The notes under the pieces: model-generated | Seen by the model: the letters and a program-made list of their open reading frames with translations, nothing else | Told to the model about the DNA's origin: nothing | Databases searched by the model: none | In this document: one piece after another, positions 1 through 64,000 of the stretch | How positions within the stretch are numbered: position 1 is the first letter of the stretch | How the letters are laid out: each line of letters starts with the position of its first letter | Position numbers and translations under genes: made by a program | DNA from: Paratinospora sagittata | Taxonomy: Eukaryota > Streptophyta > Magnoliopsida > Ranunculales > Menispermaceae | Reading direction: 5' to 3' | Assembly: GCA_035771175.1 (NCBI GenBank) | Contig: CM069589.1 | Span: 30,448,201 to 30,512,200, forward strand | Length of the DNA stretch: 64,000 nucleotides

Positions 1-1135
1 GAACCCTAGGTCAAAATTCTAGTTTAGGTCAAGTCTATGAAACCCCTTCAATTTCTTGTTAGAAAATGGAGGTTTCACCATTTTTAGACTCCCAATGCCT
101 TCTAGATTAACGTATCCTAATCTCAAAACCTAAGTCCAACATTGGATTTCTTACCTCTCCCTTAAATTTCAGGATCTAAGAGTGAAAAACACCTATTATA
201 TGTTGGTTGAGGTTAGGGAAGGTCATTAGTATGAAAATAGGCATAAATCAACCCATACATGAAAATCCTAGACCAATAACCCTAGAATTTCGGGATTCAT
301 AGAAACCTTAGGTTGAAAAATCAGTTTTCATGCATGTGGAAAAGTGATGGAAGGAAGAAAATGAGAAAGAAATGTGGAAGAATGGTTATCTTGGGTGATT
401 CTTGAGCACAAATCACCAAAACCCCTCCTTTTTCCTCTGTTTTCTTTTCTCCTCCTTCAAACTCTCTAAGACTCTTTGAAAGTGAAAAAAATGAACAAGT
501 GAGTCCAAAAATCGTGGTAGTTGCTCTTATAGAAAAAATTGGGCCCACACTTTAAAATACACTTAATAAATAGAAGGAACAGTTTCTGCTGAAATTACGT
601 CCACGCTAGATACTCAATTGCTTGCAAATGACTTATCAATTTAACATCTTAACTATTAAAACGTTTTATGATTTAGTTACCAACATTCAGGTAAAATTGC
701 AGCTCAATCCAACGGTGGGAGTTCGTGATTTAATCATTTGATCAAACTGCGCAAGAAAATCTGTAAATCTGTGAAACAGTGTTTGTAGCCTTGTAATGCA
801 CAGTAGAAAACTCCAATCAAGATCTTCACCGTTCATAATGACGATCTATAAGAGAGGAATAATCTGACAAAATCTTAGCTCGATCGGACTACGGATCTAG
901 GAGAATTATACATTGATGTAATCGGTGACATAAATTTCTTCCTCCATGAAGCGAGCTCCACTAATCCAAAACACCGTTTTCGACACGTTTCAACGTCGAA
1001 TGGGTTTCCGATCATTCTGAAACTTCATGCAAAGACACTCGAACCAATGCGTGTTGGGAATCATATACGTATACGTACACCTATACGGGTACTCTAAGGG
1101 TTAAAATGACGTCATCCTAAGGTACGGGCGTTACA
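1..1135 (-). mobile_element. Gypsy-type LTR, minus strand, cut by window edge
   Basis: Read on the minus strand, the sequence begins at 1135 with TGTAACGCCC, a start typical of plant Ty3/gypsy LTRs. A TATA-like TCTATAAG lies near 527-533 in that orientation, followed by a purine-rich leader. No coding region is supported; the 75-residue frame at 321-548 lies in the leader. The right edge abuts a Sire-B LTR fragment, so this LTR probably inserted into it. The rest of the element, if any, lies left of the window. The gypsy assignment rests on the terminal sequence only. Confidence 0.6.
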
Positions 1136-1537
1136 TAATGCATGTTGATCATAAATGAAAAAAATGCATGATGAACAATTCTAATCAAGTGATAGCATGA
1201 TGATCAATCTAATACGAATGCATGCATGATTAAGCACATAAAAATGTGTACGTATGAGAATTATAATCTATATGCATGAATTTTAAAAAGATGCAGATCA
1301 TGTGTGGTTGGAACATGTAAATGTTAGCACTACAACCCTAAGATTCTAATGATATACAACCATGAAGCTCTTGATTCTTCGAGTGGCGTTGTTCCTTCTA
1401 CGCGCTTTGACAATGTAGTTAAGTCCAATTGATATATCTAGTTAGCACTGAAACAACTACGTCAAAGAGATTAGCTAACACAAGTATGTTGTTTGCAATC
1501 ATCAAAACAAAACTGGGTGAGAGTAGTTACATCAACA
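1136..1537 (-). mobile_element. 5' end of a Sire-B (copia) LTR, inverted
   Basis: The reverse complement from 1537 leftwards starts TGTTGATGTAACTACTC and is collinear with the first ~400 bp of the Sire-B LTRs at 15749 and 40807. The junction at 1537/1538 falls inside the protease codons of Sire-A1, so a minus-strand Sire-B element inserted there. It is truncated at 1135 by the gypsy-type LTR, and the remainder lies outside the window. Confidence 0.85.
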
Positions 1538-1540
1538 TCG

Positions 1541-2718
1541 TGGTATTTGGATAGCGGGTGCTTGAGGCACATGACCAATGACAAATCAAAATTTTTGAGT
1601 CTCACGCATAAAAATGGAGGAGTTGTCACATTTGGAGACAACAACAAAAGAAAGATTATTGGCACTGACAAAGTGGGTAATGAATTCTTAACTATATTTG
1701 ATGTTCTATTTGTTGATGGCCTGAAGCATAACCTCTTAAGCATAAGCCAATCGTGTGACAAGGGGCTTGCCGTTTTGTTTGAAGCAACAAGATGTATTGT
1801 GAAACATAATAATGATAGTGCTATGTTTGTTGCTTTTAGAGATAAAAATGTGTATGTCATAAATTTTCATGATATTGGTGATTAAAATGTTTTTTGTTTG
1901 AGTGCAATTCATCACAATGATGCATGGCTGTGGCATAGGAGATTAGCTCATATAGGCATGGACAACATTTCTAGGCTTGAGAAATTTGACCTTGCTTGGG
2001 GCATTCCCAAAGGGATGTATTTGAAGGATAGAGTATGTGAGCCTTGTCAATTAGGCAAACACACAAAATCTTCCTTTAAGAGCAAAAGCAAGAACTCTAT
2101 ATCTAGAGCCTTGGAACTTATTCATATGGACCTGTTCAGACCCACACGTACTCATAGTCTAGGTGGAAAATAATATTGCTTTGTGATTGTGGATGACTTC
2201 ACTAGATTTACGTGGGTGTATTTTCTTCTTCATAAGCATGAGGTATTTGATGTGTTTGTACAATTTTGTTCTCATGTTGAAAACGAGAAGGGCCATAAGA
2301 TCATTATTATTAGAAGTGATCGGGGTGAGCAGTTTGTTAACAAAAGTCTTAAAGACTTCTGTAACAGACAAGGATACACCCATCACCTTTTAGCTCCTAG
2401 AACTCCACAATAGAACGAAGTTGTTGAAAGGAAGAATCAAACTCTTTAGGAGATGTGCATGACCATGTTGTGTGAGTACAACGTGGCAAAACACTTTTGG
2501 GCCAAAGCTATAAACACCGTGTGTTACGTGATGAATAGGACCATGATTAGGAAGAAGTTAAATAAAACATCGTATGAATTGTGCAAGGGTAAAAAACCTA
2601 TCATCGATCACTTTAGAGTGTTTGGATGTAAGTGTTATATTTTAAATGACAAAAGAGGACTTAGATAAGTTTGATCCAAAATTTGATATAGGTATATTTA
2701 GGATATTCCCCTCACATC
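1541..2718 (+). pseudogene. pol: Copia protease-integrase, broken by stops
   Basis: One reading frame runs from WYLDSGC (retropepsin active site DSG) through the GAG-pre-integrase region (LWHRRLAHIGM), the integrase zinc-binding CEPCQLGKH and the core domain with its three acidic positions (HMD, SDRG, VVERKN). The frame survives about 1.1 kb but holds stops at 1883, 2171, 2411 and about 2447, several at codons that are Gln in the sister copies (CAA/CAG to TAA/TAG). A one-base shift near 2660 precedes the Sire-C insertion at 2719. Integrase would insert the cDNA into chromosomes; this copy cannot encode it. Confidence 0.9.
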
Positions 2719-2834
2719 TGTTGGCCCATGTATGTCCATGAGGGAAGTGAATTGGACACTTAGACAATTTAAAAATAAATGCAATAGCAAAATTAAAGTG
2801 TGAAAAATAAATAACTATGCATGGTCGATTTATA

Positions 2835-3034
2835 GTGGTTCGGCTTCTTTCTTACGTCCACTACTTAACCTCCTCAGTTAGAATTTTAAACCTTATCACT
2901 AAGGGATTCTCTTACGGGTGAGAACCAAAGGGTGTGAGAACAACCGTTACACTTCTCAACTTACGGGTGTGAGAACTACCTTTTCTCAACTTATAAGTGT
3001 GAGAATATCGTTTCTCAACTTACAAGTGTGAGAA
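2835..3034 (-). promoter_or_regulatory. Sire-C leader hairpins and tandem hairpin array
   Basis: In sense (minus) orientation an array of small hairpins ends with one at 2924-2907 (stem TTCTC/GAGAA). Others lie at 2953-2975, about 2982-3004 and 3012-3034, with stem TTCTCA/TGAGAA and loop CACCCGTAAGT or derivatives. About 43 nt further comes the GTGGACGTA...CCGAACCAC hairpin (2864-2835), about 116 nt from the LTR end. The same layout occurs in the other Sire families. A role in RNA structure, dimerisation or packaging is inference. Confidence 0.6.
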
Positions 3035-3654
3035 GAACAAAACTTGTTGAGTACAAGAATATCAACTCAGTAGTTTATCTAACTACTGTTACAACCTTGA
3101 TACAGTTTACAAGATATGAATTGAAGTACAACTGTATCCTATGAACTATTTCTCAAACTTCTCTTTCAGCAAGAATGATGTAAGTTAAAGCAGTGCTGAA
3201 AATTTGAGTGAAAATAGTTCAATCTTTCAAATGATTTTTTAGATAAAGATATAAATTTAGCTCAGTATAAAAATCATTTGAATGAGCAAAGTTTCAAAGA
3301 AAATGCTTTGAAAACAAAATAACTTAAACTTTTAAATCAAACAAAAAACTCGACTAACTTTCAAAAGTGTTTTGGCTCAGAAAATTTTTGGTCATTTTGC
3401 AAATGATTAAGTGCTGGTATTTATAGACTTCTAGAGATGAAGTTGTTGTTCATTTGAATTTGAATTTCAAATATGAACGTTTACTCACAACAACTAGAAT
3501 GTATCGCCTTCATGAACATTACGATTCTCTCCAAATTCACGAATAAGGAAATTCTAAAAGACGTGGTTCATGAATCAGAGGATATCTTTGACAAATCCAA
3601 AAAGTTGATTTTTGTACAAAAAAATTGCCATGGAGCATCAACATCCCTACCGAA

Positions 3655-4175
3655 CGATGAAGTAAGGGCACTACTAACTCGTAAGCGTCCTGATTTGCTT
3701 TGACAATTAAACGACTTAAGTCATGAGGGCGCTACTCGATAGTTAGCGTTCAGCTTTGTTTTAAAACACTTAAACGCACGAGGGCGTTACTCAAGAATAA
3801 GCGTCCTGATATTTTTTAAAACAATTTTAAAACGATATGAAGTGCGCTAAAAGACAATAAATGTCATAAAAGTTATTAAGTTGATTCTAAGGATGAAGGC
3901 GCTCCTATCTAGGTAGCGTCCTGATAGTTTTTCAACTTATAACTATCAGCGTTTTTAAATTTAGAAATCGTTTAAAACTTAGAAAACTTTCAGCGAGCTT
4001 AAACTAAGTCAGCGTTCTGATACTTTCAAAGGTTGACTAAAGAGAGGTCGTTACTTACAAGTAAGCGTCCTAATAAATCAGTTTAATTCAACCTTGAATG
4101 TTAGCGTCCTAATATTTCATCAGCATCCTTACTCATCAAGTCAAGGAGGGCGCTCATGAAACATCAGCGTCCTAA
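3655..4175 (-). repeat. GCGC palindrome array in the Sire-C solo LTR
   Basis: Imperfect units pair a GAGGGCGCTACT-like half with an AGCGTCCTGA-like half. The two halves are complementary over about 8 nt, so each pair can form a stem or cruciform. The array is repeated irregularly across about 520 bp and recurs in the other Sire-C and Sire-D LTRs. Confidence 0.7.
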
Positions 4176-4529
4176 AAGACTTTATAAAAACGGTTTTTTA
4201 TTTTTCGATTAAAGCTCGATAAAACACGATTAAAAAAAATCTCTAGAATAAATAAAATACTTTGGAAATCATAAAACACCTTTAAAATATGTGACGATCA
4301 AAATACAAAAATGATTAAATCTTGCTGAGAGTAAATTTGATCGATAGTCCTTACATTCTAAGTACTGAAGGACTCAGAACTTTAATTGATGTTCAATAGG
4401 CTTGTGAGCATAGTTTCTTGATCTTGATTTTTGATAAATCTGAAACACTTGATAAGATCATTAGATAACAAAATTGGTAATATCTGGAATCATCAAAACA
4501 TTCATGTCATGGGGTTCACTGAGATAACA

Positions 4530-5860
4530 ATAGCAAGGCATATAGGGTGTTCAACAAATCATCGAAGAAAATTGAAGAATCAATCCATATAAAGTTCGAT
4601 GAAGCAGATCCTATGGTGTCCTTAGATATGGAAGTAGAGAAACCTAATCCTGATGATGATAAGGATGTCATTCCATCAAGTAAACTTGAGGATCAAGAGA
4701 ATTGTGAGGAAAATAACACTGAATATATAATAGAACCTCCTAAGAACTCTAGGTTACTCATAGATCATCCAACATATCAGATCTTAGGTGATCCATCCAA
4801 AGGAGGAACTACTAGAGCATCTGTGAATCGAGATCAAGGGCATGTAGCCTTTGTCTCCCAAATAGAGCCAACTAAGGTTGAGGAAGCCTTAGGTGATGAG
4901 TTTTGGATCTTGTCTATGCAAGAGGAATTAGGACACTTTGTGAGAATCAAAGTGTGGGAACTTGTTCCTAAACCTACTCATCAATCAATTATAGAAACTA
5001 AATGGGTCTCTAGGAATAAGAAAAATAAACAAGGAGATATTATGAGGAATAAGGCAAGATTCGTTACACAAGGGTACAAACAAGAGGAAGGAATAAACTA
5101 TGAAGAGGCTTTTGCACCTATAACAAGACTAGAGGCAATATGGATGTTACTAGCCTATGCCTACTACAAGGATTTTCCACTACACCAGATGGATGCTAAA
5201 AGTGCCTTCTTGAATGACTTTATAAATGAAGAAGTGTATGTGGAGCAACCACCTAGTTTCGAGGATTCTCAAAAATCAAATCATGTTTATCGTCTTCACA
5301 AAGCCTTATATGGACTGAAGCAAGCTCCTAGAGCATGGTACGATAGGCTTAGCACTTTCCTATTGAATCATGACTTCAAGAAAAGAAATTTAGATTCTAT
5401 ACTATTCATTAAAACCAAATATGAAGATATGTTTTTATTACAAATCTATGTTAACGATATCATCTTCGGTTCCTCAAACAAATCACTCTGTGAAGAATTT
5501 TCTTCTATTATGATGAGTGAGTTTGAGATGAGCATGATGGGAGAGTTCAATTACTTCTTTGGCTTACAAATCAAACAAATGAAAAATGCAACAATTTTTA
5601 GCCAATCGAAGTATGCAAGGGACATGATAAAAAAGTTCAAGCTCGAAAACTTGAAGACAATTAATAATCCTTGAAGTTCATTCATCAAAATGGATAAGGA
5701 CATCCAAAAAATCGATAGATGCTAGAATGTATAGAGGCATGATTGGTAGCTTGTTATATTTGACAACAAGTAGACCAGATATCATGTTTAGTGTATGCTT
5801 GTGTGCTCGATTTTAGTTCGATCTGAAGGAATCCCACCTTAAATATATAACATAGGATTC
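4530..5860 (+). pseudogene. pol: Copia reverse transcriptase (RVT_2 type), catalytic Asp lost
   Basis: After the solo LTR the Sire-A1 frame resumes (KAYRVFNK). A 375-codon open stretch (4547-5674) covers the whole copia RT: EALGDEFW, WVSRNKK, ARFVTQGYKQEEGI, YEEAFAP, QMDAKSAFLN, YGLKQAPRAWYDRL. The catalytic YVDD box reads YVND, losing one metal-binding aspartate, which should abolish polymerisation. A shift near 5674 moves the frame; the next one continues as MYRGMIGSLLYLTTSRPDI up to the inversion breakpoint near 5860. Confidence 0.93.
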
Positions 5861-6240
5861 CTTGCAATGTTTATTGCACTGGTGTTATCACAAAAGATTT
5901 CCGCACACTCGACATGAATTTGGTAATTATAAAGTTATTGTTTCATATATTAGACTTGAGAGCAACAACTACCAGCTCCCACGTATTCTGCCTCAGCGGT
6001 AGATAAACCCACAAAATGTTGTTTCTTGTTGAACCAAGAAATCAACGAACTCCCTAAGAAGTGGCAAAAACCAGATGTACTTTTTCGATCAACTAAACTT
6101 CCAACATATTCGGAATCAACATAACTACGAAGATTGAATGAAGTATTCTTGTTATACTAAATTCCCATGTCAATGGTCCCACTTATATATCTAAAAATTC
6201 TCTTACAAGAACCAACCACATTGAGATTCGACATCATATC
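5861..6240 (-). pseudogene. pol: Inverted RNase H segment of Sire-A1
   Basis: Only the minus strand here encodes copia RNase H: KRIFRYISGTIDMG, then SLVDRKSTSGFCHFLG, then LSTAEAEYVGAGSCC, then ICDNTSAINIARNP. The sequence on the left (CARF...KESHLK) and right (DHVQK, then LADIFTKSLP) is the same domain on the plus strand. About 380 bp has therefore flipped in place. Stops within it show decay. Breakpoints are placed to within about 10 bp. Confidence 0.9.
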
Positions 6241-6370
6241 CTAAGTGATCACGTGCAAAAAAGGGAATGTCAAGCTCATACTGGCCGATATATTCACGAA
6301 GTCTTTACCTAAAGATCAATTTGCATTTATTAGGCGTGAATTAGGCATGTTTAGTGAATCAGATTTATAA
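6241..6370 (+). pseudogene. pol: C-terminal tail of Sire-A1 RNase H
   Basis: DHVQK followed, after a small frameshift, by LADIFTKSLPKDQFAFIRRELGM and a TAA at 6368. This is the typical end of a copia Pol polyprotein, in the same orientation as the RT. Confidence 0.85.
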
Positions 6371-6952
6371 ACGCATAAGTTTTTATACTTGATGCATGAG
6401 GTATTGATTTCGCATAATTCAAATGAAAATGATATGATCATGGGAGTTTCAATAATTTAATAATAAATGATGATGATCATAATCGTCGCAAGTGTTACGG
6501 GAATGTGTGTACTACCCAATTTCTTTCAATTAATTAAAACATAAATCAAAAATTAAAAAATGAAGAAAACCCGGGTAAAATGCCTTCCGACCTGGTGGAA
6601 TGCAGTCCACCCAGACCGAGAGCACCTCCGTGTATAGAGTGGTGCTGGAACACATTCCAGGGAGGTGAAACGCGTTCCAGCTGGGCGTGATGGGTATAAT
6701 GAACCTTATGCAAGATTTCACTTCTCATTTGCTCCATTTCACTTACTAGTGTGTTTCTCTAGTGCATCTCGATCCATACTTGCGCTTCCTCGTTCTTTCG
6801 GCTTCCGAAGTTCATTTTATTCGTGAGAATAGGCGTTGGAAAGCTTGCGGGACCCTATATGATCCCTTTGCCATCATTTTCTTCCATTTATTTCACTTCT
6901 TAGTTGCAAATCCTTTGCAAAACCATTAGTAGTGCGCCAAGTGTTCGAAGAA
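6371..6952 (+). other. Spacer between pol and env-like ORF, with palindromes
   Basis: No coding region is supported. At 6590-6690 there is a short cluster of GGAATGCAGTCC, GGAACACATTCC and GAAACGCGTTCC motifs, the same palindrome family that fills the Sire-A LTR. A pyrimidine-rich stretch follows before the env-like start. A splice acceptor for an env-like mRNA would be expected here, but I cannot define one. Confidence 0.5.
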
Positions 6953-7453
6953 ATGCCTAGGATAAATCCTTCAAGAAATGCTAGGTGTGTAGTTATTTCT
7001 GATCGAAATTGTCCTTCTGATCAATCATCCGAATAGGAAGAACGATTGAAGAAAAGAGAGGATAGGCCTTCACGGCCTAGACGTGGTGCTCCACCTCCAC
7101 CACCACCTATGCATGAACCCATTTCTCCAAGAGCGCTCCGACGCAAACTTTCTCCGGGCGTCTATGTGAACTTCGTATTCTTTGACCGGGCATACAATCC
7201 TATCCGACCTTTGTTTAATGAGGTTGGTTGGACATCATTTTGTCGGTTTACTGCTCCTTGGTATGAACAATTAGTTCAAGCTTTCTATACGAAGTTAACT
7301 CAAGATGCGGATGATAGGAATCATCGAACTTATTGGTATCACTCTCCTCCTACAGGGCGATTCAGATCGCTGCTTGATCTGATAGTTTTCCAGGACGACA
7401 TATTTAGAGAGGTTGAGTGTGAGGCTGGTCCTTCTGATCCGCCCCTAGAGTGA
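6953..7453 (+). pseudogene. Env-like 3' ORF of Sire-A1 (putative plant transposon protein), short
   Basis: The frame starts at ATG 6953, has one in-frame TAG at 7034 and stops at 7451. It encodes an Arg- and Pro-rich N-terminus (RPRRGAPPPPPP) followed by a segment like LFNEVGWTSFCRF...PWYEQLVQAFYTKL, which resembles the domain annotated as 'putative plant transposon protein' in Sirevirus and gypsy third ORFs. At about 166 codons it is far shorter than the matching ~1000-codon region of Sire-C, so the C-terminal part is lost. No membrane segment is visible, so an envelope function is not supported. Confidence 0.7.
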
Positions 7454-7472
7454 TACTTTTTAATGATTCAAA

Positions 7473-7800
7473 AGAGGGAGAATTTTGTAGATCCGAGTCT
7501 AATGATGTGCATTGACTCAAAGGGAGTTAGAAGAGTATGTAGGACTAAGGGGGAGATTTTGGCAAACATTTTGAACATCACTTTTAGATGACTACAATAT
7601 GATATTTTGACTTGCATATTATTGTTGTCGTATGAATTATGATGACAAGTCTTTTAATGTTTATCTTTTGAAATTCTAATGTTATATGTGTTGATATTCT
7701 ACATGATTATGTGACATGTGTGTCTATTTATTCATCAGGTTTTCAGTTGTCTCAATCAGGCCTATAGTAAGATGTTTGAAATCATCAAAAAGGGGAAGAT
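7473..7800 (+). promoter_or_regulatory. Three polypurine tracts before the Sire-A1 3' LTR
   Basis: AAAGAGGGAGAATTTTG (7470s), TAAGGGGGAGATTTTGG (about 7540) and AAAAGGGGAAGAT ending at 7800. The last abuts the LTR and would prime plus-strand DNA. Several spaced tracts upstream of the 3' LTR are reported for Sireviruses. Confidence 0.8.
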
Positions 7801-9606
7801 TGTTGGTTTGATGACCGTCGCCGTCTTTGATTTTGATGATTCGAAACGATATCTCATGTGATCTAACATATTTGTTGAGTATGTATCAATATAATACTGT
7901 ATGATTGATCTTGAGAATAGAAACAAAGACAATACTCACCAAGTGTAGATCAAGACTGAAGTTCGGATAAAAAACACAAAAGTACAAATCAAGAAAACTC
8001 AGCCAGTACATATGGAACACAAGACAAGAAATCAAGTCAACTGATGTCAAGCTAGAAGTCAACCTAAGTCAACCAAAGATCAAGGCATAAGAGCTCAAGG
8101 ATATACATCCGGTGTAATTGTTTAGATCTCTTAGGTTGTAGGTCTTTCCTGATTAATCAACCACTTGATTTCTCATTCATGTTTTTATTGTATTGCATCA
8201 TATCATATCATTTTTTATTCCTTCGAGATATTATTGTTTTGATGCATGCTTTTACGAAATCAAGATTTGAAAGCTTTTATTATCACATTTAGAACAAAAC
8301 ATATTTTCTTTTATAGAGAAACTCACTCCATGACATCTTCCTTCAAAAACTTAAGTTTCTGATTGTATTTTGAGTTTCAAGATCTTGTTCCAGGTGTGAT
8401 TTTAATGTTTTATTAATTATGGAACTTAGACATGTTCAAGAATTATATTCTTGACATGCACACATTTTCCAAGAACCCGTGGAATGCATTCCTCCCTATA
8501 GGAACACACTCAAACAGTCAAAACACACCTATTTTGCCTCCGACATGCTAGAAAGCACTCCAACAGAGAGAAAAGTGTTTCAGGCAAGCACAAAATAGTC
8601 ATGTGTTCTGGGATCTTGTGGAACACGTTTCATCAGTGTGAAACGCGTTCCAACAATTCAGACCCAAAACACTGTGTTTTGGTCTCGGGTCATGTGGAAC
8701 ACCCTTCAGCAGTGTGAAATGTGTTCCAACTGGTGAACTTAAAAATTTTGTTTTTTGTGGAATGAACTCCAGCAGTTGGAACACACTCCACTGACAGATT
8801 TTTGTTTTTGCAAAAAATTAAATTTTAATCTTGAGCATTCATTGTGGGTCGTTGATTTATGTTAATACATGATTAAATCTTTTAATCTTCGTCGTCCATG
8901 ATGGGATTAGGGTTTTCGAACATGGTTTTCTATTTTTACAATCATTAAACCCTATTTTGAAAGACAAGAACTTTTATTATTTTCTCTCCAACCATTTTCT
9001 CTGCAACTGAACTTAAAGAAGACAACCGTCATTGGAAAGATGGGATTTTCATGGTGATACATTGAGATTTTAATCATTCATCTTTAGCAAAGTTTGTTCA
9101 CGATCTCGAGCTTTATTACATATCTAATTCTTAGATCGTTCTGAGGTAATATCTTTTCGATATTTTTATTTCTTGTTGTTCATGTGTTCTAAAATATTTG
9201 TGGCTGAGAAATCTTGAAAAGATCATTTACAGGATGTAATTTTTCTTTTGGGAATTTGTTCCCACATTGAGCAAATTTCCTTCCAATTATTGATATATTA
9301 TTGAATGTTAGCGGTTGGGCTAGTTGGGAAGATTTTTTAATAAGAAATCGGTGTTTGTAACCGGTTTGATGCTCACTCGTGAAGTTGGATCGGTATAGTG
9401 AAGTGTTAGGAAATCCTGATCGGGGAGATCGGGTAGTGGAGGTAGGCTTGTTGGGAAGCCGAACCATTCTAAATTTGTGTGCATTGCCTCATCTACTGCT
9501 TTTATTCTATTCCTGCATATTTTACTGTTATTGTTCACTAACTGTTTAAAGAAAGGTCCAAAAAATCTGTGACACCCAATTCACCCCCCTCCTTGGGTGT
9601 CTATCA
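7801..9606 (+). mobile_element. 3' LTR of Sire-A1
   Basis: 1806 bp, starting TGTTGGTTTGATG directly after a polypurine tract and ending CACCCCCCTCCTTGGG...TCTATCA. It matches the Sire-A2 LTR, which once its two insertions are removed is about 1750 bp. U3 carries a palindrome array (8480-8795). U5 carries the conserved hairpins at 9415-9433 (stem CCTGATC/GATCGGG, loop GGGGA) and 9434-9469. The sequence after it begins CAAAG; the partner duplication lies outside the window. Confidence 0.93.
8480..8795 (+). repeat. GGAACRCRYTCC palindrome array in Sire-A1 U3
   Basis: About ten imperfect copies of a 12 bp palindrome (ideal form GGAACGCGTTCC) occur in pairs 15-20 bp apart, for example GGAATGCATTCC, GAAACGCGTTCC and GGAACACACTCC. 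The same motif recurs in the Sire-A2, Sire-B and Sire-E LTRs and in a gypsy-type LTR fragment at 12555-12620. Confidence 0.8.
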
Positions 9607-11094
9607 CAAAGAATCATAGTCGAATGAAATTAGAGACTTAAGTGTCTCTAACCTTGTTGAATTTACAATTGCTTAGGGTGGATTTGTGTGGTTGGGCATG
9701 TCCATTACCTTTCTCACATAACATAAGGCTTTACCTTACTATAATCATCTGACAATGATTCCTAATTGATGAATTCTTAAGGTTTTGAGATACAATTGCA
9801 TATAATTGATATTCAATTAGTAATTGAATCCTCCAAAAGATATATGGATGATCAATTGGGTATATGTAAACATACTACGATAGTGTCTAGTCATTTGATT
9901 TAGTGGAATGCCATGTTCTATCATAGGAAATGGATTGATATATTAGAAAAAACTCATCTCCAACTTTATGATCTAATTAGGAGACCTTGAATCAACTACT
10001 TGGCCTAGTTGATAAGGAATGTAATAGAAATCTATAAATTTGATGATAGGGCCTAATGTATTAATGCAGATATTATGATATTTTAAACAAGTTAAAGGGA
10101 CTTAATTTGACTAGTTATATTGAGTAGTAGGTATATAGTTGGTGGCACTTGTGAGTATTTCTTACTTTTAGACATCACCTATGGCATTATATTTCTACGT
10201 ACATGGTTGTGAAATCATAAGCCTGTTTAATTATATATGTGCATGAGTTTTAAATTATAAAAAAGGAATTTCAAACAGGAGAAGTCTTTGTCATTACAAG
10301 AGTAATGTCTATGGGCTAAAATCAACTGTTATTGGCCATTTTTACCTTCTAGGGAAGAGTCTCACTAGAGTATTTGGGCTATATTTCGAATGTTTGCATT
10401 CTCTAAGAAAAAAATGATTTAATGTAGCGGTTTAGGAATAGTGCTATAGAACTCCATTTTTATGGTAAGGACTAGGAATTATAATTCAAGCTCTAATATC
10501 CTATTTGGACAAGAAGTTGCTGAATTACGGGTAACTTGGATAGTTTTGTGAACCTTGTTGGGAAAAAGTTTGGTTTAAACCCAAATTACCGTAAGGGTGA
10601 GTCTTGCCAGATTACCATAGAAGGAGGGAGAAACTGGTGTTAAATGTTTTGAAAAATACACTTGTGCATCGTTTCCAAATGATCATATTTTTGTGCATAC
10701 ATGTATGCTTATGTTGTCAATGCTCATTGGTTTACTTAACTGTTTTTATGCCGTGTTTTATTAAATGCATATATGATGCTATTTGTGAGTTATATCCACT
10801 AAGCTTGTATAAGCTCACTCTTTCTTTTATTTTTCAGATTCAAATAGAAAAGGGAAGGGCAAGGCAGAGTAGTCAATTGTAAAGTTTCAGGCATTGATTC
10901 GCGTAAAATTGTTAGGACTATGAACTCTTTGTTTTCGTAATATATGTATATACCACCAATACACAAATAATATAATTATCATAGTAGATGGTTCAGTTGA
11001 TGTAGGATTTTTCATTATGTATAATATTATGGTCTAACTAGATGAAGAGGGGGCCAACATATGTCTTTAGGAAGAATAACATTCCACCTGAAAT
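9607..11094. other. Unassigned AT-rich DNA, possibly old LTR sequence
   Basis: No convincing coding region. The 92-codon frame at 10604-10882 has no recognisable domain. At 10800-10870 a phrase of the form GCTCACTCTTTCTTTTATTTTTCAG followed by an AAAGGGAAGGGCAAGG-like stretch resembles the end part of the gypsy-type LTR near 63620-63670. This may be the 3' half of an old gypsy LTR, but no ends or target duplications are visible. Confidence 0.3.
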
Positions 11095-12332
11095 AAAGGT
11101 TCCATTGTCACCTTATAAATTGATCCCAGTCTCTGAACATTACTTCTCCATCATCTTCCAATTTATTTTCAACATCATGAACCACATCTTGATGGCTTTC
11201 CCATAATCTTCTTTTGTTTCTTTCCTTCCAAATGTGAATGACAACAACATTGATATCTAATTTAATCAAGGGGGAAAGAATTGTATCATTCTTAAACCTA
11301 TTGAGAATCCAATGCCATTCCCTTTCCCGTGGTCTTCTTCCCCTCTTGAGCAGGGTACAAGAATGTTTGAAGAAAAGGTGTTGTATAAATTCTTTTTGCA
11401 TAGAACAAAGACAACACACAGGATATAAATCATCGACTCCAAACCTCAATAACTTTTCTACTATCAAAAGTCTACCCAAGCAAGCTTTCAGGTAGGAAGC
11501 TATGATGAAGGATTCTCCTTTTAATACAATAAGATTTGCAAATGGAATTGAGGACTTGTAGCTTGGATCGGATACAATCTCAAGCTAAGAAGTGAAAAAA
11601 TAGCCATCCGAAGCAAGAATCCACACCATTGTGCCATCCACTTAATCTAGGAAGGCTTTGAATGAATTCTATGTAATTTCTCAAGTTTACAAACATTTTA
11701 GATTAGTTCACAAGGGAGAAAAGAAGGGACACTTTATCGTCCCCTTGCAAAGCTAATTCCCCTTTTGTAGTTTTTTTTCAAAAGCCCTGACAAGAACTTT
11801 AATTAAGCTCCAAGGATCCAGCTAGAGGTTAGAAGAGTTACCATTACATATCATGACTTTTATCATCTCTTTTGAAATCCCCCTCAACTTGTTGATCCTC
11901 TTCCATAACGAGGAATTGTTAATCAAAAGGTTAGTAGTCCAAAAGGAGTCATTCCTTAGGTATCTCATCTTAACCTAGTCTACATAAAAGTTGTTCATAG
12001 CATTTGTAATTCACCACATTAATTTTAGTTGAGCTGGTTTATCCATATTCTTTATTTTTCCTAATCCTAAGCTTCCTTCCTCCAAAGGAAGGCAAATCTT
12101 GTTCCAAGTAACAACCACCAAGCTATTGGTATGGTTAAGAAACTAGGCCATCAGGTTCTCTATGAAGGTTCATCAATGTCTTAGGCAAACCAATACAATT
12201 ATATTGAAAAATCCGATAAGATTGGATAATATATTTAATCTAGGTGCACCTTCTTGCATAAAGTATACAATGTGCAACCTTTTATTTACTTAGTCAACTA
12301 TAGGGCCACAATCATTGAAAGACAACATATAT
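11095..12332 (-). pseudogene. LINE relic: 3' part of reverse transcriptase ORF2
   Basis: On the minus strand, WNKICLPLEEGSLGLGKIKNMD (about 12100) matches the end of a plant LINE RT. Further 3' at 11479-11108, LGRLLIVEKLLRFGVDD followed by CCLCSMQKEFIQHLFFKHS and VVIHIWKERNKRR matches the zinc-binding region of non-LTR reverse transcriptases (zf-RVT). The frame is broken between these parts. Endonuclease and the core RT motifs are absent, as expected from 5' truncation or later insertion at 12333. No poly(A) tail is visible at the 11095 side. Confidence 0.75.
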
Positions 12333-12635
12333 TGTGACACCCCGCTAAAATATTATGACAATTACCAAACATAACCCTTATATGTTGAGGAAATTTGAGA
12401 CTTTGAACCCATTAGAATCCTAAATTGATACTTTAGAAAAAAAAGAGAACCCTAAATTGATGGATTTGAAACCCTTGAACACAAAATTTTAATCTCGGGA
12501 ATCAAGTCGAAAAGGTTGAGGACTGAAACTGGCCAAAAAGCCCAAGAAAAAGCTCACCACAAGAGGAACGCGCTCCAAGAAAGATGGAGCATGCTTCATA
12601 GTGGTGGAGAGCGTTCCATAGTTCTATAGGACCAA
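12333..12635 (+). mobile_element. 5' fragment of a gypsy-type LTR
   Basis: It starts TGTGACACCCCGCTAAAA, a common start for plant gypsy LTRs, and contains GGAACGCGCTCC and related palindromes at 12555-12620. It stops where Sire-E begins near 12636, which suggests that Sire-E inserted into it. The other half is not in the window. Confidence 0.5.
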
Positions 12636-13064
12636 TGTCTTTTATAGTCGGAATTCGATTGGAATTTTGATGGTTACAAACAACATTTATAACAACTTAG
12701 TTACAGTGTTCCTAGTGTTACAACTGGACTATCATGATCACATCAAGAGAAGCTATTGAAGACAATCATGATCAAGCTCAAGATATTGAAGACAAATTTC
12801 TATGTAATGTTCTCTTAGTTTGATCTTTTAGGATTGTATGATATCTCTAGGTTGTCTCAGCAAGATTTCTTTTCAAAATAGTCAAGTGTTCAAAAATTGA
12901 TTTGATCTTCATGTTGCTTTTATCAAAAGAGTTTTCAAATGGTTTTGAATGTGTTTAAATGTGGTTTCAATGATTTAAAAGTGTTAGATCATAAGTCAAA
13001 ACAGTTTCATGTAATTGGAGGTGTCCTTGATCTTCAAAAAGAAAATTTCTCTAAGTGTTCAAGG

Positions 13065-13355
13065 CCTCCAGCGCGCTAGCACGGGCTCTAGTGCCTTAGC
13101 TGTAGGGAATTTTCCATTCTCTGGAAAAGTGACCCAAAGCGCTGGAGAGCCCATCCTTCAAGTTGGGGCTCTCGGTCACTTTGGCCAGTGCACTAGCCAA
13201 TGCCCAAAAGATGGTTAGGTCTCAGTTTGTGACCCAACACGCTAGCTCGATAAGGCCAGCGCGCTAGAGACCAAAGGGGAAAACATTTTTTGGTTTGCTG
13301 GGAAGCCCGCCAGCGCGTTGGAGCTCTCGCTAGTGCGCTACTCGTGAGTGTCAGA
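13065..13355 (+). repeat. GCGC palindrome cluster in the Sire-E LTR
   Basis: Repeated AGCGCGCTAG, AGCGCTGG, GTGCACTAG, ACGCTAGC and AGCGCGTTGG motifs sit in an otherwise AT-rich LTR. The sequence differs from the Sire-A, B, C and D palindromes but shares the GCGC centre and the clustering. Confidence 0.7.
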
Positions 13356-13975
13356 GCGTACTAACATCTCTGAGTTTCTCGAACCATTTGTGTACTTCTC
13401 CTTTCTCTTTTTGTGCTACGCCATTCTTCCATGCATTTTAATGTCTGTTTTGCATACTCTTTGATGAAAGATTTTCATCTTTGACCATCAAATTCAAATT
13501 TCAAATCTTATGCTTGCATTGGAGAATGAAACCCTAGCTTTGAAAGTTGTGCTAGACTTTCTATATGTTCATATGCTGTGCCCATTTGAAAAAAAAAAAC
13601 AACAACCACGTTTTTTCAAGTTAGTATGTGTTTTCCAAAGTGCTTCAAACTATTTCAAAGTATTCAAAAGTTCAAAAAGGAGATTTGAATTGTGTTCTCA
13701 TCTTGATCAAGCCCTAAATAAATCTTACTTCAAGATCTCAAAGCTTTCAAAGAACTCCTCTTATCAATGGTGCTTCATTTTTCATCTTTTTGTTGAGAAC
13801 ACTAGAGGTTATCAAAAGTTTTTTGTGTAAGTTTTTGAAGAGTTCTTGGTAAGAAAACTTCTTCTCATTTTACTTAGTTATTTATCATTGAAAAGTGACG
13901 TGTGCACTAGTGAGCTGCGTGCTTAGGCATTGTAAAGGTAAGTCACACCTATGAAGGAGTGGTTGTAATCGGTTT

Positions 13976-14072
13976 GATCCTCACCCTTGTAGTAGGATCC
14001 TTAGTGGGTGATTTTGAAAAATCTTGATCAGGGAGATCAAGTCGTGGACGTAAGCCATAAGTACCGAACCAC
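13976..14072 (+). promoter_or_regulatory. Conserved three-hairpin leader of Sire-E U5
   Basis: H1 at 13976-13999 has stem GATCCT/AGGATC and loop CACCCTTGTAGT. H2 at 14023-14041 has a perfect 7 bp stem CTTGATC/GATCAAG with loop AGGGA. H3 at 14043-14072 carries GTGGACGTAAGCC and ACCGAACCAC. The block ends about 125 nt before the LTR end, so it would lie in the genomic RNA leader upstream of the primer site. Function is inferred, not shown. Confidence 0.6.
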
Positions 14073-14199
14073 GTTAAATCTTGCGTTTTGTCTCTTGCCA
14101 TTTACATTACCTGCACATATTTTCATTTAATTTTTGAAAAATAAAAACTTGTTACCGTCCAATTCACCCCTCTGTTGGACGTGTATTTGGGCCAACAAG

Positions 14200-14211
14200 T
14201 GGTATTAGAGC
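14200..14211 (+). promoter_or_regulatory. Primer-binding site (initiator tRNA-Met), Sire-E
   Basis: TGGTATTAGAGC, one mismatch from TGGTATCAGAGC, the complement of the 3' end of plant initiator tRNA-Met used by copia elements. It lies two bases after the LTR end. Confidence 0.9.
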
Positions 14212-14240
14212 AAGTTAACCATCAAAGCATCTGACCATCT

Positions 14241-15748
14241 TTGATATCTATGGTAGGACAAATTTCTAAGGATTGTACTTTCTACAAAGGTCAATCTACT
14301 CATAAGCATCCTCTTTTCAAAGGAAATAACTATTTGCACTGGAAAACTAGGATGAGATTTTACTTAAAAGCCCAAGACATAGAAATGTGGGATGTAGTAG
14401 TCAAAGGATTTGAAACCCCCACCAAAATAGTTGATGATATTGAGGTTCCTAAAACCGTAGATGAGTAGAGCCCAAAGGAGAGGAAAAGAGAGTTGTCGAA
14501 CAATCAATCTGTCAGCATTCTCTTTTGTAGTTTTTCTTGTGAAAAGTTCAATAGAGTTAGGGCGTGTGAGACAACGCAAGAACTATGGCAACGACTTGCA
14601 GTCACCCATGAAGGGACACTTCAAGTTAAAAAGGTCAAACTCCAAATGCTTGTGGAGAAATATGAAACTTATAGAATGATAGAATCTAAAACCATAGTCG
14701 TGGCCATTTGTAGGTTCACAAAGAACCAAAATGAGATTAAAACACTTGGGAAAGTGTATGACCAAGAGGAAACCGTCAGGTAATTCTTGAGAGGTTTACC
14801 TAGAGTGTGGGAACGCAAGGTTATTGTAATTGAAGAAGAAAAGAATTTAGTGAAATACACATTCTTTGAATTGTGTGGCTCCCTTATGGTCCATGGGTTA
14901 ACCGATAATGAGGCAACCAATGATGAACTTTCCATGTTATCTAGGAAACTTAACCACCTTATGAAGAGGAAAAGAAAGGCTAAGTGCATAAGTTTCACAA
15001 CGGAAAGAAATTTGGAGCCAAGTCTAGTGAACTTATATGTTTTGGTGCAACAAACCAAGGCATATCAAAAGTGAATGTCCCAATAAAAAAAGGGCTTCAA
15101 TCCAAAAAGGAAAGACAAGAAAGTCCTCAAGGCAACATGGGATGACTCGAACTCTAGTGATAAGGATTTGGATTAGGGAGAAGAAAAAATGGTAATTTGT
15201 CTCATGGCAAAGACTAAAGTAAAAACCGAACCTCATGATGATTGTGATGATCTTTTTTATTCTAGTGATTTTCATTATGTGAAATTATGCTTTGATAGAG
15301 AAGTCAAAAAGAACACAGAGCTTAAGAAAAGCTTATTGAACGCTCTTGAAGAGATTGAATCTCAATAAGAGACCATTGAGACCATGACTCTAGAAAAGTA
15401 ACAAATGAACAAAGTGCTTGAGACACTCAAGAAGAGTGTTGATGACTTGTCCGGTATTGTGAAGAAATTCACAAATGAACAAAGCTTTTTTATATGATGC
15501 ATGGGTAATAGAGATGTGCCTTTGATAGAACCGGACTTGGATATACTAAAGGGCCAAAACAGAAAAATTATAATAATTTGTTGACCAAGAGATCCACATG
15601 CTACTACTGTAATAGAAAATGTCACACCATACTTAGATGCCCCCTTAAGAGGATTAAGAAGGGTAAGCTATTGGGTAGAGAAGACCAAATGATGCTAACT
15701 TTGAAGAACCCAAAGCAACTTGGGTACTATAGTCAAAGGTCTTTTATG
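14241..15748 (+). pseudogene. gag: Sire-E gag, broken
   Basis: A single frame from 14241 to about 15074 encodes the copia Gag N-terminal and UBN2-like regions (HPLFKGNNYLHWKTRMRFYL, ILFCSFSCEKFNRV, LRGLPRVWE) with stops at 14466 and 14781. A shift then gives the zinc-knuckle neighbourhood (NQGHIKSECPNKK) and an acidic tail (VLKATWDDS, then LNALEEIES). Gag would form the virus-like particle. It is interrupted at 15749 by a Sire-B solo LTR inside the codons before the protease. Confidence 0.88.
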
Positions 15749-16330
15749 TGTTGATGTAACTACTCTCACCCCAGTTTTGTTTTGATGATTGCAAACAACA
15801 TACCTGTGTTATCTAATCTCTTTGATGTAGTTGTTTCACTGCTAACTAGATATATTTAATGGATTCAATTGCAAATGTCAAAACATGTGGAAGGAACAAT
15901 ACTTCAAGAAGATCCAAGAGCTTCATGGTTGTATTACTTTCTTAGAATCTTAGTGCTATAGAGTAACAATTACTTGTTCCAACCACACATGATTTGCATC
16001 TTTTTAAAATCATTCATATAGTTTATTACTATCATGCATGCACATATTTTGGTTTGATAATTATGCTAGTACTTAGTCATAATTGTTTATCATACATTTT
16101 TTATCAATGTTTAACATGCATTCATCTTGTCAACTTTGCATGGTTTTATCATTTCACTTGTATTGCACTTATTGCTTTTATCATTGTTTTAATCGATTAA
16201 ATTTCTCATGTTTTAACTGTGTTAATCGTACCTTAATCATGTCAAAAATGTTTTAAAATATTAGTATATGTTTTTGACAATGTCCTAAACCTAAAATGAT
16301 AAAAAATCAAGTCTTTTTCACTTGTCAATG

Positions 16331-16655
16331 AAGGAACACGCTCCTATAGTAAGGAACGCACTCCTGAGCTTTTTCCTAAGACTTAGTGAATTTTTTATTA
16401 GGGTTAAGGAACGCGCTTCTGTGGCTTTTCCCGAGACTCAATTTTTTTCTTATCAGGGAAAAGGAACGCGCTCCTGTTGCTAAAGGCAAAATGAGAACAA
16501 ATTCAAGAGTTAATGGTTCTTGTTGAAGGAACGCATTCCTATGCCCAACAGACATATTGAGGAACGCGCTCTTTAATTGGATGAAAATCTTGAATTTTTC
16601 ATATTTCAAACTAGAAGCGCGTCCCCTATGTTGAAGAGCGCGTTCCTGTGCCTCG
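16331..16655 (+). repeat. GGAACGCGCTCC palindrome array upstream of TATA (Sire-B)
   Basis: About eight near-palindromic units such as GGAACACGCTCC, GGAACGCACTCC, GGAACGCGCTCC and GGAACGCATTCC occur over 325 bp. A TATA box follows 15 bp later. The matching array in the Sire-B2 LTR is at about 41396-41670. The position fits a U3 enhancer; binding by a host factor is not shown. Confidence 0.8.
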
Positions 16656-16669
16656 ATGTGGTGTTTGTC

Positions 16670-16677
16670 TATAAATA
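16670..16677 (+). promoter_or_regulatory. TATA box of the Sire-B LTR
   Basis: TATAAATA directly after the palindrome array. The second Sire-B LTR has the degraded TTTAAATA at the same place (about 41690). The sequence downstream should be the start of R. Confidence 0.6.
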
Positions 16678-17345
16678 TCACATTTGCTCATTTGATGAAC
16701 AACTTTTGCAAAATCCAAAGAACTTGCGCGATTTTCTTTACAACATTTATACTCTCCAAAACAAGTTCTTGAGCCATTTTAATCCTTATTTCAAAGCAAA
16801 AGTTCACTACATTTCAGTTTTTGATTCAATCTTTTGAAGAGTTCTCTTAACCATTCCAAAATCTTTGAGAAACTAGAAAAGAGTTATAGAGTGTTGATCA
16901 AGGTGTTCTTCATCACATACTTGTTGATCTTGATCATACTTGGAAGAGAAATCTCTCAACCACATACACCTTGGAGAATCGACGAACTTCATCTTACCTA
17001 TTTTCTTTTCTTTTTTGATTCTAGTGTTTGTGTATTGAGTAGAAATGGTTTTTATTGCTTGTTTTAATACATTATCAAAACCATTTTCTATATTGTGTGA
17101 AACCATACTTGCGCTTTAATCTTAGATTATCTCGATAGTGGTTTCATGTGGTTTGATTAACATTGATTCTTGTTTAATACATATTTTGGTTGAATCGATT
17201 GTTTTGATCTTAACTTGTGCATATTGATTCACATGCTTGAATATCGATATTTTTGAATCAATAAGTTTTGATCAATAACTTACATATTGATTCTTGTGCT
17301 TCATTAATCATATTTAGAATCAATATTTGAAAATACATGTATGCA

Positions 17346-18664
17346 TGATACGTGCAAATCCCAAGTGTAGGGTGTCAAGTTATAATAATTTCCAATGAGA
17401 ATAGGGTATCGTCCTTAGGTATTGATAAGCTTCACTAGTTATATTGTTCCTAGCCCTAATTTTATCTAGAAAACTAAATTTTAATAATCAATGAACTAAA
17501 ATAATACTTAAACTAAAGCAATAATTAAAACAACAATTTATCAGAGTTTACTTGAGAAAAATCAATATTAAAAACACCTAGAGATTCAACTTCACCTAAT
17601 TATCAATTATGCAATATTAGACATTGTTATTATTAAATCATTATTCTAGTTTTTAAGTCAAAATCCTCTAACTTTTAACACCTTCCGTCAAGTGCCGCAT
17701 TAGAATCTATCACCAAAACATAAGTTTGATCTATCGATAAAAACCAATAATTTAGCAATGTATTAAGCCTTGTGATTTTCCTACAACTTCATAAAACATT
17801 ACATATCTATCGATACTACGATAATCTCATGTTCCAACCTAAAGAACCCTCTATTGAGTGTCGCCCCCAAGTTTATGATCAATCAATCCGTGGCCAAGAG
17901 ATCAAAAACATTATGCATAAAGAAATATAAATAAACTATAAATAAATCATTGATAATAAACAAACGCTAATATTATTGCATAATCTCTAATATAGGATCC
18001 AACTCATCTCTAGACTAACAAGTTAGTTCATAACTTGGAATAATAAAAACCAAAACATGTAGAGAAACATGAAATTAAACATTAAAACCCAAACTAAATG
18101 CTTAGAACTTGTAGATTTCTCCTTGTCTCCAAGTCAATTTCTTTGCTTTCCTTTGCTCCTAGTCATCGTTCTTTATTCTCTAGTCTATTCCCCTCAAAAA
18201 ACCCTAAATTTTGATATATAATATGCCCCAAAGTTGCGTAGAATTGAAATAGGAAAGTGGGGAAGAACAACTCAAAACCTTGCTAAACGGCACTGCGGCG
18301 CCCAGTACACCTCTTCTTCTTCTTTCCTTTCACCACCACAGTGCCCAGAACGTTGTGTTGTGCCTTTTTCTGACTTGTATTCTTCATGTTTCCTCTTTGC
18401 ATCTTCTTGTACATGTTTCCATTATCCAAATCCATGACTAACGCATCTAAACACCTACAAAACAAAGCAAATCAAATTAATAACACACAAACATAAAATG
18501 AATCAAATTATAAACTAATAAAACGAAATAACACATGAAAAGCCAAATTAATCCCAAACTAACAAATGCATCAAAACTAACGTAAACAAATCCAACTTAT
18601 GCATGAAATTTCCTAAAACACACCTAAAACATGCTCTAAAACCTATCTAAATATGCAACTATCA
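17346..18664 (-). mobile_element. Athila-type solo LTR with perfect target duplication
   Basis: TGATACGTGCAAATCCC...ATGCAACTATCA is flanked on both sides by ATGCA (17341-17345 and 18665-18669). It is 1319 bp. Comparison with the 3' LTR of Athila-b (55560-57032) shows the same ends in the same orientation, so the sense strand is minus. A GC-rich patch (CGGCACTGCGGCGCCC near 18290) matches the GC patch of the other Athila-type LTRs. The 67- and 60-codon frames around it are not genes. Confidence 0.93.
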
Positions 18665-18904
18665 ATGCATACGATTCTTGAACTTGCATAAAAATATTTT
18701 GAATTAGTTGCATGTATTTTTGAGAAACTATTTCAACATTGCACTTCATTTAGAATCATAGTGGTTGGAATAGTGATTGTTGACTCAATCAAGATTGTAA
18801 GCTTAAATTGTTGTGTTGTTTTTCACTTCTCTATATCTTTGTAATCTTGATGTATTGTTGACTTGGTTAAGTCAATCGGGATATACCTTATTTTGTACAA
18901 CACG

Positions 18905-19149
18905 TAACTACCCTGTAAGTTGGTTGGAAGTTGTGGCTTACTAGTCAAGCCCTAGTATAGGCTACATTGTGGCTCTCTAATTGAGCCCTTGTGTAGGTTA
19001 GCCTTGTAGTGACTTTCTAACCAGACCCTGGTATTGGTTAGTGTAAACGGCTTCTAATCCGCCCGTAAGTGATTAGCCAATAGAAGATTGGAAAATCTTG
19101 ATCGGTGTGATTAGGTAGTGGACGTAGGTTCAAGGGGAGCCGAACCACT
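18905..19149 (+). promoter_or_regulatory. Sire-B tandem hairpin array and leader hairpins
   Basis: Five to six units of about 42 bp, each a small hairpin: CTAATT/GGTTAG (two wobbles), CTAACC/GGTTAG with loop AGACCCTGGTATT, and CTAATC/GATTAG with loop CGCCCGTAAGT (19054-19076). H2 (19097-19115, CTTGATC/GATTAGG) follows, then H3 (19115-19149, GTGGACGTAGG...CCGAACCAC). Spacing from the last unit to H3 is about 39 nt. Confidence 0.6.
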
Positions 19150-19304
19150 CTAAATTCTTTGTGTTCATTTATTATCCTGCATTTGATTTTTGGATTGTTA
19201 CTGACTGCGCATATTATTTATTTAATTAAAATATTATAAAGGTAACGCAAAATCCGCAAAGTCTGATTCAGCCCCCCTCTTGGACAATTATACTGGGGCA
19301 ACAC

Positions 19305-19932
19305 TATGTATTGTAGGATGGATCCAATAAGCACTATTGGTATCTAGATAGTGGCTGCTCAAGGCACGTGAGTGGAAATAAATCTGTCCTCTTAAGCATT
19401 GCCCGCAAGCTTGGAGGGGACGTTACATTTGGCAACAACATATCTAGGTTTGCTAGAAATGAACTTGCAAAGGGCATTCCTAAAGGAGTGTACCTAAAAG
19501 ATAAGGTTTGTGAACCTTGTCAACTTGGCAAGCATACTAAGTCTTCATTCAAGAGCAAGAAAATCATGTCAACTAATAGAGCTCTTGAATTGATCCACAT
19601 GGATCTATTTGGACCAACCCGAACACAAAGTTTAGAAGGAAAGTCTTATGTGTTTGTTATTGTTGATGACTATTCTTGTTTCGCTTGGGTGTTCTTTCTT
19701 TCAAATAAGCATGACGTGTGTGATATCTCTATGAAATTTTGTCATAGAGTAGAAAATGAGAAAGGATACAAAATTTTTATAATTAGAAGTGATAGGGGTT
19801 GAGGATTTTTCAACACCAGATTTTTGTAACAAGCAAGGTTACACTCACGATTTATCAGCCCCTAGAACTCCACAACAAAATGGAGTAGTAGAAAGAAAAA
19901 ATAGGACTCTTCAAGAGATGTGTAGAACAATA
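19305..19932 (+). pseudogene. pol: Sire-E protease-integrase with internal deletion
   Basis: WYLDSGCSRHVSGNKS gives the protease DSG site. The text then jumps from FGNN directly to ISRFARNELAKG, skipping roughly 90-100 codons that are present in Sire-A1 and Sire-A2, in frame. The integrase continues (CEPCQLGKHTKSSF, ELIHMDLFGPTRT, VIVDDYSCFAWVFFL, IIRSDRG) to a TGA at 19800. After a frameshift comes the third acidic region (NGVVERKNRTLQEM). An Athila-type solo LTR interrupts it at 19933. Confidence 0.9.
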
Positions 19933-21381
19933 TGATAAGTGGTTATTTAGATGAGTTTTTAGTATGCTTTAGATGAGTTTTAGGTTACTTTATTCATTTA
20001 TTTGGTTGGTTTATTTTATTTTTGACTTAGTTGTTAGAATGGTTACATTTTAGTATTTGATGCTTATTTCGGTGTAATTTTATAAGTTGATAGATTTGAT
20101 CTTATGAGTGTTTTAATCATTGGTTTTGATTTGTTTTGTAGGTGTTTAGATGTGGTTAAAGTCAACTTGGATGATAGAAACAAGTTACAACAAGTTGGAA
20201 TGCAAGAACATAAAGAATGCAAGTCATAGGAGATAATAAAATGGCTAAGTCCACAAGAAAAGTGGTAAAAAATAGTGCACAAACTTGGAATTGGCCGGGA
20301 GTGGCCATTTTACACGACTTTTGTATTTTCACCATAACTTTCTCAATTTAACTCCGAATTGGACACGGTTTGTTTCAAATTTTTACTTACTTGAAATAAT
20401 AAAAGATGAGAGGGTTTTCAGGGGGATATGGATTAGATAAAAGTAAGAAAAAACGGTGAGGAAGAAAGTGGAGAAGCGACAGAATTAGAAACTTTCTAAT
20501 TTCGTTCTGAACTTTCCTAATTTGACTTGGACTTCTCTTGGAAAACTTCCTATGGACTCATGGCTTTATATTTACCATTCTTTAGGGTTTATAAGGCATC
20601 ATAGAGAGGAGAAAAACAGCTAGGGTAAAAGGAAGAAGAAGATATCGAAGTTGGAGACAAGGGAGAGATCTTTATTAACCAAGGAGTTTCTAATTTGTTA
20701 TTTCATGTTCTTATTCAAGTTTATAACAATGTTTCATGGTTTTATCTTCCAAGTTATGAACTAATTTAGTTTTCTAGAGGATAGATGGATGCAACACTTG
20801 ATTCTATGTATTAAGTTTGATTTATGTTTATTATTGATTAAATCTTCATAGTTTATTTATATTTCTCATTGCTTAATGTTTTTAATCTCTTGATTATGAA
20901 TTAAATGATATTAGACTTGAGGGGTGACACTCGAGAGAGGATTCGTTGAGTTTGAACGAGAGAATTATAACCTAAGATCATCATATAATCGAGAGATTTA
21001 TGATATTTTTTGAAGTTATGGGAAGAATCACAAAACCTAATGAGTTGCTAGTTTGGTTTTTATCGAGAGATCGAAATCAAGAAAGCGAATTAGAGACTTT
21101 AGGATTCTTGACTTATAAATTAAAAATGGACATTGATAATAGACATAGCTAATCTACATAGATGATGGTTGGGTGAAGTTGAACCTCTTAAACTTTTCTC
21201 TATTGATATCTATCCATTGTTTAATTGCTTTGATATTTACTTTTCTTTAATTGTTTAGATAAAGGTAATAATTAGTGAAAATAATATTTAGTAAGTAGAA
21301 TACAATCTCAAAGGATGAAAACCCGATATCACATTAGATTATTATTACTTGACACCGTATACTTGCGGTTTTGCACGTACA
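19933..21381 (+). mobile_element. Athila-type solo LTR with perfect target duplication
   Basis: TGATAAGTGGTTATTTAG...TTTTGCACGTACA, 1449 bp, flanked by CAATA on both sides (19928-19932 and 21382-21386). The ends are the reverse complement of those of 17346-18664, so its sense strand is plus. Three short CTCGAGAGAGG or ATCGAGAGA motifs occur in the second half (20927, about 20990, about 21061). Confidence 0.93.
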
Positions 21382-21795
21382 CAATACTTTGTGAGTATAA
21401 TATTGCTACACATTTTTGGGCTAAGGCTATTTTTACTGAATGCTATGTAATGAATAGAAATCTAATTAGAAAAGGCATGAAAAAGACTCCATATGAAAAT
21501 ATGAAAAGGTACAATGCCTAACATTTGACACTTTAAATTTTTTGGATGTAAGTGCTACATCTCAAATGATAAAGACAATCTTGATAAGTTTCATCCAAAA
21601 TCATATGTTGGTATTTTCTTAAGATATTCATCCCATAGCAAGGCATATAGAGTCTTAAATAAGATATCTAGAGTTGTAGTCTATCCATGTCAATTTTGAT
21701 GAATATGATCTCAGAGAGAAGATTTGCAACAATCTGGAAAATCTGGATTTGAATGATGATGATGAGACTCCTAAGAATTCCATGGACCTTGAGGA
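21382..21795 (+). pseudogene. pol: Sire-E integrase C-terminus
   Basis: The frame resumes as LCEYNIATHFWAKAIFTECYVMNR, then FHPKSYVGIFLRYSSHSKAYRVLNK in a shifted frame, then an acidic run near 21740-21795. Copia elements have this linker between integrase and RT. It is cut at 21796 by the Sire-A2 LTR. Confidence 0.85.
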
Positions 21796-22018
21796 TGTTG
21801 CCTTGATGGCCCTCGCCCTCCTTAATTTTGATGATTACAAACGATATTTTATGCGATCTAACACCCTTGTTGAGCATGTTTTAGTTTGGTGCCATGTGTT
21901 TGGCCTTGAAGTTTAAAGAAAAAACTAATAACCATTCAGTGAAGGTCAAAATTGAAGTTCAGGATCAAGAATGATAAAGCCAAAGAAAAGAAAACTCGAT
22001 TAGTGTATATGAAGCCAA

Positions 22019-24007
22019 TGTTGGCCCAGGTATGTCCAAGAGGGGGGTGGATTGGACACTTAGACAATTTAAAATTAATTACAATGGCAAAGTTAAAGTG
22101 CGGAATATAAATAAATATGCACAATCGACTTATAGTGGTTCGGCTACTTGCATACATCCACTACTTAACCTCCTTAGTTAGGATTTTAAACCTTATCAAT
22201 AAGGGATTTTCTTACGGGTGAGAATCAAACCGTTACACCTTTTCTCAACTTGCGGGTGTGAGAACAACCATTACACTGCTCAACTTGTAGGCTTGAGACC
22301 AACCTATCCCAACTTGCGGGTGTGAGACAGACCTAAGCTTTCTTAACTTACGGGTGTGAGAACTACCATTTCTCAGGTTAGGTGTGTGAGAAGACCGTTT
22401 CTCAACTTACGAGTGTGAAAAGACCTAACCTTGTTGAATATAAGAATATCAACTCAATAGTTTATCTAACTACTATTACAACCTTGATACAATATACAAG
22501 ATATGAAATTAAGTACAACTGTATCCTATGAACTATCTCCCAAATTTCTCTTCTGGCAAGAATGAAATAAGTTAAAATAGTGCTAAAAATTTGAGTAAAA
22601 ACAGTTCAAGCTTTCAAATAGATTTTCAGATAAAGGTAGAAAGTTAGCTCAATATGAAAATCTTTTGAATAAGTAGAGTTTCAAAGAAAGCGCTTTGAAA
22701 CCAGAAAAACTTAAGCTTTTTGATTCAGATGAAAATTCGACTAACTTTCAAAAGTGTTTTGGCTTAGAGAATTTTCAGTAGCCTTAACAGATTGTTAAGT
22801 GCTCCTATATATAGACTTGTAGAGATGAAGTTGTTGTTCATTTGAATTTAAATTTAAAATATGAACGTTTACTCACAACAGCTAGAATGTATCATGAAAA
22901 TGGCAATTGCACATTTTATGAACATTCTGATTTTCTCCAGATTCACAAATAAGGAAAGTTTAAGAGATGTGTTCATGAATCTGAGAATATCTCTTACAAA
23001 TACAAGAAGTTGATTTTGTGTACGAAAAGTTGTTTTGAAAAGGTGGCGGAAAAGATGTACGTGTCAGAACAATAGAAATATCATTTTTGTCATTTTGTTC
23101 CTTAGAGGGTGCTCATATAGCATCAGCGTCCTATCAAACGATGAAGTGAGGGCATTACTGAATCGTAAGCCTCCTGACTTACTATGACAATTAAATAACT
23201 TAAATTCTGAGGGCACTAATCAATAGTTAGCGTCTTGTTTTGTTTTAAAACATTAAAAGTACGAGGGCGCTACTCACAAGTGAGTGTCCTGAAATTGAAA
23301 ACTATTTTAAAACAATATTAAGTGCGTTAAAGGACAGTAAGCATCCTGAAAGTTATTAAGTTGATTCCAAGAATAAGGGCGCTCCTATACAAGTAGCGTC
23401 CTAATAGTTTGTTCAATTTATAACTATCAGCGTCCTTAAAGATAGAAATCAATTAAAAACTAAGAGATCTTTCAGCGAGCTGAAAATAAGTTAGCGTCCT
23501 AACTCTCTCAAAGGTTGACAAAAGGAAGGCCGCTACTTTCAAGCAAGTGTCCTAATAAATTAGTTCAATTCAACCTTGAGCGTCCTAATATTTTATTAGC
23601 TTTCTGACTCATCAAGTCTAGGAAGGCGCTGCTAAAACATTGGCGTCCTAAAAGACTCTATAAAAGCGGTTTTTGATTTCTCGATTAAAGCTCGATAACA
23701 TACAATTAAAATCATGATATTTTCTGATTAAATTAAATACTTTGGAAATCATGAAATATCTTTAAAATGTGATGATCAAAATAAGAAAACGATTAAATCT
23801 TGCTGAGAGTAAATTTGATCTTTAGTCCTTCCATTCTAAGTACCGAAGGACTTGGAACTTTAATTGATGTTCAATTGGCTTGTGAGCATAGTTCCTTGAT
23901 CTTGATTCTTGATAAATCTGAAACACTTGACAAGATCATTAGATACACGAATTGGAGATATATGGAATCATCAAAACATTGATGTCATGAGGTTCATTGA
24001 GATAACA
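22019..24007 (-). mobile_element. 3' LTR of Sire-C
   Basis: TGTTGGCCCAGG...GAGATAACA, 1989 bp. In sense orientation it has the palindrome array (23652-23104), a TATATATAG box near 22810, the hairpin array (22432-22203) and the leader hairpin (22164-22135). It abuts a polypurine tract at 24008. Confidence 0.93.
23104..23652 (-). repeat. GCGC palindrome array of the Sire-C LTR
   Basis: Roughly eight paired units of the type GAGGGCGCT...AGCGTCCT, with complementary halves about 10-20 nt apart. The sister array in the 5' LTR is at 30326-30870. In sense direction the array lies upstream of the TATA-like box near 22810. Confidence 0.75.
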
Positions 24008-24310
24008 ATCTCCCCCTTTCTGATGATTTCAAATACTCATGGATCATGTAGATAATTATATTCATGTACTGAAACAGATAACGAATTTAGAGTATCAAGT
24101 ATGTCAAGAATATCTGCAAGCATGTCAGGTATATCTGATTTCAATATAAAAATTACAAGTTGAGTACAATCACAATATTCAAGAACCTGATAATTATACA
24201 GTCAACATATTGTACAGAAACTTAGATGAACTCCCCTTGACTTGTAGCTTCCCTCTTGAGCTAACTTAGCCTTAATATCTGCATTCTTTTTTCCCCCTTT
24301 TGAAAACATC
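24008..24310 (-). promoter_or_regulatory. Three polypurine tracts of Sire-C
   Basis: Pyrimidine runs on the plus strand at 24009 (TCTCCCCCTTTC), about 24231 (CTCCCCTTG) and about 24290 (TTCCCCCTTTTG) are polypurine tracts in sense. The first abuts the LTR. Multiple tracts match the Sirevirus pattern. Confidence 0.75.
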
Positions 24311-27300
24311 AAAAAGTGGGTAGGCCTAGCTCGTACTCGGACCCTTCCCTTTCCTCTTTCTCTTGGCCTCTTCATCCTTTTTGGATCCAGTAAAACTAGG
24401 TTCAAATTCCTTGGGTTTTCGGGGCGCACGTGGTTTTCAGGAACCACTTGAGCCTTTTCTCACACTTTTGATAAATTTGTCAATTACAACACTCTGCCAA
24501 GATTTTTTAATGAATTTTTTGTGAGCACACTTGGAAACACCAAATTTGAATGGATCAAGAGGTGGACTGGGTTTGAAGCCTTTATCTTTCCGCTCCGCAA
24601 GACCTTGAGTAAACTCAAGAGAAAGTGTATGACCTTCAAATTCTGGCCAGATAGGTCGCTTGAATTTGGGATCTGGGAAAGTCTCTGATGAGGGATCCAG
24701 GGGTAGGGACACTCTTCGACTGATTCTATGGAGAGGCTCTTCATCGGATGCTTCTTCGTCTTTAAATTCTAATATGCCAAGAAGTCTGTCAGACTCCTTA
24801 GGTTCTTGGGGACGTGTGAAGGCTGGAGCTCGCGGTGTTGGTGGAACTTTTACACCTTTCTTCTCCAATAGATGAAAGAGCATTGCAAAACGTTTCATGC
24901 TTGAGGCAATATACCACACAGTAGAATGCAGTCTACTGTTCATTGCCTTGAAGAGGTCTTCAAATAAGCCTACTACTCCTTCCACTCGATCTGCAGCTGT
25001 GATATCGGTGTAAGACAGATCCATGATGCTTGTGGCAAGGAAAGGCATCTTGTTCTCCAAGTTGTGATGTTTTTCAAAAGCACGAGTAACCAAGTCGAGA
25101 ATCTTGGTTAGTCTATCATCCTTTATGTGTGTTGGCCCGACAGAAGTAAAGTTATCCTTCAGACTGGAGATGGCCTGTAGCACTGGATCAAGAACTATTT
25201 TGCTCGAGACTTCATCCAAGATAGCATCCAAAACTATTTGTAGTGAGTCAGAAATGGAAGCACCTTTAGAGGATTCAACTATTTTACCCTTTAAGCTTTG
25301 ATGTTCTTCAAGAATCTTCTTCAAAGCTTCTTCAGTTATAACACTTGCGGCACTACTTGGCGTAACTGGCATTGTGCGACTTTGTGGAGCTTGAGAGCTG
25401 GATTGAGGTTGTTGAGGAACTACAAATTTTGGGGGAACACTAGCAACAAAGGCTTTAATGAATTCCTTAATCAGTTGCATGTTTTCCTGAATATTCTTTA
25501 TAAGATCATCTTGTGATAATGAAGTGGAGCTTGATGAAGGCGAGGACTGCATGACACTTAATTGTCTGTCCATTTGTTGTGTCATTTTCTCGAGCAATGC
25601 AGTTGCCTGGATCATGTGAGAGTTAAATTCTTTTACCTCATTAATCTCAACTCTCTCCTGAGATTTCAGAGATTCTCAGACCTCTGACAATGTCTCATTT
25701 TTCAGCTGAACTTGGTTCTGTTCTAAATGAGTCATTAGTTGAGACATGACAAAAATTTGATCTTCTCTCACTATTCTCAGAAAATCTTCCTCTCTGAAGA
25801 ATTCATTTGTTGGCCTGCTAGTAGAAGGATAAGAAGGGGTCTCATGATCAGATGAGCTTTCCTCATGAATATTTTCCATTTCATCTTCTACTTGAAACTC
25901 AACATTGGCCTCATGAAAATTTTCGATATGATCTTCCTCATTAGCTTTTACATTCATGTCATTTCCGTGATAGGATATGATAACCAGATTATCACCCTCT
26001 GTATCATGACACTTTTCACCATCAGACTCAGTCTTTTTCGAGTCTTGGGATTCCATTGATACAAGGATATCAAATGGAGATGATGGCCTGAAGATGGTTT
26101 TATTTGAGTCCTTACTAGCTCCCTCTCTAGTGATTTCCTCCAAGATTGCATCAACATTTTCTGACTCATTCAGATGTTCTTCAACAATGGCCTAAGCAAT
26201 CTTGGTCACCTCTTCCATTAGATGTTCTTCAGCATTAATAACTTGCTATGCATATTCAATTCCCACATCGTCAGTTGAAACATGCTCAATGTTAGTTGTG
26301 GTAAAAATTTCCTCTTGCAAAACCTGTTCTTCTTGAGTAGTCGAAGCTTGTGCAGCTTTTTTCTCCATTGCTGAGACATCTTCTTTTTTTGTTTCATCTT
26401 TTCCACTGGATTCTCCCTTAAGTGGAACGTTTGACATTGTAAGCCATTTGTCCAATACAGGGACATAAGTGTATCTCATCAATTTCATAGTGGTTTGACT
26501 AATGTAGTTGTATCTGCTGGTCTCCTTGAAGCTTTCTCCACTGAAAACAATACCACACCTCTCAAAAAAAGTGGTGAGGTACATACCAAATGGCAAACCT
26601 CCTCCTCTACTAACAACTATATTCATCACATACATGAGCATGTGGACAACATTGACTTTCTTCATTTCCAGAATGCACTAGATTAAGAATAAATCTAAGT
26701 CATTTACATTACCCCTGCTACCAGTTTTTGGTTGAATGATATGGGTAATAATGTTGTGGATTATTCTAGGGATTAATTCAAAGGACTGATTTGTGAGTTT
26801 CTTGTCGACACTCGAGTGGTCATATTTCTTTGAAACGAGAATTAGAGTAGAGAGGCTATTTGTAGCCTGGATACTGGACTTTATTTTTAGGGAATGAAAG
26901 TATGTGGGCATTTTCTTTACTTGGCAAAGAAAATGCTTCCGAAAAGAATCTAGGAGAAATCTTAACAAATTTTCCTTTCACCATAGACTGTTTTGTAAAT
27001 CCAAAACCGGGTTTATCGACCAAACTCAAATAAAATTGGCTGACGAGACTAGGGTACCATTCGAATTGAAGGTAAGTAAATTTTTCCAGCCTTGGAACTC
27101 GAATAAAGATAGAATGTCTAGGTGAGAGTTAACGAAGAACTCAAAATCAACAAAAAATCCGTCAATTATAGCTCGGTTAATGAGCTTCTCTACTTTATCT
27201 CTTTTTCTTCTTATCTGGGAAGAAGAAGGTGGGTGAGATGGTCTAGACACGGTTTCAATTGGAGATGTGGGTACAAATAGTGTGGGTTCCTCAGCCAGTT

Positions 27301-27412
27301 CGGCCTAAGTTAGTTCAGTTCTTGGTCTCATACTCCTATCTGGAGGCGATGAAGGTGAAATAGCTCGCTTTCTTGCAGAAAAGGGGCGAAGCTTTTCGGG
27401 TTTGGGTGCCAT
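24200..27412 (-). pseudogene. Long env-like ORF of Sire-C (putative plant transposon protein), broken
   Basis: In sense order: ATG at 27412 with an N-terminus of MAPKPEKLRPF type rich in Ser, Pro and Arg; INRAIIDGFFVDFEFF...FEFQGWKNLL (27250-27026), like the GW-containing block of the Sire-A1 env-like ORF; PRIIHNIITHIIQPKTGS and GGGLPFGMYLTTFFERCGI (26800-26560), typical of the plant retrotransposon third-ORF domain; an acidic region (26143-25676); then a 392-codon open frame (25615-24437) rich in Gln, Ser and Pro with EEALKKILEEHQ-type helices and a basic end. Stops and shifts separate these blocks. No membrane segment or catalytic motif was recognised. Confidence 0.75.
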
Positions 27413-28539
27413 TGAAAAATCAAATGAAAGGATATGAATAATTGAGGAAACAAGGAAAAATTTGATACAATAGGAATTAGAGGATTCAAAAATGAATAAA
27501 GAACAATATTTACCAAAGGTTAAAGATGAAGATTCAGCGATAATTCTTGAAACAATTCCTAGTAAGTTCTCGTTGAAGCGTCCTAGGGCATCAAAGGTGA
27601 AAAATGACTGTTAGGTTATTAAAAGTTTGATTTTATAATGTTAAAGCGATAAGCCCGCTCCTGATACTCACTCACACATGTTGTAACCTAGAATCTAAAG
27701 GTGGTTTAATCTATCTAACTTTTGAGACCGATTAACGTCCTTCTTATGACGAGTAGTTTTGAACAACTAATGGCTTCGGGTACATTAGCATCCTCAAACA
27801 TTGTCAGCATCCTCATTGATACTTAAACTCTAATATTAATCAAATTTTACCAATTAAACTTAAGTATTGTACGGTTGACTAATCAATATCACCAATTATA
27901 TTACATCAACCAAACGTTAAGAATTAAATCATGAACAAAAATATTTAAGCATTCTAAACATTGCATGATTAAAGGTAATCATTTATTTCTAAAAGTTACT
28001 GAAAAAAATATATTCTAATAAAATCAGCAGTGATGAGAGTAACTATTATACCTTTGCATACTTTTGACTTTTACCTCAAGGTACTGCAAAGTCCTCAACT
28101 TGTGCACTCTGTCTCTTTTTGAAGTAGCTGAGATAATTCATTATCTTCGTTCTCTATGCTGACTTCTCTCTCGACATTCTATAAGGAGATCTCTCATTGA
28201 GAGTCCAAGATGTGCTTGCTAAGGATTGTTGACTCATTGTGTAGATATCATCAGCAACTTCACTTCCGTTCCTACTTGGTGCATTTGCAAGAATGTCTTC
28301 TCTCTCTTATGAAGTTTCTAAACCACTCAAAATATAATCAATTTCTTGAAAACTGATTTCAAATGGATTTGAAAACTCGTTTAGAAAATCAACTTTAAAT
28401 TTCTAGTTTTCAGGAAAACTGTTTAGAAAACATTGTACTAGTTTTCAAGTTCATTTACTAGACGTATTAAACATTGAAGGTTATCATAAACTGACTCACT
28501 ATCTAAAACCCTGAAGTGGACGAGTGGCTCTTCTAATGT
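27413..28539. other. Sire-C interior without recognisable pol
   Basis: This is where protease-integrase-RT-RNase H would sit. No copia Pol motif is found on either strand. A few AGCGTCC- and GATAAGCCCGCTCC-like words near 27640-27800 recall the LTR palindromes. Otherwise it is AT-rich and featureless. Whether pol was deleted or never present cannot be told from one copy. Confidence 0.6.
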
Positions 28540-29184
28540 TCAAACTGGATCACTAGTCTCAACCTTTCCTCCCATGGTTTGCAAGAGATCACAAAACTCT
28601 TTTAAACTCATTTCCCATGGTTCAACAGATTCAGCTAACATAGTTAGCTTATTATTCCATTTCTTTGGAAGCTTATCACAAAAATATACTAGAGATATTT
28701 CTGCAGGTATTTCCTGATTCAGTTCTTGCATTCCAAGAAGAATGGATTGATATCTGTTGCATGTCGTATCGAGAGTTTCATTCTCGTATATCTCAAAGGC
28801 ATCAAATAGTCTATCAGATTCTTTGAGTTTTTTATCTTGATTGTTAATCTTTTCACAGTGAAACGATTTGAGTGTTTCCCAAATCTCTTTGGCACTCTCA
28901 AGATGAACTACCCTTTCTACTTCTTCCTCGGGTAGAGAGCAATACAAGGCATAGACAACTTGAGCGTTATGCTTATCATTTAGTCTTTCCTTGTTTGTCC
29001 ACAGCTCAATAGGCTTGTTGGGCATGGTGTAACCGCTTACAACCATTTCCCATAGATTGATATCCTTAGATTGTAAAAAGGAATTCATCATTATCATCCA
29101 ATCTTTAAACCAGTTTCTATTGAACAAAGGTGGTCAATGTAAAGGTTGACCTACTTCTATGACTGTGCCTCTGGTCAATGCCAT
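28540..29184 (-). pseudogene. gag: Sire-C gag (N-terminal part)
   Basis: Starts at ATG 29184 (MALTRGTVIEVGQPLH), meets one in-frame TGA, then runs openly from PPLFNRNWFKDWMIMMNSF to 28540. It contains the copia Gag pattern (DINLWEMVVSGY, VVYALYCSLPEEE, AKEIWETLKSFHCE, CDKLPKKWNNKLTML). The zinc knuckle and later Gag regions are missing, so it is about half the length of Gag in Sire-A2. It starts about 55 nt after the primer site. Confidence 0.88.
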
Positions 29185-29226
29185 TAATATCAAATAAATT
29201 GTGAAGTTTATTTGAAGAGCAACACT

Positions 29227-29238
29227 GCTATGATACCA
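29227..29238 (-). promoter_or_regulatory. Primer-binding site (initiator tRNA-Met), Sire-C
   Basis: In sense, TGGTATCATAGC, one mismatch from the tRNA-Met complement, two bases from the 5' LTR end. Confidence 0.9.
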
Positions 29239-29240
29239 AT

Positions 29241-31228
29241 TGTTGGCCAAGGTATGTCCAAGAGGGGGTTGATATGGACACTTAGACAATTTAAAATTAA
29301 TTACAATGGCAAAGTTAAAGTGCAAAATATAAATAAATATGCACAGTCAATTTATAGTGGTTTGGCTACTTTCCTACATCTACTACCTAACTTCCTCAGT
29401 TAAGAATTTAAACCTTATCACTAAGGGATTTTCTTACGGGTGAGAATCAAACCGTTACACCTTTTCTCAATTGCGGGTGTGAGAACAACTGTTACACTAC
29501 TCAACTTGCAGACTTGAGACCAACCTATCCCAACTTATGGGTATGAGACAGACCTTAGCTTTCTCAACCTACCGGTGTGAGAACTACGATTTCTCAGCTT
29601 ACGGGTGTGAGAAGACCGTTTCTCAACTTACGGGTGTGAGAAGACCTAACCTTGTTGAATATAAGAATATCAACTCAGTAGTTTATCTAACTATTGTTAC
29701 AACCTCGATACAGTATACATGATATGAAATTAAGTACAACTGTATCCTATGAACTATCTCTTAAATTTCTCTTCCAGTAAGAATGATATAAGTTAAAACA
29801 GTGTTGAAAATTTGAGTGAAAACAGTTCAAGCTTTCAACTAGATTTTCAGATAAAGATAGAAATTTAGCTTAGTATGAAAATCTTTTGAATAAGTACAGT
29901 TTCAAAGAAAATGCTTTGAAACAAGAAAAACTTAAGCTTGTTGATTTAGATGAAAATATGACTAACTTTCAAAAGTGTTTTTGCTCAAAGAATTTTCGGT
30001 AGCCTTAACAGATTGTTAAGTGCTGGTATATATAGACTTGTAGAGATGAAGTTGTTGTTCATTTGAATTTGAATTTCAAAAATGAACGTTTACTCACAAC
30101 AGCTAGAATGTATCACAAAAATGACAACTACACATGTCATGACATTCTAATTTTCTCTAGATTCACATATAAGGGAAGTTTAAGAGACGTGGTTCAAGAA
30201 TCTGAGAATATCTCTTACAAATACAAGAAGTTAATTTTGTGTACAAAAAGTTGTTCTAAAAAGGTGGCGGAAAAGATGTACGTGTCAGAACAATAGAAAT
30301 ATCATTTTTGTCATTTTGTTCCTTTGAGGGCGCTCATATAGCATCAGCATCCTACCGAACGATGAAGTGAGGACACTGCTGGCTCGTAAGCATCCTGACT
30401 TAATATGAAAATTAAACGACTTAAATTCTGAGGGCACTAATCGACAGTTAACGTCCTGCTTTGTTTTAAAACATTAAAAGTATGAGGGCGCTACTCAAAA
30501 GTGAGCATCCTGAAATTTGAAAACTATTTTAAAACAATATTAAGTGCGCAGAAGGACAGTAAGCGTCCTAAAAGTTATTAAGTTGATTCTAAGGATAAGG
30601 GAGCTCCTAAACAAGTAACTTCTTGATATATTGTTCAACTTATAACTATCAGTGTAGTTAAAGATAGAAATCAGTTAAAAACTAAGAGATATTTTGGCGA
30701 GCTAAAAATAAGTCAGCGTCTTGACTCTCTCAAAGGTTGACAAAAGGGAGGTCGCTACTTACAAGCAAGCGTCCCAATGAATTAGTTCAATTCAACCTTG
30801 AGTGTCCTAATATTTTATTAGCGTCCTGACTCATCAAGTCCAAGAAGGCGCTACTAAAACATTAACTTTCTGAAACACTCTATAAAAGCGATTTTTGGTT
30901 TCTCGATTAAAGCTCGTAACGTACGATTAAAATCATGATATTTTTTGATTAAATTAAATAATTTGGAAATCTTGAAATATCTTTAAAATGTGATGATCAA
31001 ATTAAGAAAATGATTAAATCTTGCTGAGAGTAAATTTGATCAGTTGTCCTTACATTCTGAGTACTAAAGGACTCGGAACTTTAATTGATGTTCAATAGGC
31101 TTGTGAGCATAGTTCCTTGATCTTGATTCTTGATAAATCTGGAACACTTGACAAGATCATTAGATACACAAATTGGAGATATTTGGAATCATCAAAACAT
31201 TCATGTCATGAGGTTCATTGAGATAACA
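29241..31228 (-). mobile_element. 5' LTR of Sire-C
   Basis: TGTTGGCCAAGG...GAGATAACA, 1988 bp, collinear with the 3' LTR. Palindrome array at 30326-30870, hairpin array at about 29421-29650 and leader hairpin at 29357-29386 (slightly degraded). Flanked at 31229 by ACCAA. Confidence 0.93.
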
Positions 31229-31861
31229 ACCAAGTCAAGAAGAAGTCAACTAAAGTTCATTGTAGATCAAAGCAAATGAATTGCAATAATGTTTTATTTT
31301 GTAATTGCTTTAGATTCTCTTAGGTTGTAGGTTTCTTCTTAGGTTGATCAGTCACATAGTTTTTGATTGGTTTTTCTTGAGTATTTCCATATTTGGTTTT
31401 TCAGTGTATCTTTTCGTTTAATGATGATCGTAAATGTTTTAAAATGATTGTATTGCATGACTTTGAAAAGAATTTCATCATACGTGAAAATTTCAAGGAA
31501 TGCACTCCTTCCCAAAGGAACACACTCCTTGGCATGTTTTTTTGCTAAAAGTCACTTTTCCAGATTTGTTCTTCAATTCAAATCATGTTCCTTGGTTGTT
31601 CTTAATGTTTTATCATGTAATTAACTCATACATGTTCAAGAATTGTATTCTTGACGTGTACATGTCTCTCAAGTACCCGAGAAATGCATTCCTTCTTGAA
31701 GGAACACACTGTTGGTCCACCTAAGAGGGGGGTAAATTGGGTGGGACGGTCAATTTTAAACTTCTCTTCTAATAACTTAGTAATATACATAAATGTATTG
31801 GAATTGATTGCAAAATTAGAACTCAAACTAAATTGCAAACGTGAGACACACAAGATTTAAT

Positions 31862-32275
31862 GTGGTTCGGCCAAGCCAACGTCCACTACCTAATCTCCCG
31901 ATTAGGATTTTCTCAATCCACTAACTAATTCTCTTATGGGTGAGAACCAAACCGTTATAACTGCCTTTTTAGAGGTTAAGGGCAAACCTATCCTTTCACG
32001 GGCTACGGATGAACCAAATTTCCTTTTTTCTAGATGAGAAGAAACCCATGTTCCTTTTACGGGATGAGGAAGAACCATTTTCCTTTTACGGAATAAGAAA
32101 GAACCGTGATCCTTTTACGGGTTAAGGAACAACCGTTTCTCTTTTATAGGTTAAGAGTTAACCTATCCTTTTATAGGTTAAGGACACACCTATCCTTTTA
32201 CAGGATTAGGATGAACCGGATTCCTACTTGCAGGTGAGGATGAACCTTTTTCTCTTTTATAGGTTCAGAGATAAC
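31862..32275 (-). promoter_or_regulatory. Sire-D tandem hairpin array with changing stems, plus leader
   Basis: About ten units share a loop related to AACCCGTAA (plus strand TTACGGGTT) but have different, still complementary stems: TTCTC/GAGAA, TTCCT/AGGAA, TCCTT/AAGGA, CTCTT/AAGAG, ATCCT/AGGAT, CTCT/AGAG. H2 is at 31889-31906 (perfect 7 bp CCTAATC/GATTAGG). H3 is at 31862-31888. The nearest unit is about 40 nt from H3. Confidence 0.65.
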
Positions 32276-33246
32276 CTCACATGATTTCAATCTAGAAATA
32301 ATTAAGTGAACTACATTTACTTTTCCTGGTTGTTTCAGTCTAGAAATACACAAGCATTACAATACAATAATGTTGGTTCTATCTGAGTAGAACAATTCAC
32401 AATTAAGCTCAGTACATAACATTATAAAGATATGAAATATGAATATGTAATGCTAAGATGAAATACGCTTACAGTCCTTTACCTTTTAATGTTCGGTATT
32501 GCTCAAGTGCAGTTTCGAAAAGCATGAATGATGTGATATGAAAATCAGTGCTTCTTCGAAAATAATATGATACCAATAAACATCGACTTGAAAATTGAAG
32601 GACCAGTGTAAATCATAAACACAGAAGGTTTTCAAAATAAATATAAAAAATTAGTATGAACACTTCTAGTTCGATGTTCAGTAGTTAACACAACTACTGA
32701 TATAGTTCAATACAGTACTTAAGATATGAAATCAAGTACAAATGTATTTCTCATGAACTATAATTCAAATTCTATCTTCAACAAGAATGATACCAAGTAT
32801 GAATCGGTGCTAAGAATTTGAGTAGATACCAGATCAAATAGATTTTCAGAGATAGAATATAATTAAAGCTCAATGTAAAAATACTTTGAAAGTTTAGATA
32901 CTAAAATACATTTTGACACAGACTAACTTTCAAAAAGTAATGGCACAATACAAAATGATTGGCAAGTTGTTTGATCCTAAGTGTTGGTATTTATAGACTT
33001 AGTGGGACATAGCCGTTAGACATTTGAAGTTTAAATAATATGAACGTTCACACACAACAATTACAATGTTATATGAAAATGGCAACTGCAATTCTCACTA
33101 ACATTCTGGTTCTTTTCAGATTTCATGATAAAAGAAAAATTTAGAAAAACTTAATTCATGTATCAGAGAAGATCTTTGATATCTCTAAAAAGAACTCTAT
33201 GCAAAGGTCCATTCTGAAAAAGTGGACTTAGAACAATGAAAATTGT

Positions 33247-33925
33247 TGAATTAGTGTCCTGATTCCGTAATCAGTGTCCTGATGCACAATATCAACTTTG
33301 TCATTTTGTTCCTTGAGGGCGCTCATTACGTATAAGCGTCCTGCAGAACACTTAAGTGAGGGCACTACTAACTTGTAAGTCCTGACTTACTTTGATACTT
33401 TAAACGACTTAACCCTGAGGGCGCTAACGTATAGTTAGCGTCCTGCTATGTTTTAAAAGCAATTAAGTGCATGAGGGCGCTACTTTCCGAGTAAGCGTCC
33501 TACCTTTCAGAACATAAAACAAAACATGAGGGCGCTACAACTCTGTAAGCGTCCTACTACATATTTAAAACATTTGAAGCCAAACACAAGCACGTTGAAG
33601 GACAATCCGCGTCCTGAAAGTTATTAAGTTGATTCCCAAAGGTGAGGGCGCACCTATCCAGATAGCGTTTTGATAGTTTAATCAACTTAAAACTATCGGA
33701 GTCCTCAAAGATATATTCTTTGATGACTTAAGAAATCTATCAATGAGCTGATGTTGAGTCAGTGTCCTGATAACTACAGGGTTTGACTAATGAAGGTGGC
33801 CGTTACTATACAAGTAAGTGTCCAAATAAATCAGTTCAATTCAACCTTGAATGTTATCAGCGTCCTAATGAACTAACAACATCCTGATTTATCATGTTCA
33901 GGAGAGCGCTGCTATCTCATTAGCA
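33247..33925 (-). repeat. GCGC palindrome array of the Sire-D LTR
   Basis: About a dozen GAGGGCGCT / AGCGTCCT half-site pairs over 680 bp. The sister array in the other LTR is at about 35600-36285. The motif is shared with Sire-C although the rest of the LTRs differ widely. Confidence 0.75.
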
Positions 33926-34398
33926 TCCTAAAAGACTTTTTAAAAACAATAAGTGGTTTGTGCATGGTTTTGGGAAACGTTTGAGCAATAACGATTAGAG
34001 AAAGATATACCTTAAATACTTTGTGTATTTCTCATAATTGTTAAATCCAACTCTTTATTATGAGATCTTCGATGTTAACTTCGAGCTGACTTGAATGTCT
34101 TGAACGTTGATCAAAAGGTGAAGACTTGATGCTTGATCGAGTCGTTCGAGTGAAGTGATCTTGAAATCAGGATGTGAACGTTGAAGTCCATTTGATTGAA
34201 ACAAACTTGACCGTTGGATGTGATCTTGAGTTCCGTGATTGAGTCGTTCCTTAGATTTTTTCATTTCCTTCGGTGCTGAGATAAGTTCTTGATAAATGCA
34301 CGTTTAGCACCGAAAAGTACTTTGTTTGTAATCATCAAAATATACTTTATCATAGTTTATTTAGGGACGAGCTAGGTGATGAACTGCATAGGTTAACA

Positions 34399-35370
34399 AT
34401 CTCCCCCTTTTTTATGATGACAAACAAATCGAAAAAGTAGACCCTTAAGCAAAAAGATTAATGTAAATTTCTTTTCCTCTTATTTTTCTTCCTATCTTAT
34501 TTTTCTTCTCCCCCCTTTGATATCATCAAAAAGTGAAGAAAAGAGACTAAGATCTCCTCTTGTGACGTAGCAGAGTAGCAAAGCTCTGCCTTTCATGGAG
34601 ACTCCCCCTTATTTTGTGCATTCACCCTCAAGATGATTTATGACAACGTGTCATAGTTAGGTACGTGAGAATGCGTAAGGTCTACCATACTGGTAGTCAT
34701 GTGAGAAACAAATCTTATTTTTAAGCACATAGAGAAATAATTTGACCAAGTCATAGGCTAAAATATTTACAATAATAGCGAAGCCGAGAATCGTAGTCAT
34801 AGTGAATGAGAAAGAATTGCCGAAAGATGAATTCATAGAGAATTTTTAATCGTGGACAATTATTCTCCATAGTGTTAGGCATAAATATAAGTTTGAAAAA
34901 TAGTCCAAACACAAAATATGCATTAAGATTTGTAAATAAACAAGCACAACATACTTACAGTATAGGCAAAATGATTTAAGATTAAGCAAGGCCTAGCTAT
35001 TATGATTCTAACAAGATGTAAAGTGTATAGTTTGAAGAAAATGGCATCTATTAGATATCAAAAATCACAGTCGATTGATGTATACAAAATATAATATTAA
35101 AGAGCAACATCAATGGCATGTGAAATGGAAAATTATAAACTTTCCATAGTTTAGACATGTGAAGATATATATGATGAATATCAAAGTCTAAACTTGCTGA
35201 ATATATGCTAAATTTCATAGAAATCATTCAAGCAACAACATAGATGCATTTTCCAATTCTAGGCAAGTAATTTTAATTAAAGCATGGTCTAGAATGTTTG
35301 ATACAATGATTCTAATGAGAAAGCATTTGAAAGGGTATGTACTCATTAGAAATCAAATATCCATGAAGTT
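34399..35370 (-). other. Remaining Sire-D interior with three polypurine tracts
   Basis: Pyrimidine runs at 34401 (CTCCCCCTTTTTT), about 34509 (TTCTCCCCCCTTTG) and about 34610 (GACTCCCCCTTA) are polypurine tracts in sense. No coding region. The deletion junction to the truncated LTR lies near 35371. Confidence 0.75.
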
Positions 35371-36877
35371 CAAATAATATGAACGTTTACACACAACGGC
35401 TAGAATGTTATATGAAAATGACAACTGCAATTTTCACTAACATTCTGGTTATTTTCAGATTTCATGGTAAAGGAAAGATTTAGAAAAACTTAATTCATGT
35501 ATCAGAAAAGATCTTTGCTAAGTCTGAAAATGACTCTGTGCAAAGGTCCATTCTGAAAAAGTAGACTGATGCAGTGTACTTATTAGAACAGTGACGATTG
35601 TTGAATTAGCGTCCTGATTCTGTAATCAATGTCCTGACGCACAATATCAACTTTGTCATTTTGTTCCTTGAAGGCGCTCATTACGTATAAGCGTCCTACA
35701 AAACACTTAAGTGAGGGCACTACTAACTTATAAGCTTCCTGACTTACTTTGATACTTTAAACGACTTAACCCAGAGGGCGCTAATGCAAAGTTATCGTCC
35801 TGCTATGTTTTAAAAACAATTAAGTGCATGAGGGCGCTACTTTCCAAGTAAGCGTCCTACCTTTTAAAACATAAAGCAAAGCATGAGGGTGCTACAACTC
35901 TGTAAGCGTCATACTACATATTTAAAACATTTAAAGCCAAACACAAGCACGCTAAAGGACAATCAGCGTCCTAAAAGTTACTAAGTTGATTCTCAAAGGT
36001 GAGGGTGCTCCTATCCAGGTAGCGTCCTGATAGTTTAATCAACTTACAACTTACATCGTCCTCAAAGATATATTCTTTGAAAAACTTAAGAAATCTTTCA
36101 GTGAGTTGATGCAAAGTCAGCGTCCTGATAACTTCAGAGGTTCACTAATGAAGGAGACTGCTACTATGCTAGTAAGCGTACTAATAAATCAGTTTAATTC
36201 AACCTTGAACGTTATCAGCGTCCTAATGAACTATCAGCTTCATGACTTATCAAAAATTGCAGAGCGTTGCTATCTCATTAGCGTCCTAAAAGACTCTTTA
36301 AAAACAGTTTTGACTAGCAATTAAATAATTGATAAATGTAAATAAAAACTTGGTAAATTTTAAATTAAATATATAAAATTAAATCATTTGAAATACCGTA
36401 AAATGTATGATCAAAACATGCAAGTATGCAAGTGGTTTGTGCATGGTTTTGGAAAACGTTTGAGCAATAACGATTAGAGAAAGATATACCTTAAATACTT
36501 TGTGTATTTCCCATAATCATTAAATCCAACTTTTCATTATGAGATCTTCGATGTTAACTTCGAGTTGAGTTGAAAGTCTTGAACGTTGATCGAAAGATGA
36601 AGACTTGAAGCTTGGCCGAATCGTTCGAGTGAAGTGCTCTTGAAATCAGGATGTGAACGTTGAAGTCCTTTTTATTGAAACAAACTTGACCGTTGGATGT
36701 GATCTTGAGTTCTTTGATCGAGTCGTTCCTTAGCTTTTTGCATTTCCTTCGGTGCTGAGATAAGCTCTTGATAAACGCATGTTGAACCCCAAAAAGTACT
36801 TTGTTTGTGATCATCAAAATATACTTTATCACAGTATATTTAGGGACGAGCTAGGTGATGAACTGTATAGGTTAACA
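35371..36877 (-). mobile_element. 5' LTR of Sire-D, truncated
   Basis: Collinear with 33020-34398 of the other LTR, ending in the same GGTTAACA. The part carrying the hairpin array, leader and primer site is deleted. It keeps about 125 bp (36305-36425) that the other copy has lost. Confidence 0.9.
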
Positions 36878-37937
36878 CACATTCTAGTAGAGAAAACACT
36901 GATATTTTTGTCTAAGGCATGGAGGAACGCATTCCATGCTAGGGAAAAAATGTCTATAATTCTCGAGTCTTGAGGAACGCGTTCCAGACATAAGGAACAC
37001 GTTCCAGCAGACCTGACAAAATACGATTCTGTATCGGGTCTTGAGGATAGCTTTCCAGCAAAGAGGAACACGTTCCTTAAAGTGAAGAAAAAGTCTTCAC
37101 TTCCCTCGTGGAATGCACTCCTCGATTGGAACGCACTCCACCTGCGCACTTTTAATTTTTGCAATTTATCGAGTTTTAATCACGAGCATTCGATTAAGGC
37201 CATTAATTTTTATTAATACATGTTTAATACATTTAATCTTGTCGTCCACTTTAGGTTAAGCTTAATTAATATATAAGTTATCATTAAAAACCCTACCAAG
37301 TACAACTTTTCATTATTACTCTGCAAGAACATTACTACAATTGTGTGAGAGAGAAAAGATTTGTCAACACTTGGAGAACCAGTGACCAAAAATAGTTTTC
37401 CTGGGATTTTTCAAAGCATCAATCTTTGCAAAAGTTGATTACGATCACGCACTAATTTACATATCTCATTTTTTATCATTTTAAGGTGAATTGATTCCAT
37501 ACTACTTTCAGTTGCACTTCACTTTCATTCTTGTGGTTGAGAAATCTAGGAAGGAATCAAAAGCTTTGTAAGTTTTATTTTTCGATGTTTGTTCGATAAG
37601 GAACAACTTCCTTTTGGTCATTTGATGTATTATTGAAGCTAGCTTGTTAGCTAGTTGGAAAGATTCCCTAACTGGGAATCGGTGTTTGTATTAATATTGA
37701 ATCCGCACTCGTGAAGTAGGATTGGTATAGTAAATTTAGGAAATCTTGATCGGGGAGAACAAGTAATGGAGGTATGCTTATTGGGAAGCCGAACCACTCT
37801 AAATCTCGTGTGCATTGTGTTTTTTATTGTTTTATTTAATTTCCTACGATATATTTTGCATTGATTAGTTTTATTTGAGAAAGGTCCTGAAAAATCCGTC
37901 AACACTCAGTTCACCCCCTTCTTGGGTCTCTATCAAG

Positions 37938-37949
37938 TGGTATCAGAGC
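37938..37949 (+). promoter_or_regulatory. Primer-binding site (initiator tRNA-Met), Sire-A2
   Basis: TGGTATCAGAGC, a perfect match to the complement of plant initiator tRNA-Met, two bases after the LTR. Confidence 0.95.
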
Positions 37950-37988
37950 GGGTTTTTCACACAAAAGTCTAACAAATCTTTTGAGATT

Positions 37989-39600
37989 ATGGCAGGAAAT
38001 GACATGATTAGAACAGTCTTCAAGGAAGGAAAGTCCACTCACCCACCACCACTATTCGAAGGAGAAAACTATCTCTACTAGAAAACACGCATGTGTTTCT
38101 ATATGAGAGCGCAAGACATGGAAATGTGGGAGATTGGGATGGATGGGTACCAACCTCCTACCAAGATTGAAGATTGTAAAATAATTGCTAAGACGAGACA
38201 AGGGTGGTCACCCTATGAGAAGAAAAGAGAGCAAATGAATGACCAAGTGATAAACATATTGTTTTGTAGTTTATCAACGAACGAGTTCAACCAAGTGAGT
38301 TGAACCACTACAGCCAAAGAAATTTGGGACAAATTAGAGGTTACCCATGAAGGCACCAAACAAGTGAAAGAAACTAAGTTGCGTATGCTTGAGGAGGCAT
38401 ATGAGACCTTTAATATGAAATAGGGTGAAGATTTAACTAGAGCAATTACCCGATTCAACAAGATTATCAATGAAATAAAGAATCTCGGTGAAAGCTACCC
38501 TTAAGCCAAAAAAGTAGATAAATTCCTAAGAAGGTTGCCTAAGTAATGGAATCCAAAGGTGGCAGCCATAAAAGTGGATAAAAATCTGGGAGAATACACC
38601 TTTGCTGAATTGTGTGGATCATTGATGATACATGAAATGAAGCTTAGGGATAGAGATAAAATTTCAACTAAGGAGGAATGCAAAATAAAGAAAGACCTAG
38701 CTCTAAATGCTTCCCATGAGACTCTAGAGGAATTATCCATCGATGAGGATACGGATGATGAAGTGGCTATGTTGTCCAAGAGACTTAGCCAAATTGTGAG
38801 AAAAAAAAATCGAGTTTAGCTCTAAATTCAACAAAAGGAAGAAGTTTGGTGCAAAACCAAGCGAACTGATATGTTTCGGATGCAACAAACGAGGACATGT
38901 TAAGAGTGAGGGCCCAAACAAGAAAAGGAACACCTTCAATAGAAAAAGAAAAGAAAACAAGGTTCTCAAGGCAACATGGGATGACTCTTCCTCAAGCAAG
39001 AATGAGTCAGAATCTGGTGATGAGAAAACAATACTGTGTTTGATGGAAAACGCAAAGGTAAAATTTTTTAACTTTGAAAACTTTGATGATTTTGATGATT
39101 TAGTTAATGCTAATGATTTTGATCTTGTGAAATGTAAACTAGACAGGGAAATAAAAATAAATAAAAATCTCAAACAGGCTTTGATAACAACATTAGAAGA
39201 AATTGAGTCATACCTTGAGACAAATGGTGCACTTCAAGTGAACCTAGAAAATCTTAGTGAGGAAAGAAACACACTCAAAAAGAATGTGGAAGATCCAAAC
39301 TTCATAGTGACCAAGTTCACTAATGGACAGAAGATGTTTGACATGATGTTGAGTTCACAGCGGTGTGCATTCAACAGGGCCAGTTTAAGATACAATGTAG
39401 GGTCTAAACAAAAAACCTATGATCACTTGCTGACCAAAAAACTTATTTTCCATCATTGCAATAGGAAAGGCCATACTGTTGTGAGATGTCCTGTTAGAAC
39501 TAAGAAAAAGGGTAAGTTAGCATGGAGTGAAAAGTCTGTCTTGAATGATGGTAACCCACAAGGACCCAAAACTGTTTGGGTACCAAAATCAAAGGTTTTT
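37989..39600 (+). pseudogene. gag: Sire-A2 gag with zinc knuckles, broken
   Basis: ATG at 37989 (MAGNDMIRTVFKEGK). The frame runs to 38819 with stops near 38079 (at a Trp codon) and 38301, covering LFEGENYLY, NILFCSLSTNEFNQ, AKEIWDKLEVTHEGT and YTFAELCGSLMIHEM. A run of nine A near 38805 marks a frameshift. Beyond it are a zinc knuckle CFGCNKRGHVKSE whose last Cys is Gly, the acidic KATWDDSSSS tail, a coiled-coil-like region (LKQALITTLEEIESYLE) and a second knuckle CNRKGHTVVRC lacking its first Cys. Length fits Sirevirus Gag. Confidence 0.9.
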
Positions 39601-40806
39601 TAAGTGGTCTAGGATGGCACCAAGCATGATTCATGGTATTTTGATAGCGGGTGCTCAAGGCACATGACCGGTGATAGATCCAAATTTCTAAGCCTTGCCC
39701 GCAAAGATGGAAGAGTTGTTATTTTCAGGAACAACAACAAAGGAAAGATCATCGACATAGGCAAAGTGGGTAACAATTTCTTAACTTTTTCTGATGTTCT
39801 TTTTGTTGATGGCCTGAAGCATAACCTCTTGAGCATAAGCCAATTATGTGACAATGGGTATGTCATCTCGTTTGAAGCAAGTAGATGTGTTGTAAAGCAT
39901 GATGATGGTAACATTGCTTTTGGAGCTTTAAGAAACAAAAATGTGTATGCTATTGATTTTCATGATATTGGTGATCAGAATGTCTCATGTTTGAGTGCTA
40001 TCCAACACAATGATGCATGGTTGTGGCATAAGAGACTAGCTCAAATTGGCATGGATAATATCTCTAGGCTTGTTAAATTTGACCTTGCTCGAGGCATTCC
40101 CAAAGGGGTGTACTTGAAGGATAGAGTATGTGAGCCTTGACAATTGGGCAAACACACAGAATCCTCCTTTAAGAGCAAAAACAAGAACTCTATTTCTAGA
40201 GCGCTAGAACTTATCCACTTGGATTTGCTTGGACCTACATGTACCCATAGCTTAGGTTGAAAATCATATTGTTTTATTATTTTAGATTATTTCACTAGAT
40301 TCACTTGGGTATATTTTCTTACTCATAAGCATGAGGTATTTGATGTGTTTGTGTAATTCTGTTCTCATGTTGCTATTATTTGGAGTGATCTGGATGGGAG
40401 TTTGTTAACAAGAATCTTGAAGATTTTTGTAACAAACCAGGATACACCCATCCCCTTTCAGCTCCCAGAACTCAACAACATAATGGGGTTGTTGAGAGGA
40501 AAAATCGAACCCTTCAAGAGATGTGCAGGACCATGTTATGTCAGTATAACGTGGAAAAATATTTTTGGACTGAAGCCATAAACACTGCTTGTTATATGAT
40601 GAATAGAACCATGATTAGGAAGAAAGTGAATAAAGCACCATATGAATTGTGGAAGGGTAGAAAACCTAGCATTAGTCACTTTAGAGTGTTTGGATGCAAG
40701 CGTTTTATTTTGAAAGATAAATAAGATTTAGACAACTTCGATCCTAAATCTGATATAAGGCATATTTTTAGGATACTCGTCCCATAGCAAAGCTTATAGG
40801 GTGTTC
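39601..40806 (+). pseudogene. pol: Sire-A2 protease-integrase, broken
   Basis: Follows gag in frame after stops at 39601 and 39610. WYFDSGCSRHMTGDRSKF is the protease site. The frame is open from 39664 to 40140 (KHNLLSISQLC, LWHKRLAQIGM, VCEP). Stops and small deletions then break the integrase core (ELIHLDLLGP; a damaged SD region near 40385; a damaged E region near 40490). It recovers as LCQYNVEKYFWTEAINTACYMMNR to 40724 and KAYRV at 40800. Sire-B2 inserted at 40807, so RT and the 3' half are beyond it. Confidence 0.9.
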
Positions 40807-43445
40807 TGTAGATGTAACTACTCTCACCCAATTTAGTTTTGATGATTGCAAATAACATACCTGTGTTATCTAATCTTTTTGAGGTAGTTGTTTCAGTGCT
40901 AACCAGATATATCCAATGGATTCAACTGCATTGTCAAAGCATGTGGAATGAACAACACCTCACAAACATTCAAGAGCTTCGTGGTTGTATTACTTTATTA
41001 GAATCTTAGTGTTGTAGAGTAATTTTTACTTGTTCCAACCACATATGATTTGCATCTTTTTAAAATCATTCATATAGTTTATTATTCTAATGCTTGCACA
41101 TATTTTAGCTTATCAATTATGCCATCACTTAGTCATAATTGTTTCTCATAGATATATTGATTAATGCCTAACATGCATTCATCTTGTCAACTTTGCATGG
41201 TTTTATCGTTTCACGCGTATTATACTTATTGCTTTAAACATTGGTTTAATCGATTGAATCACTCATGTGTTAACTGTGTTAACTATACCTTAATCGTGTC
41301 AAAAATATTTGAAAATATTTTTAAAATCTTAGTTTATGTTTTTGATAGTGTCCTAAACCTATAATAATCAAAAATTGAGTTTCCTTCACTTGTCAGTGAA
41401 GGAACGTGCTCCTATAGTGAGGAACACACTCCTGTGTCATTTTTTGAGACTCATAATTTTTCTGATCAGGAAAAAGGAACGCGCTCCTTAAAAGAGGAAC
41501 GCGCTCATGTTGCCAAAGGCAAAATGGGAACAACCTGAAGAGTCAGTGGTTCTCGTTGAAGTTACCCGTTCCTATGCCCAACGAAAATATTAAGGAACGC
41601 GCTCCTTAATCTGAAATTTTTTAGATTTCAAACCAGAAATGCGCTCTTGTGTTAAGGAACGAATTCTTGTGCCTCTGTGTGGTGTTTATCTTTAAATACC
41701 ACACTTGCTCATTTGAAGAACAACTTTTGCAAAATCAAGAGAACTTGTGTATTTTTCGTCTAAGCCTTTTTATAGGTCAACAACAAGTTCTTGAGTCCTT
41801 TAATCATTTTTTCAAAGTAAAAGTTCAACAACATTTGACTATTTGATCCAATCTTCCGAATAGTTTTCCACATATTTCAAAACCTTGAGAAACTTGGAGA
41901 GTTTCTCTTCTGCAAGTGTTCAAGATAATTCAAGTATTTTCTACAACATCTATTGAGTCTTGGTCCTGATTTCTATCATCCAACTTCACGCGAGAAGAAT
42001 CTTGGAGCTTCAATGTCACACCCTGGGTTGCACAGCGTGCCCCCTACCCAGGTGTGGGCGCACCCCCTCGGGGCGAACACCTAAGCCATTATGGATCCAT
42101 AATATTGTCATATCGCCATGTAGCAACCCAACCGCAGCTGGTCTACATCGAAACGATTATTTGTCTGCTACTAGGAATGCGAAATTAGACTCCTTAAGGG
42201 AGGTCTCGAGTTCGATTCCTAGGGAGGCCCTGCACTATTCATGAATAGTGGCAGACAAATAATCGTTTCGATGTAGACCAGCTGCTGTTGGGTTGCTACA
42301 TGGCGATAAGACAATATTATGGATCAATAATGGCTAGGCGTTCGCCCCGAGGGGGTGCGCCCGCACCTGGGTAGGGGGCACGCTGTGCAACCCAGGGTGT
42401 GACATTCAACCTTCCCAAGCCCCATACATTTCTAATCTAAATTCTTGTGATTTTGGTTTGTGCAAATCAGTTTTGTCCTTAGATTATCATCTTTAAAACT
42501 GATTTTGTATTGTTTGTGTTTTTGAATTCCTATCTTGATCTTCATATAAAAATACCTTGTTTATTGATTTCATAAATAGTTTGAAATATCAATTCATGTG
42601 TTAGTATCATATGATATTGAATCGAAATTTTTGATCATACTTGAGTTGTTTGATTCTTGATGTTAATCACATATTCATTTAGAATCATCAAGTCTTGATC
42701 ATCATGATATACTGATTCTCGATCTTTAAACTTACTGTTATTTAGAATCAATACCTTGATAGTTGTGCATAATCGATTCACTATTTTAGGTTACATATAT
42801 TTGAATCGATTGCATTTGACAAAAACCTATTTCAATACTTTGCATCATTTAGAATCATAGTGGTTGGAATAGTAATTTTTGTCTCATTGAAGATTGTAAG
42901 CTTAAATTGTTGAGAGTGTTTTTGGAACACTTCTCTATAGCTTTGTCATCTTGATGTATTGTTGACTTGGTTAAGTCAACTGTGACTATACCTTATTTGT
43001 ACGACACTTAACCACGCCCGTAAGTTGGTTGCAAGTTGTGGATTTCTAGCCAAGCCCTGGTGTAGGCTAGATTGTGGCTTTCTAACTAAGCCCTTGTGTA
43101 GATTAGTGTTTATGGCTTCCTAACTGAGCCCTCATGTTGGTTAGCTGTGTGGCTTTGTAACCTGGCCTTGGTGTTGGTTAGTGTAAACGGCTTTTAACCA
43201 CGCTCGTAAGTGATTAGCTAATAGTGTATTAAAAATTCCTGATCGTAGTGATTGGGTAGTGGACGTAGGTTCAATGGGAACTGAACCACTCCAAATTCTC
43301 TGTGTTCACTTATTTTCCTGCATTTGTTTATTTGGATTGTTACCTACTGCACACTTTAATTATTTAATTTCAATATCCAAAAGGTAACGCGGAAATCTGC
43401 CAAGTCCAATTCACCCCCCTCTTGAACTATAATACTGGGCCAACA
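40807..43445 (+). mobile_element. 5' LTR of Sire-B2 with a fold-back insertion
   Basis: TGTAGATGTAACTACTC...GGGCCAACA, 2639 bp; about 2240 bp without the fold-back element at 42014-42404. Collinear with the solo LTR at 15749. Palindromes at about 41396-41670, degraded TATA near 41690, tandem hairpins at 43010-43216, and H3 at 43256-43290. The insertion site in Sire-A2 is the same integrase-RT linker hit by Sire-C in Sire-A1. Confidence 0.93.
42014..42404. mobile_element. Fold-back element with LTR-like ends and B-box-like core
   Basis: 391 bp, bounded by TGTCACACCCTGGG and its reverse complement and flanked by the direct repeat TTCAA (42009-42013 and 42405-42409). The arms 42014-42168 and 42251-42404 are inverted repeats with about five substitutions and one indel in 155 bp (about 96%). 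The 82 nt centre holds AGTTCGATTCC (42209-42219), one base from the pol III B-box consensus, and an 18 bp perfect palindrome CACTATTC/GAATAGTG (42233-42250). There is no coding capacity. TG...CA ends with 5 bp duplications suggest retroviral-type integrase, while the long inverted repeat suggests a MITE. Class unresolved. Confidence 0.85.
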
Positions 43446-43447
43446 AG

Positions 43448-43459
43448 TAGTACCAGAAC
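43448..43459 (+). promoter_or_regulatory. Decayed primer-binding site, Sire-B2
   Basis: TAGTACCAGAAC, three transitions from TGGTATCAGAGC, at the expected place two bases after the LTR. The copy probably could not prime reverse transcription now. Confidence 0.8.
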
Positions 43460-43503
43460 GGGTTTTTTGCACTCAAAGTTATCTAACAATTTCTTTGAGA
43501 AAA

Positions 43504-44974
43504 TGATAGGAAATAGTTCTAACAGTTCTTTTAGGGCTACACAAGATGAAGGAAACTCTGTGAATTGCCTTCCACTACTTGCACTGGAAAACAAGGATGA
43601 GATACTTCATGAGGTAGCATGACTCTGATATTTGGGACACTATCAAAAATGGTTATTTTGCTCCCACAAAGATCGAAAATGGAGTACTTATGCTAAAGGA
43701 AAATAATGAGTTGCTACCTGGAGAAAAGAAGCTAGAGTAACTGAATGATAAAACCATAAACTTGTTTTTTTGCAGTCTCTCCATCAATGAGTTTAATAGA
43801 GTTAGTGCATGCAACACTGCCAAAGAGATTTGGGATAAATTGGAACTATATCGTGAAGGTACAAAGCAAGTAAATGAGACAAAGCTAAGAATGTTGGAGG
43901 AATCATATGAAACCTTCAAAATCAGTGAGAATGAAGACATCTCTGATGCGATAACACCCTTCACCAAAATCATAAATAAGATGAAAAATCTAGGTGAGGT
44001 GTTACCACAGGCAAAGACAGTTGGGAAACTCCTTAAGGGATTACCAAAAGAGTGGGACCCTAAAGTCACGACAATTGAGAAAGCCAAAAACCTCGGTGGC
44101 TACACCTTTGATGAGTTGTGTGGACCTCTGATGGTTAATCAAATGAAATTGAACAACCGATTCAAGAGTGAATCAAATGATGACCACAAGGCGAAGAAGG
44201 ACTTAGCTCTGAACGTGAATGACTCAAGTGACTCCTCTTCTAGTGATGAAAACACGGACGACAAGGTTGCTATGCTGACAAAAAGGCTAAGTTACTTAAG
44301 AAGAAAGGGAAAAGGAGGATATAGTTCAAAGTACTTCAAGGGAAAGAAAAACGACACCAAATCAAATGAGATTACATGCTACGAATGTAATAAGCTGAAA
44401 CACATGAGAAAGGACTGCCCAAACAGAAAGAAGAAGTACTCTGATTCTAGAAGAAAGGTAAAAAAAGTCTTGAAGGCCACGTGGGATGATACAAGTTCGA
44501 GCAAGAGCAACTCAGATTCTAGCAATGAAAATGTTGTACCGTGCCTCATGGCAAGTACGGAGGTAAAAGACTCAACCTTTCTTGTTCTTGATGACTGTTT
44601 TGATTCTAATGATGAAATGATATTGAATGTTTGAGACTTAAGCTTTCTAGGAAAATTAAAAAGAACTCAAAACTCAAAAGTAGCTTAAGAGAAGCCTTAG
44701 TAGAAATAGAATCACAATAGGATGCTTTGGATACTCTCCAAATTGATTATGAAATAGTTAGAAAGGAGAGAGATATACTCTAAAAGAGTGTAGATGACCT
44801 AACCAGTGTGGTACAGAAGTTTAAAAATGGTCAAAAACTGTTTGATATGATGCTCGGAGCACAAAGGTGAGCTTTTAACGAGGCTAGGTTAGGATATACA
44901 GAAGGGTCACAACAAAAATCATATAACTATTTGTTGACCAAGAGACCTACTTGCAACTATTGCAATAGCCAAGG
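43504..44974 (+). pseudogene. gag: Sire-B2 gag, mostly open
   Basis: Starts at ATG 43504 (MIGNSSNSSFRATQDEGNS), with shifts and stops up to 43740. A 290-codon open stretch (43762-44634) covers the UBN2-like region (FFCSLSINEFNRV, AKEIWDKLELY, LLKGLPKEWDPKV), a complete CX2CX4HX4C zinc knuckle (CYECNKLKHMRKDC), a basic patch and an acidic Ser-rich tail (KATWDDTSSS). A TGA at 44632 and a later TAG break the coiled-coil part. It is cut at 44975 by Athila-a and resumes at 54874. Confidence 0.9.
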
Positions 44975-46516
44975 TGATAAGTTGAGTTTTAATAGTTAGC
45001 TTGCATCTTAATTTGAAGTTTTTTGTGTTCATTCAATTAGTTTTTAGGTGTTTTTGCTTGATTAATATACTTAGTTGTTTTAGATGCATTTAGGCTTTAT
45101 CTTAGGTATTGATAGGTTGTTATCATGAATAAATGACTTATTGATACATGTTAATATCATAGAAGTCATATGTTTTGAGTATATTTCATTGTAGTTTATT
45201 CTTTGATTAATTGCTTGGAATTGACTTGTTTTTGATTTGTTTTGTAGGTAAATAAGGAGTCCAAAGTGGGTTGAATCAAGTCTAAATTGATGTTCAAAAA
45301 AAGTTAAAAATATGTGCAAGAAGTGGAAGAAAATTGGTTAAGTGCACAATAAGGAAGTCGATGCGGAGCAGAAAAAAATGGCTAAGTCCACAATTGGGCA
45401 CACAAACGAGGCTTTGGGCGCCGCAACGCCCAAGAACCCTTAATCCAGTGCCCGGTGCCCTTCGCGGCGCTGGTGACACACAATCTGGGCACCGCTGCGC
45501 CACTCACGGCACCAGTAATTCAAGTTGTTTTTTAGCAACTCTTCCCAGTTTAGCAAGTTTTCTAAGAGATATTGGACGACTTAGGGGGGATGATAGATGG
45601 ATTTTTAGGGTTTTTCGAGAGGAAGAAGAGGAGGCAAGAAGAAAAGAACAAAGAGCAACAGGAGATTTGAAGAAACCAAGAGAAGAAAGGAGATTTACCA
45701 CCATTGAAGGGGGTTTCTTACTTAGTTTTCTTCTCTTTATGCTTGTAACGCTTATTTCCATAGTTTTATATCTTTTTATTCTTGTATCCATGATTACAAA
45801 TATGAGCTAAACTTCTTATCTAGAGGTTTAATTGATCTATGTTGGATCTTATGGTTTGAATAATATATATTTGTTCTTTATTGATTTGTGGTTTTATTTG
45901 CAATTTCCGATCCTTAATGCTTACAAATTGTTGGCCACTTTTTGTATAATCTTAGATTTGGTATTTATCACTCAAGAGAGGGGATATTGAATTGGATTAG
46001 GGAAATTGCGACCGAGGGTAATTGTATCATGTTGAGAAACCTACAATTCCTTTGGAAATCACTTAAAAATGGATCCCAAACCTTAATGCATGTCTAATAC
46101 ATTTGTTTATCACTTGGGAAAGGGAATTAATGTGTTAGGCATAGGTAATTGAACTATCACTTGGAAGAAGGGTTTGATTGATTTATGATCCATGATTTAT
46201 AATTCCATTATTAAATGATTTGCATGATCTTTTGAAAACTATAAGTGACAACATAGTGAAATTAATCCTCTAGAGTTTCTAATCATTGTTTTTCCCCCAA
46301 TTTAGTTTAATTTGCATTGATTTACTTTAATTTTGTTTGTTTTAATTCAAGCACATTAAATCATCTCTTTTTATCACCTAAATAAAATTAATCTCATAGT
46401 AGTATTGTGCATTTATTTCAGAAAACTTACTTTTCCCTGTGGATACGATACTCGACTTACCTCGGTTTTACAACTTGATAAATTTGTTCACTTGCGAATT
46501 TAAATTTTCTCTATCA
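44975..46516 (+). mobile_element. 5' LTR of Athila-a
   Basis: TGATAAGTTGAGTTTT...TTCTCTATCA, 1542 bp. A GC-rich patch with GGCGC motifs (about 45415-45515) stands out in AT-rich sequence. In the second half are three CACTYRRGARAGGG-like words (about 45969, 46111, 46156). The 158-codon frame at 45334-45810 recurs in the 3' LTR only because the LTRs are copies. Confidence 0.93.
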
Positions 46517-46522
46517 AGTTTT

Positions 46523-46539
46523 TGGTGCAGTTGCTGGGG
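46523..46539 (+). promoter_or_regulatory. Primer-binding site (tRNA-Asp type), Athila-a
   Basis: TGGTGCAGTTGCTGGGG, derived with four mismatches from TGGCGCCGTTGCCGGGG, the complement of the plant tRNA-Asp 3' end used by Athila elements. Confidence 0.8.
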
Positions 46540-46686
46540 AGGAGTGTCAATTTTTTTGTTATTAATACCATTGCAAATTGATTTTAATTTTAATTTACGT
46601 ATTTTTGTTTGTTTTTTTTATTTTTATATTTCTGAGGTTGTTATTTTTTTTTGTGTTAGGTTTCACTGGTTCATGCGACGGTCCAC

Positions 46687-48087
46687 ATGAACACCTTCTT
46701 AGGGATGTGTGACACGATTAAGATCAACGTAGTCCCAGAAGAGAAAATAAGACTGAGACTATTCCTCTTCACTAAGGGACAAGGCAAGATTGTGGCTCCA
46801 ATCTCTATTGCCAGGGAGCATAAATACATGGGAAGAGATGCTCTAAAAGTTTCTTCAGAAATTCTTCACACCTGCAAGGATTTCACAATTGAGAGCAGAG
46901 ATCAGTCAGTTCAGACAACTAGAGTCTGAATCTTTATATGAGGCGTAAGAGAGATTTAAAGACTTCTTGAGAAGATGTTCTCAACATGAATACCAAGAGT
47001 TGTTGTAGATTCAGATGTTCTACAATGCCATGATCTTATCTACAAGGTCATTGGTTGATGTTGCATCAGGAGGTACACTATTAGGGAAGACAGCAAATGA
47101 TGCATTGATGTTGATTGAAGAGATGGCCTCCAATACATATGAACATTCAAGTTCAAGTGAGAGGGCGCCAATCAAGAAAATAACTGGTTTGCATGAGGTT
47201 GATCAAATAACCTCTTTGTCTGCACAGATGGCTAGTATGCTGCATCACATGGCAGCTTTATCTGACAAGGTTTCCACTCTACAAGTAAGTCCTTTATCTT
47301 CCATAGCATCCATTGCAACTGCAAGTTCAGTTTCTCAAAGTTTTGGTGGTCAAGAAGAGCAAGTACAGTTTGTGAACAACAAATTGTACAATTATAGAGG
47401 CAACCAATTTGGCAATCAAGTGCCAAATCAGTATCATCTAGGAGTTAGGAATCATGAAATTTTTTCCTACTCCAACAATAGAAATGTGTTGCAACCACCA
47501 CCGGGGTTTAACTCACAAGGGCAAGTTCAAGAGAAGAAACCAAGTCTTGAAGAAGCAATGACTACTTTTCTGAATGATTCAAACAAGAGGTTCACCAAGA
47601 GTGAAACAAAGTTGGATGAATTGGCTGCTCACATGGCCAATCAAATGAGTACCATGAGTCAAATGATAACTCAAGTGAGCAACTTGGGTGCCATTGTTAA
47701 GAATTTGGAGACTCAAGTTGGGCAAGTGGCTGCACAAATGAGTGCACAATAGAGCAACAACACTTTTTCAAGCAATACAAAGATTAATCCAAGAGAGCAA
47801 TGCAAAGCCATAACTTTGAGAAGTGGTGGAGAGGTTGAACATTCCAATCCAGCGAGTACAACTACAACCACTCCTACTTCTACACAAGTTGCTGAGGAAG
47901 TGTCCTTATCCGAGAAAGAAGACCAAGCATCCAAAGAAAAAGAAGATGAGGAGAAAAGGAAAACAAAAGGCAAGGCACCTATGAAAGAAGACTTTGTTCC
48001 AAGGAGGATCACTTTTTCTGGTAACCTTCCTATTTTAAAAAGTTATATTCCATTTCTTCAAAGATTTCAGAAAAAAGAAATTAAATG
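46687..48087 (+). pseudogene. gag: Athila-a gag, broken
   Basis: Starts MNTFLGMCDTIKINVVPEEK (the gypsy Gag pattern 'FL.MC.TIKINGVPED..RLRLF'), shifts frame near 46780, continues as DKARLWLQSLLPGS, FLQKFFTPAR and FRQLESESLYEA, then is open from about 47015 (MFYNAMILSTRSLVDVASGG, LIEEMASN). The C-terminal half contains Gln-rich coiled-coil-like stretches (LAAHMANQMSTMSQMI). A TAG at 47750 and a shift near 48085 separate it from the protease. No zinc knuckle is seen. Confidence 0.88.
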
Positions 48088-48825
48088 AGCAATTTACAAA
48101 AAACTTAGATATTTTCAAAAGAATTCACATCAATATTCCTCTTGCAGATGCCCAACTATGCCAAATTTATGAAGGATGTGATGAGCAAGAAGAGGAAGTT
48201 GGTAGAGTTTGAAACTATGAAGTTGGGAGAAGAATGCAGTGCGATCCTCCAAAAGAAGCTACCTCAGAAATTAAAAGATCCAGGGATTTTTACTATTACA
48301 TGCATTATTGGTAGTTCTTCTTTTGATAAAGTTTTGAGTGATCTAGGTGCCAGTATTAACCTTATGCCCTTGTCTATTTTCAGGAAACTCAATATTGGGG
48401 AGGTGAAACCCACAACTATATCACTCCAACTAGCTGACAGATCCATGACATATCCTAGGGGAGTGATAGAGGATGTTCTTGTGAAGGTTGATAAGTTTAT
48501 CTTCCCAGTGGATTTTGTGGTTCTTGACATCGAGGAAGATGATGAGATTCCTATCATTTTGGGGAGGCCATTCCTTGCAACCGGAAGAGCCCTTATTGAT
48601 GTTCAGAAGGGAGAACTCACACTCAGAGTGAATGATGAAGAGGTGATGTTCAACCTCTACAAGTCATTCAAGTTTTCGGATGACAAGGACAGTTGTAATA
48701 GAGTGGACATTGTTGCGAGGTGCATTCAGGAGGTTAAAAAGGAGAGATCACCTGTAGATCCCCTGGAGAGATGTTTGTTGTACTCACTAACAGATGAGAC
48801 AGAGGATGATGTTGAAGAACAATAG
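48088..48825 (+). pseudogene. pol: Athila-a aspartic protease region
   Basis: Open from 48142 (MQMPNYAKFMKDVMSKKRKL, the usual lead-in) with active site DLGASINLMP, flap-region LQLADRSMTYPRGVIEDVLVK and the C-terminal ILGRPFLATGRALIDV. The catalytic Asp and the hydrophobic-hydrophobic-Gly pattern are intact. A TAG at 48823 separates it from RT in the same frame. Confidence 0.92.
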
Positions 48826-50430
48826 ATGATAATGGTTTTGGATACACCACCAATTCCGTTTTCTCAAGCTAAGGTCGAAGATATCAGTGTTGCATCTTCT
48901 ATTGAGTCAAGTGTCCCCAAGCCAGAGTTGAAGCCTCTTCCAAATCATCTCAGTTATGTTTTTTTGGGCAAGGATGAGATATTTCCAGTGATTATTTCAT
49001 CCACCTTGTCTACTGTTCAAGAGGAAAAGCTGTTGAGGATCCTAAGGGAGCACAAATCAGCTATTGGATGGACAATTGCAGACATAAAGGGGATTAGTCC
49101 ATCTATTTGCATGCACAAGATACTCATGGAGGACGCATACATGGCCACAGTGGACCATCAAAGGAGGTTGAATCCTGCAATGAAAGAAGTGGTCAAAGCT
49201 GAGGTACTGAAATGGCTCAAGGCAGACATCATCTATGCCATATCTTATTCAGCATGGGTAAGCCCTATACATGTTGTCCCTATGAAAGGCAGTGATCAAG
49301 AATGAAAAGGATGAAATGATCTCTTCATGTACTGTTACTGGTTGGAGGGTGTGCATTGACTACAAAAAACTGAATAAGGCCACCAGAAAAGATCATTTTC
49401 CATTGCCATTCATTGATCAGATGTTGGACCGTTTGGCAGGATTTGAGTTCTACTGTTTCCTTGATGGATATTATGGATATAATCAGATTGTCATTGCTCC
49501 AGAGGACCAGGAGAAGACTATATTCACATGTCCCTATGGCACTTTTGCCTTTAGGAAGATGCTCTTTGGGTTATGTAATGCTCCAGCCACTTTTCAGAGG
49601 TGCATGATGGACATATTTGCTGATTTGATAGAGGATGTGCTGGAAGTCTTCATGGATGACTTTTCTGTTTTTGGGTCTTCTTTTGATCATTGTTTGAGGA
49701 ACCTTTCACTTGTGTTACAAAGGTGTGAGGAGAAAAACCTTGTGTTGAATTGGGAGAAATGCCATTTTATGGTACAAGAAGGAATTATTTTGGGCCATAG
49801 AGTTTCTTCCAAAGGGTTGGAAGTGGACAGAGCAAAGATTGTGGCAATTGAGAAACTCATCCATCCAATTAATGTCAAGGGTATAAGAAGTTTTCTTGGA
49901 CATGCTGGGTTTTATATATGGTTTATCAAGGACTTCTCCAAGATTACTAAGCCTCTCTGTAATCTTTTGGAGAAGGTTGTGCCATTTATGTTTGATAAAG
50001 CATGTGTACAAGCTTTTGATCACTTGAAGAAAGCTCTTATTTCAGCTCCCATCATGATAGTGCCAAACTGGACAGAGCCATTTGAGTTAATGTGTGATGC
50101 CAGTGATTATGTAGTTGGAGCTGTGTTGGGTCAGAGGCGAGATAAAATCTTCAAAGCCATATACTATGCCAGTAGAACGTTGGATGAGGCTTAAAGAAAT
50201 TACACCATCACAGAAAAGGAATTATTGGCAGTGGTATATGCCTGTGATAAGTTCAGGCCTTGTCTTGTTGGTTCCAAGGTCATTGTCTGCACAGATCATG
50301 CATCCATTCATTACCTATTTGCTAAGAAAGATGCCAAGCCCAGATTGATTAGATGGATTATCCTTCTTCAGGAGTTTGATCTTGATATCAAGGATAAGAA
50401 GGAAAGTGAGAATGTGGTAGCTGATCACCT
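48826..50430 (+). pseudogene. pol: Athila-a reverse transcriptase and RNase H, broken
   Basis: RT starts HKSAIGWTIADIKGISPSIC, shifts frame at 49292-49305 (small deletion after VVPMKG) and continues open through WRVCIDYKKLNKATRKDHFPLPFID, CPYGTFAFRKMLFGLCNAPATFQRCM and the catalytic FMDD (VFMDDFSVFGSS). The tether and RNase H follow ([17 protein letters not shown], then after a TAA at 50192 [41 protein letters not shown]). RT and RNase H catalytic residues are present, so loss of function is due to the breaks. Confidence 0.93.
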
Positions 50431-51743
50431 CTCAAGGCTACAGACACAAGCAAAAGATGATGTGGGGCTTATTAAAAAAGCATTTCCTGATGAACAACTG
50501 TATGCCCTGAGTGAGAAGCTTCTTTGGGATGCAGATTTGGTCAATTTTGTGGTTAGTGGCATCTTACCTCCAGATATCTCCTCAGCTCAGAAGAAGAAGT
50601 TCCTCTATGGTGCTAGATTTTTTATGTGGGATGAGCCATTCTTATACAAGAGGTGTATCCGAAGATGTGTGCCAAAAACTAAAGTTCAAGCCATACTCAG
50701 AGATTGTCACTCTTCCTTGTATGATGGTCATTTTGGTCACCAAAGAACTGCGTACAAAGTCTTGCAAAGCGGATTTTACTGGCCAACCTTGTTCAAGGAC
50801 AGTTATGTGTTTGTGAAGTCATGTGATCAGTGCCAAAGACAAGGGAATATTTCCAAACATGATGAGATGCCCATGAAGACTTTTGTTGAGGTTGAGTTAT
50901 TTGATGTGTGGGGCATTGATTTCATGGGACCTTTCCCATTCTCTAACGGCAAGTTATATATTTTGTTGGCGATTGATTATGTGTCAAAGTGGGTTGAAGT
51001 TGTTGCTACTACCACAAATGATGCTCGTGTTGTACTAAAATTCCTTCAGAAGAACATTTTCACAAGATTTGGTACTCTAAGAGCTATCATAAGTGATGAA
51101 GGCTCCCATTTTTTCAACAAACTTTTCAAAGCTTTACTTTCTAAGTATGGAGTCAAGCATAAGGTAGCTTTGGCCTATCATCCACAGTCTAATGAACAAG
51201 CCGAGGTCTCTAATCGGGAAGTGAAAAGAATTTTGGAGAAGACTATGAGTACTAATAGGAATGTCTCCATTTAAACTTGTCTTTGGGAAGTGTTGTCATT
51301 TACCATGTGAGTTGGAACATCACGCTTATTGGGCAATAAGAAAGTTGAATTTTGATATGAAGGCTTATGGAGAGCGAAGACTACTTCAACTCAATGAAAT
51401 GGATAGGTTTAGACAAGATGCCTTTGAGAATGCTAAGATCTACAAGGAAAGAACCAAGGGTTGGCATGACAAGAATATCTTGAGGAAAGAGTTCCTTCCA
51501 GGTCAACAAGTTCTCCTATACAATTCAAGATTGAGGCTTTTTCCTGAAAAGTTGAAGTCTAAGTGGTCTGGGTCATTTATGGTTACAAAAGTTTTCCCCT
51601 ATGGAGCTGTAGAGCTACAAAGCCAAGTTGGTGGTCGGTTGTTTCAAGTGAATGGGCAAAGGGTGAAGCACTACTTGGAGCATTTGATCCAAGCATGGAG
51701 AAGTTACCCCTTCATCAACCATCATGAGCGAGAAAAGAGATAG
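50431..51743 (+). pseudogene. pol: Athila-a integrase, with a ~30-codon deletion
   Basis: Zinc-binding HHCC region ([16 protein letters not shown]...CDQCQRQG), core with D (WGIDFMGPF), D ([12 protein letters not shown]) and E ([14 protein letters not shown]), and a C-terminal region (LVFGKCCHLPCELEHHAYW, GRLFQVNGQRVKHYLEHL). Between KRILEKT and [11 protein letters not shown] about 30 codons seen in Athila-b (the [12 protein letters not shown] region) are missing and the frame shifts near 51261-51274. The end at 51741 is a natural stop. Confidence 0.92.
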
Positions 51744-53353
51744 TCTAGCTAATGACTATCAAGAAGGGCTTGTTGGGAGGCAACCCAACCAATTTTTGTC
51801 TATGTTTCTGTTTTTATTTTTAGTCATTGTAGTATAGAAATTGAGTTTTTGACTTCTACTAGTGAAATTCATTTTTGTCCCCTTCTGGTTTTAATTCAAG
51901 TTTAGGGGGCTGCTACTAAGAGAAAGAAAAGCATTTTGGAAGACTTCTACCCTCGTGGGTTAGGGGAGTATCGTTACCTTCCTGTTATATTGCTTTCTTT
52001 GTGTGCACGTTTTTGCATTGAGGACAATGCCAACTTCAAGTTTGGGGAGAGTTCGAATTCTGGTGTCTTTAATGGAAATTTTTGAAATTTTTGTTTTTGA
52101 TAAGTATAGATCATGAATAAATCCATATTCCCTGATGAACGTTGATTTGATTTAATCTTGTATGGATGGTTTATGAAAAGACTATCACTAGGTTTTGAAC
52201 ATGACCTGTGGAAAATTAGAAAGTACTCTTAAGTGTGTGTGCTTGATTCGTTTTGCCATGCTTATTTGAAATTTTTGTTGACTTTTGAGTATAAAATTAT
52301 GATCATGAGTTCCATTTGCTATTTAAATTGAGATTTTGCAAGTTAAGCTTTATTGAATCTTACTTTTCAAACTGAACTCTAGAACTTGCTTGATCTCTTC
52401 TCAAGGTTAAATCCTAGGAATCACACCATGTGAGATATGATGTAGGCCATCGTTGGACAGTTTGAGACATAAAACCCACCTAGCTGTGTACTACCCCTAG
52501 TTACCTATTTTGAGCTTTATATACTGTTCTTTGTCATCTAAAATGATTAGTCACGGCCGTTGATAAAAATTCTCCTATTTTTCACCCTTGCATCCTTAAA
52601 TCTTTGAAATAAATGAATTATAATGGGTTGGGTTGTTTTTCATGAGAATTTATGTGTAAATGTGCTATGGAATGAGAATGTATGTGAAGGTGATGAGAAA
52701 AAGTTCAAAACGTGTAAAAAGAAGAAAAAGAAAGATGAAGAAGAAAAATAATGAAAAGAAAATGTATAGTCTTCATCAATGAGTGAATTAAATAAGTTTG
52801 GGGGTATGTAAAGGGTGATGTGATGATTCATTTTATAAGGCATGAGATGTTTAAAGGTGCTATGTATAAATGATGTTTTGGGTGTATTGAGTTGCATTTT
52901 ATCCATGTTGTCAAACCCTTAACCTTAGCCTTACGTTACAAACTAACAAAATCCTATTAATCTTAATTGGTGTGAGTCCTATATTAGTGGAGAGAAGTGT
53001 GAAAAGCAAGCATATGAAGTTCATGTTTTGTTTCGTTGAGATTATATTCTTATCTTGCTTGCATTGGTCTGTATAATTTATGAGTGGTCATGTGAATGAT
53101 TTTTTGTGTTTTTTTTGTCAATGAGGATAAAAGAGAATGCATTTCTTTGCAAATTGAAATTATAGACAACAAGTTTAAACTTTCGAAGTTTTCCTTGAGT
53201 CGTGTTGTGTGGAATGGATGCTTTCTTTGAGATCATGAGAACCCATTTTTACAAGTCAAATTTTTGTTCATTTTGGAATATGTGAAGAGTCTATTTGTTT
53301 ACATTCATTTTTCTCTTTGCTTGGGATGATCAAAGTCTAAGTTTGGGGGAATT
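51744..53353 (+). other. Athila-a 3' non-coding region with hairpins and repeated PPT-like motifs
   Basis: No coding region. A hairpin TTGGG-AGGCAA-CCCAA at 51773-51788 lies just after the pol stop. A second hairpin GCATTG-AGGA-CAATGC is at 52015-52030. Four AAGTTTGGGGG-like tracts lie at 51899, 52039, 52795 and 53339; the last abuts the LTR and is the presumed polypurine tract. The same items occur in Athila-b. Confidence 0.7.
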
Positions 53354-54873
53354 TGATAAGTTGAGTTTTAATAGTTAGTTTGCATCTTAATTTGACAAAT
53401 TTTTGTGTTCATTTGATTAGTTTTTAGGTGTTTTTGCTTAATTAATATACTTAGTTCTTTTAGATGCATTTAGGCTTTATCTTAGGTATTGATAGGCTTT
53501 TATCATGAATAATTGACTTATTGATACATGTTAATATCATAGAAGTCATATGTTTTGAGTATATTTCATTGTAGTTTATTCTTTGATTAATTGCTTGGAA
53601 TTTACACTTGTTTTTTATTTGTTTTGTAGGTAAATAAGGAGTCCAAAGTGGGTTGAATCAAGGCTAAATTGATGTTCAAAAAAAGTTAAAAATATGTGCA
53701 AAACATGTGCAAGAAGTGTGCAAGAAAATTGGTTAAGTCCACAATTGGGCACGCAAATGAGGCTCGGGGACCCGCAGCGCCCAACAACCCTTAACGCAGC
53801 GCCGCAGCGCCGCAGCGCCACTCACGACGCTGGTAACACACAATCGGGGCGCTGCGGTGCCACTCGCGGCGCCTGTAATTCAAGTAGCTTTTTAGCAACT
53901 CTTCCCAATTTAGCAAGTTTTCTAAGAGATATTGGACGACTTAGGGGGGGTGGTAGATGGATTTTTAGGGTTTTTCGAGAGGAAGAAGAGGAGGCAAGAA
54001 GAAAAGAACAAAGAGCAACGGGAGATTTGAAGAAACCAAGAGAAGAAAGGAGATTCACCATTGAAGGGGGTTTCTGACTTAGTTTTCTTCTCTTTATGCT
54101 TGTGATGCTTATTTTCGTAGTTTTATATCTTTTTAATCTTATATCCATGATTATGAATATGAGCTAAAATTCTAATCTAGAGGTTTAATTGATCTATGTT
54201 GGATCTTATAGTTTGAATAATATATATTTGTTTTTTATTGATTTGTGGATTTATTTGCAATTTCCGATCCTTAATGCTTACAAATTGTTGGCCACTTTTT
54301 ATATGATCTTAGATTTGGTATCTATCACTCGAGAGAGGGGATAATGAATTGGATTAGGGAAATCGCGGCCGAGGGTAATTGTATCGTGTTGAGAAATCCA
54401 CAATTCCTTTGGAAATCACTTAAAAATGGATCCCAAACCTTAATACATGTCTAATACATTGGTTTATCACTTGGGAAAGGGAATTAATGTGTTAGGCATA
54501 AGTAATTGAACTATCACTTGGAAGAGGGGTTTGATTGATTTATGAACCATGATTTATAATTCCATGATTAAATGATTTGCATGATCTTTTGAAAACCATA
54601 AGTGACAACATAGTGAAATTAATCCTCTAGAGTTTTTTAATCATTGTTTTTCCCCCAATTTAGTTTAATTTGCATTGATTTACTTTAATTTTGTTTGTTT
54701 TAATTCAAGCACATTAAATCATCCTTTTTATCACCTAAATAAAATTAATCTCATAGTAGTATTAGGCATTTATTTCAGTAAAATTACTTTTCCCTGTGGA
54801 TACGATACCCGACTCACCTCGATTTTACAACTTGATAATTTTGTTCACTTGCGAATTTAAGTTTTCTGTATCA
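53354..54873 (+). mobile_element. 3' LTR of Athila-a
   Basis: TGATAAGTTGAGTTTT...TTCTGTATCA, 1520 bp, collinear with the 5' LTR. Its GC-rich patch (53765-53875) contains a small tandem expansion of CGCAGCGC near 53805-53820 compared with the 5' copy. Confidence 0.93.
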
Positions 54874-55559
54874 CAAAGCCATACCATAAAAAGGTGCACA
54901 CTTAGAACAAAAAGGAAAAGTCACTTTGCATGGGTAGAAACAGATATTTTGAATGAGGCTAACCTTGTGGGACCCAAGGCCACTTGGGTACCAAAATCAA
55001 AAGTTTTCTATGTGGTGTAGGATACTCCAAAGAATGATGTATGGTACTTAGATAGTAGATGCTCTAGGCACATGACTGGTAACAAATCAAAATTCTTGAG
55101 CATGGTCCGCAAAGATGGAGGTGTTGTAACATTCGACGACAACAGCAAAGGAAAACTCGTCGGTGTCGGCATTGTTAGGAACGACTCTCTAGCTGTATCT
55201 GATGTTCTTTATATCAGCGGCCTGAAACATAATCTCTTGAGCATAAGTCAATTGTGTGACAAGGGATTTGCCATTATGTTTTAAGTAAATTGTTGCCTTA
55301 TTAAGCATGATACTGAAAATGTTGCATTCATTGCATATAGATCTAAAAATGTTTATACTACAAATTTGCATGATTTGAGTGATTAAAATGTTTCATGTTT
55401 AAGTACTATTGAACAAAATGATGCTTGGTTTTGGCATATGAGACTAGCTCATGTAGGGATGGAAAATATTTCAAAGTTGGCAAAACTTAACCTAGCTAGA
55501 GGCCTCCCTAAAGGAAAATCCTTGAAAGATAAAGTATGTGAGCCATGCCAATGGGGCAA
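54874..55559 (+). pseudogene. pol: Sire-B2 gag end, protease and pre-integrase
   Basis: Continues Sire-B2 after Athila-a (CQSHTIKRC, then WVPKSKVFYVV). The protease reads WYLDSRCSRHMTGNKSKF, so the essential Gly of DSG is Arg. KHNLLSISQLCDKGF and the GAG-pre-integrase FWHMRLAHVGMENIS follow, with stops at about 55282 and 55383. Athila-b cuts it at 55560 in the integrase zinc finger (CEPCQ). Confidence 0.9.
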
Positions 55560-57032
55560 TGATCGTGAAATAGTGCACGACAGTCAAGTTATAATATAAT
55601 CCGATGAAATCGGGTATCATCCTCAGGGTAATTAGAACATTAGCTATCACGTTTTTACCTTAATTTTATCTAGACAATCAAATTCAACTGATTGAGTAAT
55701 TAAATAGTAATGAAAACAACCAATTATTTAACTAGGAAAGCAGTGAAAACAACAGATTATCAATAAAGAAATAATCTAGAGAATCAATTTCACCTTGCTA
55801 TCAACTATGTTCTTTCCAATTATTTATCATTAATGTATTTACTTAGTTTATAAGCCAGAAATCCTAATGTTTCTAACACCCTCTATCGAGTGTCGCGTTA
55901 GAGCATATTCATAAGAATTGATCTCGATCTATCGATAAAGATCTAATTCCTACAAACTCACTAAGATCTATGATCTTTTTTAATGGCTTCAAAGGGTCTT
56001 GATCTCCTATTGGTCTCACGATAACCTAGGCTATATTTCCCTTGTTTCGATCCAAAGTACCCTCTGTCGAGTGCCGCACTTTAGAACTAAGATCATCCAA
56101 TCTGTGATCAAGAGATTGAAAGCATTAACAATGGAGAAATATAAATAAACTATCACAAATCCATTACTAATAATTAAAGCCCTAAACTAGAACATAAAAT
56201 CAAAGTTAGGATCCATTTCTCCTCTAGAACAAAAGCTTAGTTCATAACGTGAATGAAAATAACACAAGACACGGAGAAAACTTCAATAATAAATATTAAT
56301 AACAAACTAGAAAATCTGGAACTTGAATCTTCTTTCGAATCTTCGCATTTCTTCCTCGAAGTCGTCTTGTTCTCCTCTCTATTCCAATGTCCTCTCGAAA
56401 AACCCTCTAAAACCATACAATGTGTGCCCAAAGTCGTGTGTAATTGGAATTTCCAAAATTGTCAAAAACCAATCGTAAGTTGCTAAATTAGCAACTTTTA
56501 AATGCGGGCACCGCGAGGGGTGCTGCGGCGCCCCGTTAAGGGATTCCAGCGCCGGGGAGCTGGGTTACATTTCCTCTAGGCACCGCGATGGGCACCACGG
56601 TGCCCAGAGCCTTCTTTTCCTGATCGCCCTGGCCCTGTGATGAGGACCGCGGCCCTCAGAGCACTGTTTGTGTGCGGTGTTGTGGATTTGGTCATTTTTT
56701 GCTCCTTTTGATTTCCTTCTTGTGGACTTAGCCAATTTTCTTCCACTTTTTGGCTAAGGTTCTTCATGACTCATCATCTAGGCTTTTCATATGTTGTGTC
56801 CATCATTCATGATCACTTCCATACATCTAAATACCTACAAAACAAAACAAAACAAAACAACTAATTAAAACACTCAAAACATAAATTGATCCAACATATA
56901 AATTAACAAACCAAATTAATGCATAAAAACCAATTTGTTCCCAAACTAACATAAACAAACTCAACTGATATATAAATCATTGTAAAACAACTATAAAACA
57001 CTCCTAAAACATGTCTAAATATGCAACTATCA
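55560..57032 (-). mobile_element. 3' LTR of Athila-b
   Basis: TGATCGTGAAATAGTG...ATGCAACTATCA, 1473 bp. GC-rich patch at 56503-56660 (GCGGCGCCCC and similar). It abuts the polypurine tract at 57033. Sense is minus, as fixed by pol. Confidence 0.92.
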
Positions 57033-58761
57033 AATACCCCCAAGCTTAGGACTTTGATCGTCCTGAACAAAGGGAAAAAAAACTAAAAACTCATAATTAA
57101 TATATCCCTTCTCCAGTCACAATCTCGCACAATTAAAGACTTAACTTAGCATTATAAACTCATACATGGGCTCCAAGATTACACCAAAAGGAATATTCAC
57201 TTCTAAGAAGGAATTTCAAGAGTATAGAATTGTCCAGATTTTCAACCCAACTCTCACCAAGTTTCACTTTTGATTTTTTCACACATGAGTACATAACTAA
57301 TCTCATCAACTAATCATGCCAGTCATGAACAAGTGCAAGCAAGTGTTATGTGTAAGATCTCAAAATATAAAATTTAAGTTGGAACTCCATAGGCAAGTTT
57401 TTCACACCACTCTCCACTAATGTTGATCACACACCATTCAGAATTAATAGGTCTTTCATAGGTTGTAATGTAAGGCCTAGGTTCAAAGGTAGGGAAAAAT
57501 AGGAAAATTTTAACTCAAAAAGCACCGTAACCACTTTGATCGATTTTTTATCATCCACTACATTACATTGAGAACCAAAAACCCAATTTCATCACATATA
57601 TCCTCTCTTTAAATATTCAATCTTTTCATCTCATTCCCCATTCTTTTGTTTGCTTGTTTTCTTATCTCCAAAGAGCAACTACACCCCCAAACTTATTTCT
57701 TTTCATAATCATGGGCATAGCATCCTTTTTCTTCTCTTTTTTTTTTCTTTTCTTCCTCTTTTTTCAATAAAACTCATGCGCAAACTTCACATTTTTCTCT
57801 TCTTTGTTACCCTTTTTCTTCACTTTTCATTCATCCAAATAATAACAGTCCATAATTAAAGTGCACAAGGTACATAGGTTGAAAAATAGGGGAATTAAAC
57901 ATGGTAAGCTCAGATTTCCTGATGTATAGGTAACAAAGAAAAGGATATTTAGCTCAAAGTGGGAACTATGGATACAATAAAAAGTAAGGTAGGCTATATG
58001 GCTCAAACTTTTTCAAACATGGCCTAATCATCTTCCTTACGGTGTGTTAACTAGGATTTTGCCTCGAGTGGTGATCGAACTTGTTCTAGAATCCCTAGAG
58101 ATCTAAGATATGACTTAGCAAGCAAAGGTCCATTCCCAACAATCTCAATCCAATGATAAAAAATCATGTACAAATGGTTAAGTCTCTCCAACAATTTCCA
58201 GCAAAAGTTGGATCAAGCACATAGACATATAGGTAACTCTCTCCATTCTCCTATTGTTTCATATCTCTAAAGTGTCATCTTATCATTGGCCTTCCATAAG
58301 TAAGTCTAAAATTGTAAAAAATTGTGACTTTCTAACCTAAACAAATGCATACTCAACTAGCATACCATAATACATACTCAACTAACATACCATATAACAA
58401 AATTTTCAAACTCTCCCCTCAAACTTAAAGCAAGCATTGTCCTCAATGCATAATATAAACAAATAAAGAGAAACATAGGCATATAAGAGAGAGAGAGGAG
58501 TTTAGAAAACCATCTAAACCCAAATGGGTGAAGATGCGTGCCATTCATCTCTCCTAATTGTTCCAAAGAGACCCCCAAACTTGTGTTAAAACCTGAAAAG
58601 GAAAAGAAACAAAAACTTGTCAATGGTATGAAACTCAAATCTATACTACAATGACTAAAAACATTAAACACAAAAGAAAATAAAAAATTCAAAATCGATG
58701 GGTTACCTCCCAACAAGCGCTTGCTTTAAAGTCATTAGCCCGACTTTCAGACACATTGCCA
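57033..58761 (-). other. Athila-b 3' non-coding region
   Basis: Four polypurine-like tracts (plus strand ACCCCCAAGCTT or ACCCCCAAACTT types) at 57036, 57683, 58413 and 58570. The hairpin GCATTG-TCCT-CAATGC is at 58434-58449, and the TGGG...CCCA hairpin at 58699-58712 follows the pol end. The 112-codon frame at 58378-58716 overlaps these sites and shows no domain. Confidence 0.65.
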
Positions 58762-60118
58762 TTACGGATCCCCTAAAGTGATGCGCTCATCTCGCTGCAC
58801 CTCGTGGCCATAGTAATGCTTCAACCGTTGGCCATTAACTGGGAAGCAAACACCATTTTCATTCTTTAGCTTAACCGCTCCAAAAGGGAAAACTCGCTCT
58901 ACCATAAAAAGTCCTGACCATCTGGATTTCAATTTGCCAGGGAACAACTTAAATCTGGAATTGAATAGGAGTACTTGTAGCCCTGGTTCAAAATCTCGCT
59001 TCTCAATGTTCTTGTCATGCCAGTTCTTGGTCCACTCTTTGTAGATCTTGGCATTCTCATAAGCATCATTCTAAACTCTTCCATCTCCATTAGTAGCAAT
59101 AGCCTTTGATCCCCGGATGCCTTTGAGTCAAAATTAAGCTTTTTCACGGCCCAATACGCTCGATGCTCCAACTCAACCGGTAAGTGACAAGATTTTCCAA
59201 ACACAAGGCGGTAAGGAGCATCCCAATAAGGGTCTTCAATGCAGTCTGATACACCCATAAATCATCAATAAGCTTCAAAGACCAATCCTTCCTAGTGACA
59301 TTGACAGTCTTCTCCAAAATTTGCTAGACTTCCCGATTGCTCACTTCGGCTTGACCATTGGTCTGAGGATGGTATGCAAGTGCCACTTTATGTTTCACCC
59401 CATACTTGGCAAGAAAAGCATTGAACAATTTGTTACAAAAGTGGGTGTCTTCATCACTTATGATACCTCTAGGTGTGCCAAATCTAGTTAATATTTGCTT
59501 GTGTAGAAATTTCAGCACCACCTTAGCATCATTGGTCTCCGTAGCTATAGCTTCGACCCACTTGGAAACCTAATCAACTGCCTAAAGTATATATGTTTTG
59601 CCACACAAAGAGGGAAACGGGCCCATAAAGTCAATACCCCACACATCAATAAGCTCCACCACTAAGATGTTTGTCAAAGGTAGCTCGTGTCGCTTAGAGA
59701 TGGTACCAAGACGTTGGCATCGGTCACACGTCTTCACAAATGCATAACTATCTCCAAACAATATAGGCCAATAGAACCCACTTTGAAGAACCTTTGTCGC
59801 TGTCCTTGTAGCCCCAAAGTGACCATTGTATGGAGACGAATGGCAATCATGTAGAATGGATTGCACTTCCTCCTCCTCTATGTATCTCCTTCTCAGTTGA
59901 TCATTGCACCTCTTAAATAGCAAGGGTTCATCCCAAAAATAGAAACGCACATCACGTAGAAACTTATTCTTCCTTGCATATGATAGATCCGAAGGCAAGA
60001 CACCACTAGCCAAGTAGTTCACATAATCAGCATACAATGGAAGTTTGGCAAATAACCCATATAATTGTTCATCTGGAAATGTTTCCAAAATAGGTACACC
60101 ATCATCTTGCTCATCTAG
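58762..60118 (-). pseudogene. pol: Athila-b integrase, broken
   Basis: In sense: zinc-binding HSSPYNGHFGATRTATKVL...CDRCQRLG, core D ([12 protein letters not shown]), D (IISDEDTHFCNK) and E ([11 protein letters not shown]), then [19 protein letters not shown] and FPVNGQRLKHYYG ending at 58762. Stops at about 60119, 59582 and 59567 keep the frame; a shift near 59260 and others near 58950-59100 do not. It retains the ~30 codons deleted in Athila-a. Confidence 0.9.
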
Positions 60119-60870
60119 TTACAGCCGAGATAAGTAATATGCAACTACATTCTCACTCCCTTTCTTGTCCCTAATCTCCATATCAAACTCTTGAGGCAAG
60201 AGAACCCATCTAATCAACCGAGGCTTTGCATCCTTGTTCTCAAACAAGTAGCGGATGGCAGCATGGTCGATATAGACAATCACTTTAGACCCGATGATGT
60301 AGGATCTAAACTTATCACAAGCAAAGACCACCATTGGTAATTCCTTCTCGATTGTTGTGTAATTTTGCTGAGCCCCATCAAGTGTACTACTCGAATAATA
60401 AATGGCCCGGAACATCTTCTCTCTTCGTTGCCCAAGAACCGCTCCCACTGCATAGTCGCTTGCATCACACATGATCTCGAACGGTTCACTCCAATCCGGT
60501 ATCACCATAATAGGTGTTGATATCAAAGCTTTCTTGATCAACTCAAAAGCTTCCTCACAATGCTCATCAAACACAAATAGGTTTTCTTTCTCAAGGAGGT
60601 TGCAAAGAGGTATGGCAATCTTGGAAAAATCCTTGATGAATCTTCTATAGAAACTAGCAAGGCCCAAAAAACTCCTTATGTCCTTAACACTCTTCGGATG
60701 TGGAAGCTTCTCAATAGTGCAAATCTTTGCCTTGTCTACTTCAAGTCCCTTAGACGAAATTCGTTGGCCAAGAACAATCCCCTCATGAACCATGAAGTGA
60801 CACTTTTCCCAATTAAGTACAAGGTTCGTTTCTTCACACCTCTTCAACACAAGAGTGAGGTTATGCAAAC
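60119..60870 (-). pseudogene. pol: Athila-b RT C-terminus and RNase H
   Basis: Open for 249 codons: [20 protein letters not shown] (RT palm end), [20 protein letters not shown] (tether), [19 protein letters not shown], then [41 protein letters not shown] (RNase H; the usual ADHLSRL reads AYYLSRL, so the last catalytic Asp is replaced by Tyr). The upstream RT, including the DD box, is cut off at 60871. Confidence 0.9.
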
Positions 60871-61505
60871 TGTAGCGCCCTAGAAATCATTTCATCTAGC
60901 CCATAACCCATTTGTATTTTTGCCCAAACTCTATGTGCTCGCCTTGGTATGTATGTTTGTATGTTTGATGTGTGATTATTTCTTATATAAAAGAAAGTAT
61001 TATTAGTGGTGGTGGTGTTATTATTGTTATTAATATCATTTGCCATATTAATATTATTGTGAGTGGCTTGTTGGAGAAGCTTCACATAAGTAACTTGTTA
61101 ATCAAGTCATCATCTTGACTTGTGACTTGTTGAAAAGACTCCACTAAATGCCCTTATTTAATGCACCTTTGATATATGGAAGGTTGTACTTCAACACATG
61201 GTAAATATGACATTTACAATGGAATATGTAGTGTATATGTGTTGATTAAATTATAATTAATTATTGGTGTGTCAAATGGACCTGGGGATATTACAAATGA
61301 GTCCAGAACGCATCTTTACATAGAAAACGAGTGGTCATATGAGAAATTTCGATGTGTATTGAGCGCGTAGTAGCGAAATGAAAAATGAGTGTTTTGGGTG
61401 AAAGGGAGGGAGCTCATGCGCTGGGAAGACGCTCCTGCACTGATCAGGAGGGCGCTGATCCATTTGTTGGTCACGATTTTTGGTCAAAAATTGCCATTTT
61501 CAGTG

Positions 61506-61513
61506 TATAAAAA
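61506..61513 (+). promoter_or_regulatory. TATA box of the gypsy-type LTR
   Basis: TATAAAAA, followed by a transcribed-leader-like purine-rich stretch, about 635 bp from the LTR start. Confidence 0.55.
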
Positions 61514-62284
61514 GAGGGAAAAGGTTTCTACTATTTCCATATGTGCCAAGAACGAATTGGAGAAGGAAAAAGGGAGGAAAGCTAGGGTTTCCAAGGGAAA
61601 TCTTCACCATTTACACCCCAAAGTAAGTGTTTTTCTCCATTTTTCTTCATGAACTCACCATTGAAGGAGAGAGTAAGCTTTATAATGGTGTAATTTTCTC
61701 CATAGGTCATGGTTTTGGGTGTTCCCTAACCTAAGGTTGGCTGATTTTTGCTCTTTCGAGCTTGTTCATGATAGAAGCAACCTTCCTTGACCTAGATCTA
61801 CACTTGGATTGCATTTTGCATGAACTTCACCTCTTTTTTTTATGGTGTAAAGGGTTAGGCTTTCGTGTGAAACCCTTAGGGCTGTGGTGTATGGCAAAGA
61901 TTTGGGTTCTTTGGTGGATTTGGAACCCAATGGTACCATTTTTCCTAATTTCTAACAAGAAATTGGTGGATCTAGTGTAAAAGGCCTAAACCCTAGAAAT
62001 CAAACTTAGGGACTTCCTTTGGAGTTGCATGTCAACTATGTTGAATAAATGGTTGATTCTAGTTGATTAATGGTGGTGTTCAGTATTTTTATCCATCGAA
62101 AACCCTAGTTGTACTGTAAAATCGGCCTAGGGCTTGATTTTAGGGATTTTGACCTAAACCAAGTCAATTGGACCTAAATTGAGTGAAATCATGGGTTTAG
62201 AATGTTTGAACCTATGTTAATTTTGTATGACTTAGTGCAATTTGACTCTATGCCTATTGTATAGATTTTCCCCAAATTGGGTCA

Positions 62285-62597
62285 TGTCACACCCCGCGGA
62301 TGTGATGGGTACCTCGGATTGCGAAATCAACCTATATGAGGTTTGAGGTTCGAATCCAGGGGAGACCCTGCATTATTCATGATTAATAGTGTGGACAAAT
62401 GATCCTGGGGGTACTAGACACTGTTGAGTGGGTTGTGTACTGGGATGGGATAATATTATGTGGTGTTATGGTTGGGGTACGCTCGAGTAGGAGGTACCCA
62501 TCACATCTGCGGGGTGTGACAAAAAAGTCCTTAAGTACATAAGGTCTTTTTCTCATCACCCTGGGTAGGGGGCACTGTGTGCAACCCAGGTGTGACA
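62285..62597. mobile_element. Second inverted-repeat element with B-box
   Basis: 313 bp, TGTCACACCCCGCGG...CCCAGGTGTGACA, flanked by GGTCA on both sides (62280-62284 and 62598-62602). An inner inverted repeat joins 62285-62315 with about 62491-62521; a further ~76 bp ends with CTGGGTAGGGGGCAC, the terminal sequence of the 42014 element. The core holds GGTTCGAATCC (62347-62357), a perfect pol III B-box consensus, followed by ACCCTGCATTATTCATG as in the other element. No coding capacity. Confidence 0.8.
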
Positions 62598-63227
62598 GGT
62601 CATATGCCATGTATTGATTTGAATTGAGGAATTTACTTGATTATGATCAATCTTGCATGATTTTGAATGGTTTGGACTTGTGTTAGGATTGAATGACCTA
62701 GACTAAGTGATTGTCCTAGTTTTCGGAATTAGCCTTATCTGTGGCTTGGCACGGATGTCGAGGTTGATCATGAGATGGAAACTCATGATGGGAATTAGAT
62801 GCACATGGACTTATTGGATTAGGAATTGATCATGATTAGTGTGTCTATGTATGGATGGTCATGATAATTGATACATGCGCATGAATCTATGGTTTACAGG
62901 ATCTTATTTTGCTTTGGGATTCGTGTAAGCCATGTGGATAGCTTTGCTTGCGTGGCATTGGTTGTGAGTAGTTGTTCATTTTGTTTATCACATGTGTCAT
63001 CATATTAAATTATACTGGTATGTTGAATGTCATGAAATATCGTTGAGAAATGCATGTGTTTAATATGTTTTAAAAAGGCATGCATTGAAACTCTAGAAGC
63101 TTGGGGTTCCAAGCTAAGTTCCCTAGGTGTTCCTAGGAGGCTTGTGCATGTTGCCAAGCTGACTTTTCTAGATGGCTGAGGTAGAGTCTTCTATAAATGA
63201 AGGTTAGGGGTATGAGGCCGACATACC

Positions 63228-63387
63228 CCAATGGCGGTTGAGTATTTAATACCCCGCTGGCAGGATCATGTCACTTAGGCTAGAAGTGAATGATCAGGAC
63301 GAGATGACCAATGGCGGTTGTGTATGTAATACCCCGCTAGCAGGATCATTCCTCTTAGGCTGGAAGTGAATGATTAGAATGAGACGA
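63228..63387 (+). repeat. Tandem duplication, 2 x 80 bp
   Basis: CCAATGGCGGTTG starts at 63228 and again at 63308; each copy continues TAATACCCCGCT(G/A)GCAGGATCAT and GAAGTGAATGAT. Copies differ at about ten positions. It lies within the gypsy-type LTR. Confidence 0.85.
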
Positions 63388-64000
63388 CCCTAGGATGCAA
63401 GTTATACTCCAAGATGGAGGACCGACCTATGGTCTATAAATATAACTAAGGGTCGGTGGAGTTTTTAAATGTACATGAAAGTGGTTGATGCTTATTTTAT
63501 TATGTGTTTTATGTTTCACATACTTATGAGCATAATTTTATGCATATGCATATATGACTTTATTGATGTATAATTGATGGCATAATTGAACACTATTCAC
63601 TGGGCACCGTTGGCTCACACTCTCACTCTCTTTCCAAGTTCTACTGATAAGGGTAAAGGCAAGGGTATTGCATTTGCTTGAGGACCTAGCCATTACCAAA
63701 GCTAGGGACGTCCTGACGTGAGTCTAGGTTTGATGTGTATGGATGGATGTCCTTTATTTACATATGTATAATGTTTTTCTTATTTTGATACATATGTAAT
63801 CTATAACATTTGTTAAACCTAGATGGTGAGAGGGATTATGGTTTGTTGATGTATATTGGCCTTGTGGCCTTGGGTTTGATGTACTTGATTATATGTTTTG
63901 GACTTGGACTAGATGATGGGTCTAGGCATGTTGCCTTAGACTATTTTGGGTTTAATTGAGGACTTTTGTGATCATGGTTGTATGTTCTATTTAAGGATCA

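Follow-up and report, generated by a model that had tools for sequence, protein, structure and literature searches.

Tandem hairpins with like loops and matching arms in the probable RNA leader of Sirevirus LTR retrotransposons of Paratinospora sagittata

Does a run of short repeats near the end of a plant LTR, in which the loop of each potential hairpin stays alike while its stem changes, reflect an RNA structure that the element conserves, and what could such a structure do? The question is raised by a 64,000-nucleotide stretch of the Paratinospora sagittata genome (C1:30448201-30512200 of 1.29 Gb; hereafter the window), for which an earlier note, made from the letters alone, had described tandem hairpins of this kind in one LTR, called Sire-D, and a like loop on unrelated stems in related families. 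All structural copies described below come from this one genome.

Sire-C and Sire-D were compared with the landmarks given for Sireviruses (Ty1/copia) in Bousios et al. 2010 (PMC2829016), and Sire-C carries these landmarks; A, B and E were grouped with them by like LTR ends. Sire-C has a pair of 2-kb LTRs (29229-31229 and 22008-24008, 90.5% alike), and it reads on the minus strand because of the placement of three features: a primer-site-like TGGTATCATAGC after the first LTR on that strand, a copia-type gag piece (PF14223, 28540-29133 minus) and a polypurine tract (AGGGGGAG-AT-TGTTATCTC from 24017 minus, at the start of the second LTR). The CA/ATTGG junction with the TATCAGAGC primer site is present as CAACA-ATTGG-TATCATAGC, with one mismatch, ending at 29227 minus (copy C1). 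The polypurine tract AGGGGGAG followed by AT/TG at the 3' LTR and the C-rich integrase signal, CCCCCTC before CAACA, are found in both Sire-C and Sire-D. In Sire-D the tract reads AGGGGGAG-AT-TGTTAACC from 34408 minus, and because it stands just upstream of TG the LTR is by place a 3' LTR; it matches the window again (33951-34398 with 36430-36877) and ends in CAACA, 177 nt past the start of the motif. As separate observations, AAGGAACGCGCTCCTT-type palindromes of another element (8376-8510, 16350-16476, 31460-31710) flank the 3' end of the D LTR and recur elsewhere, and an 80-bp direct repeat, its two copies 86% alike, lies at 63228-63389.

The Sire-D array consists of 12 GGT-headed units (31925-32271, minus strand) spaced by about 29 nt, begins about 79% along the length of the LTR and lies 724-1,070 nt downstream of its TATA box (Table 1). 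With hand-made unit-cutting rules that were fitted to this array and that demanded CC or TCTA in the loop, 10 of the 12 units can be drawn with stems of 4-9 pairs that enclose a loop with CC, in line with the tandem units first described, and all five Sire-D stems named in the earlier note are present. AACCCGTAA is the loop of a single unit, its neighbours having AACCTATAA, AATCCTGTAAA, CATCCCGTAAA and similar loops. The order of last unit, hairpin 2 and hairpin 3 recurs in families A, B, C and E within the window, and in every family seen hairpin 2 is preceded by a like last unit (HA). C, B, E and A2 likewise have the stems that the earlier note gave for them; in A2 the loop is diverged, and a primer-site-like TGGTATCAGAGC follows the last unit at 37938. 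As an aside, the 5' splice-site consensus GTAAGT stands inside B and C loops (29620-29642, 19054-19076) and is absent from the D array loops.

Table 1. Hairpins and landmarks of the Sire families in the window (positions in the window; "named earlier" refers to the earlier note).
Feature	Position	Strand	Remarks
Sire-D LTR, about 2.7 kb	31710..34398	-	3' LTR by its position; TG start directly preceded by AGGGGGAG-AT
Conserved TATA box AAGTCTATAAATACC of Sire-D LTR	32988..32995	-	like core in other D, C and B loci
Sire-D unit, TCTCT/AGAGA	32251..32271	-	named earlier
Sire-D unit, TCCT/AGGA	32222..32240	-	
Sire-D unit, ATCCT/AGGAT	32192..32212	-	named earlier
Sire-D unit, TGTCCTT/AAGGATA	32164..32186	-	includes G.T
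Sire-D unit, CTCTT/AAGAG	32139..32157	-	named earlier
Sire-D unit, TCCTT/AAGGA	32110..32128	-	named earlier; loop AACCCGTAA
Sire-D unit, TTTCTT-ATTCCGTAA-AAGGAA	32081..32103	-	second register also possible to draw
Sire-D unit, TTCCT/AGGAA	32051..32071	-	named earlier
Sire-D unit, TTTCTT/AAGGAA	32020..32044	-	loop without CC
Sire-D unit, ATCC/GGAT	31990..32010	-	loop GTAGCCCGTGAAA
Weakest Sire-D unit	31974..31988	-	best hairpin there is an alternative GGTT/AACC
Last Sire-D unit (HA), TTGGTTCTC/GAGAATTAG around ACCCATAA	31925..31950	-	
Hairpin 2 (HP2b) of Sire-D, CCTAATC-GGGA-GATTAGG	31889..31906	-	
Hairpin 3 of Sire-D, GTGG-ACGTT-GGC..GCC-GAA-CCAC	31862..31886	-	present in non-Sire loci too
Sire-C 5' LTR array and last unit	29427..29648	-	stems TTCTCA/TGAGAA
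Sire-C stem TTCTCA/TGAGAA	29620-29642	-	
Sire-C 3' LTR array	22205..22425	-	approximate ends
Sire-C third copy, array	2905..3034	-	approximate ends
Sire-B array and last unit	18904..19076	+	B stem named earlier at 19054-19076
Sire-B second copy, array	43009..43217	+	last unit partly decayed
Sire-E last unit GATCCT/AGGATC	13976..13999	+	
Sire-A2 last unit AATCC/GGATT	37700..37723	+	diverged loop GCACTCGTGAAGTA

Further copies were drawn from the genome, in which GTGGACGTAGG occurs 10,945 times and GGTAGTGGACGTAGG 5,135 times, the 100 matches listed for each being all on contig C1. Loci were fetched at the first 60 GTGGACGTAGG places (12 Sire-type), at 40 GGTAGTGGACGTAGG places (one dropped) and at 30 of the 113 E-type places; with the eight window loci this gave 89 Sire-type loci, 88 of them distinct. 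By class they are D (28), C (16), B (10), E (33, including one A copy and one duplicate) and unclassed (2); as locus L129 is the window's own E copy, the E counts include one duplicate. Locus L067, in which the Sire motif follows unlike upstream DNA, was dropped from most analyses and counted in the 60-locus shuffle test. The D copies have 5 to 15 loop-signature matches each by a rough count. Many copies are decayed, and the combination of few families and decayed copies limits the statistical power of covariation tests.

By the earlier note, stems that pair no better than in shuffled LTRs would have counted against the idea; this is not what is observed. The Sire-D array holds 9 hairpins against 3.05 in dinucleotide shuffles, with 9 reached in none of 500 shuffles, and 60 loci average 8.87 hairpins (stem at least 5, loop 7-14) against 3.83. 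By family, over 87 classed loci with one duplicate, the hairpins per locus and their shuffled values are 10.36 and 3.80 in D, 6.62 and 3.64 in C, 6.80 and 3.41 in B, and 5.64 and 4.10 in E; DNA farther upstream, taken from 28 loci, had 4.25 against 3.68. The loop motif is present in 27% of hairpin loops in D (1.1% in shuffles), 20% in C (1.0%), 19% in B (0.6%) and 11% in E (0.3%). The folding energy of the D array is unremarkable against shuffles (z -1.37 sense, -1.87 antisense) and shows no strand preference, and Rfam gave no match up to E 1 within 29200-34500.

The arms match within units. When the window D array is divided into its 12 units by a fixed rule blind to pairing, the 5' arm of a unit scores 11.71 with its own 3' arm against 9.39 with those of other units (p 0.0004). 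Over 398 distinct loop-signature matches in array units, own arms score 10.33 against 7.69 for dealt-out arms (0/1000), and the direction is the same within families (own and dealt-out 10.76 and 8.48 in D, 11.03 and 9.99 in C, 9.74 and 8.29 in B, 8.13 and 7.28 in E). These wider numbers are rough, because the signature, which uses loop letters alone, also matches C-runs in 5' arms; in the window D array it gives 12 matches, five of them misplaced and one outside the array. Locus by locus, again with the loop signature, own arms are better in 27 of 28 D loci (p<0.05 in 25), more weakly in 6 of 9 C loci (p<0.05 in 2) and in 3 of 3 E loci (p<0.05 in 2); no B locus has five matches. For the last unit across all families the values are 13.26 (own) and 10.10 (dealt-out), and the within-family test for this unit is not significant in B or in C. 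Since two controls also differ slightly (8.15 vs 7.59; 7.14 vs 6.65), part of the own-arm advantage is local composition.

Formal covariation tests count against the reading. Under a tree-based null, computed for the three-hairpin core on 87 distinct rows, a single pair is significant: that at position 6 of hairpin 2 (E 0.025; TA in 66 rows, CG in 19); the remaining proposed core pairs fail it and several unpaired column pairs rank above most proposed ones. Pairing is kept at each proposed core position in 71 to 86 of the 87 rows. The same null on 195 distinct D array units found no significant pair. RNAalifold on a MAFFT alignment marked three pairs only; they lie in the inner stem of hairpin 3, and one of them shows nine changes on both sides. 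The small number is, we think, due to a register shift between families. In the D stems G.T cells (111) show no clear excess over A.C cells (96). Limited power does not set these results aside. Of the compensatory change that the earlier note reported, the matching of arms within an array and the carrying over of the fold between families (below) thus stand, and significant covariation is confined to one core pair under the tree null, with none among D units. To call this the classic mark of selected RNA structure was too strong, given no clear G.T excess, no strand-specific folding energy and template switching as an alternative. In passing, three loci (L081, L082, L105), apparently two separate cases, have the same base (A/A, G/G) at 5'-arm position 3 and 3'-arm position 6 of the last-unit stem, a change that breaks it.

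The transfer of the fold between families was measured with covariance models built from a 97-nt piece of 19 D copies, 9 of the 28 D loci having been left out of training for spacing. The models used the proposed fold (R1), no pairs (R2) or a decoy fold with an equal number of pairs (R3; one decoy was tried). Among 60 held-out rows of other families, 59 of them distinct, both R1 and R3 matched 16 of C, 10 of B, 2 of A and 31 of E (one duplicate), and R1 outscored R3 in all 59 of these rows, the duplicate included, by a mean of 17.9 bits (13.7 in C, 22.4 in E, 11.8 in B, 12.8 in A). R1 also exceeded the sequence-only R2 in 59 of 60 rows, a comparison to be read with the local match scoring and different sequence weighting of R2. 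The E loci had been found by a pattern fixing part of hairpin 2, and the motif used to find most loci fixes the letters on one side of hairpin 3; the cleaner comparison is that with C and B. The scoring dropped a D-type copy (L152:15-111), a second L127 match (24.3, 11.7, 17.2 bits) and a few weak off-target matches. R1 also picks out the Sire-A2 copy (37690-37797, 35.0 bits). The scan took in 18 of the 48 non-Sire loci, along with five overlapping longer pieces, and these scored 11.6-30.7. One three-part fold, made of the last unit, hairpin 2 and hairpin 3, is thus shown to transfer to four other LTR families. Together with the arm tests this supports a fold whose arms match within the units of one array and which carries over between families, and we consider it probable that the hairpins are conserved as structure.

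The position of the array was examined in 28 loci with long upstream DNA. C and D LTRs show, in the sense direction, RM-like half-sites (RM being the published Sirevirus repeated motif), a GTYTATAWATA box, the array and then the motif. The TATA box precedes the motif by 549-1,261 nt; it is present in 8 of 9 C loci (-549 to -652, with one at -1141), in all 6 D loci (-1090 to -1261) and, in the form TATAAATACCACACTTG, in 5 of 10 B loci (-1137 to -1205), and a box of this kind is missing in the other 5 B loci and in all three E/A loci. By sequence landmarks the orientation of the elements and the placement in U5 hold, and in C, D and half of B the units lie between the TATA box and the LTR end. 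With a conserved TATA box upstream of it, the array is probably part of the transcribed leader that runs from the cap to the primer site, in agreement with the earlier note; that the hairpins themselves belong to the leader is probable, a shade less so than their conservation. A very short R in Sire elements was inferred by Benachenhou et al. (PMC3601003), so that the region after R would be mostly U5. The Sire-C/D leader, from presumed start to LTR end, is likely to measure roughly 760-1,250 nt; the transcription start and the exact R/U5 border we infer. The RM-like palindromes upstream of the TATA box (AGGACGCT..AGCGCCCTCA type; about 30330-30860 minus in Sire-C, 33222-33480 in Sire-D) are without the CGG-CCG core.

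The 48 non-Sire loci, probably other Copia lineages, match the 3' side of hairpin 3 in 47 cases and pair its inner stem in 42. Because a TATA box stands 64-175 nt upstream of hairpin 3 in 42 of the 48 (a count made without a shuffle control), hairpin 3 seems to lie in the leader generally. A placement of the array in U3, suspected from TATAAAT after hairpin 3 and from the CCTATAAAAG loops of D, was dropped in view of the better conserved TATA box far upstream and of the non-Sire boxes, mostly 64-175 nt before hairpin 3. Three non-Sire loci (L007, L009, L012) have, about 60-30 nt before GTGGACGTAGG and just before hairpin 3, GATC/GATY around a loop ending CTGTAA, which resembles the Sire last unit. 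Letters of hairpin 3, including the inner GGC/GCC, also occur in LTRs of another genus, since three Citrus LTR primers in PMC7876178 contain them (GACGTAGGC-TAAAA-GCCGAACCA, GTAGGC-GGGGATT-GCCGAACCA and GGCCGAACCACGTAA). A scan of viral contigs with a 16-base motif gave ten matches; these had GC 0.52-0.70, lacked the remainder of the motif and were put down to chance.

What could a hairpin array in this place do? Lying between TATA box and LTR end, the array is likely to be copied into the 5' (R/U5) leader of the genomic RNA. Its units would fold there into hairpins and might form a multivalent docking platform for the element's own Gag, in packaging or dimerisation. The like loops would be the Gag binding sites, the stems would merely hold them, the tandem copies would supply avidity, and a fixed three-hairpin core would stand near the primer site. 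A constant loop on a variable stem is what recognition of the loop by a protein would leave, and an RNA-binding CCHC knuckle has been reported for Sirevirus Gag (PMC2829016). As an overall explanation, a leader array serving as a Gag docking platform is tentative, short of an even chance, and that Gag docking is the main job of the hairpins we hold to be possible, if anything slightly less so.

For the cause of the matching arms the strongest rival is template switching between the arms of an inverted repeat, during DNA replication or reverse transcription, which would correct one arm to the other while units spread by tandem duplication, leaving stems without an RNA function. Hairpins can arise and persist through template switching, which can also produce multibase compensatory changes (PMC8794818), and the lack of a clear G.T excess and of a strand preference fits it. 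Against it, loop letters are alike across families, the order of last unit, hairpin 2 and hairpin 3 is kept in each family seen, and a fold trained on D transfers; we regard this rival as unlikely on balance. Less likely again is that the hairpins control translation of a long leader, by ribosome shunting, internal entry or repression, and are not packaging signals. Structured leaders of plant pararetroviruses act in translation control, and the place in a likely leader of such length in C and D agrees with this, but the stems are short and weak and the unit number seems, by a rough count, to vary threefold between D copies.

Two further rivals look to DNA or to the host. The units might be DNA-level regulatory palindromes, downstream kin of the RM, which seems doubtful to a somewhat greater degree than translation control: Table 3 of PMC2829016 likewise lists tandem inverted-repeat units in LTRs, but the published motifs have constant palindromic arms and lie upstream of the TATA box, whereas here the arms vary, the loop is alike and the place is downstream, and C and D carry separate RM-like half-sites before the TATA box. 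The hairpins might instead serve chiefly to give rise to host small RNAs or to be targeted by them, a role proposed for the palindromes of maize Sireviruses, whose clusters attract mapped small RNAs (PMC10760457, citing Bousios 2016). This we hold improbable, as it leaves conservation by the element unexplained and the maize palindromes have a different place, in the cis-regulatory region.

A bolder form of Gag docking would have a dozen or so tandem H-type pseudoknots in the U5 leader, with flank GGT (GGC in B) pairing to loop ACC (GCC) and the variable stem closing the second helix; this multivalent Gag platform, its copy number tuned by duplication, would end in the fixed three-hairpin core, the last hairpin being common to other plant LTR retrotransposons. 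The pseudoknot reading is suggestive only, and as a whole unlikely. Flanks and loops of the same unit score 6.46 against 4.21 with shuffled flanks and 5.55 with dealt loops, and B pairs GGC/GCC, in some units GGCTT/AAGCC; yet control hairpins that lack CC likewise score above dealt loops (4.61 vs 3.74). Within D arrays own pairing is better in 22 of 26 (5 at p<0.05, median p 0.118) and in C in 3 of 7, and as many as 72 of 195 D units have a T/T mismatch. A kissing contact between a CCCG loop and CGGG of hairpin 2, which by eye fits D (CCCG/CGGG) and E (CCCT/AGGG), was dropped, since loop 2 varies within D (GGGA, GAGA, CGGA, AAGA, TTGA) and B and C do not fit.

Among the known systems nearest to the array are the Sirevirus RMs (PMC2829016), which are likewise tandem inverted-repeat units in LTRs, several to many per element. 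Their arms are constant, in most cases with a CGG-CCG core, and they occupy the upper half of the LTR; the array shows neither such arms nor such a place, and the words "hairpin" and "packaging" are absent from the main text of that paper. The maize LTR palindromes (CACCGGACNNNGTCCGGTG; PMC10760457, citing Bousios 2016) are also hairpin-forming clusters in LTRs but, unlike the array, have constant arms and a link to small RNAs. The nearest working parallel, by analogy, is the 5' domain of Ty1 RNA (TIPIRT; a pseudoknot and kissing hairpins; PMC5454406), a structured leader for packaging, dimerisation and the start of reverse transcription. Ty1 has few defined, mutation-tested elements, whereas here a tandem array is predicted from sequence and no kissing pair was seen to hold across families. 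In the literature covered, titles and abstract openings with subscription journals mostly outside, neither the array nor hairpin 3 was found described as a structure.

Sireviruses can account for much of a plant genome, in maize for 21%, as cited in PMC10760457. A structured array in the likely leader, ending in a fixed core, is a concrete RNA to probe; the final hairpin of that core is also present in other LTR elements. To our knowledge, no packaging signal has been mapped for Sireviruses. The array can also serve as a test bed for selection on RNA structure as against the correction of arms by template switching, since many diverged copies of one hairpin stand side by side in it.
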